DNA of 51,764 nt from a bacterium (GTDB taxonomy: Bacteria > CG2-30-53-67 > CG2-30-70-394): the NCBI GenBank assembly GCA_024278555.1, contig JAJRSX010000146.1, positions 1-51,764 on the forward strand. Reading direction: 5' to 3'. Positions 1 through 51,764 of the stretch are shown one piece after another. The position numbers were made by a program, and so were the translations under genes. Every line of letters starts with the position of its first letter. Within the stretch, counting starts at the first letter, position 1. Below the pieces are notes generated by a model, which saw only the letters and a list, made by a program, of their open reading frames with translations, ran no database searches and was not told where the DNA came from.

Positions 1-243
1 GGCGACGGAGGAGAAGTTCTTTTCCTTCTCGGGGGACGACTCGCTGCGCGGTCGCGCATCTCGTCTCCCCCTCCGGTATCCCGCCACCCGGCCTCCACGG
101 TGTTGACAGGGAGCGGCCTCCTCATGGAAGGACACGGAGCACTGCAAAGGAGAGGTGCGTTCCTCCTCTTGGGCCTCGCAACGGAGCGCCACGGGGTTGC
201 CGTGCAAGAGGACGGCGCAAAATCGTGTTGTTTTCTGATGGAG

Positions 244-275
244 TTCTCTGTGTCCTCTGTGTCTCTGGGGTGAAA
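244..275. repeat. low-complexity CTCTGTGTC repeat
   Basis: The stretch TTCTCTGTGTCCTCTGTG continues with TCTCTGGGGTGAA. It is a short quasi-tandem of CTCTGTGT units, unlike the GC-rich codon pattern around it. Similar short-period intergenic motifs occur at 26041 (CGCAAAGACGCCA type) and inside the 193-bp elements (ACGAAA type). Confidence 0.5.
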
Positions 276-342
276 ATCCCTTCCGGGAGCCCTCCACCTC
301 CCGGCCGAGGCGTGGAGCGACGCCGTACTTGGCCCGCGTTGC

Positions 343-357
343 GATTTCCGCTGATCC
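343..357. repeat. solo end of the 193-bp MITE-like element
   Basis: GATTTCCGCTGATCC is identical to the right terminal inverted repeat of the complete copy ending at 35008. No left end or body is seen, so this is either a decayed remnant or a chance match of 15 bases. Confidence 0.4.
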
Positions 358-610
358 TCCACGCGGTCTTCTGCAGGGCGTCAGCCCTCCAGCCACGGGG
401 GGTGAAAGCGGTGTCGGGGATGGAGTCCGGTGCTTCACGCACCTCGCCCGTCCCACCATCTAGGCGGCGCGTCCCCTGTGCCCGGTGTGGTGCATTCCCC
501 TTCCGGGCGGTTTCCATCCCGGCCGACAAATGCCCCGGGACCTTTGCCGAGGAGGCCACCCCCGAGGGGAGCCCCCCTTTGGGGCGGAGGGGGGCGCGCC
601 CCCGCGCCCC

Positions 611-626
611 TGTTTCACGTGAAACA
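611..626. promoter_or_regulatory. parS: parS centromere-like site 1
   Basis: TGTTTCACGTGAAACA is a perfect 16-bp palindrome and fits the established ParB-binding consensus TGTTNCACGTGAAACA. It overlaps the last codons of rsmG: TGT TTC ACG TGA on the minus strand reads Cys-Phe-Thr-stop. A second site lies at 3091, and both are within about 8.5 kb of the candidate origin, the usual place for chromosomal parS. Confidence 0.93.
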
Positions 627-1205
627 TGGGCGGTAGAGGGTTACCCCGTTGCCGGCGGGGCTTGCCTGCCAGCCGTCCACCTCCGCCGGTTCGCCCCACA
701 GGGCGACCGCGCCGCCCGCGGCGAGGAGCCCCGCACACCACGGCAAGAGGGTGGCCGGGGCGGCGACGGCACGGCTCACCACCAGGTCGACCCGCGCCGC
801 CGCCGTCCAGCTCACGGCCTCGGCGCGCCCCTCGACCACCTCGGTGCGGGTCAGGCCGACAGTGCGGACGAGGTGGCGGAGGAAGGCGGCGCGCCGCTCG
901 CGCGGCTCGATGAGGAGGCAGCGGCGGCGCGGCGCGACGATCTGGAGGACGACGCCGGGGATGCCGTTGCCGCTGCCGAGGTCCGCGAACGAGGCGACAC
1001 CGGTGTAGGGCGGGGTGGCGGCGAAGGGGAGGGTGGGGGCGATGAGCCGCTCGACAATGCCTACGCCGTCCAGGGCGGTGAGGTTGAGACGGCAAGCCCA
1101 GCGCAACAGCTCCGCCACGTAGGCGCGGAGCCGCGCCCCCGCCTCCGCCTCGACCCGCGCCGCCGCCACCACCGCGGCGAGCCGCCCCCGCCACGCCTCA
1201 GCCAC
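615..1205 (-). CDS. rsmG: 16S rRNA (guanine527-N7)-methyltransferase RsmG
   Basis: This is the SAM-dependent methyltransferase that modifies G527 of 16S rRNA (formerly GidB). The 196-residue product is close to the usual 200-210. The SAM-binding motif [10 protein letters not shown] lies near residues 73-82, preceded by the family-typical NLTA near residue 41. A GTG start at 1205 is chosen; it overlaps the mnmG stop by 8 bases, the usual tight mnmG-rsmG coupling. The last three sense codons and the stop are provided by a parS palindrome. Only a short, atypically Ala/Arg-rich N-terminus departs from the family. Confidence 0.93.
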
Positions 1206-3060
1206 CCGCCCCCCCCTTGAGGTGGACGGCGAGGAGGGACACCGCCGCCGGGGTCACCCCGGAGATCCGCCCCGCCTGGCCGAGGGTCGCGGGCCGCCGG
1301 GCGGCGAGCTTCTCGCGCACCTCGGTCGCCAGGCCGTGGACTGCCTGGTAGTCGAACCCCTCCGGGATCGCCACCCCCTCCAGGCGGTGGAGGCGGGCCA
1401 CCTGCCGTGTCTGGCGCTCGATATAGCCCTGATACTTGATGTCGATCTCCGCGCCGCGGGCCACCGCCGGATCGAGACCGGGACGGTGGGGGTCGGCCGG
1501 GGCCAACCCGGCGTAGCCCACCGTGGGCCGCTGGAGGAGGTCGGCGAGGGTCGCGCCCACCCGCGCCTCCACCCCGCCCGCCGCGAGCTCCTTTCGCCCC
1601 TCGTCGGTGAGGCGCACCGAGCGCAACCGCGCCACCTCCGCCGCCCGCGCCGCCTTGCGTTCCAGAAAGGCCGCGTGGTCCCTCTCCCGGACGAGACCGA
1701 GCTCATGGCCGAGGGGGGTGAGGCGGGCGTCGGCGTTGTCGAAGCGGAGCCGGAGGCGAAACTCGGCGCGCGAGGTAAACATCCGGTACGGCTCGTCAAT
1801 GCCCCGGGTCACCAAATCGTCGATGAGGACGCCGATGTACGCCTGGTCGCGACCGAGGACCACCGGCGCCTGGCCGCCCACCCGGCGGGCCGCGTTGATC
1901 CCCGCCATGATCCCCTGCGCCGCCGCCTCCTCATAGCCGGAGGTGCCGTTGATCTGGCCGGCGAGAAACAGCCCCGCCACCCGCCGTACCTCCAGGGCGT
2001 GGGAGAGCTCGGTCGGCGCCACCGCGTCGTACTCCACCGCATAGCCGGGGCGCATGATCTCCGCCCCCTCCAGCCCCGGGATGGTCCGCACCATCTCCAT
2101 CTGCACCTCCACCGGGAGCGAGGTGGAGAGGCCGTTGACGTAGACCTCACAAGTATCCACCCCCTCAGGCTCCAAAAAAAGCTGATGGCTCGTACGGTCG
2201 GAAAAGCGAAAGACCTTGTCCTCGATCGACGGGCAGTAGCGCGGCCCGACCCCCTGGATCTGGCCGTTGAACAGGGGCGAGCGGCGGACATTCGCCTCGA
2301 TCACCGCGTGGGTTGCCCTATTCGTGTGGGTGATGTGGCACGGCACCTGGTCGCGCTCGATGGCCACCGTCGCAAAGGAGAAGGGGGTCGGCCGGGGATC
2401 GCCCGGCTGGACCTCCGTCCGCTCCCACGCCACGGTGCGCCCGTCCACCCGCGGGCAGGTGCCGGTCTTCAGCCGCACCAGAGGGAGATCGAGGGCGGCC
2501 AGAGAGGCCGCCAGCTCGCTCACCGCCTCCTCCCCCACCCGGCCGCCCGGCCGGCGCACCTCGCCGGTGTGGAGGAGGCCGTTGAGAAAGGTACCGGTGG
2601 TGACCACCACCGCCGCGGCGCGGTACTCCCAGCCGAGCTCGGTGGTGATCCCGACCACCCGCCCGCCCTGCGCCCGGATCGCCACCACCCGCTCCTGCTT
2701 CACGTCGAGCCCCGCCTGCCCCTCCAGCACCGCCTTCATCCGCTGCTTGTAGGCGTACTTGTCCGCCTGGGCTCGCACCGCCTGGACCGCCGGCCCCTTC
2801 GAGGTGTTGAGCATCCGGAACTGGATCCCGGTGGCGTCGATGGCCCGCCCCATCTCCCCGCCGAGGGCGTCGATCTCGCGCACCAGGTGGCCCTTGGCGA
2901 TGCCGCCGATCGCCGGGTTGCACGGCATGAGGGCGATGGTGTCGAGGGACAGGGTGAAGCAGGCGGTGCGCGCCCCCAACCGCGCCGCCGCCAGGGCCGC
3001 CTCGCAGCCGGCGTGGCCGGCGCCGACGACGATCACCTCGTAGCGGGTCGGATGGTTCAT
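1198..3060 (-). CDS. mnmG: tRNA uridine-5-carboxymethylaminomethyl modification enzyme MnmG
   Basis: This FAD-dependent subunit of the MnmEG complex installs the cmnm5 group at wobble U34 of certain tRNAs. The 620-residue product matches the family length. The N-terminal dinucleotide-binding motif [21 protein letters not shown] sits at residues 9-29, followed by the MPCNPAIGG motif. The chosen ATG at 3060 gives the canonical N-terminus; the frame stays open upstream to 3498 but that part is not MnmG-like. It overlaps rsmG by 8 bases. A parS palindrome lies 31 bases upstream of the start. Its partner mnmE is separated from it by an unrelated ATPase gene. Confidence 0.96.
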
Positions 3061-3090
3061 GGCGCGGCAGGATGGACCGACGGGCACGAT

Positions 3091-3106
3091 TGTTCCACGT
3101 GAAACA
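3091..3106. promoter_or_regulatory. parS: parS centromere-like site 2
   Basis: TGTTCCACGTGAAACA fits TGTTNCACGTGAAACA with the single variable base as C. It lies in the gap between the ATPase gene and mnmG, 31 bases before the mnmG start. Together with the site at 611 it brackets the mnmG-rsmG pair. Confidence 0.92.
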
Positions 3107-3233
3107 CGACGAGCCGCCCTGCGCGCGCCCCGAGGGGCCGCCTGCGGCGCCCGGGGAGGATGGCCCGGGGATCCCGCGCGTGGGTTGGGAAGAACAGGAG
3201 ATGGCGATCCATCTGCGCGATCCGTGGCCCGCC

Positions 3234-4415
3234 TCACGCCCCATGCGACGCCAGTCGCTCCATGAGCCGGGCCAGGGGCACCGCCTGCACCTCGCGGCTG
3301 AGGGGGTAGGGCTCCTCGCCGGGGTAGACCACGAAACGGCGCTCCGGCTTGACATCTTCGCACGCCGAGTGAAAGCCCCGTTGCGGGCGCGGGGCGAGGC
3401 TGCGCTTGATCTCCACCGCCCACAGGGAGCCGCCGGAGAGGTGCAGCAGGAGATCGATCTCCGCCCCGCTGCTGGTGCGGTAGTAGTAGGCGTCGCACCC
3501 CTCCGGCGCGACCGCAAGGAGGTTCTCGATGACGAACCCCTCCCAGCTCGCCCCCACCACCGGATGGCCAAGGAGTGCCTCCTTGTCACCAATGGCGAGG
3601 AGGGCATGGACAATGCCGCTGTCGCGCACGTACATCTTCGGGGACTTGACCAGCCGCTTGCCGATATTCGCGTGCCACGGGCGAAGGCGACGGACGAGGA
3701 GGAGGTCGACGAGGAGATCGATATAGGAGGCGGCCGTCTTCCCGTCCACCCCCAGGTTGCGCGCCAACATCGACACATTCACCGGCGACCCTTGCAGGTG
3801 GGCGATCATCTGCCAGAAGCGGCGCAGGGTCTCCGCCGCGATGCGCCGGCCAAACTGGGGGACATCACGCTCCAGATAGGTGCGGATAAAATCGTTACGC
3901 CAGCGCACGCTTAGCCGATCGTACGCCGCCAGGAAACTCTCCGGGTAACCGCCACGAACCCAGAGCCGATCCTGTGCCAACGGCCCCCCTGCTGCGCGCA
4001 CCTCAAGAAGATCGAAGGGGTAGAGCTCCAGATAGCTGACCCGCCCCGCCAGGCTCTCTCCGTACTGCCTGAGCATCTCCATGGACGCCGATCCAAGGAG
4101 TAGATATAGCCCGACTCCCCTCCCCGCGCGGCGACCGCGGTCGATCGCCCCACGAAGGAGCGGAAAGAGGCCGGGAACCCGGTGGATTTCATCCAGAATC
4201 ACAAGCTCTTCGGGGTGGTCTGCAAGGTAGAGCTCGGGCTCGCCGAGACGCGCACGATCCTGGTCCGACTCCAAATCGAGGTAGACCCCGCCGCCCTTGC
4301 CATGGACCGCCAGGGCGAGGGTCGTCTTGCCCACCTGCCGGGGTCCTAGGAGGACCACCGCGGGGACCTCATCCAACCGCTGTACCACCTTGGTAAGGAG
4401 ACGTCGCGGAACCAT
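3234..4415 (-). CDS. AAA-family ATPase with DUF4143 domain
   Basis: A P-loop ATPase of the widespread AAA_14/DUF4143 type. Walker A GPRQVGKT is at residues 24-31 and Walker B VILDEI near 72-77. The C-terminal part carries the DUF4143 core with an E-x-D then E-x-K pattern (GAEIDLLL near 317-324, AVEIK near 333-337), a PD-(D/E)XK nuclease-like signature. The biological role of this family is not established; members are often accessory or horizontally moved. Here it sits between mnmG and mnmE, normally neighbours, which suggests insertion. A sigma-70-like promoter lies immediately upstream and would give an almost leaderless transcript. Confidence 0.85.
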
Positions 4416-4422
4416 TCATGCA

Positions 4423-4451
4423 ATTCTGGAGACAGATTCCATAATTTGCAA
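4423..4451 (-). promoter_or_regulatory. candidate sigma-70 promoter for the DUF4143 ATPase
   Basis: On the minus strand TTGCAA (4451-4446) and CAGAAT (4428-4423) are separated by exactly 17 bases in an AT-rich patch, unusual for this window. Transcription would begin near 4416, right at the ATG at 4415, so the mRNA would be leaderless or nearly so; no Shine-Dalgarno sequence is visible. Four of six bases match in each hexamer. Confidence 0.4.
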
Positions 4452-4513
4452 CATTAGTGATTTTCACCTCACCGACCCCTACGATCACCCGCCTCTCTCC
4501 TCCCTCCCGCGCG

Positions 4514-5842
4514 TCACTTGCCGATGCAGAAGCGGCTGAAGATCTGCTCCAGGACCGCCTCGGGGGGGCGCTCGCCGATGAGCTCGCCGAGGGCCTCCTG
4601 GGCGGCGCGCAGCTCAAAGGCGATGAGCTCCGGGCTCAGCCCCTGGATGAGCCCCTGCCGGGCCGCCCGGAGGCCCCGTGCCACCGCCTCCAGCCCCAGC
4701 CGGTGGCGCGGCAGGCAGGCGACCGACTCGTCGGCGGCGGCCGCCTGCGCCCGGGAGACGATCCACGCCCGCACCGACGCCACCCCGGCGCCGGTGCGCG
4801 CCGAGCAGGCCACCGCCTCGCCCACCTCGGCCGGCGGCGGCGGGGCGCCGAGATCCACCTTGTTCCACACCACCAGGGTGGGACGCTCCGGGAGCGATAC
4901 CGCCCTTGGGCCACCGGTGGCATCCACCACATGCAGGAGGAGGTCCGCCCCCTCTGCCTCGCCGCGACTGCGCTCGATCCCCGCCCGCTCGGCCGCCCCC
5001 GTGGCCTCGCGCATCCCGGCGGTGTCCACCAGCCGAACCTCCACCCCCGCCCACTCCACCCTCCCCTCCAGGTAGTCGCGGGTGGTCCCCGCCTCGGGGG
5101 TGACGATCGCCCGCTCCTCCTCAAGCAATCGGTTGAAAAGGCTCGATTTTCCAGCGTTCACCGCGCCGACGAGGACGACCCGAACGCCGTCGATCCGGTG
5201 GCGCGCCGCCGCGTGGCCGGCGAGCAGCCGCGCCACCTCCGCCTCCACCGGCGCCAAACGGGCCGCCAGCCGCGCGCCGCCGGCCGGATCGATCTCCTCC
5301 TCCGGGAAGTCGATCGCCGCCTCCACCTCCGCCTCCACCGCTACGATCGCCTCCCTCAGTGCCGCCAGTCCCGCACCGAGCTCGCCGGCCAAAAGCCTCC
5401 GGGCGAGCCGGGCGGCGCCCTCACTACGCGCCGCGATCAGCGCCCCCACCGCCTCCGCCTGGGTGAGGTCGACCTTGCCGTTGAGAAAGGCGCGCTCGGT
5501 GAACTCCCCGGGCCTGGCCAACCGCGCCCCGGAGCGCACCAGCTCTGCCACGATCCGCTCCATGAGCAGCGGGTTGCCGTGGCCGTGGAGCTCGACCACG
5601 CTCTCGCCGGTGTAGCTCGCCGGTCCCGGAAAGCGGACCGCCAGGAGCTCATCGACTACCTCCCCCGCACCATCGACGAAGCGGGCGCGGCCGAGTTGCC
5701 GCGCCGCCGGTGACGCCCCGCGCCATACCAAGTGGCGGGTGGCGATCGCCACCGCCTGGTCGCCGGAGAGGCGGATAATCCCCACCGCCCCGCGGCCGGC
5801 CGGGGTGGCGATGGCGACGATGGTGTCTCGCTCCAGACCCAT
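4514..5842 (-). CDS. mnmE: tRNA uridine-5-carboxymethylaminomethyl modification GTPase MnmE
   Basis: The GTPase partner of MnmG in wobble-uridine modification. The 442-residue product has the expected order: N-terminal tetrahydrofolate-binding domain (residues 1-115, starting DTIVAIATPAGRGAVGIIRL), helical domain, then an inserted G domain with GAVNAGKSS (G1, near 224-232), the TTRDY segment (G2), DTAG (G3) and NKVD (G4). It ends in the diagnostic CIGK, where the Cys is catalytically important in the family. ATG 5842 gives the canonical start; further upstream codons are non-homologous. The gap to yidC is 127 bases. Confidence 0.96.
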   Translation of the reverse strand: MGLERDTIVAIATPAGRGAVGIIRLSGDQAVAIATRHLVWRGASPAARQLGRARFVDGAGEVVDELLAVRFPGPASYTGESVVELHGHGNPLLMERIVAELVRSGARLARPGEFTERAFLNGKVDLTQAEAVGALIAARSEGAARLARRLLAGELGAGLAALREAIVAVEAEVEAAIDFPEEEIDPAGGARLAARLAPVEAEVARLLAGHAAARHRIDGVRVVLVGAVNAGKSSLFNRLLEEERAIVTPEAGTTRDYLEGRVEWAGVEVRLVDTAGMREATGAAERAGIERSRGEAEGADLLLHVVDATGGPRAVSLPERPTLVVWNKVDLGAPPPPAEVGEAVACSARTGAGVASVRAWIVSRAQAAAADESVACLPRHRLGLEAVARGLRAARQGLIQGLSPELIAFELRAAQEALGELIGERPPEAVLEQIFSRFCIGK

Positions 5843-5969
5843 GGCGGAGAGGGTACCCCGACCGTCAACTCCCCCGCACAGATCCACCCGCTGAAAGCTG
5901 GGAGCTGAACGCCCCAAGTGCCGCCGTGGCTCCGACCGACCGCTCCCCCCGGCTTCCCCCTTCGTGCTC

Positions 5970-7547
5970 CTACCCCGCCTCCGCCGCCGCCACCTCGCGG
6001 TTGGCGATGATCTGCTGGCCGATGGTGAGGAGGTTGTTGATCGCCCAGTAGAGGACCAGGCCGGAGGGGAAGTTGAAGAACATCAAGGTGAAGACGATGG
6101 GGAGGAACTTCATCATCCGCGCCTGGGTAGCGTCCATGGTGGTCGGGGTCATCTGCTGCTGGAGCCACATGGTCACCCCCATGATCAGGGGCAGCGGCCC
6201 GACCGCGAAGCCGGCGACGTGGCCGAAGAGGGCGTCCGGGGCGGCGAGATCGGGGAGGTAGAGGAAGGGGGCGTGGCGCAACTCGATGGCGTTGAGGAGG
6301 ACGTTGTAGAGGGCGAGGAAGACGGGGATCTGCACCACCATCGGCAGACACCCCATCATCGGGTTCACCTTGTTGCGCTTGTAGAGCTCCATGATCTCCC
6401 GCTGCATCCGCTGCGGGTCCTTCTTGTACTTGGTGCGGATCTCCTGCATCTGCGGCTGCAGCGCCTGCATCCGCTTCATGGAGACCTGCTGGTTGTGGGT
6501 GAGCTTGAAGAAGGCGAGCTTGATCAGCACCGTGACCAGGATGATCGACACCCCCCAACTGCCGATGATCCGGTGGATGAAGCGCAGGAGGTAGAACATC
6601 GGCTCCGCCACCACCCGGAACCAGCCGAAGTGGATCCTCTTGGCGAAGATCGGGTCGGCCGCCTGGAGGGCGTCCATCTCCTTCGCGCCGATGTAGACGC
6701 GGAAGCGGGTCTCACCGGCGGTGAGGTTGAGCAGGGCGGTGTAGTCCGGCTCCTCACCGGCTCGCACCAGCAGCCCCGCATGGGGAATTGGAATCGACGG
6801 GATCCACCCCTGGAGGAAGTACTTGTCCTCGGAGAGCAGCCACGGGATGGGGCCGTCGATATAGCGATCGGCCTTGAGCTTCTTGAACGGCGCCTTCTCG
6901 TCCCCCTCTGCCGTGCCGTAGGCGAAGCCGCGGTTGCCGTAGTAGCGGGTGCTGAGGATCTTGTGGGAGAAGCCGGTGGGGCCGACCAGGCGGATCGGCG
7001 CCACCGCCACCACCTTCAACCGCACCAAGTAGCTGTCGTCCTCGAGGCTCCAGCTGAGGGTCGTACCGTCGGCGAGGCGCACGTTGAGGGCGCGGCCGGC
7101 CGGCCGTGCCTCCACCACCTCCACCACCTGGCCGTCCCCGGCCACCACCTGACCCGAGTGGAAGCGCGCCACCTCCGCCACCAGCTCGAGGGGCTGACCC
7201 TCCTCGTCGACCTGCCGTTTGAGACGGGCGCTCAGCAGGCCGCCGGTACGCCGGCCGAAGGTGAGGGTCACCCAGTCGTTGGCCAGCTCGATCCCCGCCT
7301 CACGCTCCGCCGGTGGCGCCACCAGCGGGGTCGCCGTTCCTCCGACCGCCGCCGTTGGCGCCGGTGCCGGTGTGGGCGGCACCGCCTCCTTCGCACCCCG
7401 GCTCGGTGTCGTCGCGCCGACCGGCGGGGCCGACTCCTCCCCCTGCTCCGCTATCGGGCTCTGCGGATAGAGCCGCTTCATCACCGCCGAATAGCCCACC
7501 ACCACGATAATCGAGAGGGCGATCGCCAAGATCGTTCGTCGATCCAT
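5970..7547 (-). CDS. yidC: membrane protein insertase YidC
   Basis: Inner-membrane insertase that works with or without SecYEG. The 525-residue protein has the Gram-negative layout: an N-terminal membrane helix (MDRRTILAIALSIIVVVGY), a Pro/Ala-rich linker, a large periplasmic beta domain (about 85-320), then the conserved 60KD_IMP core with helices around WGVSIILVTVLIKLAFF and a cytoplasmic KMQALQPQMQEIR-like loop (here RMQALQPQMQEIRTKYK). The start ATG shares one base with the yidD stop (TAATG), implying translational coupling in the rpmH-rnpA-yidD-yidC operon. Confidence 0.96.
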   Translation of the reverse strand: MDRRTILAIALSIIVVVGYSAVMKRLYPQSPIAEQGEESAPPVGATTPSRGAKEAVPPTPAPAPTAAVGGTATPLVAPPAEREAGIELANDWVTLTFGRRTGGLLSARLKRQVDEEGQPLELVAEVARFHSGQVVAGDGQVVEVVEARPAGRALNVRLADGTTLSWSLEDDSYLVRLKVVAVAPIRLVGPTGFSHKILSTRYYGNRGFAYGTAEGDEKAPFKKLKADRYIDGPIPWLLSEDKYFLQGWIPSIPIPHAGLLVRAGEEPDYTALLNLTAGETRFRVYIGAKEMDALQAADPIFAKRIHFGWFRVVAEPMFYLLRFIHRIIGSWGVSIILVTVLIKLAFFKLTHNQQVSMKRMQALQPQMQEIRTKYKKDPQRMQREIMELYKRNKVNPMMGCLPMVVQIPVFLALYNVLLNAIELRHAPFLYLPDLAAPDALFGHVAGFAVGPLPLIMGVTMWLQQQMTPTTMDATQARMMKFLPIVFTLMFFNFPSGLVLYWAINNLLTIGQQIIANREVAAAEAG

Positions 7548-7825
7548 TACTGTTGCTCCCTGGGAAAAACGAGGGTGTGACGGCGGCCGGGGGCCGAAGT
7601 TGGCCCACGATGCCCCGCCCCCACCGGGTCGAAGCCGCCCGGGCGGCCCGGATGGCAACGCAGCAGACGGCGGGCCGCCAGACCACCGCCGCGCAACCAG
7701 CCGAAGCGGCGCACCGCCTCCTCGGCGTAGGCAGAGCAGGTCGGATAGTAGCGGCAGGTCGCCGGTAAGAGGGGCGACACCAGCCGCCGGTAAAGCGCGA
7801 TCAAGAGGAGCACCAGGCGGTTCAC
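7547..7825 (-). CDS. yidD: membrane protein insertion efficiency factor YidD
   Basis: Small membrane-associated protein that assists YidC-dependent insertion. The family core is evident: RLVSPLLPATCRYYPTCSAYA followed by GGGLAARRLLRCHPGRPGGFDPV, within 92 residues. The GTG start at 7825 overlaps the rnpA stop by 4 bases (GTGA), and its own stop overlaps the yidC start by one base, so rnpA, yidD and yidC form one coupled block. Confidence 0.95.
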   Translation of the reverse strand: MNRLVLLLIALYRRLVSPLLPATCRYYPTCSAYAEEAVRRFGWLRGGGLAARRLLRCHPGRPGGFDPVGAGHRGPTSAPGRRHTLVFPREQQ

Positions 7826-8172
7826 GACAGCCGTCTCCGCAGCTCTCCCCAGAGTGCCGCAAGCTCCCGCCGCAGGACCTCTCCCGAAAGCTCTGCGGCC
7901 CCCGGGCGACAGTGGACCACCACGTCCACCGGCGGCAGGTCGCGCGGCTGCAGGCGGGCAAAGTCGCGGATCCTCCGCCGCAGCCGGTTGCGCGCCACCG
8001 CCTTGCCCACCTTGCGAGAAACGGTCATCCCCAGCCTCACGCCGTCGCCGTCGCCGTCGCGGCGCCGGTAGCGGACCTCAACCCACCGCCTGCGCACCGT
8101 CCGACCGCCTCGGTAGACGGCGCGAAACTCCGCCGACCGACGAAGGATCTCCAGGGGTGAACGGAGCGCCAT
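7822..8172 (-). CDS. rnpA: ribonuclease P protein component
   Basis: Protein subunit of RNase P, needed with the rnpB RNA for 5' maturation of tRNA. The 116-residue product holds the family signature in GMTVSRKVGKAVARNRLRRRIRD (residues about 48-70), the Arg-rich RNR motif that contacts RNA. ATG 8172 is the start. It follows rpmH by 122 bases and overlaps yidD by 4 bases, the universal rpmH-rnpA-yidD order near bacterial origins. Confidence 0.95.
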   Translation of the reverse strand: MALRSPLEILRRSAEFRAVYRGGRTVRRRWVEVRYRRRDGDGDGVRLGMTVSRKVGKAVARNRLRRRIRDFARLQPRDLPPVDVVVHCRPGAAELSGEVLRRELAALWGELRRRLS

Positions 8173-8294
8173 CGGGTAGCGAGAGGTTCCACACCGGTGG
8201 CCGAGGGAGAGGGTGCGACATCCGGCGCCCCGCTCTCTACCGGCGCACCCGCTCCGGACACCCGCACCGCCGACACCCGTCGGGAGACCGGCGC

Positions 8295-8429
8295 CTATAC
8301 GGTCAAGCGCTTGCGACCCTTGGCGCGCCGGCGCTTGAGCACCTTGCGCCCCCCGGGTGTGGCCATCCGGGCACGAAACCCGTGGGTGACCTTACGCTTG
8401 CGACGGTTGGGCTGATAGGTGAAAGACAT
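8295..8429 (-). CDS. rpmH: 50S ribosomal protein L34
   Basis: A 44-codon gene that I translated by hand. The protein begins [20 protein letters not shown] and continues [20 protein letters not shown], ending RLTV and TAG. This is the full canonical L34 sequence, including the invariant R-x3-GF-x-R-M-x-T-x2-G-R core. It is the first gene of the minus-strand operon leading away from the candidate origin. Confidence 0.97.
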
Positions 8430-9096
8430 TGGGTAGTTCCCCGAAGAGACGAGCGGCGGATTCTAGGGGGGAGCCGTTGTGGTGTCAAACGAGGGCAACG
8501 GCGACAACTGGTGGGAGCCCTGGTAGTAGTGAAATGAATATACAATCAAAAAAATCATCTCCCACCTTCTGTGTTGTGGAAGGTGTTGAAAGGGAGACCA
8601 TCCTATTGAAAATGAAGCGATTGACTCCGGACCGTCCGGGTGGAGAGCGATCCACCTGCTCCCCGGTGGTCGCCGCCGGTCGCCTCGGCCGCCCAACTCC
8701 GCACACCACTCCACGTTGATATTCAAGGGTTTTCCCCGAATTCATCCACATGCCGAGGGTGACCGATTGTGGAATCGTCGTTCAAAACTCGTGGGGTGAA
8801 GATGCGTTTCCACGTTCTTTCAAGGGGTTGCGATCCCTTGCCCGCCGTTGGCCGCTTTGCTATAACCGACCGACCGGCATGGAGGTGGGGCGATCGGCGG
8901 CCTGTGATGGGGGATTTACTTGTTTTTCATGGGGTTACGCCGCGATCGAGAGGTGTTGGAGGGGATTGGTCTTGATTGAACCAAGGGTGAAAAAAGAAAA
9001 AACGGGCGTCTATATCGACGTTTTTAGTGGTTCAGAGATAGCTTTCAGAATTGAGCAATCGAGTTGCCTGTATTGGATCGTAAAGGGAATCGTTTC
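8430..9096. other. candidate oriC region between rpmH and dnaA
   Basis: A 667-base gene-free stretch between divergent rpmH and dnaA, the oriC position in many Pseudomonadota. It is clearly richer in A and T than its surroundings, with a likely melting segment around 8532-8560 (ATGAATATACAATCAAAAAA) and a second at 8988-9003. DnaA-box-like words are imperfect: TCATCCACA at 8742-8750 (one mismatch to TTATCCACA); TGTGGAATC at 8769-8777 and TGTGGAAGG at 8575-8583 are weaker reverse matches. No perfect box is visible, so the origin call rests mainly on position and composition. Confidence 0.5.
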
Positions 9097-10473
9097 GTGA
9101 CCTTGCCGACCCCAAACTTCTCTCACCGGCAGCCGGCGGTTACCGGCGTCTGGGAGCGCTCTCTGGATCTCCTTTCCGAGGAGCTTTCCCACCACAATTA
9201 CACCAAGTGGATTGAGTCCCTGGAGCTACGTGATGAGGGGGCTGAGGTGGTGGTCCTGGATGCACCGGACACCTTTGCCAAGGAGTGGATCGAGGAGAAT
9301 TATCTGGGACAGATTACCGATGTCGTCGGCCGACTCTCCAGCGGCCGGCTTCGCGTCGAGCTCGGGGTGCGTGAGCGCGAGCCGACGGCGGTCGAGCGGC
9401 CGCGGCCGGTGCGTCGGGTCGCACCGCCGGTGGCGGAGGTGGATGCGCCGCCGTTCCATCCGCGGATGACCTTCGACGACTTCGTGGTCGGGCCGAGCAA
9501 CCGCTTCGTCCACGCCGCCGCCGAGGCGGTAGCGACCAAGCCGGGGGAGGCCTACAACCCCTTCTTCATCTACGGCGGCTCGGGGCTGGGCAAGACCCAC
9601 CTGTTGAACGCCATCGCCCACCGGGCATGGCGGGAGAACCCGCGGCGGATGATCTGCTTTCTCACCGCCGAGCAGTTCGTCAACGACCTGGTCGACTCGA
9701 CCCGTCGCCACCGCTGGGATGCCTTTCACGACCGCTACCGGCGGGTCGACGTCCTGCTGATCGACGACATCCAGTTCATCGCCGGCAAGGAGCAGACGCA
9801 GAAGGAGTTCTTTCACACATTCAACACCCTGCATGCGGCGCACAAGCAGATTGTCCTCACCGCCGACTGCTCGCCGAAGGAGATCGACCACCTCGAGGAT
9901 CGGTTGAAGACCCGCTTCGAGTGGGGGCTGATCGGCGATGTCCAGCCGCCCTGTCTGGAGACCCGTCTGGCGATCCTCAAGCGCAAGGCCCAGCGCGAGG
10001 GGATCGCCCTGCCGGAGGAGGTAGCCCTGCTCATCGCCTCGCGGGTCCAGTCGTCGATTCGCAAGCTCGAGGGGTGTCTCATCAAGCTCGTTGCCTACAC
10101 CTCCCTCACCGGCCAGCCCCTGGATCTGGCCCGCGCCGAGGAGCTCCTCCGCGACCTCCTCTACGAGGAGCAGCGCGAGGTGTCGGTGGAGCGGATCCAG
10201 CAGGTGGTGGCGGACCACTACGGTGTCCGGGTCGCCGACCTGAAGTCGAAGCGCCGCACCGCCGCCATCAGCACCCCGCGGCAGGTGGCGATGTATCTGT
10301 GCCGTACCCTCACCAGCCACTCCCTGCCGGAGATCGGCCGACTCTTCGGCGGTCGCGACCACACCACCGTGCTCCACGGTTGCCGCAAGATCGGCGAGCG
10401 CAAGGAGCAGGATCCGAGCCTCGCCCAGACCCTGCGGAACCTGCGCCGCAAGCTCGAGTCCGTCCCCGGTTGA
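9097..10473 (+). CDS. dnaA: chromosomal replication initiator DnaA
   Basis: AAA+ initiator that binds DnaA boxes and melts oriC. Domain I (about 1-85, WERSLDLLSEELSHHNYTKW) is followed by a short linker, the ATPase core with FIYGGSGLGKTHLLNAI (Walker A) and VDVLLIDDIQF (Walker B), and domain IV with the signature GRDHTTVLHGCRKI. I chose the GTG at 9097 because it has AAGGGA 9 bases upstream and gives a normal 458-residue protein; an in-frame TTG at 9064 lacks such a site. It is the first gene of dnaA-dnaN-recF-gyrB. Confidence 0.96.
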   Translation: MTLPTPNFSHRQPAVTGVWERSLDLLSEELSHHNYTKWIESLELRDEGAEVVVLDAPDTFAKEWIEENYLGQITDVVGRLSSGRLRVELGVREREPTAVERPRPVRRVAPPVAEVDAPPFHPRMTFDDFVVGPSNRFVHAAAEAVATKPGEAYNPFFIYGGSGLGKTHLLNAIAHRAWRENPRRMICFLTAEQFVNDLVDSTRRHRWDAFHDRYRRVDVLLIDDIQFIAGKEQTQKEFFHTFNTLHAAHKQIVLTADCSPKEIDHLEDRLKTRFEWGLIGDVQPPCLETRLAILKRKAQREGIALPEEVALLIASRVQSSIRKLEGCLIKLVAYTSLTGQPLDLARAEELLRDLLYEEQREVSVERIQQVVADHYGVRVADLKSKRRTAAISTPRQVAMYLCRTLTSHSLPEIGRLFGGRDHTTVLHGCRKIGERKEQDPSLAQTLRNLRRKLESVPG

Positions 10474-10536
10474 CGCTGGCGCGTGCGCGGGTCAAGTTCA
10501 TCGACCCGCCATGTACGCGCGGGAGTGAGGTGAACC

Positions 10537-11634
10537 ATGCGATTTTCTATTGAACGAGCCGCTTTTCTCGGACCCCTGCAGCGGATCCAGGGGATCGTCG
10601 GGACCCGTACCGCCATGCCGATCCTCGCCAACTGCCTGGTACAGGCGGTGGATGGCGCCGTCGAGGTGGTGGCGACCAACCTGGAGATCGGCGTCCGTGA
10701 CCGTGCCCCGGCTAAGGTGGCGGAGTCGGGGCGCGTCTGCGTCGCCGCCCGCAAGCTCTACGAGGTGGTGAAGTCCCTCCCCGAGGGGGTCCTGGTGGAG
10801 GGGGAGGTGGGGGAGGCGCGCCTCACCCTGCGCTCCGGCCGCACCACCGCCCACCTCCTTGGGATGGAGCCCTCGGAGTTTCCCGCCCTGCCGGAGGTTT
10901 CCGAGGGGGAGGGGCTGACCCTTGCCGCCTCGCTCCTTGCCGGGGTCCTCGCCCAGACCGCCTTTGCCGTATCCACCGATATCACCCGCCAGACCCTCGG
11001 CGGCGTCCTCTTTGCCCACGACGGCGAGGGCCACCTGGAGGTGGTCGCCACCGACGGCCACCGGTTGGCGTGCCGGCGGGTGGCGATGGCCGCGGCCGGC
11101 CCCTTCCGGGAGATCGTGCCGCGCAAGGCGGTCGGAGAGATCCGCCGCCTGGTGGAGGAGGGCGACGAGGAGGTCACCCTCACCTTCGCCGGCAAGCACG
11201 CGATCCTCAACCGTGGCGACCTCACCCTCATCACCCGCCTCATCGAGGGGCGCTACCCCGAGTACCAGCGTGCCATCCCCACCGCCTGCAAGAACCTGGT
11301 GGTGGTGGACCGGGATGGCCTCAGCCAGGCGTGCCGGCGGGTGGCGATCCTCGCCAACGACAAGACCAACCAGGTAGAGGTGGAGGTCTCCGACGACCGC
11401 CTGGTGATCGTCGCCCACAACCCGGAGCTCGGCGACGCGCGCGAAGAGATGGAGGCGAAGCTCGAGGGTGACGGGGTGCGCATCGCCTTCAACGCCCGCT
11501 ATCTCCTCGACATCCTCGGCGGCATGGAGACCGAGGCGGTGCGCATCGAGATGAACGACGGCGCCAGTCCGAGCCTCTTCTCCGAGGGGGAGGGGTCGGA
11601 CTACCGCTGCGTCCTCATGCCCATGAGGTTGTAA
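10537..11634 (+). CDS. dnaN: DNA polymerase III beta sliding clamp
   Basis: Ring-shaped processivity clamp of DNA polymerase III. The 365-residue length is typical, and the protein begins MRFSIERAAFLGPLQRIQGI with the characteristic TRTAMPILANCL segment. The C-terminus YRCVLMPMRL matches the family, whose last residues line the clamp's peptide-binding pocket. The ATG at 10537 is preceded by GAGGTGA. It lies 63 bases after dnaA. Confidence 0.97.
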   Translation: MRFSIERAAFLGPLQRIQGIVGTRTAMPILANCLVQAVDGAVEVVATNLEIGVRDRAPAKVAESGRVCVAARKLYEVVKSLPEGVLVEGEVGEARLTLRSGRTTAHLLGMEPSEFPALPEVSEGEGLTLAASLLAGVLAQTAFAVSTDITRQTLGGVLFAHDGEGHLEVVATDGHRLACRRVAMAAAGPFREIVPRKAVGEIRRLVEEGDEEVTLTFAGKHAILNRGDLTLITRLIEGRYPEYQRAIPTACKNLVVVDRDGLSQACRRVAILANDKTNQVEVEVSDDRLVIVAHNPELGDAREEMEAKLEGDGVRIAFNARYLLDILGGMETEAVRIEMNDGASPSLFSEGEGSDYRCVLMPMRL

Positions 11635-11753
11635 CTCACCCCAGGCGATTCGCCTTCGGCGGTCAGCGGGGAGGGGCCGCGGGCCTGCCCCGTGAGAGCG
11701 GTTGCAGTGTCGTTGCCGTGGCGGTTTTGTTTTGGAAGGGGCGTAGCTTCTCG

Positions 11754-11811
11754 CTGAGAGCTGAGAGCTGAGAGCTGAGAGCTGAGAGCTGAGAGCTGAG
11801 AGCTGAGAGCT
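11754..11811. repeat. eight perfect tandem copies of the heptamer CTGAGAG
   Basis: From 11754 to 11809 the unit CTGAGAG is repeated eight times without error, followed by a partial CT. It lies in the dnaN-recF gap and ends 17 bases before the recF GTG start. The unit contains the self-complementary AGCT at each junction, so the mRNA could form alternative small hairpins. Perfect short tandem repeats change copy number by polymerase slippage; since it is outside the coding frame, an effect would be on spacing or folding of the recF leader, not on protein sequence. Confidence 0.97.
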
Positions 11812-11826
11812 GTACGCTGTCTCTCC

Positions 11827-15379
<3,553 letters not shown>

Positions 15380-15401
15380 CCGACCCCTGGTCCTTCTCCC
15401 C

Positions 15402-16133
15402 ATGGAACCGATCCGCCTCTACCTCGGCCTCGGCGACACCCTCTCCGTCGACCGGCATGCCGGCGGTCCCGGGTGCGGCGCCTGCTCGCTCTTGGCCCGC
15501 AACCGCGACGACGCCTTCCCGGACTTCGCCGGCCGCGACCTCACCTCCCGCAACCCGGACCTCTCCTTCCAGCCCCTGGCGCGGGACGGCGCCACCACCC
15601 GCGGGGTCCTGGAGGAGCAGGTCTTTCGCCTCCCCAACGATTTGGGCGGCCGCACCGTGGTCACCTTCACCGCCGGCTCCAACGACCTGCTGCTGACCCT
15701 CCAGCTCCGCGGCACCCTGCTGGACGAGGACGGTGAGGCGCTGGTCGGCCGCCTGCGCTCCACCGTCGCCTCGATCCACACCCGCTTCAACGATCCCCTG
15801 GTCCTCCTCGCCACCCTCGTCGACCCGACCGACGGCGTCGGTGACCTCCTCGCCCCGGGGCAGCCCCTGAACCGCGGCCTCGACGTCCTGGGGCGGGTGA
15901 ACGACCAGATCCGCCAGATCGCCGCGGAGAGCGAGGGGACCGAGCTCGTCGACCTCCACGCCGCCTTCCTCGGCCACGGCTCCCATGCCGCCGACCCGGC
16001 CAACCCCCACCACCACCCGGACGACCCGACCCCATGGCTCGGCGACCTCGTCGCCCCCAACGGCCGCGGCGCCGACGCCATCCGCCGCCTCTGGTGGCAG
16101 GGGTTGGTCGAGGCGGGGTGGGTGGAGGGGTAG
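15402..16133 (+). CDS. SGNH/GDSL-hydrolase-like protein with altered catalytic residues
   Basis: The fold is suggested by block I LGLGDTLSVD (residues 8-17) and block III AGSNDLL. Two catalytic positions look changed: the nucleophile of GDS is Thr (GDT), and the C-terminal D-x-x-H block appears as DLVAPNGRGADAIRRL with Ala at the His position. The 243-residue protein has no signal peptide and begins 22 bases after gyrB, so it is probably cotranscribed. If the alignment is right it is a weak or non-catalytic member; the natural substrate is unknown. Confidence 0.6.
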   Translation: MEPIRLYLGLGDTLSVDRHAGGPGCGACSLLARNRDDAFPDFAGRDLTSRNPDLSFQPLARDGATTRGVLEEQVFRLPNDLGGRTVVTFTAGSNDLLLTLQLRGTLLDEDGEALVGRLRSTVASIHTRFNDPLVLLATLVDPTDGVGDLLAPGQPLNRGLDVLGRVNDQIRQIAAESEGTELVDLHAAFLGHGSHAADPANPHHHPDDPTPWLGDLVAPNGRGADAIRRLWWQGLVEAGWVEG

Positions 16134-16175
16134 CCTGGATCGTTGGCTCTGGTTTACCCCTTCAGGGCGATACCG

Positions 16176-16237
16176 GTGGTTTCGTGTTCCTGCGGTGTGA
16201 AGGATGGTGGAATGCTCGGGGCTATTTCCGCTGACCC
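16176..16237 (-). repeat. truncated reverse copy of the 193-bp MITE-like element
   Basis: Read on the minus strand this matches the left third of the full copies: the terminus GGGTCAGCGGAAATAG, then GCATTCCACCATCCTTCACACC, ending after GGAACACGAAACCAC. The remaining two thirds, including the other terminus, are missing. Confidence 0.75.
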
Positions 16238-16240
16238 TCT

Positions 16241-16300
16241 CCGTGCTTCCGTGGCCAACTCCCTGCCGGGCAGCAAGGGATCCGGGGGCGACTCGTTGGC
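16241..16300. repeat. second dispersed repeat family, copy 1
   Basis: About 60 bases resembling 19972-20036: both contain TTCCGTGGCCAA, then TGCCGGGC and GGATCCGGGGGC in the same order. It abuts the truncated MITE-like copy. No coding capacity is apparent. Confidence 0.55.
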
Positions 16301-16326
16301 CACCACCATCCACGAGCCGGCGGGCC

Positions 16327-16776
16327 TCACGGTGCCGGGGCGGTGATCCGGATCCGGCGCTGCTCGCCCGCCACCTCCATCACCACCCGCCAGACGCGGC
16401 CGCCGGCGGTAAAGGCGCGCGGCCACTCGATCGCCACCACCGCGCCCTCCGCCGCCGCCTCCTCCAGCCCCAGATCGTCGAGGGCGGCGGAGTCGGCGAG
16501 GCGGTAGCCGTCGGCGTGGACGAGGAGCCGGCCGTCGGCTCCCTCGTACTCGTTGACCAGGGTGTAGGAGGGGGAGTGGACCTCGGTCGGGTCGATCCCC
16601 AGGCCGGCGGCGATCCCTGTCACCAGCCGCGTCTTCCCCGCCCCGAGGGGGCCGTCGAGGAGGACCACGTCGCCCGGCGCGAGCTGCGCGGCGAGCCGGC
16701 GCCCCACCGCCTCGCTCGCCTCCGGCGTCGTGGTGACGGCGGTCTCGCCCGCCCCGGGGCCGGCTGAACCGGTCAC
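16327..16776 (-). CDS. tsaE: tRNA threonylcarbamoyladenosine biosynthesis ATPase TsaE
   Basis: ATPase that acts with TsaB and TsaD in making t6A at position 37 of ANN-reading tRNAs. Walker A is GPLGAGKTR near residues 42-50, followed by the family motifs SPSYTLVNEYEG and HADGYRL (usually H-x-D-x-YR) and VAIEWP. The 149 residues match the family. Its GTG start overlaps the CBS-protein stop by 4 bases (GTGA). There is a short non-conserved Ala/Thr-rich N-terminus; a start further inside is possible. Confidence 0.93.
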   Translation of the reverse strand: MTGSAGPGAGETAVTTTPEASEAVGRRLAAQLAPGDVVLLDGPLGAGKTRLVTGIAAGLGIDPTEVHSPSYTLVNEYEGADGRLLVHADGYRLADSAALDDLGLEEAAAEGAVVAIEWPRAFTAGGRVWRVVMEVAGEQRRIRITAPAP

Positions 16777-17228
16777 CCCTCCTCCGCGATCCCCCGCACC
16801 ACGTCCGCCTTGCCGACCATCCCCACCAGCTTGCCCGCCTCGATCACCGGCAGGTGGTGGACCCCCTTGGAGGTCATGATCGAGGCGATCTCCTGCAGGG
16901 TGGCGTCGGGGGTGACGCTCACCACCGGGGTGTGCATCAGCTCCTTCGCGGTGGTCGCCGCCGCCTTGCGCACCTGCTCCTCGAAGTGGCGCGAGCTCTC
17001 CACGTAGAGGATCGCGTCAAACAGCGCCACCACGGTGGGGAAGCGCAGCTCCTCGTGGGTCTCGATGATGTCGTTTTCGGTCACCACCCCGAGGACGGTG
17101 CCGGCGCCGTCCACCACCGGCACGCCGGAGATGGCGTGGTCGAGCATGAGACGGCCGAGCGCCTCCAGGCTCGTCTCGGGGTCGGCGGTGACCACCTCGG
17201 TCTGCATGATGTCGCGGGCATTAGTCAT
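16773..17228 (-). CDS. CBS-domain pair protein
   Basis: Two CBS motifs: ARDIMQTEVVTADPETSLEA at residues 4-23 with SGVPVVDGAGTVLGVVTENDI, and AKELMHTPVVSVTPDATLQE with HHLPVIEAGKLVGMVGKADVV. CBS pairs bind adenine nucleotides as energy or redox sensors; the target here is unknown. The 151-residue product is stand-alone. It sits in an apparent operon, 39 bases after the NAD(P)HX repair gene and overlapping tsaE by 4 bases. Confidence 0.9.
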   Translation of the reverse strand: MTNARDIMQTEVVTADPETSLEALGRLMLDHAISGVPVVDGAGTVLGVVTENDIIETHEELRFPTVVALFDAILYVESSRHFEEQVRKAAATTAKELMHTPVVSVTPDATLQEIASIMTSKGVHHLPVIEAGKLVGMVGKADVVRGIAEEG

Positions 17229-17267
17229 GGGTGGCCTGAGCGTGGGGTTCGGAGTGATTCTGCCGGT

Positions 17268-18836
17268 TCACCCAGGGTACCGCGAGAGCCAGCGGAGTGG
17301 GCCGGGCGGTGGGGGCTCGGGGGCGGCGGCCGTCGCCATGGCCGCGGGCAGGGCCTCGATGAGGTCGGAGGCGATCAGGCAGCGGGGGTCGCGGCCGCGG
17401 CCCCATAGCTCGCCGGCGAGGCCGTGGAGGAAGCAGGCGGCGCGCAGGGCCGGCCCTGGCTCCCGCCCCTGGGCGAGGAGCCCCACGAGGAGCCCGGCGA
17501 GGACGTCGCCGGCGCCGGCGGTGGCCATCCCGGGCTGGCCGGTGGGGTTGATCGCCAGCGCGCCGTCCGGGTCGGCGATGACCGACAGGGCGCCCTTGAG
17601 GAGGACAAAGGAGCCGCGCTCCCGGGCCAGCGCCCGCGCCGCGGAGAGCCGATCCGCCTGGACCGCGGCCACCGAGTCGCCGGTGAGGGCGGCAAACTCG
17701 CCGGGGTGGGGGGTGATGAGCAGCGGCGCGTCGCCGCGGAGCTCCCACAGGGCGGGCTCCGCGGCCATCGCCGCCAGCCCCCCCGCGTCCACCACCACCG
17801 GGCAGCGGGCGCGCGGCAACAGGTGGGCGAGCCAGGCGCTCGCCCGCTCCGGGGGGAGCCCCGGGCCCACCAGCAGCGCCCCGGCCTGCTCCACCGCCCC
17901 ATCGAAGAGGGGGTCGCCGGGCGCCACGTCGGGCCGCCCCACCACCTCCGGCACCCACCCCTGGAGGGTCGCCACCACCGACGCCGGCGCCGCGAGGGTG
18001 ACGTAGCCGGCCCCGGAGCGGTACGCCGCCTTCACCGCCAGGGCGGCGGCCCCCGCCATCCCCGGATGGCCCGCCACCGCCACCACCCGCCCGGCCGACC
18101 CCTTGTGCTGGTCGGCGGCGGCTGGCGCCAGGGCCGCGGCGATGGCCGCCGCCTCCAGGAGGCGGGGGGCGGTGGCGATCTCTTCGCCGAGGGTCGCGGG
18201 GATGCCGATCTCCGCCACCGCCACCTCCCCGGCGAAGCGCCGGCTCGGGTACTGGCAGAGGCACACCTTGGGGAAGGCGAAGGTGACGGTGAGCGCCGCC
18301 TCGATGGCGCCGTTGGTCTGGTCGTGGCGGTGGCTGTCGAGCCCCGACGGCAGGTCCACCGCCACGACCGGCGCGGCCGCCCGGTTCGCCGCCGCCACGA
18401 TAGCGTCGTAGGGGGGCCGCAGGGGGGGGCGGGCGCCGGTGCCGAGCAGGGCGTCCACCAACAGCGCCGCCTGGGCGATCGCCTGCTCCGCCGCGGCGAG
18501 CTCACCGTCGCGGTAGGCGTGGATCGCCGGCAGCTTTTCGACCCGCTGCCAGTTGTGGGCGGCGTCCGGGGTGGTGCGTGTGGGGTCGGCGGCGAGGATG
18601 ATTGTCACCAAGGCGCCAGCGGCGTGCAGGATGCGTGCCACCACGAAGCCGTCGCCGCCGTTGTTGCCGGCGCCACAGAGGACCGCCACCCGCCGGCCGC
18701 GCACAGGAAACCGCTCCCGGATCCCCCGAGCCACCCCCTCCCCGGCCCGCTCCATGAGCGACAGAGAGGGGAGGTGGAGCTCGTCGATCGTCCGCCGATC
18801 GAGCGCCGCCATCTCGCTCCCGGTGACGACGATCAT
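17268..18836 (-). CDS. nnr: bifunctional NAD(P)HX epimerase / ADP-dependent dehydratase
   Basis: Metabolite-repair enzyme restoring NADH and NADPH from their hydrated forms. The N-terminal YjeF epimerase domain (1-215) has LMERAGEGVA, CGAGNNGGDGFVVARIL and AVDLPSGLD; the C-terminal ribokinase-like dehydratase (about 220-522) has GPGLP, ITPHPGEFAALTG and the GAGDVLAG anion-hole motif. The 522-residue length is typical for the fused form. The ATG at 18836 overlaps the upstream antitoxin stop by 4 bases (ATGA), so translation of the repair enzyme is coupled to a toxin-antitoxin message. Confidence 0.95.
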   Translation of the reverse strand: MIVVTGSEMAALDRRTIDELHLPSLSLMERAGEGVARGIRERFPVRGRRVAVLCGAGNNGGDGFVVARILHAAGALVTIILAADPTRTTPDAAHNWQRVEKLPAIHAYRDGELAAAEQAIAQAALLVDALLGTGARPPLRPPYDAIVAAANRAAAPVVAVDLPSGLDSHRHDQTNGAIEAALTVTFAFPKVCLCQYPSRRFAGEVAVAEIGIPATLGEEIATAPRLLEAAAIAAALAPAAADQHKGSAGRVVAVAGHPGMAGAAALAVKAAYRSGAGYVTLAAPASVVATLQGWVPEVVGRPDVAPGDPLFDGAVEQAGALLVGPGLPPERASAWLAHLLPRARCPVVVDAGGLAAMAAEPALWELRGDAPLLITPHPGEFAALTGDSVAAVQADRLSAARALARERGSFVLLKGALSVIADPDGALAINPTGQPGMATAGAGDVLAGLLVGLLAQGREPGPALRAACFLHGLAGELWGRGRDPRCLIASDLIEALPAAMATAAAPEPPPPGPLRWLSRYPG

Positions 18837-19081
18837 CGGCGACGGGAGCGGCCAGTGTGCTGCGCCGCGTAGAGGTCGAGGAGGCGGCGGATCATCGCCT
18901 GGTAGGAGGTGTGGTGACGGGCCGCCTCGCGCTTGAAGAAGTCGACGCTCGCCTGGCTCAGGGCCATGGTCACCTTCACCCGCTCCTCCTTGAGCACCAG
19001 CTCCTCGGGTGGCGGGAGGAAGTCGGGCACCACCTGCAGCGAACCCAACGGCTCATTTGTGTACTTGGTTTTCCGCGTCAT
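18833..19081 (-). CDS. brnA: BrnA-type antitoxin
   Basis: An 82-residue basic protein with a ribbon-helix-helix-like C-terminus: RVKVTMALSQASVDFFKREA then TSYQAMIRRLLDLYA, the pattern of BrnA/CopG antitoxins that bind the toxin and their own operator. The ATG at 19081 lies inside the 3' end of the toxin gene (29-base overlap), the usual toxin-first BrnTA layout. Its stop overlaps the nnr start by 4 bases. A palindrome at 19362-19377 upstream of the toxin is the likely operator. Confidence 0.82.
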   Translation of the reverse strand: MTRKTKYTNEPLGSLQVVPDFLPPPEELVLKEERVKVTMALSQASVDFFKREAARHHTSYQAMIRRLLDLYAAQHTGRSRRR

Positions 19082-19343
19082 AGATCTTCTTGCCCCTGCG
19101 CCGGTAGCCGGCGCCGATGATCCGGATGGTGTCGCCACGATAGGTGAAACGGACCGTCAGGATGCCGCCTCCGGCGCGTCCGAAGCAGTAGTACCGGGCC
19201 TCGTTCTTGCTATGTCTCTTGTCGCGCGCGATCACCCGATGGGGATCGAGGAAGGCGTACTGGGCGAGGTGGAAGGAGACCCCGTGTTTCGACTCATTGT
19301 CGCGCGCCTTGCGCTCGTCCCACTCGAATCGCGCTTGGGTCAT
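19053..19343 (-). CDS. brnT: BrnT-type ribonuclease toxin
   Basis: A 96-residue protein with the BrnT order: FEWDERKARDNESKHGVSF at residues 6-24, DPHRVIARDKRHSKNEARYY near 33-52, a VRFTYRGDTIRIIGAGYRRR strand-helix segment and KKIY near the end. BrnT proteins are RelE-fold RNases that arrest translation. The ATG at 19343 has AGGA 8 bases upstream. It overlaps the antitoxin start by 29 bases. All features seen are consistent with an intact toxin. Confidence 0.85.
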   Translation of the reverse strand: MTQARFEWDERKARDNESKHGVSFHLAQYAFLDPHRVIARDKRHSKNEARYYCFGRAGGGILTVRFTYRGDTIRIIGAGYRRRGKKIYDAENQVHK

Positions 19344-19361
19344 CCCCAATCCTATCAAAGG

Positions 19362-19377
19362 ATGGCAAATATGCCAT
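19362..19377. promoter_or_regulatory. palindrome, likely BrnA operator
   Basis: ATGGCA-AATA-TGCCAT is a perfect 6-bp inverted repeat with a 4-base spacer, 18 bases upstream of the brnT start. Autoregulation by BrnA at a site near the brnT promoter is established for the family; this is the only clear palindrome in the promoter region. Confidence 0.55.
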
Positions 19378-19447
19378 ACATTTACCCAGATGATGACCGC
19401 CCAATTCGTCCGACGCTTGTCCCGGGCGAGGGGATGACGAGGGATTG

Positions 19448-19858
19448 CTACAGGCTCTTGAAGACCTTCGCCAGGGAGGGCCCGGGGACCGCCATCTCCA
19501 GGCGGTGGGTGTGGCCGAAGGCGGTCTGGTGGACGGTGTAGCCGGCGCCGGAAAGGCGGCTCGCGGCGTCGGCGAGGAAGGTGCGCGCCGCCTCCGGCTC
19601 CGCGGTGGTCTCCGCCAGGTGGGCGAAGGAGTGCAGCACGATGGTCCGGGTCTCCCACTTCCGGGCGAGCCACTTGAGGTGCTTGATCGCCCCGGTGGTG
19701 ATCTTCCCCAGGCGCGCATCGTCCCCTGCCTCCAGGTGGAACCACGCCACCACCGCCTGCTCGACCGCCTCGTCGAGGTCCACCGGCTCGACCTCCGCGA
19801 GGGAGGGCGCCTCGGTGCGAAAGGCGAAGCGGTCGCAGTAGAAGGTGAGGAGCTTCAT
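19448..19858 (-). CDS. stand-alone threonyl-tRNA synthetase editing-domain protein
   Basis: The 136-residue protein resembles the archaeal-type N-terminal editing domain of ThrRS: it begins MKLLTFYCDRFAFRTEA, has VVAWFHLEAGDD and IVLHSFAHLAETTAEPEAA, and ends TAFGHTHRLEMAVPGPSLAKV. In archaea this D-aminoacyl-tRNA deacylase-like fold removes Ser from tRNA-Thr. No synthetase domain follows, so any editing would be in trans. ATG 19858 aligns with the family N-terminus. It is divergent from the metallopeptidase gene. The recognition is by pattern and should be confirmed by profile search. Confidence 0.75.
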   Translation of the reverse strand: MKLLTFYCDRFAFRTEAPSLAEVEPVDLDEAVEQAVVAWFHLEAGDDARLGKITTGAIKHLKWLARKWETRTIVLHSFAHLAETTAEPEAARTFLADAASRLSGAGYTVHQTAFGHTHRLEMAVPGPSLAKVFKSL

Positions 19859-19971
19859 GGCGGTCGTAGACGGCGTGCCGATTGAACCACCCCCGCCGGC
19901 GGGTGTCATCGGTTGCGCGGTGGAGGTTGCTACCGGCTACTTCCCACTCCCGGTGGCCACGGTAGCGTGGA

Positions 19972-20036
19972 TCCGTGGTTTCCGTGGCCAATTCCATGCC
20001 GGGCGGGATCGGATCCGGGGGCACCCGATTGCCGCC
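19972..20036. repeat. second dispersed repeat family, copy 2
   Basis: CCGTGGTTTCCGTGGCCAAT continues to TGCCGGGCGGG and GGATCCGGGGGCACCCG, matching the stretch at 16241-16300. It occupies part of the 301-base gap between the divergent ThrRS-editing-like and metallopeptidase genes; nothing else is recognisable in that gap. Confidence 0.55.
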
Positions 20037-20159
20037 AGGGATGGAGCCATGGGCTTGTGAGACCGTCACCATGGCCGTGACGAAGAAATCAAAGTCGACG
20101 ATTTGGGCGTCGCCGCCCCCTTTCGTCGTGGCGCGGTTCGTGGTTTGGTCTGCGCCCCC

Positions 20160-22181
20160 ATGGTCTCGCCTGTTGCCGCCCTCCTCGTCGCCGTCGTCCT
20201 CGCCGCCGGCTCTCCGGCGTCGGCTGCGGTGCGCCACCGGATCGAGGCGCACCTCGACCCCGCCACCCACCGGATCGAGGCGGCCGACCGGATCACCGGC
20301 CTCACCGGACCCCGCCTCGCCCTGCGCCTCGCCCCCACCCTGGCGGTGAGTGCGGTGGAGGGGGCGGCCAGGTGGCGGCGCGACGGTACCGGGCCGCTCC
20401 TGGTGTACGGGCCGGGGGCGGAGGTGGTGGTGCGTTATCGCGGCACCCTCTTTGATCCGCCGCGCCCCTCGGGCCACATCCGCTTTCTCGCCGGGGACGC
20501 CACCGGCGGTACCATCTCGCCGGCCGGGGTCTTCCTCGACGGCGGCACCGGCTGGTACCCGGACCCGGGGGGGATGGCCCTCTTCGACCTCGACATCGCC
20601 CTGCCGCCGCCGTTTGTGGCGGTGAGCCAGGGGCGTCTCGCCGGGCGCCACCAGGGGGTGAGCCGGTGGCGCGCCACCCTCCCGGCGGACGACCTGACGG
20701 TGGTGGCGGCGCCGTACCACGCCTTCCACGGCCGCGCCGGGACCATCGACCTCGGCTGCTACCTCATGCGTGACGACCCGGCCACCGCCAAGCTCTACCT
20801 CGACGCCGCGGCCCGCTACCTCGACACCCTCCAGAGGCGGCTCGGGCCGTACCCCTACCCGCGCTTCGACGTGGTGGAGAACTTCTTCTCCTCCGGCTAC
20901 GGCATGCCCGGCTTCACCCTCCTCGGGCCGCGGGTGATCGCCATGGGCGCACGCGCCCTCAAGCCGGGCTACCTCGACCACGAGATCACCCACGACTGGT
21001 GGGGCAACGGGGTCTTTCTCGACCGGACCGGGGGCAACTGGTGTGAGGCCCTGACCACCTACTGCGCCAACTACCTGGCGCGCGAGCGGGAGGGGGCGGC
21101 GGCGGCGCAATGGGCGCGGGAGCGGTGGTCGCAGCGCTTTGCCCTCGACGTCTCCCCCGGCCACGCCTACCCCCTGCGCCGCTTCCGCTACAAGCAGAGC
21201 CGCGCGGACGACGCGATCGGCTACGCCAAGGGGGCGGCCCTCTTCCACCAGGTACGGCGGCGGATCGGGGACGACCGCTTCTTCGCCGCCCTGCGGCGCT
21301 TCGCCCACGACTTCCTCGGCCGCCGTGCCGGCTGGAGGGAGATCGAGGCCGCCTTTGCGGCGACCTCGGGTGAGGAGCTCGCCCCCCTCTTTCGCCGGTG
21401 GCTCGACGACGAGGGGGGGCCGATGGTGCGCATCGATCGGGCCCGCGCGGTCCTGCGTGGCGGTCGCTGGCACCTGCACACCACCCTCGCCCAGACGGGA
21501 CGACCCTACCCGGTCGACGTGGAGGTGGCGGTGGAGACGGCGCAGGGCAGGGTCACCGTGAGCCGCCGCATGGGAGGGAGGCGCCTCGACCTCGACCTCC
21601 CCCTCCCCGCCCGCCCGGTGCGCCTCCTGGTGGACCCGGACCACCATCTCTTCCGCCAGCTCACCCTCGCGGAGGTGGCCCCCGGCCTCGACGCCCTCCT
21701 CGCCCGGCCGCCGGTCGTCTACGTGGTCGCCGACGGCGACCTGCCGGTCTACCGGCGGCTCGCGGAGATGGCGCAGCAGGAGCACGGCGGCCGGATCGTC
21801 GCCCCCGCCGGGCTCGCCGCGGTGGAGAGAGAGGCGAGCGTCTGGCTCCTCGGGCGGGCGGCGGTGGCGCCGGAGGCGGCGCCGCTGGTCGTCGGCCGGC
21901 CGGCGGAGCTCACCGTCGCCCCCGAGGGGGTCACCCTCGGGGGGGAACCGACCACCGCCGCCACCGCGATCCTCGCCACCTGGCCGCGGCAAGGGGCGCC
22001 CGGCCGCTTCGTCGGCCTCTACTGGGGGGCGTCGGCGGCGGCGGTGGCGCGCGCCCCGTACTGTTTCTATTACGGCGCCGACTCGGCGATCCGCTTCGAC
22101 CACGGCCGCCCGGCCACACGCTACCGGTGGCCGGCGGCGGTGGACCCCCTGAGGGTGGCGGTGGAGACGGCGCCGCAGTAG
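20160..22181 (+). CDS. secreted M1-like zinc metallopeptidase
   Basis: A 673-residue exported protein. Residues 1-22 form a signal peptide (MVSPVAALLVAVVLAAGSPA, cut after SASA-like Ala). The zinc site is HEITHDWWGN near residues 280-289, with the third ligand Glu in NWCEALTTY 17 residues later, as in M1 peptidases. The usual GAMEN substrate motif is not seen; GYGMPGFTLLG occupies a comparable place. The C-terminal 250 residues hold beta-rich and Rossmann-like sequence. It may process peptides in the periplasm. ATG 20160 is chosen for the signal peptide; the frame is open upstream. Confidence 0.78.
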   Translation: MVSPVAALLVAVVLAAGSPASAAVRHRIEAHLDPATHRIEAADRITGLTGPRLALRLAPTLAVSAVEGAARWRRDGTGPLLVYGPGAEVVVRYRGTLFDPPRPSGHIRFLAGDATGGTISPAGVFLDGGTGWYPDPGGMALFDLDIALPPPFVAVSQGRLAGRHQGVSRWRATLPADDLTVVAAPYHAFHGRAGTIDLGCYLMRDDPATAKLYLDAAARYLDTLQRRLGPYPYPRFDVVENFFSSGYGMPGFTLLGPRVIAMGARALKPGYLDHEITHDWWGNGVFLDRTGGNWCEALTTYCANYLAREREGAAAAQWARERWSQRFALDVSPGHAYPLRRFRYKQSRADDAIGYAKGAALFHQVRRRIGDDRFFAALRRFAHDFLGRRAGWREIEAAFAATSGEELAPLFRRWLDDEGGPMVRIDRARAVLRGGRWHLHTTLAQTGRPYPVDVEVAVETAQGRVTVSRRMGGRRLDLDLPLPARPVRLLVDPDHHLFRQLTLAEVAPGLDALLARPPVVYVVADGDLPVYRRLAEMAQQEHGGRIVAPAGLAAVEREASVWLLGRAAVAPEAAPLVVGRPAELTVAPEGVTLGGEPTTAATAILATWPRQGAPGRFVGLYWGASAAAVARAPYCFYYGADSAIRFDHGRPATRYRWPAAVDPLRVAVETAPQ

Positions 22182-22207
22182 CGGCGCCGTGCCAGAGAGG
22201 AGAGGCG

Positions 22208-22582
22208 ATGGAGCCCATCGACCTGCAAGAGAAGTGTGCGACCTGTCCCGGTGACCTCTGCTGCACCTACTTCACCCAGGAGATCGACACCCCCCGCTCG
22301 AAGCTCGACTTCAACAACCTGCTGTGGGCGATCGCCCACGAGCGCACCAAGCTCTTCAAGGACGAGGGGCGGTGGTACCTCCTGGTGGAGAACCGCTGCA
22401 CCCACCTGCGTGCCGACGGCGGCTGCGGGATCTACGACAGCCGCCCCCAGGCGTGCCGCGACTACCAGGCCGACTACTGCGAGCGCGACGCCCGGGCGGA
22501 GGACGGCTTCGAGCTCTTCTTCCCCGACTACGACAGCCTCCTCGCCTACTGCAAGCAGCGGTTCCGGACCTGGGGGCGGTGA
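22208..22582 (+). CDS. YkgJ-family cysteine-cluster protein
   Basis: A 124-residue protein with eight or more cysteines in the CxxCxxCC order of the Fe- or Zn-binding YkgJ family: KCATCPGDLCCTYFT at 9-23, NRCTHLRADGGCGIYDSRPQACR near 62-84, then YC. The function is unknown; members are thought to bind an iron-sulfur cluster or zinc. The ATG has AGAGAGGAGAGG upstream and follows the metallopeptidase by 26 bases, suggesting one transcript. Confidence 0.85.
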   Translation: MEPIDLQEKCATCPGDLCCTYFTQEIDTPRSKLDFNNLLWAIAHERTKLFKDEGRWYLLVENRCTHLRADGGCGIYDSRPQACRDYQADYCERDARAEDGFELFFPDYDSLLAYCKQRFRTWGR

Positions 22583-22847
22583 CGTGAGGGCTCTCGGGCG
22601 TGGCTTGCGGGAGTGCGGGACCTTGCGCGGCGGGTGGGAGCGACCCCGCTCGCCAACCGCGCCCGTGGCGCGGCCGGCCCCTCCGGCCGCATCGCCGGCG
22701 GGAGCCGGCTCCTGCCCCCCCGTTCGGACGACAGGCGGGCAGGCGGCGCAGGGCGGATGATCCGGGGGCCGCCTCTGCTACAGTGGCCGCCACGGCGCCG
22801 CGGCGAGGATGGATCGCGCCGCGCGGAGCCCTTCGGGGAGACCACCC

Positions 22848-23300
22848 ATGTACCAGTTCCACTTCAAGTCCGACTGCGTCACCAAGGACCGGCCGCGCAC
22901 TCCGCGCGAGTCGGACGCCTGCATCGACCGGCTGCTGGACCAGGCCCTGGTGCTGTTGCGGGACAAGGGGGCGTACGAGATCGACCTCGGCCTCGGCCCG
23001 GACACCACCATCGTCCGTTTCCTCGACCGGCCCCTCTACTACTCGGTCTACACCACCGCCCAGCTCCGCGACCTCGACCTCGCCTCCCTCCCGGACCAGC
23101 CCTACCCCGATGGGGCGGAGATCTCCCCCGACCTCCTGCCGCCGCTCCTCAAGATGGTCCGCAAACTCCGCTACCAGGACGACTACTTCTACCTCCGCGA
23201 GGGGGGGATCAACGTGGTGAGCGGCTTCATCAAGCTCCTCTTCTCCTGCGGCGGCTACCACATCGTCGACCTCGCCGAGCTGGAGTCGGTGGTGGTGTGA
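22848..23300 (+). CDS. conserved-looking hypothetical protein
   Basis: I do not recognise a family. The 150-residue product starts MYQFHFKSDCVTKDRPRTPR, is acidic in the middle (ISPDLLPPLLKMVRKLRYQD) and has no signal peptide or membrane segment. GGGGAG precedes the ATG at 22848. Codon usage is the high-GC type of the neighbourhood with strong third-position GC, which supports real coding. It precedes dsrJ by 212 bases, but cotranscription is not evident. Confidence 0.6.
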   Translation: MYQFHFKSDCVTKDRPRTPRESDACIDRLLDQALVLLRDKGAYEIDLGLGPDTTIVRFLDRPLYYSVYTTAQLRDLDLASLPDQPYPDGAEISPDLLPPLLKMVRKLRYQDDYFYLREGGINVVSGFIKLLFSCGGYHIVDLAELESVVV

Positions 23301-23512
23301 GCGGCTCTCGCCCTGCCGGAGCCGGCGGGCCGGGGTGTGATCCCAAGTTGTAAAAGACAAGGGATTTATTGTTGTTTGCTCGGATGAACTCCGTTAGGGT
23401 CCGCTTCCTGTTGGAGATCGACCCGTTCGCGAGGAGGCAGCACGGGAGGCGCGGGGCGGTTCGGCAGTGGATGTTTTTGTCTGTATTTCGTTGACGGGGG
23501 GAGCTCATCACG

Positions 23513-23923
23513 ATGCAAGGCACCGGCAAGAACCTGGCCGCGGTGGCGATCTTTTTTCTGATCATCGCCTCGCCGCACCTGATCAACCTGGTCTACGCCA
23601 AGGCGTGGACCGGTCCCACCGAGGATACCCCGCGCATCCGGGCGATGGCGGACAAGGAGTGCATCGAGTCGGAGGGGTGGATGCGGCGCAACCACATGAA
23701 CCTCCTGCTGTCGTGGCGCGACGCGGCCCTGCGCGACACCGACCGCATCTACGTGAATGGCCGTGGCGAGCGCTACGACATCTCCCTGATGCGCACCTGC
23801 CTCGGCTGCCACTCCAACCGCGAGGAGTTCTGCGACCGGTGCCACGAGTTCGCCGCCGTGGAGCCGTACTGCTGGCAATGCCACTACGCGCCGGAGCAGG
23901 TGGCGAAGGAGGGGTGGCGATGA
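23513..23923 (+). CDS. dsrJ: DsrJ-type triheme cytochrome c
   Basis: Periplasmic cytochrome subunit of the DsrMKJOP transmembrane complex. Three haem sites are visible: CLGCH (96-100), CDRCH (107-111) and CWQCH (120-124). An N-terminal membrane or signal helix spans residues 8-28. Cys50, in DKECIESEGWMRRNHM, matches the extra cysteine of DsrJ known in Allochromatium to ligate one haem as His/Cys. Its stop overlaps the dsrO start by 4 bases (ATGA). No dsrM or dsrK lies upstream, unlike the usual operon. Confidence 0.92.
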   Translation: MQGTGKNLAAVAIFFLIIASPHLINLVYAKAWTGPTEDTPRIRAMADKECIESEGWMRRNHMNLLLSWRDAALRDTDRIYVNGRGERYDISLMRTCLGCHSNREEFCDRCHEFAAVEPYCWQCHYAPEQVAKEGWR

Positions 23924-24723
23924 CCATGGACCGCCGAGGGTTTCTCAAGCTGGCCGGCTTCATCGGCCTGGCCGCCGGCACCGCCTGCGCCCGCCGGGTC
24001 GCCGGCCCGGGGAGCCGCTACACCACCGTCGACGGCGCCGAGGATGCAAAGCGGTGGGCGATGGTCATCGACATGCGCCGGTTCAACACCGCCGAGGACT
24101 ATCAGCGGGTGATCGACGCCTGCCACAAGGCGCACAACGTGCCGCACATCGACAACGTGCGCCACGAGGTGAAGTGGATCTGGACCGACACCTTCGAGCA
24201 CACCTTCCCGGACCAGACCCACACCCGCCTGCCGGAGGCGCTCACCGAGAGGCCCTTCCTGCTCCTGTGCAACCAGTGCGACAACCCGCCGTGTACCCGG
24301 GTCTGCCCCACCGACGCCACCTACCGTCTGGCCGACGGCATCGTCGCCCAGGACTACCACCGGTGCATCGGCTGCCGCTTCTGCATGGCCGGCTGTCCGT
24401 ACGGGGCGCGCTCCTTCAACTGGGTCGACCCGCGCCCCCACGTGGACCACGTCAACCCGGAGTTCCCCACCCGCAACATCGGGGTGGTGGAGAAGTGCAA
24501 CTTCTGCGTCGACCGTCTCGAACGGGGTCTGCCGGTGCGCTGCGCCGCGGCGTCGGGCGGTGGGATCGTCGTCGGTGACCTCAACGACCCCGACTCGGAG
24601 GTCTCGCGGCTGCTGGCGCGCCACTACACGCTGACCCGCAAGCCGCAGCTCGGGGCGCGGCCGAATGTCTTTTATATCGTCGATGAGGACGTCGTTCGCG
24701 GGGAGGAAGAACATGTTGGCTAA
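23920..24723 (+). CDS. dsrO: DsrO-type periplasmic ferredoxin subunit
   Basis: Iron-sulfur subunit linking DsrJ to the membrane subunit DsrP. Residues 4-25 form a Tat signal (DRRGFLKLAGFIG, Cys at 23). Cluster ligands are C117/120/125/129, C149/152/155/159 and C193/196/208. The family normally has one further Cys a few residues after the last (CVEACP-like); here the segment is RCAAASGGGIVVGDLNDPDS, so the final ligand appears absent and one cluster may be altered. The ATG at 23920 has AAGGAGGGG upstream. It overlaps dsrP by 11 bases. Confidence 0.92.
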   Translation: MTMDRRGFLKLAGFIGLAAGTACARRVAGPGSRYTTVDGAEDAKRWAMVIDMRRFNTAEDYQRVIDACHKAHNVPHIDNVRHEVKWIWTDTFEHTFPDQTHTRLPEALTERPFLLLCNQCDNPPCTRVCPTDATYRLADGIVAQDYHRCIGCRFCMAGCPYGARSFNWVDPRPHVDHVNPEFPTRNIGVVEKCNFCVDRLERGLPVRCAAASGGGIVVGDLNDPDSEVSRLLARHYTLTRKPQLGARPNVFYIVDEDVVRGEEEHVG

Positions 24724-25900
24724 GGCACTTACCGGCGGGCCGCGGTACTACGCGTGGGTCGCCCTCCTCACCCTCCTGGCGCTGGCGGGCGCCGCCACCT
24801 ACACCCACCAGTACCATGTGGGGCTGGGGCTCACCGGCATGGGGCGCGATGTCTCCTGGGGGATCTACATCGGCCAGTTCACCTTCCTGGTCGGGGTCGC
24901 CGCCTCGGCGGTGATGCTGGTCATCCCCTTCTACCTCCACGACTACAAGACCTTCGGCAAGGTGGTGGTCTTCGGGGAGATCCTGGCGGTCGCCTCGGTG
25001 ACCATGTGCATCCTCTTCATCATGGCCGACATGGGGATGCCGCGGCGGGTCCTCAACGTCATGCTCCACCCGCGCCCCAACTCGATCCTCTTCTGGGACG
25101 CCACCGTCCTCACCGGCTACTTCACCCTCAACCTCCTCATCGCCTCGGTGAGCCTCTACTACCAGGCGCGCGGCGACCACCACCCCAAGTGGCTCAACCC
25201 CTTCATCTACCTCTCCATCCCGTGGGCCATCTCCATCCACACGGTCACCGCCTTCCTCTACGCCGGCCTCCCGGGCCGCCACTACTGGCTCACCGCGATC
25301 ATGGCGCCGCGCTTCCTCGCCTCCGCCTTCGCCGCCGGCCCCGCCTTCCTCCTCCTCTGTCTCCTCATGGTCCAGCGCTTCAGCCGCTTCGACCCGGGGG
25401 ACAAGGCCATCCGGACCCTGGCGAAGATCATCACCTACGCCATGGTGACCAACCTCTTCTTCCTCGTCCTCGAGGTCTTCACCGCCTTCTACAGCCAGAT
25501 CCCCGGCCACATGACCCCCTTCGCCTACCTCTTCGCCGGGATCGACGGCCACAACCTCCTGGTCCCCTTCATGCGCCTGTCGGTGGTCCTGGGGGTGGTC
25601 TCGGTGGTCCTCTTGGTGCCGTCGCGCACCCGCAACAACCCCACCGCCCTGGTGGTCGCCTGTGTCTGCCTCTTCTTCTCCCTGATGCTGGAGAAGGGGT
25701 TCGGCCTGATCGTCGCCGGCTTCGTCCCCAACCCCCTGGAGCGGGTCGTGGAGTACTGGCCCACCGGCCCGGAGCTGACCATCGTCGCCGGCATCTGGTC
25801 GATCGGCCTGCTGGTCCTCACCCTCGGCTTCAAGATCGCCATCGCCGTGCGCGAGCATGAGATGGCGGTCCAGCCGCAGCCGCAGCCGCAGGGGGCGTAG
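24713..25900 (+). CDS. dsrP: DsrP-type (NrfD family) quinone-interacting membrane subunit
   Basis: Integral membrane subunit of the Dsr complex, thought to exchange electrons with the quinone pool. The 395-residue protein has about ten hydrophobic helices, starting YYAWVALLTLLALAGAATYT, and NrfD-type sequence such as DVSWGIYIGQFTFLVG and SIPWAISIHTVTAFLYAGLPG. The start ATG at 24713 has GAGGAAG upstream and overlaps dsrO by 11 bases, so J, O and P are translationally coupled. The C-terminus is a short Pro-Gln tail. Confidence 0.93.
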   Translation: MLAKALTGGPRYYAWVALLTLLALAGAATYTHQYHVGLGLTGMGRDVSWGIYIGQFTFLVGVAASAVMLVIPFYLHDYKTFGKVVVFGEILAVASVTMCILFIMADMGMPRRVLNVMLHPRPNSILFWDATVLTGYFTLNLLIASVSLYYQARGDHHPKWLNPFIYLSIPWAISIHTVTAFLYAGLPGRHYWLTAIMAPRFLASAFAAGPAFLLLCLLMVQRFSRFDPGDKAIRTLAKIITYAMVTNLFFLVLEVFTAFYSQIPGHMTPFAYLFAGIDGHNLLVPFMRLSVVLGVVSVVLLVPSRTRNNPTALVVACVCLFFSLMLEKGFGLIVAGFVPNPLERVVEYWPTGPELTIVAGIWSIGLLVLTLGFKIAIAVREHEMAVQPQPQPQGA

Positions 25901-26040
25901 GGAGGGCCGCCGAGGGGTGCAGCAGGGGAGCGCTGGCCGAATGTTGGGTTGGGAGTGCGGTGTCGTTCGTGGTGCGGGCCGGCGTTGGGGTGTCTCTCGT
26001 GACCAAACATGCGCCGTGGTGCGGGCCTTGAAGGCGTACT

Positions 26041-26074
26041 CACCGCAAAGACGCCACGGACGCAAGGGAGCGCA
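26041..26074. repeat. CGCAAAGACGCCA-type intergenic repeat
   Basis: CACCGCAAAGACGCCACGGA followed by CGCAAGGGAGCGCAA is a short quasi-periodic motif in the 277-base gap between the convergent dsrP and sigma-54-activator genes. From memory similar motifs are scattered in many environmental bacterial genomes; their nature is unclear. No intrinsic terminator is obvious in this gap. Confidence 0.45.
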
Positions 26075-26177
26075 ACGGGTCGAAGCCCTTCGGGGCCTTC
26101 GCCTCTTCCCGTGCATCCCGCCGTCGAGGGGTAGGCGGGCGACGGCGACCTCGGGCCGGTGATACCCCGCCGGCCCC

Positions 26178-27557
26178 CTACCGCAACCCGTAGTCCTTGA
26201 GGCGGCGGTAGAGGGTCCGTTCGCTGATGCCGAGGGCGTCGGCGACGCGGCGGCGGTGGCCGTGGTAGCGGTCGAGGAGCTCGGCGATGTAGCGCCGTTC
26301 GACCTCGGCGATGGAGGGGGGGTCACCCTGGTCGGGGGCGACGACGGTGGCGGAAGTGGCCGCTGCGTGGGCGGGTCGCGGCGGGTCGAGGGGGGCGCGC
26401 CACGCCTCGAAGCGGGCGACCACCTGCTCGATGGCGTCGGCGTCGATGCGGTTGCAGCCGCAGGTGGCGGCGGCCACCTGGAGGAGGTTTCTGAGCTCCC
26501 GAATGTTGCCCGGGAAGGTGTGGCGCTGGAGGAGGGCGATCGCCTCCGGGGTGACGGTGACCGCCCGGCCGCCGGCGACCGGCGGCAGGGTGGCGACCAG
26601 CTCGGCGGCGAGCAGCGGCAGGTCGTCGAGACGCTCTCGAAGGGGCGGCGCGTGGATGGTGAAGCAGGCGATCCGGTAGTAGAGGTCCTCGCGGAAGGTG
26701 GAGGCGTGGACACACTCCCAGAGCGACCGGTTGGTGGCGCACACCACCCGTACGTCGACCCGCCGGGTGGCCTCGCCCCCGACCCGGCGGAATTCGTGGG
26801 TCTCCAGCACCCGCAGGAGCTTTGCCTGGGTGGCGAGGGGCATCTCGCCGATCTCGTCGAGGAAGAGGGTGCCGCCGTCGGCGAGCTCGAAGAGGCCGTT
26901 GCGGCTGCCCACCGAGCCGGTAAACGAGCCGCGCTCGTGGCCGAAGACCTCGCTCTCGAAGAGCGACTCGGTGAGGGTGGTGCAATCGAGGCAGATGAAG
27001 GGCTTGTCGCGACGTTCCGACTGGCGGTGGATGAAGGCGGCGGCGAGCTCCTTGCCGGTGCCGGTCTCGCCCTGGATGAGGACCGGGCTGGTGGTCGCCG
27101 CGGCGTGCTCCAGACGTTCGACCATCGCCAGGAAGATCGGTGTACGGCCGACCATCCGTGGTCCGTCGGGGGATCGCTCCAGGTCGTGGTCCTGGGCGGC
27201 GATCTCGCACATCCCCTCGCCGAGGAAGGTGGCGCCGCCGTCGGCGGTAAGGCGGTGGCCGGTGACCCGCACCCAGCGGGTGGCGCCGCGGCCGTCGAAG
27301 TGGGTGTGCAGGCAGCTCCGCCGCTCCTGCCCTTCGAAGACCTGCCGGTGGGGGCACTCCTCACCGTGCTCGAAGCAGGGGTGGTCGTGGTGGTGGGAGA
27401 CCTTGTAGCAGTTGCGTCCCACCACATCGTCGGCGTGGACGTGGTAGGCGACCTCGTAGGCGCGGTTTACCGCGACGATGCGGAACGACTCATCGATCAC
27501 CGCAAAGGGTTGATCGTGGGTCTCCAGCCAGCTCGTGAAGTCGATGTGGTTGGGCAT
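26178..27557 (-). CDS. PAS-domain sigma-54-dependent transcriptional activator
   Basis: A 459-residue enhancer-binding protein. An N-terminal PAS domain (about 10-120) contains CYKVSHHHDHPCFEHGEECP (50-69) plus Cys82, a Cys/His-rich patch that could bind metal, haem or respond to thiols. The AAA+ domain has Walker A GETGTGK (163-169). The loop that contacts sigma-54 reads GSFTGS at 210-215 instead of GAFTGA. A Fis-type helix-turn-helix closes the protein (VADALGISERTLYRRL). There is no receiver domain. It is divergent from the SQR gene, which has a sigma-54 promoter, so that operon is its likely target. Confidence 0.92.
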   Translation of the reverse strand: MPNHIDFTSWLETHDQPFAVIDESFRIVAVNRAYEVAYHVHADDVVGRNCYKVSHHHDHPCFEHGEECPHRQVFEGQERRSCLHTHFDGRGATRWVRVTGHRLTADGGATFLGEGMCEIAAQDHDLERSPDGPRMVGRTPIFLAMVERLEHAAATTSPVLIQGETGTGKELAAAFIHRQSERRDKPFICLDCTTLTESLFESEVFGHERGSFTGSVGSRNGLFELADGGTLFLDEIGEMPLATQAKLLRVLETHEFRRVGGEATRRVDVRVVCATNRSLWECVHASTFREDLYYRIACFTIHAPPLRERLDDLPLLAAELVATLPPVAGGRAVTVTPEAIALLQRHTFPGNIRELRNLLQVAAATCGCNRIDADAIEQVVARFEAWRAPLDPPRPAHAAATSATVVAPDQGDPPSIAEVERRYIAELLDRYHGHRRRVADALGISERTLYRRLKDYGLR

Positions 27558-27701
27558 GGGCCTGGCTCGGCGTCATCGGTGGGTGGCGTCCGTCCCATTA
27601 TCACCACTCTTCCGCTGCAAGAAAGCTTGACCTCGTGTCACTGCCTTTTCGAGCTCGTCCTTGGGGGCGTCGGTGGGCCTGACAGGATGGCTCAAAGATG
27701 T

Positions 27702-27721
27702 GCCACCGCTGCCAGGGTGGC
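27702..27721. promoter_or_regulatory. inverted repeat, possible activator site
   Basis: GCCACC-N8-GGTGGC lies about 105 bases upstream of the sigma-54 promoter, within the usual range of enhancer-binding-protein sites (80-200 bases). It is the clearest palindrome in the 346-base intergenic region between the activator and SQR genes. In GC-rich DNA such a 6-bp repeat can arise by chance. Confidence 0.3.
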
Positions 27722-27823
27722 GCAGAGGCGGGCCCGGCCGGCGCCTGGCCGCGACTCGGCGGTCGGGACGGCGGGGGCGGCCGGCGGGGGTTTGCGGCGA
27801 TAGCCGGCGGCGACGGCGGAACA

Positions 27824-27839
27824 TGGCATGTCTCTTGCT
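27824..27839 (+). promoter_or_regulatory. sigma-54 (-24/-12) promoter for the SQR operon
   Basis: TGGCATG-TCTC-TTGCT matches the sigma-54 consensus TGGCACG-N4-TTGCW at all but one base, with the essential GG and GC at exact spacing. Transcription should start near 27851, giving a leader of about 53 bases with AAGGAGG before the SQR gene. A sigma-54 activator is encoded divergently next door. Confidence 0.85.
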
Positions 27840-27903
27840 TAGGGTGGCGCGGCGGCTCGTTCGGGTCGCTCGAATTCCATCTTGTTTTGCAAGGAGGTTT
27901 GTC

Positions 27904-29361
27904 ATGGCGCGTCTCTTGATCCTGGGTGCGGGTGTCGCCGGCCACACCGCGGCCTCGTTCGCCCAGCGGTGGCTCGGTAAGAAGCACGAGGTGGTCGTGG
28001 TGTCGCCCAACTCGATGTACAACTGGATCCCGTCGAACATCTGGGTCGGGGTCGGACGGATGAAGCCGGAGAAGGTGGTCGTCGAGCTCGCCCCCATCTA
28101 CCGCAAGGCGGGGATCGACTTCCGCCAGGCCCGCTGCCTCTCCATCCACCCGGAGGGGGGCGAGAGCGGCGGCCAGCCGTACGTCACCGTTGAATGCACC
28201 GATCCGGCGCGCCGGGGCGAGCGGGAGGAGATCGCCTACGACTACCTGGTGAACGCCACCGGACCCAAGCTCAACTTCGGCGCCACCGAGGGGCTCGGGC
28301 CGGAGGGCAACTCCCTCTCCGTGTGCACCTACGGCCACGCCGAGGCGGCGGCGCGGGCCTTTGAGGAGTCGATCCAGCGGATGGAGCGGGGTGAGCACCA
28401 GGAGATCGTGATCGGTACCGGCCACGGCATGTGTACCTGCCAGGGCGCCGCCTTCGAGTACCTGTTCAACGTCGAGCAGGAGCTGAGAAGGCGCGGGGTG
28501 CGCGACAAGGCGACCCTCCACTGGCTCTCCAACGAGTACGAGGCGGGCGACTTCGGCATGGGCGGCATGCACCTGAAGCGGGGCGGCTACGTCACCCACT
28601 CGAAGGTCTTCACCGAGTCGCTGCTGGCCGAGCGGGGGGTGAACTGGCACCTGCGCGCCCACACCACCGCGGTGGAGCCGCACAAGGTCCACTACGAGAC
28701 CCTCGACGGGGAGAACCACGAGCTTCCCTTCGACTTCACCATGCTCATCCCCCCCTTCGCCGGGGTCGGCCTGCAGGCGTACGACCGCAAGGGGGCGGAG
28801 ATCACCGAGCGGCTCTTCAATCCGGGCGGCTTCATGTGGGTGGACGGCGACTACCAGGCAAAGCCGTTCGAGCAGTGGGAGGCGAGCGATTGGCCGCGCA
28901 CCTACCAGAACCCCCACTACCCGAACATCTTCGCCGCCGGCATCGCCTTTGCCCCGCCGCACCCGGTCTCCAAGCCGATGAAGAGCGTCAACGGCACCCC
29001 CATCTTCCCGACCCCGCCGCGCACCGGCATGCCGTCGGCGATGATCGGCAAGGCGGTGGTCGCCTCGATCCGCGACATGCTCAACCGCGGCGCCACCGAG
29101 CCGACCCACACCGCCTCGATGGCGGAGATGGGGGCGGCGTGCGTCGCCTCCGCCGGTACCGGCCTCTTCAACGGGACCGCCGCCTCGATGACCGTCTATC
29201 CGATCGTCCCCGACTTCAAGAAATACCCGGAGTACGGCCGCGACCTCAACCTCACCTTCGGCGAGCTCGGCCTCGCCGGCCATTGGATCAAGTACATCCT
29301 CCACGTGATGTTCCTCTACAAGGCGCGCCAGCGGTTTGGCTGGAGCATGATCCCAGAGTAG
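27904..29361 (+). CDS. sqr: sulfide:quinone oxidoreductase-like flavoprotein
   Basis: Membrane-attached FAD enzyme likely to oxidise sulfide or a related sulfur compound and reduce quinone. The N-terminal FAD motif is LLILGAGVAGHTAA (4-17). Cysteines typical of SQR are present: Cys141 (SVCTYGHA), Cys177/Cys179 (GMCTCQGAAFEY) and Cys413 (GAACVASAG). The C-terminus ends in amphipathic segments (GHWIKYILHVMFLYKA, FGWSMIPE) like SQR membrane anchors. At 485 residues it is longer than classical 430-residue SQRs. A perfect AAGGAGG precedes the ATG at 27904, and a sigma-54 promoter lies upstream. The SQR type is not determined. Confidence 0.83.
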   Translation: MARLLILGAGVAGHTAASFAQRWLGKKHEVVVVSPNSMYNWIPSNIWVGVGRMKPEKVVVELAPIYRKAGIDFRQARCLSIHPEGGESGGQPYVTVECTDPARRGEREEIAYDYLVNATGPKLNFGATEGLGPEGNSLSVCTYGHAEAAARAFEESIQRMERGEHQEIVIGTGHGMCTCQGAAFEYLFNVEQELRRRGVRDKATLHWLSNEYEAGDFGMGGMHLKRGGYVTHSKVFTESLLAERGVNWHLRAHTTAVEPHKVHYETLDGENHELPFDFTMLIPPFAGVGLQAYDRKGAEITERLFNPGGFMWVDGDYQAKPFEQWEASDWPRTYQNPHYPNIFAAGIAFAPPHPVSKPMKSVNGTPIFPTPPRTGMPSAMIGKAVVASIRDMLNRGATEPTHTASMAEMGAACVASAGTGLFNGTAASMTVYPIVPDFKKYPEYGRDLNLTFGELGLAGHWIKYILHVMFLYKARQRFGWSMIPE

Positions 29362-29400
29362 AAAAACAACGAGCCAAAAATTACCGAAAAGGAGATCGAC

Positions 29401-29553
29401 ATGACGAATCCAAAGCCTTACGAGCAGGGCTATTTTCCCCCCGTGCCCACCAGCGCCACCCGCTTCTGGCGGACCAACCTCCTGTGGCAGGTGTGGCGCC
29501 TCCTGCGGATCAACATGAAGATGGTCCGGGTGATCCGCGCCAGCCATCGCTGA
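29401..29553 (+). CDS. 50-residue basic peptide, paralogue A
   Basis: Too short for usual cut-offs but well supported: AAGGAG precedes the ATG, it follows the SQR gene by 39 bases, and it is paralogous over its whole length to the peptide at 29815 (33 of 50 residues by eye). The sequence opens MTNPKPYEQGYFPPVPTSAT, then RFWRTNLLWQVWRLLRINMK and MVRVIRASHR. The N-terminus is Pro/Tyr-rich, and residues 21-48 would form a strongly basic amphipathic helix with Trp residues, suited to lie on a membrane surface. The function is unknown; the context suggests an accessory of the SQR system. Confidence 0.85.
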   Translation: MTNPKPYEQGYFPPVPTSATRFWRTNLLWQVWRLLRINMKMVRVIRASHR

Positions 29554-29587
29554 CCCCTGATCCCTCCCTCTGTGGGGGTCAGTGTTC

Positions 29588-29617
29588 GAGAGCGGGTCGC
29601 GTGAGCGGCCCGCTCTC
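29588..29617 (+). terminator. hairpin after the SQR-peptide A operon
   Basis: GAGAGCGGG (29588-29596) pairs perfectly with CCCGCTCTC (29609-29617); the loop can add three inner pairs. It lies 35 bases after peptide A. No U-tract follows, so it may be an mRNA-stabilising structure or a Rho-assisted end instead of an intrinsic terminator. Confidence 0.45.
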
Positions 29618-29770
29618 ACCGTTTGTGGCGCAATGGTTACCCTGCTTGGTGGGTCATTGTTTCATAGTGTGTATGACATTCACTTTCTTGTATGAAAAGG
29701 TTTCGTTAGCGGACAAAAAAGTGGTTTCTGGTTGAATCACCATGTTGTCGATGGGCTCTGGGAAAAAATA

Positions 29771-29789
29771 GCGACCCCTTTCGGGTCGC
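29771..29789 (+). terminator. hairpin in the leader of peptide B
   Basis: GCGACCC-CTTTC-GGGTCGC is a perfect 7-bp stem located 25 bases before the peptide B start, preceded by GGAAAAAATA. It could be an attenuator or simply the end of transcripts coming from peptide A. The surrounding 29640-29770 stretch is AT-richer than the genome and may contain a separate promoter for peptide B. Confidence 0.4.
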
Positions 29790-29814
29790 GAAATCTAGTG
29801 CTTGGGAGTCCATC

Positions 29815-29967
29815 ATGGCCAACCGCAAGCCGTACCAGCAGGCGTATTATCCCCCCATGCCGACCCGCGCCACGCGCTTCTGGCGCACCAACGGTCTGTA
29901 CCAGGCGTGGCGCTTCCTGGTGATCAACCTGAAGATGGTCCGGGTGATCTCCCGCAGCCACCACTGA
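29815..29967 (+). CDS. 50-residue basic peptide, paralogue B
   Basis: It begins MANRKPYQQAYYPPMPTRAT, continues RFWRTNGLYQAWRFLVINLK and ends MVRVISRSHH. It is the same length as peptide A and aligns without gaps; shared columns are KPY-Q-Y-PP-PT-ATRFWRTN-L-Q-WR-L-IN-KMVRVI-SH. Differences are mostly at third codon positions or conservative, which indicates purifying selection on the protein. The upstream region contains a hairpin (29771-29789) and GGGAG before the ATG. The function is unknown. Confidence 0.82.
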   Translation: MANRKPYQQAYYPPMPTRATRFWRTNGLYQAWRFLVINLKMVRVISRSHH

Positions 29968-30049
29968 GCCGCCGCCAAGGCGGCACCGCGGCGCGCGTGG
30001 CGTTGGTGGCGGCTGGACACGGGCGATCGGTCGGTGCGACGCTCGAAGG

Positions 30050-30694
30050 ATGATGCGTCGCCTCCTCACCCTTCCCCTCGCCCTGCTGGTCGCCGCGGTC
30101 CCGGCGGCGGCCGATGACCTCGCCACCGAGATCCTCCACCTGCAACAGCGGTGGGCGAAGGTGGCCTACCAGATGGAGCCGGAGGGGCGCGCCGCCGCCT
30201 TCGAGGCGATCGCCGCCGACACCCACCGGCTCGCCGAGCGCCACCCGGATCGGGCCGAGCCGCTCATCTGGGAGGGGGTGGTGCGGGCGAGCGAGGCGGG
30301 CGCCAAGGGGGGGCTGGGGGCCCTGAAGCTCGCCAAGGCGGCGCGGCGACTCTTGCTCGCTGCGGAAAAGATCGACCCGGAGGCGCTCGACGGCGATATC
30401 TACGTCACCCTCGGCGCCCTCTACACCCGGGCGCCCGGGTGGCCCATCGGTTTTGGCGACAAGAAGGAGGCGGAGCGGTACCTGAAGCGTGCCCTGGCGC
30501 TGCACCCGGACCACATCGACCCCAACTACTTCTACGGCGACTGGCTGATCCGTCGCCACCGGTACGAGGAGGCGATCCCCTACCTGGAGCGTGCCCTGGC
30601 GGCCCCGCCCCGCCCCGGCCGGCCGGTCGCCGATGCCGGTCGCCGGGCGATGGTCGAGAAGGCCCTGGAAAGGGCGCGGGCGAAGGTGCGGTAG
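30050..30694 (+). CDS. exported TPR-repeat protein
   Basis: A 214-residue protein with a signal peptide (MMRRLLTLPLALLVAAVPAA, cut before Asp) and alpha-helical repeats. Residues about 135-190 hold TPR-like sequence (GDKKEAERYLKRALALHPDH and RYEEAIPYLERALAAP). It probably acts in the periplasm in protein-protein contact; no partner can be named. It lies 82 bases after peptide B on the same strand and might belong to the SQR-associated set. Confidence 0.72.
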   Translation: MMRRLLTLPLALLVAAVPAAADDLATEILHLQQRWAKVAYQMEPEGRAAAFEAIAADTHRLAERHPDRAEPLIWEGVVRASEAGAKGGLGALKLAKAARRLLLAAEKIDPEALDGDIYVTLGALYTRAPGWPIGFGDKKEAERYLKRALALHPDHIDPNYFYGDWLIRRHRYEEAIPYLERALAAPPRPGRPVADAGRRAMVEKALERARAKVR

Positions 30695-30752
30695 GCGCGG
30701 CCTGCCGGCCGCGATCCAGCCGCCGCGGAGCGGGTCGGGGGCATGGCCCTCA

Positions 30753-32318
30753 CTACCCGCGTGCGTAGGCGGCCAGCGCCAGGGGGTCGAGCAGGGGCTC
30801 CTCCGCGAACAGGGCGCAGGCGTCGGTGACGTAGGCGACCTGGCGCATGCCGCACAGGGCGGCCGCCACCTGCGGGGTGGAGGTGGCAAAGGCGAGGGCG
30901 ATCTGCGACAGGCTCATGGTGGCGCCGCGCGGCCCGATCGCCGTGGCGAGCCGCTCCCGCAGGGCCTCGTTGCGCGCCAGCGACCGGGCCACCACCGCCT
31001 CCTCCACCCGCGGCAAAAGCGCCTGCACCGCCTTCAGGTAGCGGTCGAGGGCCTCCTGCCACCCCGCCTGCCCCTTGAGGTTGCGGTGCAGGAAGCGGCC
31101 CATCTTCTGGATATTGGGCAGGACCACCTGGCGGGCGATCTGCTCCCACTGGCTCGCTCCTTGGATCTCCGTGAGGGCGGCGGGGAGGTCGGTGGCCAGG
31201 GACAGGAGGTTGCCGCCGGCGAACCGCTCCTCGCAGTCGGTGGCGGCGAGGAGGGCGTCGATCTCCGCCTCCGCCTCGGCGACCCCCGCCAGGGCCTCCT
31301 CCAGGGCGATCGTCGGGTCGCGCTCGACCTCCGGGTCGGCGGTGGCCAGCCGGATCATGCCGCCGCTGGGGGGCATGGCGTTGAGCGGCCGGTTGGTGAC
31401 CACCGCGATCCGGAGGCGGGCGGCGGCCGCCAACACGCACACGGTGTCGCCGTCGACGACCGTGTTGGCGCGGCTCGCGGCCTCCGCTTCGAGGAGGTTG
31501 TAGGGGAGCTGGATGAGGTCGAAACGGGGGCGGCTGCCGGGGCCGTGGACCGCGGCGGCGGCCTGCTCGGCCGCCTGGAGGAGGCGGCCGAGGTCGAGGC
31601 GGGAGGGGTCATCCACGGCCGCGGCGAGGGTGTTGGAGGAGACGCCGTAGCCACCGATCCTCCCGGCCGCCACCTGCCGTTCGCAGAAGGCGAAGGCGGC
31701 CTCGACCGCGGCGTAGAGCTCGTCGGCCACCGTCTCGCTCGGGCGGCTCCCGAGGTGGTGGGTAAGCTGCGCCTCCGGGTTGTGGAGGAGCAGCCGGTCG
31801 ACCGTCTCCACCCCGAGGCGGTCGAGGGAGGCGGCCAGCGACAGGGCGAGGTGGTCGGGGTTGAGGCTGTGCCAGCAGCCGTCGGAGAGGGGCGCCACGC
31901 CACCGCTGTCGGCGGCGGCGTCCCCGTGGCCGCGCACCTGGGCGAGGAGGCCGCCCTGGAGGTAGCCCGCCTTGGTGACGATCACCACCTCATCGCGCGC
32001 CAGCCGCCCGTCACCGATCGCCTCACTGATGACCGCGCCGATAAGCCCCTCGCTGCCCCCATCGCCGTAGTTGGCGGCGGTGTCGAAGAGGTTGCACCCC
32101 TCGGCGACGGCCGCCGCCAGGGCGGCCCGATGGTCTGCATCGTCCGCCACCAGGCGGTAGCCGCCAAAGCCGATCTGCGAGCAGGTGAGGCCGGTGGCGC
32201 CGAGGGGGCGGTAGGCGGTCGGGACGAGGGTGGGATCCTCCGCCAGGCGCCGCGCCACCAGGCGGGCGCAACCCTCGGGGGTGGCGCGGCCGGCGAGGGG
32301 CACCTTTTCAGCCCGCAT
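30753..32318 (-). CDS. aldo/keto reductase family protein with C-terminal extension
   Basis: An NADPH-linked oxidoreductase fold. The N-terminal half has YRPLGATGLTCSQIGFGGYRL and the catalytic set Asp and Tyr in NLFDTAANYGDGGSE, Lys in IVTKAGY and His in LLLHNPE. The 521-residue product is about 200 longer than ordinary members (310-340); after the TIM barrel strands (IAVVTNRPLNAM) comes a helical region of unknown role before a final barrel-like segment (SLSQIALAFATSTPQV). The substrate is unknown. It is convergent with the TPR gene. Confidence 0.85.
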   Translation of the reverse strand: MRAEKVPLAGRATPEGCARLVARRLAEDPTLVPTAYRPLGATGLTCSQIGFGGYRLVADDADHRAALAAAVAEGCNLFDTAANYGDGGSEGLIGAVISEAIGDGRLARDEVVIVTKAGYLQGGLLAQVRGHGDAAADSGGVAPLSDGCWHSLNPDHLALSLAASLDRLGVETVDRLLLHNPEAQLTHHLGSRPSETVADELYAAVEAAFAFCERQVAAGRIGGYGVSSNTLAAAVDDPSRLDLGRLLQAAEQAAAAVHGPGSRPRFDLIQLPYNLLEAEAASRANTVVDGDTVCVLAAAARLRIAVVTNRPLNAMPPSGGMIRLATADPEVERDPTIALEEALAGVAEAEAEIDALLAATDCEERFAGGNLLSLATDLPAALTEIQGASQWEQIARQVVLPNIQKMGRFLHRNLKGQAGWQEALDRYLKAVQALLPRVEEAVVARSLARNEALRERLATAIGPRGATMSLSQIALAFATSTPQVAAALCGMRQVAYVTDACALFAEEPLLDPLALAAYARG

Positions 32319-32364
32319 TGGTCACCAGGGATCGGCGCGAGAGGGTGTAGGTGGCCGGCGGGGG

Positions 32365-32784
32365 CTACCCCTCGGGCGCCTCCGCCAGACGGGCGGCCTG
32401 GTTCTTCGCGTGACGCATGTCGGCGGTGAAGACCTGCTTGTCGAGGCGGCCGCTGGAGCCGTGGAGGAAGTCGCCCTCGGCGGTGAGGTAGAAGCAGACC
32501 GGCAGCATCGAGGCGTACGGCATGTGGGCGGCGCCGATCTCCATGATCCTCGAGTCGGGGTTGTGGCTCGGCAGGGAGACGCAGACGAACGACTCCTTCA
32601 GGGGGGTGGAGCAGTCGGGGTCCGGGAGGAGCTCCTCGAACAGGTTGCGGCAGCTCGAACAGGTGGGGCGGCTCAGCTCCACGAAGAGGAGCTTCCCCTC
32701 ATTGGCCGCCGCCCGCATCCCCTCCTCGAGGGAGGTGTACCAGGAGAGGCCATCGATATCGGCAAAGTGTGGATGGGATGACAT
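32365..32784 (-). CDS. thioredoxin-fold protein with CxxC
   Basis: A 139-residue protein with a thioredoxin-like strand LLFVELSRPTCSSC, whose CSSC (about 42-45) matches the redox-active motif, and the usual downstream cis-Pro region near YASMLPVCFYLT. No signal peptide is seen from the ATG at 32784, chosen for its AAGGAG. It resembles the DUF255/thioredoxin_7 group. It ends 46 bases before the aldo/keto reductase start, so the two may be cotranscribed. It is divergent from hipBA across the operator array. Confidence 0.75.
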   Translation of the reverse strand: MSSHPHFADIDGLSWYTSLEEGMRAAANEGKLLFVELSRPTCSSCRNLFEELLPDPDCSTPLKESFVCVSLPSHNPDSRIMEIGAAHMPYASMLPVCFYLTAEGDFLHGSSGRLDKQVFTADMRHAKNQAARLAEAPEG

Positions 32785-32907
32785 GGACGTGCAAATCTCC
32801 TTGGAAACGCGACAAAAGGGGGGCCATTGTACCACAGGCTCGGGGCTGCGGTAGCGCGCCTCCGGAAGGGTCCATGGGGGCCCGTGGCCCGCTTCGAGCA
32901 GAGGAAC

Positions 32908-32923
32908 TTGCGATATAACGCAA
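32908..32923. promoter_or_regulatory. HipB-like operator O1 (TTGC-N8-GCAA)
   Basis: TTGCGATATAACGCAA is a 16-bp palindrome and the first of four sites with identical outer halves and N8 spacing. It lies on the side of the divergent thioredoxin-fold gene. Confidence 0.7.
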
Positions 32924-32947
32924 TATGCGGCATGTAGAGGCATAAAA

Positions 32948-32963
32948 TTGCTGTTTAGCGCAA
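32948..32963. promoter_or_regulatory. HipB-like operator O2 (TTGC-N8-GCAA)
   Basis: TTGCTGTTTAGCGCAA starts 40 bases after O1. It retains the outer TTGC and GCAA with a different 8-base spacer. Confidence 0.7.
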
Positions 32964-32981
32964 TGCAAAGACGGATTTAGA

Positions 32982-32997
32982 TTGCATCAAACCGCAA
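32982..32997. promoter_or_regulatory. HipB-like operator O3 (TTGC-N8-GCAA)
   Basis: TTGCATCAAACCGCAA starts 34 bases after O2. Its first six bases double as the predicted -35 element of the hipBA promoter, so occupancy would block RNA polymerase. Confidence 0.72.
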
Positions 32998-33010
32998 CAT
33001 TAGCTATCCT
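32982..33010 (+). promoter_or_regulatory. sigma-70 promoter of hipBA
   Basis: TTGCAT (32982-32987) and TATCCT (33005-33010) are 17 bases apart. The start would be near 33017, about 32 bases before the hipB ATG. The promoter is enclosed by operators O3 and O4. Confidence 0.6.
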
Positions 33011-33021
33011 TGTGGCTGAAA

Positions 33022-33037
33022 TTGCGTTTCGATGCAA
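33022..33037. promoter_or_regulatory. HipB-like operator O4 (TTGC-N8-GCAA)
   Basis: TTGCGTTTCGATGCAA starts 40 bases after O3 and ends 11 bases before the hipB ATG, over the expected transcription start. Confidence 0.7.
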
Positions 33038-33048
33038 CTCAACCCTCA

Positions 33049-33315
33049 ATGAGCCCTCCCCCCCCCCCACCGGCGCCTCCCCTGCCCCTCCACCTCCTGG
33101 AGGAGATCCTCGCGGCGGCCCGCGCCCAGGGTCTTGACCAGCGGCGGCTGGCGGCCCGCGCCTCCCTCTCCCCCTTCACCATCAGCCGCCTGAAGCGGCA
33201 GGGCGACGCCTCGCTGACCACCCTCTCCCGGCTGGCCGCCGCGGTGGGGCTGCGCCTCGCCCTGGTCCCGGACGACGAGGTGGTGGCGGACGTGGAGCGG
33301 GGGGAGCTCTTCTGA
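33049..33315 (+). CDS. hipB: HipB-like helix-turn-helix antitoxin
   Basis: An 88-residue protein with a Cro/C1-type helix-turn-helix: LDQRRLAARASLSPFTISRL followed by ASLTTLSRLAAAVGLRLALV. A Pro-rich N-terminal tail ([11 protein letters not shown]) precedes it. HipB proteins dimerise on palindromic operators and sequester HipA. ATG 33049 is preferred because the predicted transcript begins near 33017; no Shine-Dalgarno sequence is visible. Its stop and the hipA start share one base (TGATG). Confidence 0.85.
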   Translation: MSPPPPPPAPPLPLHLLEEILAAARAQGLDQRRLAARASLSPFTISRLKRQGDASLTTLSRLAAAVGLRLALVPDDEVVADVERGELF

Positions 33316-34751
33316 TGGCGCCGCCGACGCCGGAGAGGGACCACCTGGCGGTGGTCTGGACGCGGGCCGGGGGGGTGCCGGTGAAGATGGGGAGCCTCTA
33401 CGTGAACGAGGCGGAGGCGCGCTTCCAGTATGCCGAGCCCTTCGTCGACGCCCACCTCCCGGGCCTCTCCCTCCTCTACCCCCCCGCCCTCTACGGCGCC
33501 CGGCCGGTGGTCTACCGGCGCGGCGGCCGCCTCCACCCGCGCTTCCAGGCCCTGATCCCGCCGGCGGGCCGCCACGCCTTCCTGCGCCACCTCCTCCTCG
33601 CCGCCCTGCGCGCCCGCGGCGAGGCGCCCACCCCCGGCTTCGAGGAGGATTGGGCCCTGCTGCTCCTTGCCGGCCACGGCTCCATCGGCCACGTGGACTG
33701 CTTCGCAGACGACGAGGCGGCGCGTGCCTGGTACACGGAGGCGCCCACCCCCCCCCTGGTGGAGGTGGGGCCGCGCCTCGGGGCGACCCTGCGCGACCTG
33801 GTGGCGTGGCTCGACGCGGACGCCGCGCCGCTCCTGCATCTGCTCGGGCCGACCCCCACGGTCGGCGGCGCGGTGCCCAAGCTCCTGTTGGCGATCCCGG
33901 CGACCGGGTGGACCGGGGAGGTGGCGGTCCCCACCCGAGGCGGGGCTGCGGACCGAGGCGGGGCGGGGGGCCGAGGCGGCGGGGCGGAGGCAGAGCGCAT
34001 CGACGTGGTCCTCAAGCTGGAGCGCACCGCCGTCTATCCGGGGCTGGTGGAGCTGGAGGCGATGGCCCTGGCGGTGCACCGCGACGCCAGCTTCGCGGTC
34101 CCCCGCTTCTGGGTCGCCGAGGTCGCCGGCCTGCCCGCCCTGGCGGTGGAGCGGTTCGACCGCGACGCCCACGGCGCGCCCATCCCCTTTGAGAGCTGGT
34201 TCACCCTCCTTGCCGGCGGCGCCCGCGACATCGCCACCCCGTACGACAGTGCCCTGGAGCGGATCGGCCGCGCCCTCGACACCCCGCGGCTGGCCCTGGT
34301 GGACGACCCGCGGGCGGCCAAGCGCCACCTCTTCCTACGCCTGGTGATGGCCCTGCTCACCGGCAACGGCGACCTCCACCTCGACAACCTCGCCCTCCTC
34401 GGCGGTGACGGCGGCTCGGGCGGCGGGGCGCACTTCTCGCCGGTCTACGACCCGACGCCGATGCGCGCCTACTCCCTCCACGACATGGTCACCCCGCTGC
34501 CCTTCGGAGACTACGGCCAGCCGGCGGCCGGCCTCGACCACCCGGTCACCCTGATCGAGGCAGTGGCCCGCTTCGGCGGTGCTCTGGGGATCCGTCGCGA
34601 CGAGCGGGCGGCCCTACTGGGCCGGGCCCTGGCCGCCACCGCCGACTACCCGGAGCGGGTGGCGGCGCTCACCCGCCTGCCGGAGCCCAACAAGCGGCGC
34701 CTGGAGGCGATCGCCCTGGAGGTGCGCGACCGCCTCGCGCCGGCGGCGTGA
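33315..34751 (+). CDS. hipA: HipA-like serine/threonine kinase toxin
   Basis: A 478-residue HipA-fold kinase. Recognisable parts are the N-terminal subdomain (VKMGSLYVNEAEARFQYAEP), the Gly-rich loop VGGAVPKLLL (183-192), Lys234 in VVLKLE, the catalytic loop NGDLHLDN (351-358) and the metal-binding VYDPTP (377-382). E. coli HipA arrests growth by phosphorylating GltX; targets of other branches differ. A Gly/Ala-rich insertion (about 200-228) between the loop and Lys234 is unusual. It is coupled to hipB by a one-base overlap. Confidence 0.87.
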   Translation: MAPPTPERDHLAVVWTRAGGVPVKMGSLYVNEAEARFQYAEPFVDAHLPGLSLLYPPALYGARPVVYRRGGRLHPRFQALIPPAGRHAFLRHLLLAALRARGEAPTPGFEEDWALLLLAGHGSIGHVDCFADDEAARAWYTEAPTPPLVEVGPRLGATLRDLVAWLDADAAPLLHLLGPTPTVGGAVPKLLLAIPATGWTGEVAVPTRGGAADRGGAGGRGGGAEAERIDVVLKLERTAVYPGLVELEAMALAVHRDASFAVPRFWVAEVAGLPALAVERFDRDAHGAPIPFESWFTLLAGGARDIATPYDSALERIGRALDTPRLALVDDPRAAKRHLFLRLVMALLTGNGDLHLDNLALLGGDGGSGGGAHFSPVYDPTPMRAYSLHDMVTPLPFGDYGQPAAGLDHPVTLIEAVARFGGALGIRRDERAALLGRALAATADYPERVAALTRLPEPNKRRLEAIALEVRDRLAPAA

Positions 34752-34815
34752 TCGCCGTCCCGCTCCCTCGCCTGGCTGGCCCCCCTCCCCCACACTCCCC
34801 CCTTCCCCCTGGAGA

Positions 34816-35008
34816 GGGTCAGCCGAAATGGCCCTGAGCATTCCACCACCGCTTCACACCGCTGGAACACGAAAACACGAAGGGGGGATACACGAAAAAC
34901 AACCGACTGAATTCTTTCGTGATTTGAACTTTTCGTGCTTTCGTGTTCCCTGCCACGTGAGGATACGGAGGCGCCAGATTTTTTGGCAGCCACGATTTCC
35001 GCTGATCC
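34816..35008. mobile_element. 193-bp MITE-like element, complete copy
   Basis: It is bounded by GGGTCAGCCGAAAT and ATTTCCGCTGATCC, imperfect terminal inverted repeats of about 14 bases. Inside, GGAACACGAAAACACGAA near the left third can pair with TTTCGTGCTTTCGTGTTCC on the right, giving a long hairpin. It is the same length (193) and orientation as the copy at 49291, with roughly three quarters identity by eye. It has no coding capacity. Its right end sits 10 bases before the M32 peptidase ATG. Confidence 0.82.
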
Positions 35009-35018
35009 ACGGAGAGAG

Positions 35019-36506
35019 ATGCGTACCTACGACCGGCTTTGCGATCGGTTCCGCGAGCTCCACCACCTCGCCGGGGTGGAGGAGCTCCTGTCGTGGGACC
35101 AGCAGACCTACCTGCCGCCCAAGGGCCACGGCCGCCGTGGGGAGCAGCTCGCGGCGATGGCCGGGTTGCTCCACCGGCGCCTCACCGACCCGGAGGTGGG
35201 CGGCTGGGTCGAGTCGGCGGCGGAAGAGGCGCTCACCAGGGAGGAGCGGCGCAATCTGGAGCTGATGGGGTGGCGCCACCGGCGCGCCGTGGCCATCCCG
35301 GAGGCCCTGGCCACCGACTTCGCCCGCGCCGCGGCCACCGCCTGGGAGGGGTGGCGGGCGGCGCGGAAGCACGACGACTTCTCCCGCTTCGCCCCCCACC
35401 TGGAGCGGGTGGTGGCGCTGGCAACGGAACGCGGCCGCTGCCTCGCTGGCGGCGGCGACCCGTACGCCGGCCTCCTGGAGGAGTACGAGCCGGGGCTCGA
35501 CCCGGCGACCCTGGAGCGCCTCCTGGTGCCCCTCGCCGAGGGGCTCGCCCACCTCGCCCGGCGGGTGGCGGACTCCCCCACGACCCTCTCCGCAGGACCG
35601 CTCTTGGGCGACTTCCCGGAGCGCGGCCAGTGGGCCCTGGCGCAGCGCCTGGTCCGCGCCATGGGGTTCGACCTCGACGGCGGCCGACTGGATAACGCGC
35701 CCCACCCCTTCTCCTCCGGGTCGCTGGGCGACGTGCGCCTCACCACCCGCTTCCGGCGCGAGGATCTGCGTGAGGGGATCGGCTCGATCATCCACGAGGC
35801 GGGCCACGGCCTCTACGAGCAGGGGCTCGACCCGGAGATCGCCGACCTGCCGGTGGGGGCGCCCCTCTCCATGGGGCTGCACGAGTCCCAGTCGCGTCTG
35901 TGGGAGAACCAGGTGGCGCGCTCACGCGCCGGCGCGCAGTGGCTCCTCGGCGAGCTCAAGGCGGTCTTTCCCGACCGCTTCGCCACCATCGACGGCGAGG
36001 CGATCTACCGGGCGCTGAACGTGGTCGCCCCGGGGCTGATCCGCACCGACGCGGACGAGGTCCACTACAACCTCCACATCTGCCTCCGCTGGGAGCTGGA
36101 GCGGCGGCTGATTGCCGGTGACCTGGAGGTGGCGGAGCTGCCGGCGGCGTGGGGCGAGGCGATGGGCCGCTGGCTCGGAGTCGAGGTGGTGAGCGACCGC
36201 GACGGCTGCCTCCAGGACGTCCACTGGACCAGTGACTTCGGCTACTTCCCCACCTACGCCCTCGGCAACCTCTACGCGGCGCAGCTCTACGCCGCGGCGC
36301 AACCGGCCCTCCCGGACCTGGAGGCGCAGATCGCCGCGGGCGAGCTCACCCCCCTGCGCGACTGGCTGGGCGCCAAGGTCCACCGCACCGGCAGCCGCCT
36401 CGCCCAGGCGGAGCTCATTGAGGCGGTCACCGGCGCGCCCCTCTCCGAGCGGCCACTCCTTGCCTCCCTGGAGGCGAAGGTGGGGGCCCTTTATGACCTC
36501 GGCTGA
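35019..36506 (+). CDS. M32-family carboxypeptidase (Taq type)
   Basis: A cytoplasmic zinc carboxypeptidase of 495 residues, the normal M32 length. The zinc-binding motif is HEAGH in IIHEAGHGLYEQG (near residues 261-273), with the family motifs GVEELLSWDQQTYLPPKG at the N-terminus, ESQSRLWENQVARS, and the RTDADEVHYNLHI segment near 347. It removes C-terminal residues with broad specificity, usually excluding Pro. The ATG at 35019 has GGAGAGAG upstream; this site lies right at the right end of the 193-bp repeat. Confidence 0.94.
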   Translation: MRTYDRLCDRFRELHHLAGVEELLSWDQQTYLPPKGHGRRGEQLAAMAGLLHRRLTDPEVGGWVESAAEEALTREERRNLELMGWRHRRAVAIPEALATDFARAAATAWEGWRAARKHDDFSRFAPHLERVVALATERGRCLAGGGDPYAGLLEEYEPGLDPATLERLLVPLAEGLAHLARRVADSPTTLSAGPLLGDFPERGQWALAQRLVRAMGFDLDGGRLDNAPHPFSSGSLGDVRLTTRFRREDLREGIGSIIHEAGHGLYEQGLDPEIADLPVGAPLSMGLHESQSRLWENQVARSRAGAQWLLGELKAVFPDRFATIDGEAIYRALNVVAPGLIRTDADEVHYNLHICLRWELERRLIAGDLEVAELPAAWGEAMGRWLGVEVVSDRDGCLQDVHWTSDFGYFPTYALGNLYAAQLYAAAQPALPDLEAQIAAGELTPLRDWLGAKVHRTGSRLAQAELIEAVTGAPLSERPLLASLEAKVGALYDLG

Positions 36507-36617
36507 GCTGGCGCCTCGCCGCCTCGAACGAATTTCTCGACCATCGACCCACAACTAGCGCATTGATGGATCGACGTTCCTAGTAACGGGTCTCTATCCC
36601 ATGGCCCATGCCATCGG

Positions 36618-37904
36618 ATGAGGAGGGTTATATTGAAGGCTCCTGACTGCCATGACGCCACTCCAGGAAGACTGGAGCACTGCCAGATCACCGGTTCGGA
36701 AAACCTTTTTGAAGCCGTGGACCTGGGCCATCAACCACCTTGTGATGCCCTCTTGAGCAAGGCGGCGCTGGATCAGCCGGAGGTTACTTACCCTCTGCGA
36801 CTCAATATTTGCCCGGAGTCGGGGCTGGCGCAACTGGGCCACGTGGTCGAGGGATCGACCATTTATCCGCTCGACTATCCCTACCGTTCCGGGATCTCGG
36901 AGCCCCTGAGGATTTACCAGAAGGCCTTTGCGGATGACATCGTTCAGCGATTTCGCATCCCCGCGGATTCGCTCTGCGCCGATATTGGCTCGAATGACGG
37001 CACCCTGCTCACCGGCTTCAGACGCAACGGCATGCGCATCATCGGCGTGGAGCCCACGAACATCGCGAACTGCGCCGTCAGAGAAAATCAGGTGGAGACG
37101 ATCCAAAAATTCTTCACCGAGAACGTGGCGAAGGAGATCGTGGCCGAAAAGGGTCGCGCGAAGGTCATCACCATGACCAACGTCTTCGCCCACATGGCCC
37201 CCTTGGGGGAGGTGATGCGGGGGTTAGACCGTCTCCTGGACAAGGACGGCATCTTTGTTACCGAAAGCCAGTATCTCCTCGATGTCCTTGAGGACAACCA
37301 GTTCGAGGGGATCTACCACGAGCATATCCGTACCTACAGCCTCAAATCTTTGGTCACCCTCTTTCCCTACTACGGTATGGAGGTCTTTGATGTGGGGCGC
37401 GCATCGCGTTACGGCGGCAATATCCGTGCCTACGTTGCACGCAAGGGCGTCCACCCAATCAGCGCCAACGTCGCCGACCTGCTGGCGGAGGAGGAGAGAA
37501 AGGGGTTGTTCGCGCCGGAGGCGTGGGCGCAGTGGCGCGGGCGGGTGGCCGAGAACCGCGCTCGCTTCATGCAACTCGCCTATGAAGCACGGCAGAAGGG
37601 GCTACGCTTTGTCGCCGATTCCTGCCCCGGACGGGGCGCGGTCCTGGTGAACTATTACGGCCTTGACCACAACCTCATGCCCTATGTTGCTCAATTGCCG
37701 GGCTCCGAGAAGGTTGGCAAATACATGCCAGGGACCCATATCCCCATCGTCGACAATGAGGTGATCCTTCGAGAGCAGCCGGACTACGTCGTCATCCTCG
37801 CGTGGCACTACGGTGACTTCATCATGGAGAGGTGGCGCGAGAGGGGATTGAAATCCGCCTTCGTTCTCCCCCTGCCCGAGTTCAGGGTCGTTCCGGCCAG
37901 TTAG
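36618..37904 (+). CDS. sugar C-methyltransferase-like protein
   Basis: SAM-dependent methyltransferase of the three-domain type used on deoxysugars (TylC3/NovU group). The N-terminal zinc-domain-like part shows AVDLGHQPPCDALL and TYPLRLNICPESGLAQLGHV, then DYPYRSGIS; the CxxC pairs of the family are reduced to CQIT and CPES, so zinc binding may be lost. The SAM motif is CADIGSNDGTLL (about 119-130), and the C-terminal domain has GKYMPGTHIPI. ATG 36618 lacks a ribosome site; TTG 36633 has AGGAGG six bases upstream and may be the true start. GC content is visibly lower than in the neighbours. Confidence 0.83.
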   Translation: MRRVILKAPDCHDATPGRLEHCQITGSENLFEAVDLGHQPPCDALLSKAALDQPEVTYPLRLNICPESGLAQLGHVVEGSTIYPLDYPYRSGISEPLRIYQKAFADDIVQRFRIPADSLCADIGSNDGTLLTGFRRNGMRIIGVEPTNIANCAVRENQVETIQKFFTENVAKEIVAEKGRAKVITMTNVFAHMAPLGEVMRGLDRLLDKDGIFVTESQYLLDVLEDNQFEGIYHEHIRTYSLKSLVTLFPYYGMEVFDVGRASRYGGNIRAYVARKGVHPISANVADLLAEEERKGLFAPEAWAQWRGRVAENRARFMQLAYEARQKGLRFVADSCPGRGAVLVNYYGLDHNLMPYVAQLPGSEKVGKYMPGTHIPIVDNEVILREQPDYVVILAWHYGDFIMERWRERGLKSAFVLPLPEFRVVPAS

Positions 37905-37915
37905 GCGAGAGGCAT

Positions 37916-39016
37916 CTATTTGTAGGCGTTGCATACATCGATCACGGTTTGCGCGTCGTCGTCGGTAAGGCTTGGGTTGAGTGGCAGGCTGATCACGGTC
38001 TTGTGGATCTTTTCCGTGATCGGATAGTGCCGATCGTTCCAGCTTGCGTATGCCGGTTGCTTGTGCGGTGGAACTGGGTAATGAACCATCGTTCCGACAC
38101 CCTTGTCGCGCAGGTAGGCGGCGAAGGTGTCGCGCTCCTCTACCCGGACGACAAACAGGTGCCATACGTGGGACCTCGCCGTTCCCTTCGGCGGCAGAAT
38201 CAGGTTGGCGTTGTCGATTCCATTCAGATACCGCGCCGCGATCTCTCGTCGTCGTTCATTTTCGCTGTCGAGATATTGTAGTTTCACCTTCAAGACAGCG
38301 GCCTGCAGCTCGTCCAGGCGGCTGTTTATGCCTGCGTATTGGTTGCGGTATTTCGTGTGACTTCCATAGTTTCGTAATGCGCGGACGGTCTCGGCGAGCT
38401 CGTCATCGTCCGTGGTGACCGCGCCGGCGTCACCGAGTGCGCCGAGGTTCTTGGAGGGGAAGAAGCTGATCCCGCCGGCGTCACCCAGGCTGCCGGCCCT
38501 TCTTCCTTCGTACTCGGCTCCGGCCGCCTGGGCGGAGTCCTCGATAATCTTCAAACCATATTGATCTGCGATCGATCTCATCTTGTCGCCGTAGCTGACC
38601 AGGCCGTAGAGATGTACCGTCAAGATTCCCTTTGTCCGTTCGCTGATGGATGCCTCCAGGAGATCGCAATCGATGTTGTAGGTACCCATGTCCGGCTCGA
38701 CCAATACCGCGGTCAGGCGGTTCTCGGTGATCGCCAGGATGCTGGCGATATAGGTATTGGCAGGGACGAGGATCTCGTCGCCTTCGTGGAAGATACCCAG
38801 CTCTTTGTAGGCGCGAAAAATGAGCGTAAGGGCGTCCAGCCCATTGCCGGTGCCAATGGTATTCCGGACCCCACAGTAGTCGGAAAAGGCGCGCTCAAAA
38901 GAGGCTACATTGTCCCCCAGGATGTACCACCCGGAATCGATGACGCGCGAAACGGCGTCCATCAATTCATCTTTATGCGGTGCGTTGAGGCCCTTTAGAT
39001 CGAGAAACGGGATCAT
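37916..39016 (-). CDS. DegT/DnrJ/EryC1-type sugar aminotransferase
   Basis: PLP-dependent aminotransferase that converts a nucleotide-linked keto-deoxysugar to an aminosugar. The 366-residue protein starts [18 protein letters not shown], has the aldimine-forming Lys in [26 protein letters not shown] upstream of it, and [17 protein letters not shown]; it resembles dTDP-3-keto-6-deoxyhexose 3-aminotransferases (FdtB/QdtB). It faces the methyltransferase gene tail to tail with 11 bases between. Codon use and GC are lower than average. No other sugar-pathway genes are in the window. Confidence 0.9.
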
Positions 39017-39084
39017 GGAATCTTCTCTGTTGGCGGCGGGGAACCGCTAGTCTCCGTAAGAAGTCGGGCCAAATCCTAACGCAA

Positions 39085-39120
39085 TGAGGCCCCGGAGAGC
39101 AGGTGCTCGCCGGGGCCTCA
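39085..39120 (-). terminator. long terminator-like hairpin after the oxidoreductase operon
   Basis: TGAGGCCCCGG (39085-39095) and CCGGGGCCTCA (39110-39120) form a perfect 11-bp stem. The loop holds a further GAGC-AGGT-GCTC stem. It lies 37 bases past the stop of the beta gene. The following bases on the minus strand (TTGCGTTAGGATTTGG) are only weakly T-rich. Confidence 0.7.
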
Positions 39121-39157
39121 CAGGGTGTTGGAGCGGAGAGGCGACCTTGTTCCGCGT

Positions 39158-40762
39158 CTACTTCTCCTGATCCTCGTTGACGATCCCGGCGAGCTCCTGG
39201 AGCTGCCACCAGTTCTCCAGCCGCTCCTGCTGGCTCTTGAGGATCATCTCCGACGGGTTGCCGTCTTTGTCGAAGTGCTTGGCAAACCGCCCTTCGGTGC
39301 GGGCGAAGTGGGCAAAATCGTGGACCTCGACGGAGCCGTCCTTGCGCTCCTTGGTGTGCCAGTCGCGCTTCACCGACGGGTTGCCCTGGAGCGACAGCCG
39401 CTCCTTGATGGTGCGCCCCTTGGAGGGGTCGTAGATCATCAGGGGGAAGGCGCGGCACTCGACCGCGAGGCGCGCCTGGTGGGCGGCCATGTCGTCGGCG
39501 ACACCGTGCTCCGGCTGGCAGGTGGTGTAGCCGAGGACCACCGCCGGGCCGTTGTACTCCAGGGCCCCGCGCACCGACTTGTAGAGGTGGGTGGTCATCG
39601 GCCCGACGGTCTGCGCGACGTAGGTGTTGGGGTGCATCATGCAGATCTGCGCCGCCTCCTTGCGCCGCTCCGGCTTGCCCTGGACCGTCTTGCCGTGGAC
39701 GCTCATCTTCGCCTCCTGGCCCATGAAGGAGCAGGTGGAGGTCTGGCCGCCGGTGTTGGAGTAGACCTGGGTGTCCATGATGAAGACCTTGATGTTCATC
39801 CCCGAGCAGAGCAGCCGCGACAGGGCCTGGAAGCCGATGTCGAGCATGCCGCCGTCGCCGCCCATGACCCACAGGCCGCGGTCGGTGTGGCCCATGTCGT
39901 CCCAGTAGCGGCGCACCCCCATGCCGAAGGTGGAGGCGTTCTCGAACAGGGAGTTGGCCCACGGCACCACAAAGGGGTTGTAGGGGTAGGTGGAGCCGTA
40001 GACGGTGGAGCAGCCGGTGGCGGCGACGATGCCGTAGTTGTTGCCGTGGTACTCGTGGGTGGCGGCCATGATCTGGCGGATCACCGATGCCTCGCCGCAC
40101 CCCATGCACGAGCCGGCGCCGCCGGTGTACTGCTGCGCGGTGGGCTTGAGCATGATGTCGATGTTGATTTTCGGGGAGATGTACTCCTTGGGCGTCGCCG
40201 GCAGGTCGTTGTGGAGCTTCCACAGGCGGAAGAAGTCGGGGAGGTTGTCCGGCGTCTTCTTGATCATCTTCAGGGCCCCGTGGTCGCCGCACACCTCGAC
40301 GCACTCGCCGCACCCCTTGCACTTGGTGGGGTCGATGAAGATGCCGAACTCCGCCCCCTCCGGCTTGCTCGGGTCCTTGTCGTGCTTCTTCTGGTAGGTC
40401 TTGTAGAACTTGGTGGTCCGCACGAGCTGGGCGCGGGCGAGGTCGCGCTCCTCCGGGTCGTCGATCGCGGCGAGGGCCTCCTCCAGGTCGGCGGTGCGCA
40501 CCACCTTGCCGAGGATGGCGGTGTCCGGGCAGTTCTGGACGCACTCCATGCAGGCGACGCAGTTGGCGGCGGTGAGCTCCGGGACCTCCGGGGCGATGTA
40601 GGAGAAGTCGCGCTGCGCGCCGGTGCCCGCGGGCACCACCGACTGGGCGACGAACTCGTCCGCCGGCAGGGAGGAGCCGCCGCCGCGGTTGTAGGCGTCG
40701 AGGACCTCGTCGGCGCGCTTGTAGTCGTACCAGTTGTTTTTCTTCGTCTCGGGTGTGCTCAT
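39158..40762 (-). CDS. 2-oxoacid:ferredoxin oxidoreductase, ferredoxin plus TPP (beta) polypeptide
   Basis: The second half of a split pyruvate:ferredoxin oxidoreductase-type enzyme, 534 residues. Two [4Fe-4S] motifs lie in the N-terminal third (CVACMECVQNCP and CKGCGECVEVCG), followed by the TPP domain with CMGCGEAS, GDGGMLDIGF and the PFOR-like DTQVYSNTGGQTS. The enzyme links oxidative decarboxylation, or reductive carboxylation, of a 2-oxoacid to ferredoxin. The ATG at 40762 sits at the end of a repeat-rich 264-base spacer after the alpha gene. The substrate is most likely pyruvate by similarity; 2-oxoglutarate is not excluded. Confidence 0.9.
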   Translation of the reverse strand: MSTPETKKNNWYDYKRADEVLDAYNRGGGSSLPADEFVAQSVVPAGTGAQRDFSYIAPEVPELTAANCVACMECVQNCPDTAILGKVVRTADLEEALAAIDDPEERDLARAQLVRTTKFYKTYQKKHDKDPSKPEGAEFGIFIDPTKCKGCGECVEVCGDHGALKMIKKTPDNLPDFFRLWKLHNDLPATPKEYISPKINIDIMLKPTAQQYTGGAGSCMGCGEASVIRQIMAATHEYHGNNYGIVAATGCSTVYGSTYPYNPFVVPWANSLFENASTFGMGVRRYWDDMGHTDRGLWVMGGDGGMLDIGFQALSRLLCSGMNIKVFIMDTQVYSNTGGQTSTCSFMGQEAKMSVHGKTVQGKPERRKEAAQICMMHPNTYVAQTVGPMTTHLYKSVRGALEYNGPAVVLGYTTCQPEHGVADDMAAHQARLAVECRAFPLMIYDPSKGRTIKERLSLQGNPSVKRDWHTKERKDGSVEVHDFAHFARTEGRFAKHFDKDGNPSEMILKSQQERLENWWQLQELAGIVNEDQEK

Positions 40763-41026
40763 GGTTGGCTCGCTGTGCTCGCGGGGGTGGGGGCCAGCCT
40801 GCGGCCGGCGGGATGGGCTCGCTTCGCTCGCGGGGTGGGGGATGGGGGGGGAGGGGGTGGTTGGCCGCGTTGCGGCCATCGGACTATTTCGTGGGGATTT
40901 CTAACGACATCTCATCAGCCCGAAGGGCTGTCTGGCCCTCATCCCCCACCCCTCACCCCCCATCCCCTGGTTGTAGGTCAGGGGGTTGCTCGGGGATCGA
41001 CGGTATCTCGGGATCGGCTTTACACC
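40763..41026. repeat. third intergenic repeat family, copy A, with G- and C-run tracts
   Basis: The 264-base spacer begins at the beta start codon with GGCTCGCTGTGCTCGC (40767-40782), nearly identical to 43873-43888. It contains a G-run tract at 40832-40860, a palindrome CAGCCC-GAA-GGGCTG at 40916-40930, and a C-run tract at 40935-40968 that is broadly complementary to the G-runs. Either strand could form a G-quadruplex; the transcribed RNA carries the G-runs complementary to 40935-40968. No gene is present. Confidence 0.7.
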
Positions 41027-43045
41027 TCAAATAAAGAACGCGTTCACGTCCTTGCCCTTGGCGTCCCACTCCTCCTTGCCCTGGGCGAGGAGCTCGCGCG
41101 GGGTCGCCTCCATGATCGCGCGCGGGACCTCGAAGACCTCGTCGAACCCCTTGCGCACCGCGTTCAGGTTGTCGCGGACGACCGCGTCGCCCTTCTTGCC
41201 GAAGTACTTCTTCAGGGGCGCCTCCACCTTGGCGAAGAGCTCGTCGTCGCTCATCCCCGCCTCCTTTTGGAAGGGGGTGACGCGGAGGAAGACGCCGAGG
41301 AGCACCACCCCCTGGAAGCGCTGGATCAGGGAGTCGTCCGACTTGCAGCAGGCGCGGGCGATGCGCACCGTGTCGACCCCGAAGAAGCGGATGTGGTTCT
41401 CCACCATGAAGTAGCGCGCCCAGGCCGGCAGGGAGTCCCACAGCCCCTGGGGATCCTCCACGTCGGTGTGCTGGAAGATGGCGCCGCCCTCCTGGAGGCC
41501 GACGCACGGGTTGCCCATGTTCCAGGTGGTGGGGTCCATCAGGGGGACGAACTCCACCTGCTGGAGCTCCGAGTGGGTGAGGATCTTCCCCTCCTTGGTG
41601 GTGGTCAGGTAGGTGTTGGTGGGCAGCCCCTTCTTCTCCGACCCGTACTTGGGCGATGCCTGGACCGGGAAGCCGAAGATGTCACCGATCATCGTGGCGA
41701 TCACCTTGTTGGTGGTCACCGAGCCGTAGCCCCCCACCGAGTGGCCGCGGATGGAGAAGGAGCCGGCCGGCCGCACATCGGGCTCGGTATCCACGGTGAG
41801 CGCCGCCGGGTGGTCGATGCCGATGGTGAAGTACCGCTTGCCGCCGTCGCCCACCATGTTGCGGCAGATGGCGACCATGTGGCCCGGGGTGACGTCGCGC
41901 GAGCCCAAGCCCGCGGAGCCCGAGTAGCAGACCGGGATGCGGTCGAGCTTCGGGAACCCCTCGCTGCCCATCGCCGCCTTGGCCAGCGACGCCTCGATGT
42001 CGGTGGTCAGGGGGTTGTCCGGGCCGAGGGGGATGTCGAGCCGTTCGAGGACCGAGAAGGCCTTGACGTTCTTCAGGGCCTCGACGATCTCCCGCGCCGG
42101 GAAGGGGCGGTAGGAGGTGATCGCGATCGCCCCCACCTTGACCCCCTCGTGGCGGCGGATGTGGTCGAGGGAGCCGATCGCGGTCTCGGCGGTGGAGCCG
42201 ATAGCGATGATCGCGTAGTCGGCATCCTCCATCTGGTGGGTCTCGATGAGGCCGTAGCGGCGGCCGGTGAGGCGGTAGAACTCGTCCATCGCCTCCTTGA
42301 GCTGACCGGGGAGGCGGTCGTAGAAGATCCGCTGCGCCACCTTGCCGCTCATGTAGGCGTCCTGGTTCTGGACCACCCCAATCTGCAGCGGCGTATCCGG
42401 GTCGAAGAGGCGGTAGATCTTCTCCTGCGAGTCACCCAGGTAGTCGCGGATGAGGTCGTCCTCGGGGAAGAGGCAGTTCTCGATCGTGTGGGTGGTCAGG
42501 AAGCCGTCCTGGACGTTCATGAAGGGGGTGCGGGTCTCCTCAGCGGTGCGGCGGGCGATGAGGTCGAGGTCGCCCACATCCTGGACGTTCTTGGCGAAGA
42601 GGATGCCCCAGCCGGTGTCGGCGCAGGCGAAGACGTCGTCGTGGCCGGCATGGACATTCAGCGCCTGGGAGGTGAGGGCCCGGGCACCAACGTTGAGGAC
42701 GATGGGGAGCCGCTTGCCGGCGCAGGTAAAGAGCACCTCCTTCATCAGCACCAGCCCCTGGCCGGAGGTGAAGTTGGCCACCCGGCCGCCGGCCATGGCG
42801 TACCCCTCACACGCCGACATGGAGGAGTGCTCGCTCTCCAGCTCCATCCAGCCGATCGGCCGGCCGAAGACGTTCTTGAAGCCGTTTGCCTGGGCCGCCT
42901 GGTAGTTCATCCCCATCACCGTGGAGGAGGTGATCGGGTAGGCGGCGGCGGCGTCGGTGGCGCGGGTCTCCGCGTAGGCGACCATGGCGCTGCCGTCGCC
43001 GGTACCGGGGATGCCGGGGAAGGGAAATCTGGAGTCAGAGGCCAT
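41027..43045 (-). CDS. 2-oxoacid:ferredoxin oxidoreductase, fused alpha-gamma polypeptide
   Basis: A 672-residue protein with the pyrimidine-binding domain at its start (AAAAYPITSSTVMGM near 34-48, GWMELESEHSSMSACEGYAM), a transketolase C-like domain with LERLDIPLGPDNPL, and a gamma domain with FSIRGHSVGGYGSVTTNKVIA (about 437-457). The order corresponds to domains I to III of single-chain PFOR, with the beta protein supplying the rest; together they total 1206 residues. AAGGA precedes the ATG at 43045. It precedes the beta gene on the minus strand, separated by a repeat-filled 264-base spacer. Confidence 0.9.
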   Translation of the reverse strand: MASDSRFPFPGIPGTGDGSAMVAYAETRATDAAAAYPITSSTVMGMNYQAAQANGFKNVFGRPIGWMELESEHSSMSACEGYAMAGGRVANFTSGQGLVLMKEVLFTCAGKRLPIVLNVGARALTSQALNVHAGHDDVFACADTGWGILFAKNVQDVGDLDLIARRTAEETRTPFMNVQDGFLTTHTIENCLFPEDDLIRDYLGDSQEKIYRLFDPDTPLQIGVVQNQDAYMSGKVAQRIFYDRLPGQLKEAMDEFYRLTGRRYGLIETHQMEDADYAIIAIGSTAETAIGSLDHIRRHEGVKVGAIAITSYRPFPAREIVEALKNVKAFSVLERLDIPLGPDNPLTTDIEASLAKAAMGSEGFPKLDRIPVCYSGSAGLGSRDVTPGHMVAICRNMVGDGGKRYFTIGIDHPAALTVDTEPDVRPAGSFSIRGHSVGGYGSVTTNKVIATMIGDIFGFPVQASPKYGSEKKGLPTNTYLTTTKEGKILTHSELQQVEFVPLMDPTTWNMGNPCVGLQEGGAIFQHTDVEDPQGLWDSLPAWARYFMVENHIRFFGVDTVRIARACCKSDDSLIQRFQGVVLLGVFLRVTPFQKEAGMSDDELFAKVEAPLKKYFGKKGDAVVRDNLNAVRKGFDEVFEVPRAIMEATPRELLAQGKEEWDAKGKDVNAFFI

Positions 43046-43243
43046 CGCAAGATCCTTAAGCTGTGGGGGTCGAGTCGTGAGGGATGGATCAAGAGCAGGG
43101 GGGCGTGTTTAGCACACGGGTTTTCACTAGCGTAGGGGCGGCGTTATCTGGGCGCCCGCGACCTGCCGTCGATTCGCCGGGGGGGAGGCGACTCTTACCG
43201 TTCTCTTCTCTGGCGGACCATGGCGATCGATCGGGGGGGGGCC

Positions 43244-43277
43244 AGGAGCCTGTCGGGCCAAAGTCCGACAGGCTCCT
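43244..43277. repeat. 13-bp palindrome overlapping the recR stop
   Basis: AGGAGCCTGTCGG (43244-43256) and CCGACAGGCTCCT (43265-43277) form a perfect 13-bp stem with an 8-base loop. It overlaps the recR TAG. A C-run, not a T-run, follows on the minus strand, so it is more like a REP-type palindrome than a classical terminator, though it may still stop or protect the recR message. Confidence 0.7.
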
Positions 43278-43872
43278 AGACCGGTCCGCGCCCCGCCAGG
43301 GCGCGCGACAGGGTGAGGGGGTCGATGTACTCCAGGTCGCCGCCCACCGGGATGCCGCGGGCCGGGCGGGTGACGGTGACCCCGTGGCCGGTGAGGATGC
43401 GGGCGAGGTAGGCGGCGGTCGCCTCCCCCTCGTGGGTCGGGTTGGTGGCGACGATCACCTCGCGCACCTCACCCGCCTCCACCCGCCGTACCAGGGAGTC
43501 GATGCGCAGCTCCGTGGGCCCCACCCCCTCCACCGGCGACAGGACGCCGTGGAGACAGTGGTAGCGGCCGCGGAAGCAGCCCGCCTGCTCCACCACGAAG
43601 ACGTCGCGCGGCTGCTCGACGACGCAGATCAGCCCGGCGTCGCGCTCGGGATCGAGGCAGATGGCGCACACCTCCCCCTCGGCGAGCCCCTCACACCGGC
43701 GACAGAAGCCGAGGCGCCCCTTCAGGTCGGTGAGCGCCCTCGCCAGGGCCGCCACCTCCTCGCGCGGCTGGGCGAGGAGGTGAAAGGTGAGGCGCTCGGC
43801 GGTGCGCCTCCCGATACCGGGCAGCCGGGTGAGCTGGCGCACCGCCACCTCGATGGGGTGGTCGGGTTTCAT
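43276..43872 (-). CDS. recR: recombination mediator protein RecR
   Basis: Works with RecF and RecO to load RecA on gapped DNA. The 198-residue product has the helix-hairpin-helix QLTRLPGIGRRTAERLTFHLL (14-34), the zinc motif CRRCEGLAEGEVCAIC, and the TOPRIM domain with ICVVEQPRDVFVVEQ and ATNPTHEGEATAAYL. ATG 43872 gives the canonical start MKPDHPIEVAV. It is last in SRP RNA-dnaX-ebfC-recR; the 166-base spacer from ebfC holds repeat family 3. Confidence 0.96.
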   Translation of the reverse strand: MKPDHPIEVAVRQLTRLPGIGRRTAERLTFHLLAQPREEVAALARALTDLKGRLGFCRRCEGLAEGEVCAICLDPERDAGLICVVEQPRDVFVVEQAGCFRGRYHCLHGVLSPVEGVGPTELRIDSLVRRVEAGEVREVIVATNPTHEGEATAAYLARILTGHGVTVTRPARGIPVGGDLEYIDPLTLSRALAGRGPV

Positions 43873-44038
43873 GGCTCGCCGTGCTCGCCAGGGAGGTAGG
43901 GAGATCGGGATGTAGGGAGTAGGGGTGGAACCGGCCTGGGGGCCGGCATTTTGTTCATGTGGGTGGGTTCCATCGGCATCGTCGCCGGCCCGAAGGGCCA
44001 TCCTCCCCTACCTCCCGATCTCCCGATATTCCCGATAT
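43873..44038. repeat. third intergenic repeat family, copy B
   Basis: This spacer between ebfC and recR starts at the recR ATG with GGCTCGCCGTGCTCGC (43873-43888). It has a G-rich GGGAGGTAGGGAGATCGGGA-like tract, a palindrome GGCCC-GAA-GGGCC at 43987-43999 and a C-rich tract. The element order is the same as in copy A at 40763-41026, though shorter. Confidence 0.65.
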
Positions 44039-44380
44039 TCACCCACCGCCCCCGAAGAGGCCGGAGAGCTTGGAGAGGTCGAGGCCGCCGGTGGCGGACC
44101 CCATCTTCGCCTGCATCAGCTCCCGCGCCTTGCGCAGGGCGTCGTTGCAAGCGGCGGCGACGAGGTCGGCGAGGAGCTCCGGGTCGGCCGGGTCGATCAC
44201 CGACGGGTCGATCTCGATGCTCACAATCTCCTGGCCGCCGGTGGCGGTCACCCGCACCAGGCCGCCGCCCGCCGCCCCCTCCACCCGCTCCCGGGTCGCC
44301 TCGGCCTGGAGCTCCTGGAGCCGCTTTTGCATCTCCTGCGCCTGGCGCAGGAGGCCGTGCATCGGATTCTGATCAGCCAT
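44039..44380 (-). CDS. ebfC: nucleoid-associated protein EbfC (YbaB)
   Basis: A small DNA-binding dimer of 113 residues. It starts MADQNPMHGLLRQAQEMQKR, with LQAEATRERVEGAAGGGLVRVTATG and the conserved IDPSVIDPADPELLADLVAAACNDAL. Its ATG overlaps the dnaX stop by 8 bases, the common dnaX-ebfC-recR arrangement. A C-terminal Gly tail is typical. Confidence 0.95.
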   Translation of the reverse strand: MADQNPMHGLLRQAQEMQKRLQELQAEATRERVEGAAGGGLVRVTATGGQEIVSIEIDPSVIDPADPELLADLVAAACNDALRKARELMQAKMGSATGGLDLSKLSGLFGGGG

Positions 44381-46109
44381 CCAGGGCCTCCTCTTCGGTT
44401 TCCTGGGCGAGCTCCACCCCGACGACGTCGCCCTCGAAGGTCGCCACCGCCTCCACCACCCGCGGGTTCTCCTCCACCAGGCGGCGCTTCCGCTCAGCCC
44501 GGTGGGTATCGTGCTGCTCCGCCACCGACGGCGCGCCGCCCTCCCCCTCGCGGACGACTACCTTCGCCTGTGGCCCGAGGCGCCGGCGTGCGGCCGCCTC
44601 CACCACCGCGATCCGCTCTTCGACCTGGGAGACCTCGAAGGAGTTGGGGGGGAAGAGGAGCTCCACGGTCTCGGCGTCGCAGCGGCCGAGGTGGGCGCGC
44701 TCGAGGAGCGCCGCCACCCCCGGATGGAGGTCGGCGAGGGCGGCGATGATCTCCGGCCACGCCCTCTCGTCAGGGCCACGCCCTCCAGCGGCAGGCGCGG
44801 CAGGCGGAGGCGTCGCGACCGCCGGCTCTGCTGTGATCGCGGCGGCGGGGCGCGGCGGTCTGGGGGGGGTGGCGGGTGCGCGATCCGGTGGGGCGGGCGC
44901 GGCCGGTCGCGTTGCCCTCACCGGTTTCGCCGGCGGTGCGGCCACCGGCGCGGGTACGCGGGGCGCGGCCGGCGCGGCGCCCTCCCCCTCGGCCAGCCGC
45001 TGGAGCACCGCCTCGATCGCCACCACCGGCTCCAGGCGCAACAGGCGCAGGAGCCCGGCCTCCAGGGTGAAGCGGGGGAAGGGGGAGGCGTGGAGGGCCT
45101 GACCGGTCTCGGTGAGGAGCAGGAGGGCCCGTTCGAGCTGGTCGTCGGCGAGGGTCGCACCTGCCTGCAGGAGGGTGCGGCGCTGCCCCTCGGCCAGCGG
45201 CACCAGGGTCGATTCCTCCCCCACCACCCGCATCACCAGGAGGTGGCGGAACTGCTCGGCGAGGCTCTTGAGGAACGACTCGAGCATGTAGCCGGCGGCC
45301 ACCAGCTCGTCCACCAGGGCGAGGAGGGCGGCGCCGTCCCCGGCTGCCACGTGGGCGACCGCCTCGCTGAGGATGCCGCGGTCCACCAGGCCGAGGAGCT
45401 CGTGGACGGAGGCGCTGGTGGGGGCGCCGAAGGCGACCACCTGGTCGAAGAGGGACTCGGCGTCGCGCAGGGAGCCGCTGGCGGCCACCGCGATCTCCCA
45501 CAGGGCCGCATCCTCCGCCTCCACCTCGTAGGCGGCGGCCACCCGCTGGAGCTGGGCGACGATCTCCGCCTCGCGGATACGCTTGAACTCGTACCGCTGG
45601 CAGCGCGACACGATGGTCGCCGGCACCTTGTTGAGCTCGGTGGTGGCGAAGATAAAGACGACGTGCGGCGGCGGCTCCTCCAGGGTCTTCAACAGGGCGT
45701 TGAAGGCCCCCTTGGAGAGCATGTGGACCTCGTCGATCACGTAGACCTTGTAGCGGCCCATGGCCGGCAGGTAGGCGACCTGCTCGCGCAGCTCGCGGAT
45801 GTTGTCGACCCCGGTGGTGCTCGCCCCGTCGATCTCGATCACGTCGACGAACCGCCCCTCGGCCACCTCCACGCAGGCGGTACACCGGTTGCACGGCTCA
45901 CCATTCTCGGCGGCGTCGCAGTTGAGCGCCTTGGCCAGCAGCCGCGCGGTGGTGGTCTTGCCGACCCCGCGCGGCCCGGAGAAGAGGTAGCCCTGGGCGA
46001 TGCGGCCGCGGGCGAGGCCGCCGAGGAGGGTGCGGACGATCGCCTCCTGACCCACCAGCTCGTCAAAGCGCTGGGGGCGGAAGCGGCGGGCGGTGACCTG
46101 GTGGTCCAC
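44373..46109 (-). CDS. dnaX: DNA polymerase III subunit gamma/tau
   Basis: Clamp-loader ATPase and replisome organiser, 578 residues. It has RPQRFDELVGQEAIVRTL, Walker A GPRGVGKTT near 45-53, a four-Cys zinc module (CDAAENGEPCNRCTACVE), Walker B VYVIDEVHML and the sensor segment FATTELNKVPATIVSRCQRY. A long Pro/Ala linker (about 375-450) leads to a shorter tau C-terminus. The start is GTG at 46109. No obvious slippery A-run for gamma production was seen. The gene lies just downstream of the SRP RNA. Confidence 0.96.
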   Translation of the reverse strand: MDHQVTARRFRPQRFDELVGQEAIVRTLLGGLARGRIAQGYLFSGPRGVGKTTTARLLAKALNCDAAENGEPCNRCTACVEVAEGRFVDVIEIDGASTTGVDNIRELREQVAYLPAMGRYKVYVIDEVHMLSKGAFNALLKTLEEPPPHVVFIFATTELNKVPATIVSRCQRYEFKRIREAEIVAQLQRVAAAYEVEAEDAALWEIAVAASGSLRDAESLFDQVVAFGAPTSASVHELLGLVDRGILSEAVAHVAAGDGAALLALVDELVAAGYMLESFLKSLAEQFRHLLVMRVVGEESTLVPLAEGQRRTLLQAGATLADDQLERALLLLTETGQALHASPFPRFTLEAGLLRLLRLEPVVAIEAVLQRLAEGEGAAPAAPRVPAPVAAPPAKPVRATRPAAPAPPDRAPATPPRPPRPAAAITAEPAVATPPPAAPAAGGRGPDERAWPEIIAALADLHPGVAALLERAHLGRCDAETVELLFPPNSFEVSQVEERIAVVEAAARRRLGPQAKVVVREGEGGAPSVAEQHDTHRAERKRRLVEENPRVVEAVATFEGDVVGVELAQETEEEALDG

Positions 46110-46164
46110 TCAGGTGTTCCGGGAGAGAGGTTCCGGCAATACGCCGGCAATGCTCGTGTCCCCG

Positions 46165-46275
46165 AGTCTGGCCAGGCGACCGCCGTACCCGAGACGATCT
46201 GCTTAGGGCTGCTTCCGCCAGGACCTGACCCGGTTCACAGGGTCCCGCCACGACGACGCCTGACCAGGCGCGGAG
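46165..46275 (-). ncRNA. ffs: signal recognition particle RNA (4.5S RNA)
   Basis: On the minus strand the apical domain reads GGTCAGGTCC-TGGC-GGAAGCAGC followed by CCTAAGCAGA, matching the universal SRP RNA core except that the GGAA tetraloop is UGGC (46217-46220). The closing helix is visible: CTGGTCAGGCG (46267-46257) pairs with CGCCTGGCCAG (46178-46168). Ends are approximate. The RNA binds Ffh and FtsY for cotranslational targeting. A TATACT -10 element lies upstream and dnaX follows. Confidence 0.92.
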
Positions 46276-46289
46276 ACGCGAGGGGCGCG

Positions 46290-46295
46290 AGTATA
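46290..46295 (-). promoter_or_regulatory. -10 element upstream of the SRP RNA
   Basis: TATACT on the minus strand (5 of 6 to TATAAT) is placed to start transcription near 46283. The -35 region (around 46313-46318) is GC-rich and poor, which may reflect a short -35 or activator dependence. Confidence 0.5.
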
Positions 46296-46392
46296 GACCG
46301 GCCCTTCGGGCCAGGCGAGCCGGCCGTGGATCGTCGTCGCCGTGTACGGCTCTATGGCACCCAGTGTCGATCCCACTGTCCGGAGCCCGCCC

Positions 46393-46809
46393 ATGAAGAG
46401 CCTCCGTTGGACCCTCACCGCTATCACCCTCGTCCTCGTGGTGGCCGCCTGCGCCCGGGCGGCCGGGGGCGACGTCCCGCCCCAGGCCGCCCTGCAAGAG
46501 GTTCAGGGGGAGGGGGCCTTCCTCCTCGACGTGCGCACCCCGGGGGAGTTCGCCGGCGGCCACGCCGTCGGGGCCCGGCTCGTGCCGTGGCTCTACGGCA
46601 GCGGCCGCCTCAACGCCCATTTCGTGGAGCAGGTGGAGAAGCTCGTCCCGCCGGACAGACCGGTGGTGGTGATCTGCCGCTCGGGAAACCGCTCGGCGCA
46701 GGCGGCGGCGCGGCTCCGCGGCGCCGGCTACAAGGAGGTCTACAACGTCCTTGGCGGCTCCATCGCCTGGCGCCGGGCCCACCTTCCGTGGGCGGGACCC
46801 AGCCGCTGA
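46393..46809 (+). CDS. rhodanese-domain lipoprotein
   Basis: A 138-residue exported protein. The N-terminus MKSLRWTLTAITLVLVVAAC has a lipobox (VAAC) with Cys20 as the lipidated residue. The rhodanese fold is shown by FLLDVRTPGEFAGGH and the active loop CRSGNRSAQAAARL, where Cys is the sulfur carrier, then GYKEVYNVLGGSIAWRRA. It could handle persulfide sulfur in the periplasm, in keeping with SQR and Dsr genes in the window. ATG 46393 is chosen for the lipoprotein signal. Confidence 0.88.
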   Translation: MKSLRWTLTAITLVLVVAACARAAGGDVPPQAALQEVQGEGAFLLDVRTPGEFAGGHAVGARLVPWLYGSGRLNAHFVEQVEKLVPPDRPVVVICRSGNRSAQAAARLRGAGYKEVYNVLGGSIAWRRAHLPWAGPSR

Positions 46810-46831
46810 CCGGCCGCGGTCCGGCCGACCC

Positions 46832-47698
46832 CTACGCCGCCCGCGGCTCGGCCGTCGCCGCGGTGTCGAGCCGGCCGGGGACGTAGGCGGCGACCGCGTC
46901 GCTCCAGCCGCCGCGGCGCAACAGGCGCTGCAGCCGCCTCGCCTCGGTGAGGGCCGCCTTGCCGGTGGGGTCGAGGTCGCGGACGCACGGGGCGTGCTCG
47001 CCGGCGGCGAGCAGCTCCACCGTGTGGGCGACGGCGCGCTCCCGGTAGGGGTGCAGGACCACCGGGGTGATCGGCCAGGTGGAGCGGGCCGCCATCCGCG
47101 CCACGGTGTGCCGCCATCGCGGCCGCGCCACGGTGGTCAGCCAGCCGTAGAAGAGGCGGCGGCTCACCCCGTGGGAGAAGAGGGTGGGGGTGAGGCCTGC
47201 CGCCATGTGGCGCTCGCTGTCCCCGTGGTCCTCCGCCGTGAGGCGGGCCAGGAGCCGCCACTCCGCATCCGGGACGAGCTGGTCGGCGCGGATCTCCCAG
47301 TAGGCGTGGGAGAGGGTGTGCTGATCCGCGTGGGCGACCAGGTGGTGGGGGACATAGAGGTTATGGGCCACCGTGTCCGCTGCGAGGTGGCAGAGGTAGC
47401 CCCACATGAAGGCGCGGGTGGCCCCGTCCGGGGCGCCGTCGAGGAGGCGGAAGGCGACCTCCCATCGGTGGCAATGGCGCTCCGCCGGGGCCAGAGACTT
47501 GGCGATCGTCTCGTCCGCGGCGACGCTCCCGAAGAGGAAGTGGCCGCGGTGGCGCAGGAGGAGGGCGGTGATCGGCAGCCCGAGGGAGACAACCTCCTCG
47601 AGGGCGGCGGCGGCGAGGGAGACGTGGGTCGCCGGTCCCCAGGCGTGGGCCGAATCGGGCCACAGGAGGAGGCAAAAGAGGCAGAGGAGGAGGACCAT
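46832..47698 (-). CDS. zinc-dependent phospholipase C-like protein
   Basis: A 288-residue exported protein. The signal peptide MVLLLCLFCLLLWPDSAHA ends before Trp (AWGPATH), as in the PLC/S1-P1 nuclease fold where the new N-terminal Trp binds zinc. Further metal ligands fit GYLCHLAADTVAHNLYVPHHL (HxxxD pattern) and Asp in FGSVAADE. The substrate is unknown; phospholipids are possible. It is convergent with the rhodanese gene (22 bases apart). Confidence 0.78.
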   Translation of the reverse strand: MVLLLCLFCLLLWPDSAHAWGPATHVSLAAAALEEVVSLGLPITALLLRHRGHFLFGSVAADETIAKSLAPAERHCHRWEVAFRLLDGAPDGATRAFMWGYLCHLAADTVAHNLYVPHHLVAHADQHTLSHAYWEIRADQLVPDAEWRLLARLTAEDHGDSERHMAAGLTPTLFSHGVSRRLFYGWLTTVARPRWRHTVARMAARSTWPITPVVLHPYRERAVAHTVELLAAGEHAPCVRDLDPTGKAALTEARRLQRLLRRGGWSDAVAAYVPGRLDTAATAEPRAA

Positions 47699-47799
47699 TG
47701 GACGGGGCTCTCTGCCTTTGTCGGCCGGTGCGTTGACAACGTGAGGGGGCGGTTTCAACGTTGCGCGCCCGTTTTCTTCCTCTATTCATAGGTGTCCCA

Positions 47800-48645
47800 A
47801 TGTTGCTCAAGCCGTTTGCCTTCGCCCTCGCCGCCCTCTTCGCCGTTGTCCTCCCTGCCGCCGCCGCCCATGGTGCGGACGGCGGAGACACGGTGGTGGC
47901 GACGGTCAACGACCACCCGATCACCGCCAGCGAGATCGACCAGCGGCTCCAGTCCCTGCCACCCCAGGTCCGCGGCCAGTTCGCCACCGGGGAGCGGCGC
48001 AAGCAGCTCATCGAGCAGGTGATCCTCGGCTACCTCATGGCGGAGGAGGCGACCAAGGAGGGGCTCGACCGCTCACCGGAGTTCAAGGCGGGGATGGCCC
48101 AGGCGCGGGAGTCGCTCCTCGCCCGCATGTACATGAAGAAGCACGTCGATGAGGAGAGCCAGCCGACGGACGCGGAGCTCAAGAAGGAGTACGAGAAGCA
48201 TCTGCCGGAGATGGCCCCGCCGGCCCAGATCCATGCCCGCCACATCCTGGTGAAGACCGAGGAGGAGGCGAAGGCGGCGCGCAAGCGGGTCGTCGAGGGG
48301 GGAGAGCCCTTCGAGGCGGTGGCCAAGGAGGTCTCTATCGGCCCCTCCGCCTCCAAGGGGGGCGACCTCGGCCTCTTCGGCAAGGGGCGGATGGTCCCTG
48401 CCTTTGAGAAGGCCGCCTTCGCCCTCCAGGAGGGTGAGGTCTCCGAGCCGGTGAAGACCCAGTTCGGCTGGCACATCATCAAGGTGGAGAAGAAGCAGCA
48501 GCGCAAGGCCCCCACCTTCGAGGAGGTCAAGGGGCGGTTGGCGCAGCAGGTGGTCCAGAATCGCTACCGCTCGCAGCTCAAGGCCCTGGCCGACGGCCTC
48601 AAGGCGAAGGCGCGCATCGAGATCAAGGAGGGGGCGGCGAAGTAG
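47800..48645 (+). CDS. parvulin-type peptidyl-prolyl isomerase
   Basis: A periplasmic folding factor of the PpiC/SurA/PrsA group, 281 residues. A signal peptide ([20 protein letters not shown]) is followed by a SurA_N-like region ([17 protein letters not shown]) and a parvulin domain with [42 protein letters not shown] and [11 protein letters not shown]. One parvulin domain is present, unlike SurA with two. It is divergent from the phospholipase-like gene. Confidence 0.93.
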
Positions 48646-48841
48646 CCTGCGACGCGCCGTCGCCACCCCCGCCGTTGTCCCGCTTCTCTGTTATGTTGGA
48701 GGTGGGCAATCGCCCGAAGGTAGATCCCACAAGAAAGGGGGTGACGGATCGAGCCGCGTAGGCACTGATTAAGATGAATGGGGCTGGCCTCCCGCCCTGC
48801 CCCCGGCTTCCGCCGGGGTAGACGGGCCGCCACCGACCACC

Positions 48842-48901
48842 GGCGAGTCTCAGGGACTTGCCACGCCCTTGCGGGCAGAGGCGGTGGCCGAGACCGACGC
48901 C
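48842..48901 (+). ncRNA. candidate structured RNA
   Basis: Within the 336-base gap after the parvulin gene, a nested interrupted hairpin can be drawn by eye: GGCG/CGCC, TCTC/GAGA, GG/CC, GCC/GGC and GCCC-TTGC-GGGC from outside to the apex. It ends 26 bases before a strong intrinsic terminator. It could be the tail of a small RNA or a 3' UTR element; I cannot match it to a named family. The rest of the gap (48646-48841) shows no gene. Confidence 0.4.
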
Positions 48902-48926
48902 CCCGCAAAAAAGAGATCGAACTCTT

Positions 48927-48960
48927 CCCCGCGAGGCCCACGCCTCGCGGGGTTTCTTTT
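48927..48960 (+). terminator. strong intrinsic terminator
   Basis: CCCCGCGAGG (48927-48936), loop CCCACG, CCTCGCGGGG (48943-48952), then TTTCTTTT. This is a perfect 10-bp GC stem with a U-tract, oriented for plus-strand transcripts. It lies 282 bases after the parvulin stop, implying either a long 3' UTR or a separate small transcript. Confidence 0.9.
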
Positions 48961-48981
48961 GGCGTGGTTTTGACGGGCGGG

Positions 48982-49158
48982 TCAGCGGCGGTGGTGGGCG
49001 GGGTCGCGGACGCGGTAGGTGCGGGCGCAGCGGGGACAGTGGACCCGCTTGTCGAGGCGCTGCTCCTTCCACCCCTCGATCTTGCCCATCTCCAGGGTGG
49101 TGGCATGGCCACACCCGTCACACTCCGCAAGGATCACCCGGTTGCTTCGGTAGAACAT
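48982..49158 (-). CDS. small zinc-ribbon protein
   Basis: A 58-residue protein with two CxxC knuckles: CDGCGHATTLEMGKIEGW then HCPRCARTYRV, spaced as in zinc ribbons. It starts MFYRSNRVILAECDGC at 49158. It resembles small nucleic-acid- or protein-binding zinc ribbons; the role is unknown. It converges on the terminator at 48927. Confidence 0.75.
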   Translation of the reverse strand: MFYRSNRVILAECDGCGHATTLEMGKIEGWKEQRLDKRVHCPRCARTYRVRDPAHHRR

Positions 49159-49290
49159 GGCTGCCTCCGATGGTGGTCTTCTCTCCACCCCATCGGCGCG
49201 GTAAGCCCGCGGGTGAACCGGGCCGGCCGCATCGCTCCTTCAAAGAGGGCGAGAGCGGGCTGTACCCGCGATCCGCGTCCGGTCCGAAGA

Positions 49291-49483
49291 GGATCAGCGG
49301 AAATAGCCCCGAGCATTCCGCCATCCTTCACACCCCTGGAACACGAAACCACGAAAGGGGGAAAGCACGATAAACAACCGATTGAATTCTTTCGTGTTTT
49401 TAACTTTTCGTGCTTTCGTGTTCCCACTCGCGCGAGGACTCGGAAATACCGGATTTCTGGGCCGTCATGATCTCCGCTGATCC
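49291..49483. mobile_element. 193-bp MITE-like element, complete copy
   Basis: The termini GGATCAGCGGAAAT and ATCTCCGCTGATCC are inverted repeats differing at one or two bases. Internal GGAACACGAAACCACGAAA pairs with TTTCGTGCTTTCGTGTTCC with one mismatch. It has exactly the length of the 34816 copy. It fills most of the 358-base gap between the zinc-ribbon gene and the next gene; the remainder (49159-49290) shows nothing recognisable. Confidence 0.85.
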
Positions 49484-49516
49484 TTGACGGGGCTGGGTCG
49501 CCGGTGCAGCCGGCAC

Positions 49517-49867
49517 CTACGGTGACCCGTCGGCGGGTGCCGGCGGTGGGGTCGCGATCCCCGAAAACGGCGCCGGGGGCGCGAAGGGGGTGAAGCCCGG
49601 CGGCCAGAAGAGCCACGGCTCCACCCACACATCGGCCCCCACGCCCGCGTCGAGGCGGACCCACGGGCGGATCGCCTCCACCGCCGGCGCCGACGCAGCC
49701 ACGGCAGCGGCCGTCGGGGTGGCCGCGCCCGAGCGGTAGGTGCGGTACCGTACCCCCTCTTCCTCCCCCCAGCCGGAGGCCGAGGCCACCGATGTCGCCA
49801 GGAGCCACAGGAGCAGCGCCGCCAGGAGGATCCACCACGGGTGGAGAGGCTCGATGCGTGTCGCCAT
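49517..49867 (-). CDS. small exported or anchored hypothetical protein
   Basis: A 116-residue product with one N-terminal hydrophobic segment (HPWWILLAALLLWLLATSVA, about 9-28) and a Pro/Ala-rich remainder ending FSGIATPPPAPADGSP. No domain is recognised. Its start region overlaps the start of gluQ on the other strand by 10 bases if both starts are right. Coding is plausible, but compositional bias could produce such a frame by chance. Confidence 0.5.
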   Translation of the reverse strand: MATRIEPLHPWWILLAALLLWLLATSVASASGWGEEEGVRYRTYRSGAATPTAAAVAASAPAVEAIRPWVRLDAGVGADVWVEPWLFWPPGFTPFAPPAPFSGIATPPPAPADGSP

Positions 49868-50781
49868 GGGACCAGTCTACCAGGCTGGCGGTGGGCCGCT
49901 TCGCCCCCTCGCCCACCGGGCCGCTCCACCTCGGCTCCCTGGTGGCGGCGGTGGGGAGCTACCTCTTTGCCCGCGCCGCGGGCGGCCGCTGGCACGTGCG
50001 GGTCGACGACCTCGACCCGCCGCGGGTGGTGGCCGGAGCGGCCGATACCCAGCTTGCCGCCCTGGAGGCGTACGGCCTGCACTGGGACGGGGAGGTGGTC
50101 TACCAGTCTGAGCGCACGGAGGCCTACCGGGCGGCCCTGGAGGGGCTCGCCGCCGCCGGCCACACCTTCCCCTGCGCCTGCTCGCGGTCCGACGTGGCCG
50201 CCGCCGGCGGTCGCTACCCCGGCACCTGTCGCAACGGCCTTCTGCCGGGGCGGACGGCGCGCAGCGTGCGCCTGCGGGTCCCGGTGGAGCCGGTCTGCTT
50301 TACCGACCTCCTGTGCGGCCCCCAGGGCCACGACCTCGATACAGAGGGGGGCGACTTCGTGGTCCTGCGCGCCGACGGCCCGGTCGCCTACCCCCTGGCA
50401 GTGGTGGTGGACGACCGGGCGATCGGCGTCACCCAGGTGGTCCGCGGCGGCGACCTCCTCGCCGCCACCGGCCGCCAGGTGTGGCTCTACCGCTGCCTCG
50501 GTCTGGAGCCGCCCACCTACGGCCACCTGCCGGTGGTGGCCACCGCGGCCGGGGCGAAGTTGAGCAAGGGGAGCGGCGCCGCCCCCATCCCCCTCACCTC
50601 CCCCGGCCGCGAGCAGACCCTCCATGCCGCCCTCACCCTCCTTGGCGCGGCCGAGCCAGCGGTGGGGGCGGCAACGGCGGCCGAGCAGCTCGCCGCGGCG
50701 CTGGCCCGCTTCGATCCGGGGCGGATCCCGACCAGCGGGGCGCGGGTGCCCACACCGCCGGGTGCGGCTACGGTGGAGTGA
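49858..50781 (+). CDS. gluQ: glutamyl-queuosine tRNA(Asp) synthetase
   Basis: A truncated GluRS paralogue that attaches glutamate to queuosine at position 34 of tRNA-Asp. It has VGRFAPSPTGPLHLGSLVAA (HIGH-like HLGS), the zinc-binding CACSRSDV and YPGTCRNG, GVTQVVRGGDLL, and LSKGSG in place of KMSKS. It lacks the anticodon-binding domain, as expected at 307 residues. GTG 49858 is chosen for GGAGAGG at 8 bases; GTG 49891 is an alternative that would avoid overlapping the divergent gene. Confidence 0.93.
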   Translation: MSPWDQSTRLAVGRFAPSPTGPLHLGSLVAAVGSYLFARAAGGRWHVRVDDLDPPRVVAGAADTQLAALEAYGLHWDGEVVYQSERTEAYRAALEGLAAAGHTFPCACSRSDVAAAGGRYPGTCRNGLLPGRTARSVRLRVPVEPVCFTDLLCGPQGHDLDTEGGDFVVLRADGPVAYPLAVVVDDRAIGVTQVVRGGDLLAATGRQVWLYRCLGLEPPTYGHLPVVATAAGAKLSKGSGAAPIPLTSPGREQTLHAALTLLGAAEPAVGAATAAEQLAAALARFDPGRIPTSGARVPTPPGAATVE

Positions 50782-50807
50782 ACCCGATCGCCCGGGAAGG
50801 AGCCCCC

Positions 50808-51227
50808 ATGAGCGACATGGACAGCCGCCTGCGCGAGACCTTTCTCGCCTTCACCGACGCCGAGCTGGTAGACATGGTCCTCGACCACTCGGGGACCAAG
50901 AGCCCGAAGTCGCAAGGGATCGCCCGCCGGATCCTCGACGAGCGCGGCCTTACCCCCCTGGACTACGCGGCAGTGGTCGAGGAGGCGGAGCGCACCGGAG
51001 AGCTGGCTCGCATCGCCCGACGACCGCCGCCCCTGGCGCGGTCGGTGCGCCTCACCGCCTGGGCGGCCGCCGCCCTCTGCGGCGTCGCCGCCTACCTCGC
51101 GGGCCACGAGGTGGTCCTCGCCCTCTTCGTCGCCGCCATCGGCGGGATCACCGCCGCCTTCGGGGCGGTGTTGGTGCGGCGCCGCTACCTGAGCCACAAG
51201 GGTCTGGGCCACGCCCTGAGAACGTAG
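50808..51227 (+). CDS. small membrane protein of unknown function
   Basis: A 139-residue protein with an acidic helical N-terminal half (LRETFLAFTDAELVDMVLDH) and two adjacent transmembrane helices at about 80-125 (LTAWAAAALCGVAAYLAG and VVLALFVAAIGGITAAFGAV), then a short basic tail. GGGAAGGAG precedes the ATG at 50808. It follows gluQ by 26 bases. The family is not recognised. Confidence 0.7.
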   Translation: MSDMDSRLRETFLAFTDAELVDMVLDHSGTKSPKSQGIARRILDERGLTPLDYAAVVEEAERTGELARIARRPPPLARSVRLTAWAAAALCGVAAYLAGHEVVLALFVAAIGGITAAFGAVLVRRRYLSHKGLGHALRT

Positions 51228-51281
51228 CCACCGGGCGGTGGTCGCGGCATCATGGCCCCCCACCACCACGGAGCCACCACC

Positions 51282-51764
51282 ATGGATGTTGAGTACGTCC
51301 TCCTCACCGTCAGCGGCCCGGACCGGCCAGGGATCGTCGCCGCCATCGCCGAGGCCCTGCTGGCCGCCGACTGCAACCTCGAAGACTCCTCCATGACCCA
51401 GCTCCGGGGGGAGTTCGCCATCCTCCTCATCGTCCGCCTCGGCGCCGGCGGGGTGGCGAGCCTGGAGGAGCACATCGGCCCGGCGGCCGACGCCTTCGGT
51501 CTCGCCCACGCCCTCCGTCCCCTGGGGGCGGCAGAGGTGGCGCGGCCGCCGGCGAGTGGCCGGACCCGGTGCCTGATCACCGTCTTCGGCGCCGACCACC
51601 CGGGGATCGTGGCGCCGGTGGCCCGGCTGCTCGCCGACCGCCAGGTGAACGTCACCGACCTCTCCACCGAGGTGGTGGGCAGCCCGGATAAGCCGGTCTA
51701 CGCCATGATCATCGAGGCGGAGAGCCCGGTTGCCCTGGAGGAGCTGGAGCAGGGGCTCGCCGCC
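51282..51764 (+). CDS. GcvR-like ACT-domain regulator (partial, runs off window)
   Basis: Two ACT domains are visible: YVLLTVSGPDRPGIVAAIAE with CNLEDSSMTQLRGEFAILL, and CLITVFGADHPGIVAPVARL with VNVTDLSTEVV. This matches the glycine cleavage regulator GcvR and related proteins that bind amino acids. The frame is open to the window end at 161 codons; GcvR is about 180-190, so little is missing. ATG 51282 has GGAG at good distance; an in-frame ATG at 51252 is possible. Confidence 0.85.
   Translation, partial: MDVEYVLLTVSGPDRPGIVAAIAEALLAADCNLEDSSMTQLRGEFAILLIVRLGAGGVASLEEHIGPAADAFGLAHALRPLGAAEVARPPASGRTRCLITVFGADHPGIVAPVARLLADRQVNVTDLSTEVVGSPDKPVYAMIIEAESPVALEELEQGLAA

Follow-up and report, generated by a model that had tools for sequence, protein, structure and literature searches.

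Two paralogous 50-residue peptides encoded behind a sulfide:quinone oxidoreductase gene as probable small subunits of the type IV enzyme

Two short genes located behind a sulfide:quinone oxidoreductase (SQR) gene were analysed here in a bacterial contig of 51,764 nucleotides (JAJRSX010000146.1), the whole of which is called the window below. Type IV SQR (SqrD) probably has a dedicated, obligate small subunit, of which their 50-residue products would be two copies; it may dock on the C-terminal domain of the enzyme as partial anchor and/or wall of the quinone pocket. More than 200 gene copies were checked in many phyla, and without exception a peptide gene of this family stood directly 3' of a type IV SQR gene. 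A subunit is the simplest account because the peptide was never encountered without the enzyme, nor the enzyme without the peptide. The textbook single-protein type IV SQR thus probably has a small, undescribed second subunit.

Sulfide enters both respiration and anoxygenic photosynthesis through SQR, whose type IV is a principal sulfide oxidiser in green and purple sulfur bacteria as well as in many chemolithotrophs. In Chlorobaculum tepidum, this type has been credited with the larger part of SQR activity (PMC3368242). If type IV SQR needs a partner of 38-73 residues, this could help explain the difficult heterologous expression of SQRs, and the cloning, assay and modelling of type IV enzymes would change.

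The SQR gene and its small neighbours in the window

The features considered are the following.
26178-27557, minus strand: divergent activator gene with PAS, sigma-54-interaction AAA+ and Fis-type HTH domains (PF00158, E 1.3e-65; PAS; HTH_8)
27824-27839, plus strand: sigma-54 (-24/-12) promoter-like site TGGCATGTCTCTTGCT upstream of the SQR gene, exact consensus match
27904-29361, plus strand: type IV (SqrD-like) sulfide:quinone oxidoreductase, 485 residues; best PDB match Aquifex SQR; conserved C141, C179 and C413; same family as Alvin_2145
29389-29394, plus strand: AAGGAG ribosome-binding site of the first peptide gene, read from the sequence and kept in the sister genome
29401-29553, plus strand: first copy of the putative small SQR partner, 50 residues, ATG ORF in operonic position, the more derived copy
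29588-29617, plus strand: 13-bp hairpin between the two peptide genes, just after the first (RNA fold z = -5.2 for the stretch)
29771-29789, plus strand: 7-bp perfect hairpin in the leader of the second peptide gene (sequence and RNA fold)
29815-29967, plus strand: second copy of the putative small SQR partner, 50 residues, ATG ORF, nearer the family consensus

The window SQR found its best PDB sequence match in Aquifex SQR (E 4.6e-39, phmmer) and superposed on type I SQRs with TM scores of 0.82-0.88 (Foldseek). Residues C141, C179 and C413 were invariant in SQR alignments and lined up with the cysteines of Aquifex SQR; judged by fold and these three cysteines, the protein is a genuine SQR. 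Alanine precedes the third cysteine (A412-C413-V414), which is a quinone-site difference of type IV (PMC9666304), and A412 together with the match to reference type IV enzymes identifies the window protein as type IV (SqrD). The PDB search yielded no solved structure of a type IV SQR. In the genome taken as Chlorobaculum tepidum, an SQR gene accompanied by the peptide was located at 112 kb and is presumably CT0117, which is expected there. The genome taken as Allochromatium vinosum DSM 180 displayed a single strong SQR match, likewise accompanied by the peptide, in an order-wide search (2,456,049-2,457,503), which its type IV status and position lead us to equate with Alvin_2145; in this species, Alvin_2145 is of type IV and Alvin_1195 of type VI (PMC3368242). 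Another copy of the pair resided on plasmid pTs485 of Thiodictyon syntrophicum.

A preliminary description of this DNA had announced two equal-length ORFs about two thirds identical, and indeed both products measured exactly 50 residues and shared 68% identity in an ungapped alignment. Their ATRFWRTN core, Trp/Arg-rich tail and KMVRVI-xx-SH ending were all present as described, and so were the AAGGAG of the first gene and its start 39 nt past the SQR stop codon TAG (29359-29361). The second gene had its own leader of 261 nt, in which the reported perfect hairpin was recovered as a 7-bp stem. Both copies were also found in the nearest genome (L003, the sister genome; G001 and G060 denote one and the same genome), each at 86% amino acid identity, so that the duplication is older than the split of the two species. 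Crude Nei-Gojobori pN/pS values between window and sister genome were 0.24 for the first copy, 0.35 for the second and 0.21 for SQR. From these comparisons both copies are under purifying selection, and the occurrence of both ORFs in the sister genome at low pN/pS argues that both are maintained proteins. Among everything examined, the duplication was confined to the source genus. The second copy, a duplicate whose leader is separate, presumably serves different expression or dosage; differential expression would be a reasonable reading, since both copies are under purifying selection with conserved RNA hairpins between them.

Site TGGCATGTCTCTTGCT was the sole exact match to TGGCAYRNNNNTTGCW within the window, and the sister genome displayed CGGCACACCCCTTGCT at the aligned position, the site being largely kept. 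The activator gene was divergent from SQR in the sister genome too. The label of a sigma-54-controlled SQR, given initially, fits this perfect site and the divergent PAS/sigma-54 activator, and together they suggest sigma-54-controlled sulfide oxidation in the source genus. Related activator genes also occurred within ~7 kb of SQR at loci L004 and L010. The 13-bp hairpin had a matching stem with paired base changes in the sister genome and no T-run after it; it may act as a stabiliser of the SQR-peptide message, as an attenuator or as a separator of two transcripts. At the place of the 7-bp hairpin, the sister genome displayed a shorter, GC-changed stem.

Other genes of the window were noted as well. 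A TPR protein with a likely signal peptide followed the second peptide gene (30050-30694) and lay outside the conserved unit. Genes recF and gyrB were found in tandem (11827-15379), so the window may be near a replication origin. A small HTH ORF overlapped a HipA-like kinase ORF by visual inspection (33010-34751), forming a possible toxin-antitoxin pair.

The peptide family and its pairing with type IV SQR

Apart from minor variants, all members of the family displayed a common core, (W/Y)Qxx(R/K)Fxx(I/L)NxK, whose glutamine never varied among the distinct peptides (116 of 116). Sizes ranged from 38 to 73 residues. Most members carried an extended N-terminal Pro/Tyr-rich arm, PYQQAYYPPxPT, which was missing from the short forms of Chlorobia and some Bacteroidota. 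Searches of Pfam and NCBIfam yielded no match above curated cut-off, even with 38 diverse members, and the absence of a named family noted at the outset holds for these two databases. A profile of the 38 members retrieved no more than a chance match from PDB sequences, and no relatives were found on viral contigs. Three plasmid records carry a RefSeq annotation of the gene, and the name, when seen, was 'hypothetical protein'. As judged from their conservation, the peptides were shown to form a real, conserved and unnamed protein family.

A first scan, with the second peptide as query against 84,980 species genomes, gave 18 loci, and all 18 consisted of SQR followed by the peptide, in at least seven phyla (some hosts are MAGs, whose names were taken as given). 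No third conserved gene surrounded the pair across these 18 loci. The family was encountered in Gamma-, Beta- and Alphaproteobacteria, Bacteroidota, Planctomycetota, Armatimonadota, Acidobacteriota, Campylobacterota and the window's own group. Wherever it was found in Alpha- and Betaproteobacteria, Planctomycetota, Armatimonadota and Acidobacteriota, the peptide stood behind a type IV SQR.

Reciprocal tests were performed on two groups. In Chromatiales, the order of Halochromatium (147 genomes, peptide cut-off above 20 bits), the peptide accompanied 62 of 63 SQR matches, the exception being an SQR fragment whose contig ends 2 nt later, hence 62 of the 62 testable; in the reverse direction, all 62 peptide matches above 20 bits adjoined SQR. 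In Bacteroidota, the phylum of Prolixibacter and here including Chlorobia, a sample of 396 genomes had the peptide tabulated 4-254 nt downstream of 104 of 105 SQR matches. The first 16 peptide residues were visible before the contig end at the remaining one, which completed the count to 105 of 105. Six peptides of this sample seemed to stand alone: five were at contig ends and one was frameshifted behind an SQR pseudogene. The peptide was also present at all 30 SQR loci examined in Campylobacterota. No solo peptide was found in the sampled groups, apparent cases being contig ends or decaying pairs.

The association also followed divergence of the enzyme. Divergent SQRs (480-540 bits) came with correspondingly divergent peptides of 38 residues, and the peptide was absent from weaker SQR relatives (178 bits and below). 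SQR and peptide distances correlated with r = 0.85, a value that shared descent alone would equally produce. Chlorobia genomes, for example G249, G281, G296 and G311 (L138-L141), harbored, beside the usual type IV gene, a second divergent SQR (~490 bits, 477 residues) with a 38-residue peptide. Decaying pairs were observed at L172 (G177:C8), L170 (G058:C78) and L212 (G567:C37). Such pairs displayed either an internal deletion fusing SQR to the peptide tail (G177:C8) or a broken SQR followed by a peptide remnant; no intact natural SQR-peptide fusion was seen, the decayed G177:C8 being the sole case.

At the level of gene order, an obligate, reciprocal pairing of the peptide with type IV SQR, and with no other type, was shown. 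The preliminary description had proposed a small partner of SQR or of the DsrJOP proteins and a search for homologues beside sqr or dsr genes. Relatives were located in many phyla, each time next to type IV SQR, and the role of a small SQR partner is strongly supported by this near-universal, reciprocal and immediate adjacency to one SQR type. A partner of DsrJOP was not upheld: no gene but SQR is conserved beside the peptide across phyla, though dsrO and dsrP are found upstream in the window.

Predicted docking and alternative roles

A single chain composed of SQR, linker and first peptide was modelled with AlphaFold2, the SQR stop codon TAG being read as Gln and the alignment being assembled from the window and related loci. 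This construct profited from the fact that the first peptide happens to be in frame with the SQR stop, with 13 sense codons between them. The shared frame raised the possibility of programmed read-through, which was rejected, as only 46 of 117 distinct pairs were in frame, which is close to chance, and many linkers contained several stops. The tethered chain reached a mean pLDDT of 82.0 and a pTM of 0.84 with a disordered linker, and the peptide formed helices at its residues 18-25 and 27-48 with pLDDT of only 61-78. The control kept these 18 SQR rows and omitted the peptide; its core was the same, but residues 41-60 and 411-460 scored far lower in confidence. In these two segments, addition of the peptide raised mean pLDDT by 21 versus 1.4 (sd 4.1) elsewhere, a difference obtained with an artificial tether and one run each. 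The C-terminal domain of SQR hosts quinone and membrane binding (PMC9666304). Since residues 411-460 belong to it and gained confidence, the result was read as predicted docking on that domain, and the models suggest, as a hint rather than a demonstration, that the peptide docks on the membrane/quinone domain.

Alignments of SQR and peptide gave no clear co-variation signal: 24-26.5% of the top pairs fell in the predicted region against 20% expected (175 pairs, effective number 70), and clade structure dominated. The core helix was basic, with a mean hydrophobicity of -0.12 to 0.37, and was no more amphipathic than its own shuffles (P 0.14-0.52), though strong amphipathicity had been expected. 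A membrane-surface helix was for this reason not demonstrated; the initially suggested role of membrane-surface accessory is plausible and was tested weakly, through the AlphaFold2 confidence differences.

From the gene pairing we infer that the peptide physically binds SQR, and the tethered model hints that the site may lie on the C-terminal domain. The peptide would be translated right after the SQR flavoprotein, its C-terminal helix would dock on the membrane-facing C-terminal (quinone) domain, and it would there supply part of the monotopic membrane anchor and/or the quinone-pocket wall. The second copy in the source genus would represent a local elaboration with its own hairpin-bearing leader. 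A more specific arrangement, which is possible and only tentatively put forward, is a split membrane/quinone domain: type IV SQR would contribute its C-terminal helix and the small subunit its own helix, the two jointly forming the monotopic anchor and the quinone channel, and the invariant Gln and conserved Arg/Lys residues of the peptide would bind quinone or hold the domain together.

In the main rival reading, the peptide acts as a dedicated factor in assembling or maturing type IV SQR (for instance in FAD insertion, folding or membrane delivery) and leaves the finished enzyme. It would entail the same obligate pairing, adjacency arising equally, and short one-domain proteins can work in this way, as SdhE does in flavinylation. 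We nevertheless consider it rather unlikely in view of the ~1:1 gene order directly behind SQR, of other SQR types without known need of such a factor and, weakly, of the AlphaFold2 placement at the C-terminal domain. A regulator of SQR (inhibitor, sulfide/quinone sensor or proteolysis tag), with the two copies as two regulatory settings, would suit the separate leader and conserved hairpin of the second copy as well as the duplication with divergence of the operonic copy; it seems improbable, as loss or relocation would be expected in some of the more than 200 copies and was never seen. Still less probable is a link from SQR to another complex (DsrMKJOP, sulfur-globule or polysulfide handling), which the upstream dsrO and dsrP of the window might recall, since the pair occurs without other conserved neighbour, including on plasmids. 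Chance ORFs or an RNA feature without protein function can practically be dismissed: short ORFs easily arise in a GC-rich genome, but a protein conserved in many phyla, with invariant residues, purifying selection and a gene annotated by RefSeq in those plasmid records, has a distribution that already refutes them.

Comparison with known systems

Alvin_2145 of A. vinosum and CT0117 of C. tepidum belong to the same type IV SqrD family as the window SQR. SQRs are described as single-subunit flavoproteins (PMC10892978), and no paper found in the open full-text literature (paywalled papers lie outside it) mentioned a partner peptide.

The type II NADH dehydrogenase YjlD of Bacillus subtilis, with its neighbour-encoded small partner YjlC (PDB 9a63), is likewise a monotopic quinone reductase of two dinucleotide folds with a dedicated partner, and PMC10090944 makes no mention of YjlC. 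YjlD was a fold neighbour of the window SQR. The family of YjlC is presumably DUF1641. This domain (PF07849) matched none of the 38 diverse peptides, and was found in one of eight host genomes searched, elsewhere than the SQR-peptide pair. By analogy, YjlC is the closest conceptual relative of the peptide, from another family.

Alvin_1196/1197, downstream of SqrF (type VI SQR) in A. vinosum, have been proposed to attach their enzyme to the membrane (PMC10892978). They also stand behind an SQR gene, but of another type, and are not universal (missing in Thiocapsa bogorovii).

CydX of cytochrome bd and subunit IIa of B-type oxidases are single transmembrane helices. Unlike these, the SQR peptide combines a Pro/Tyr-rich arm with a basic helix of ~22 residues and displays no clear transmembrane segment, and no homology is claimed. 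The likeness lies elsewhere: like the SQR peptide, both CydX and subunit IIa (PMC3128077) are very short, are found beside a respiratory enzyme and were long missed by annotation.
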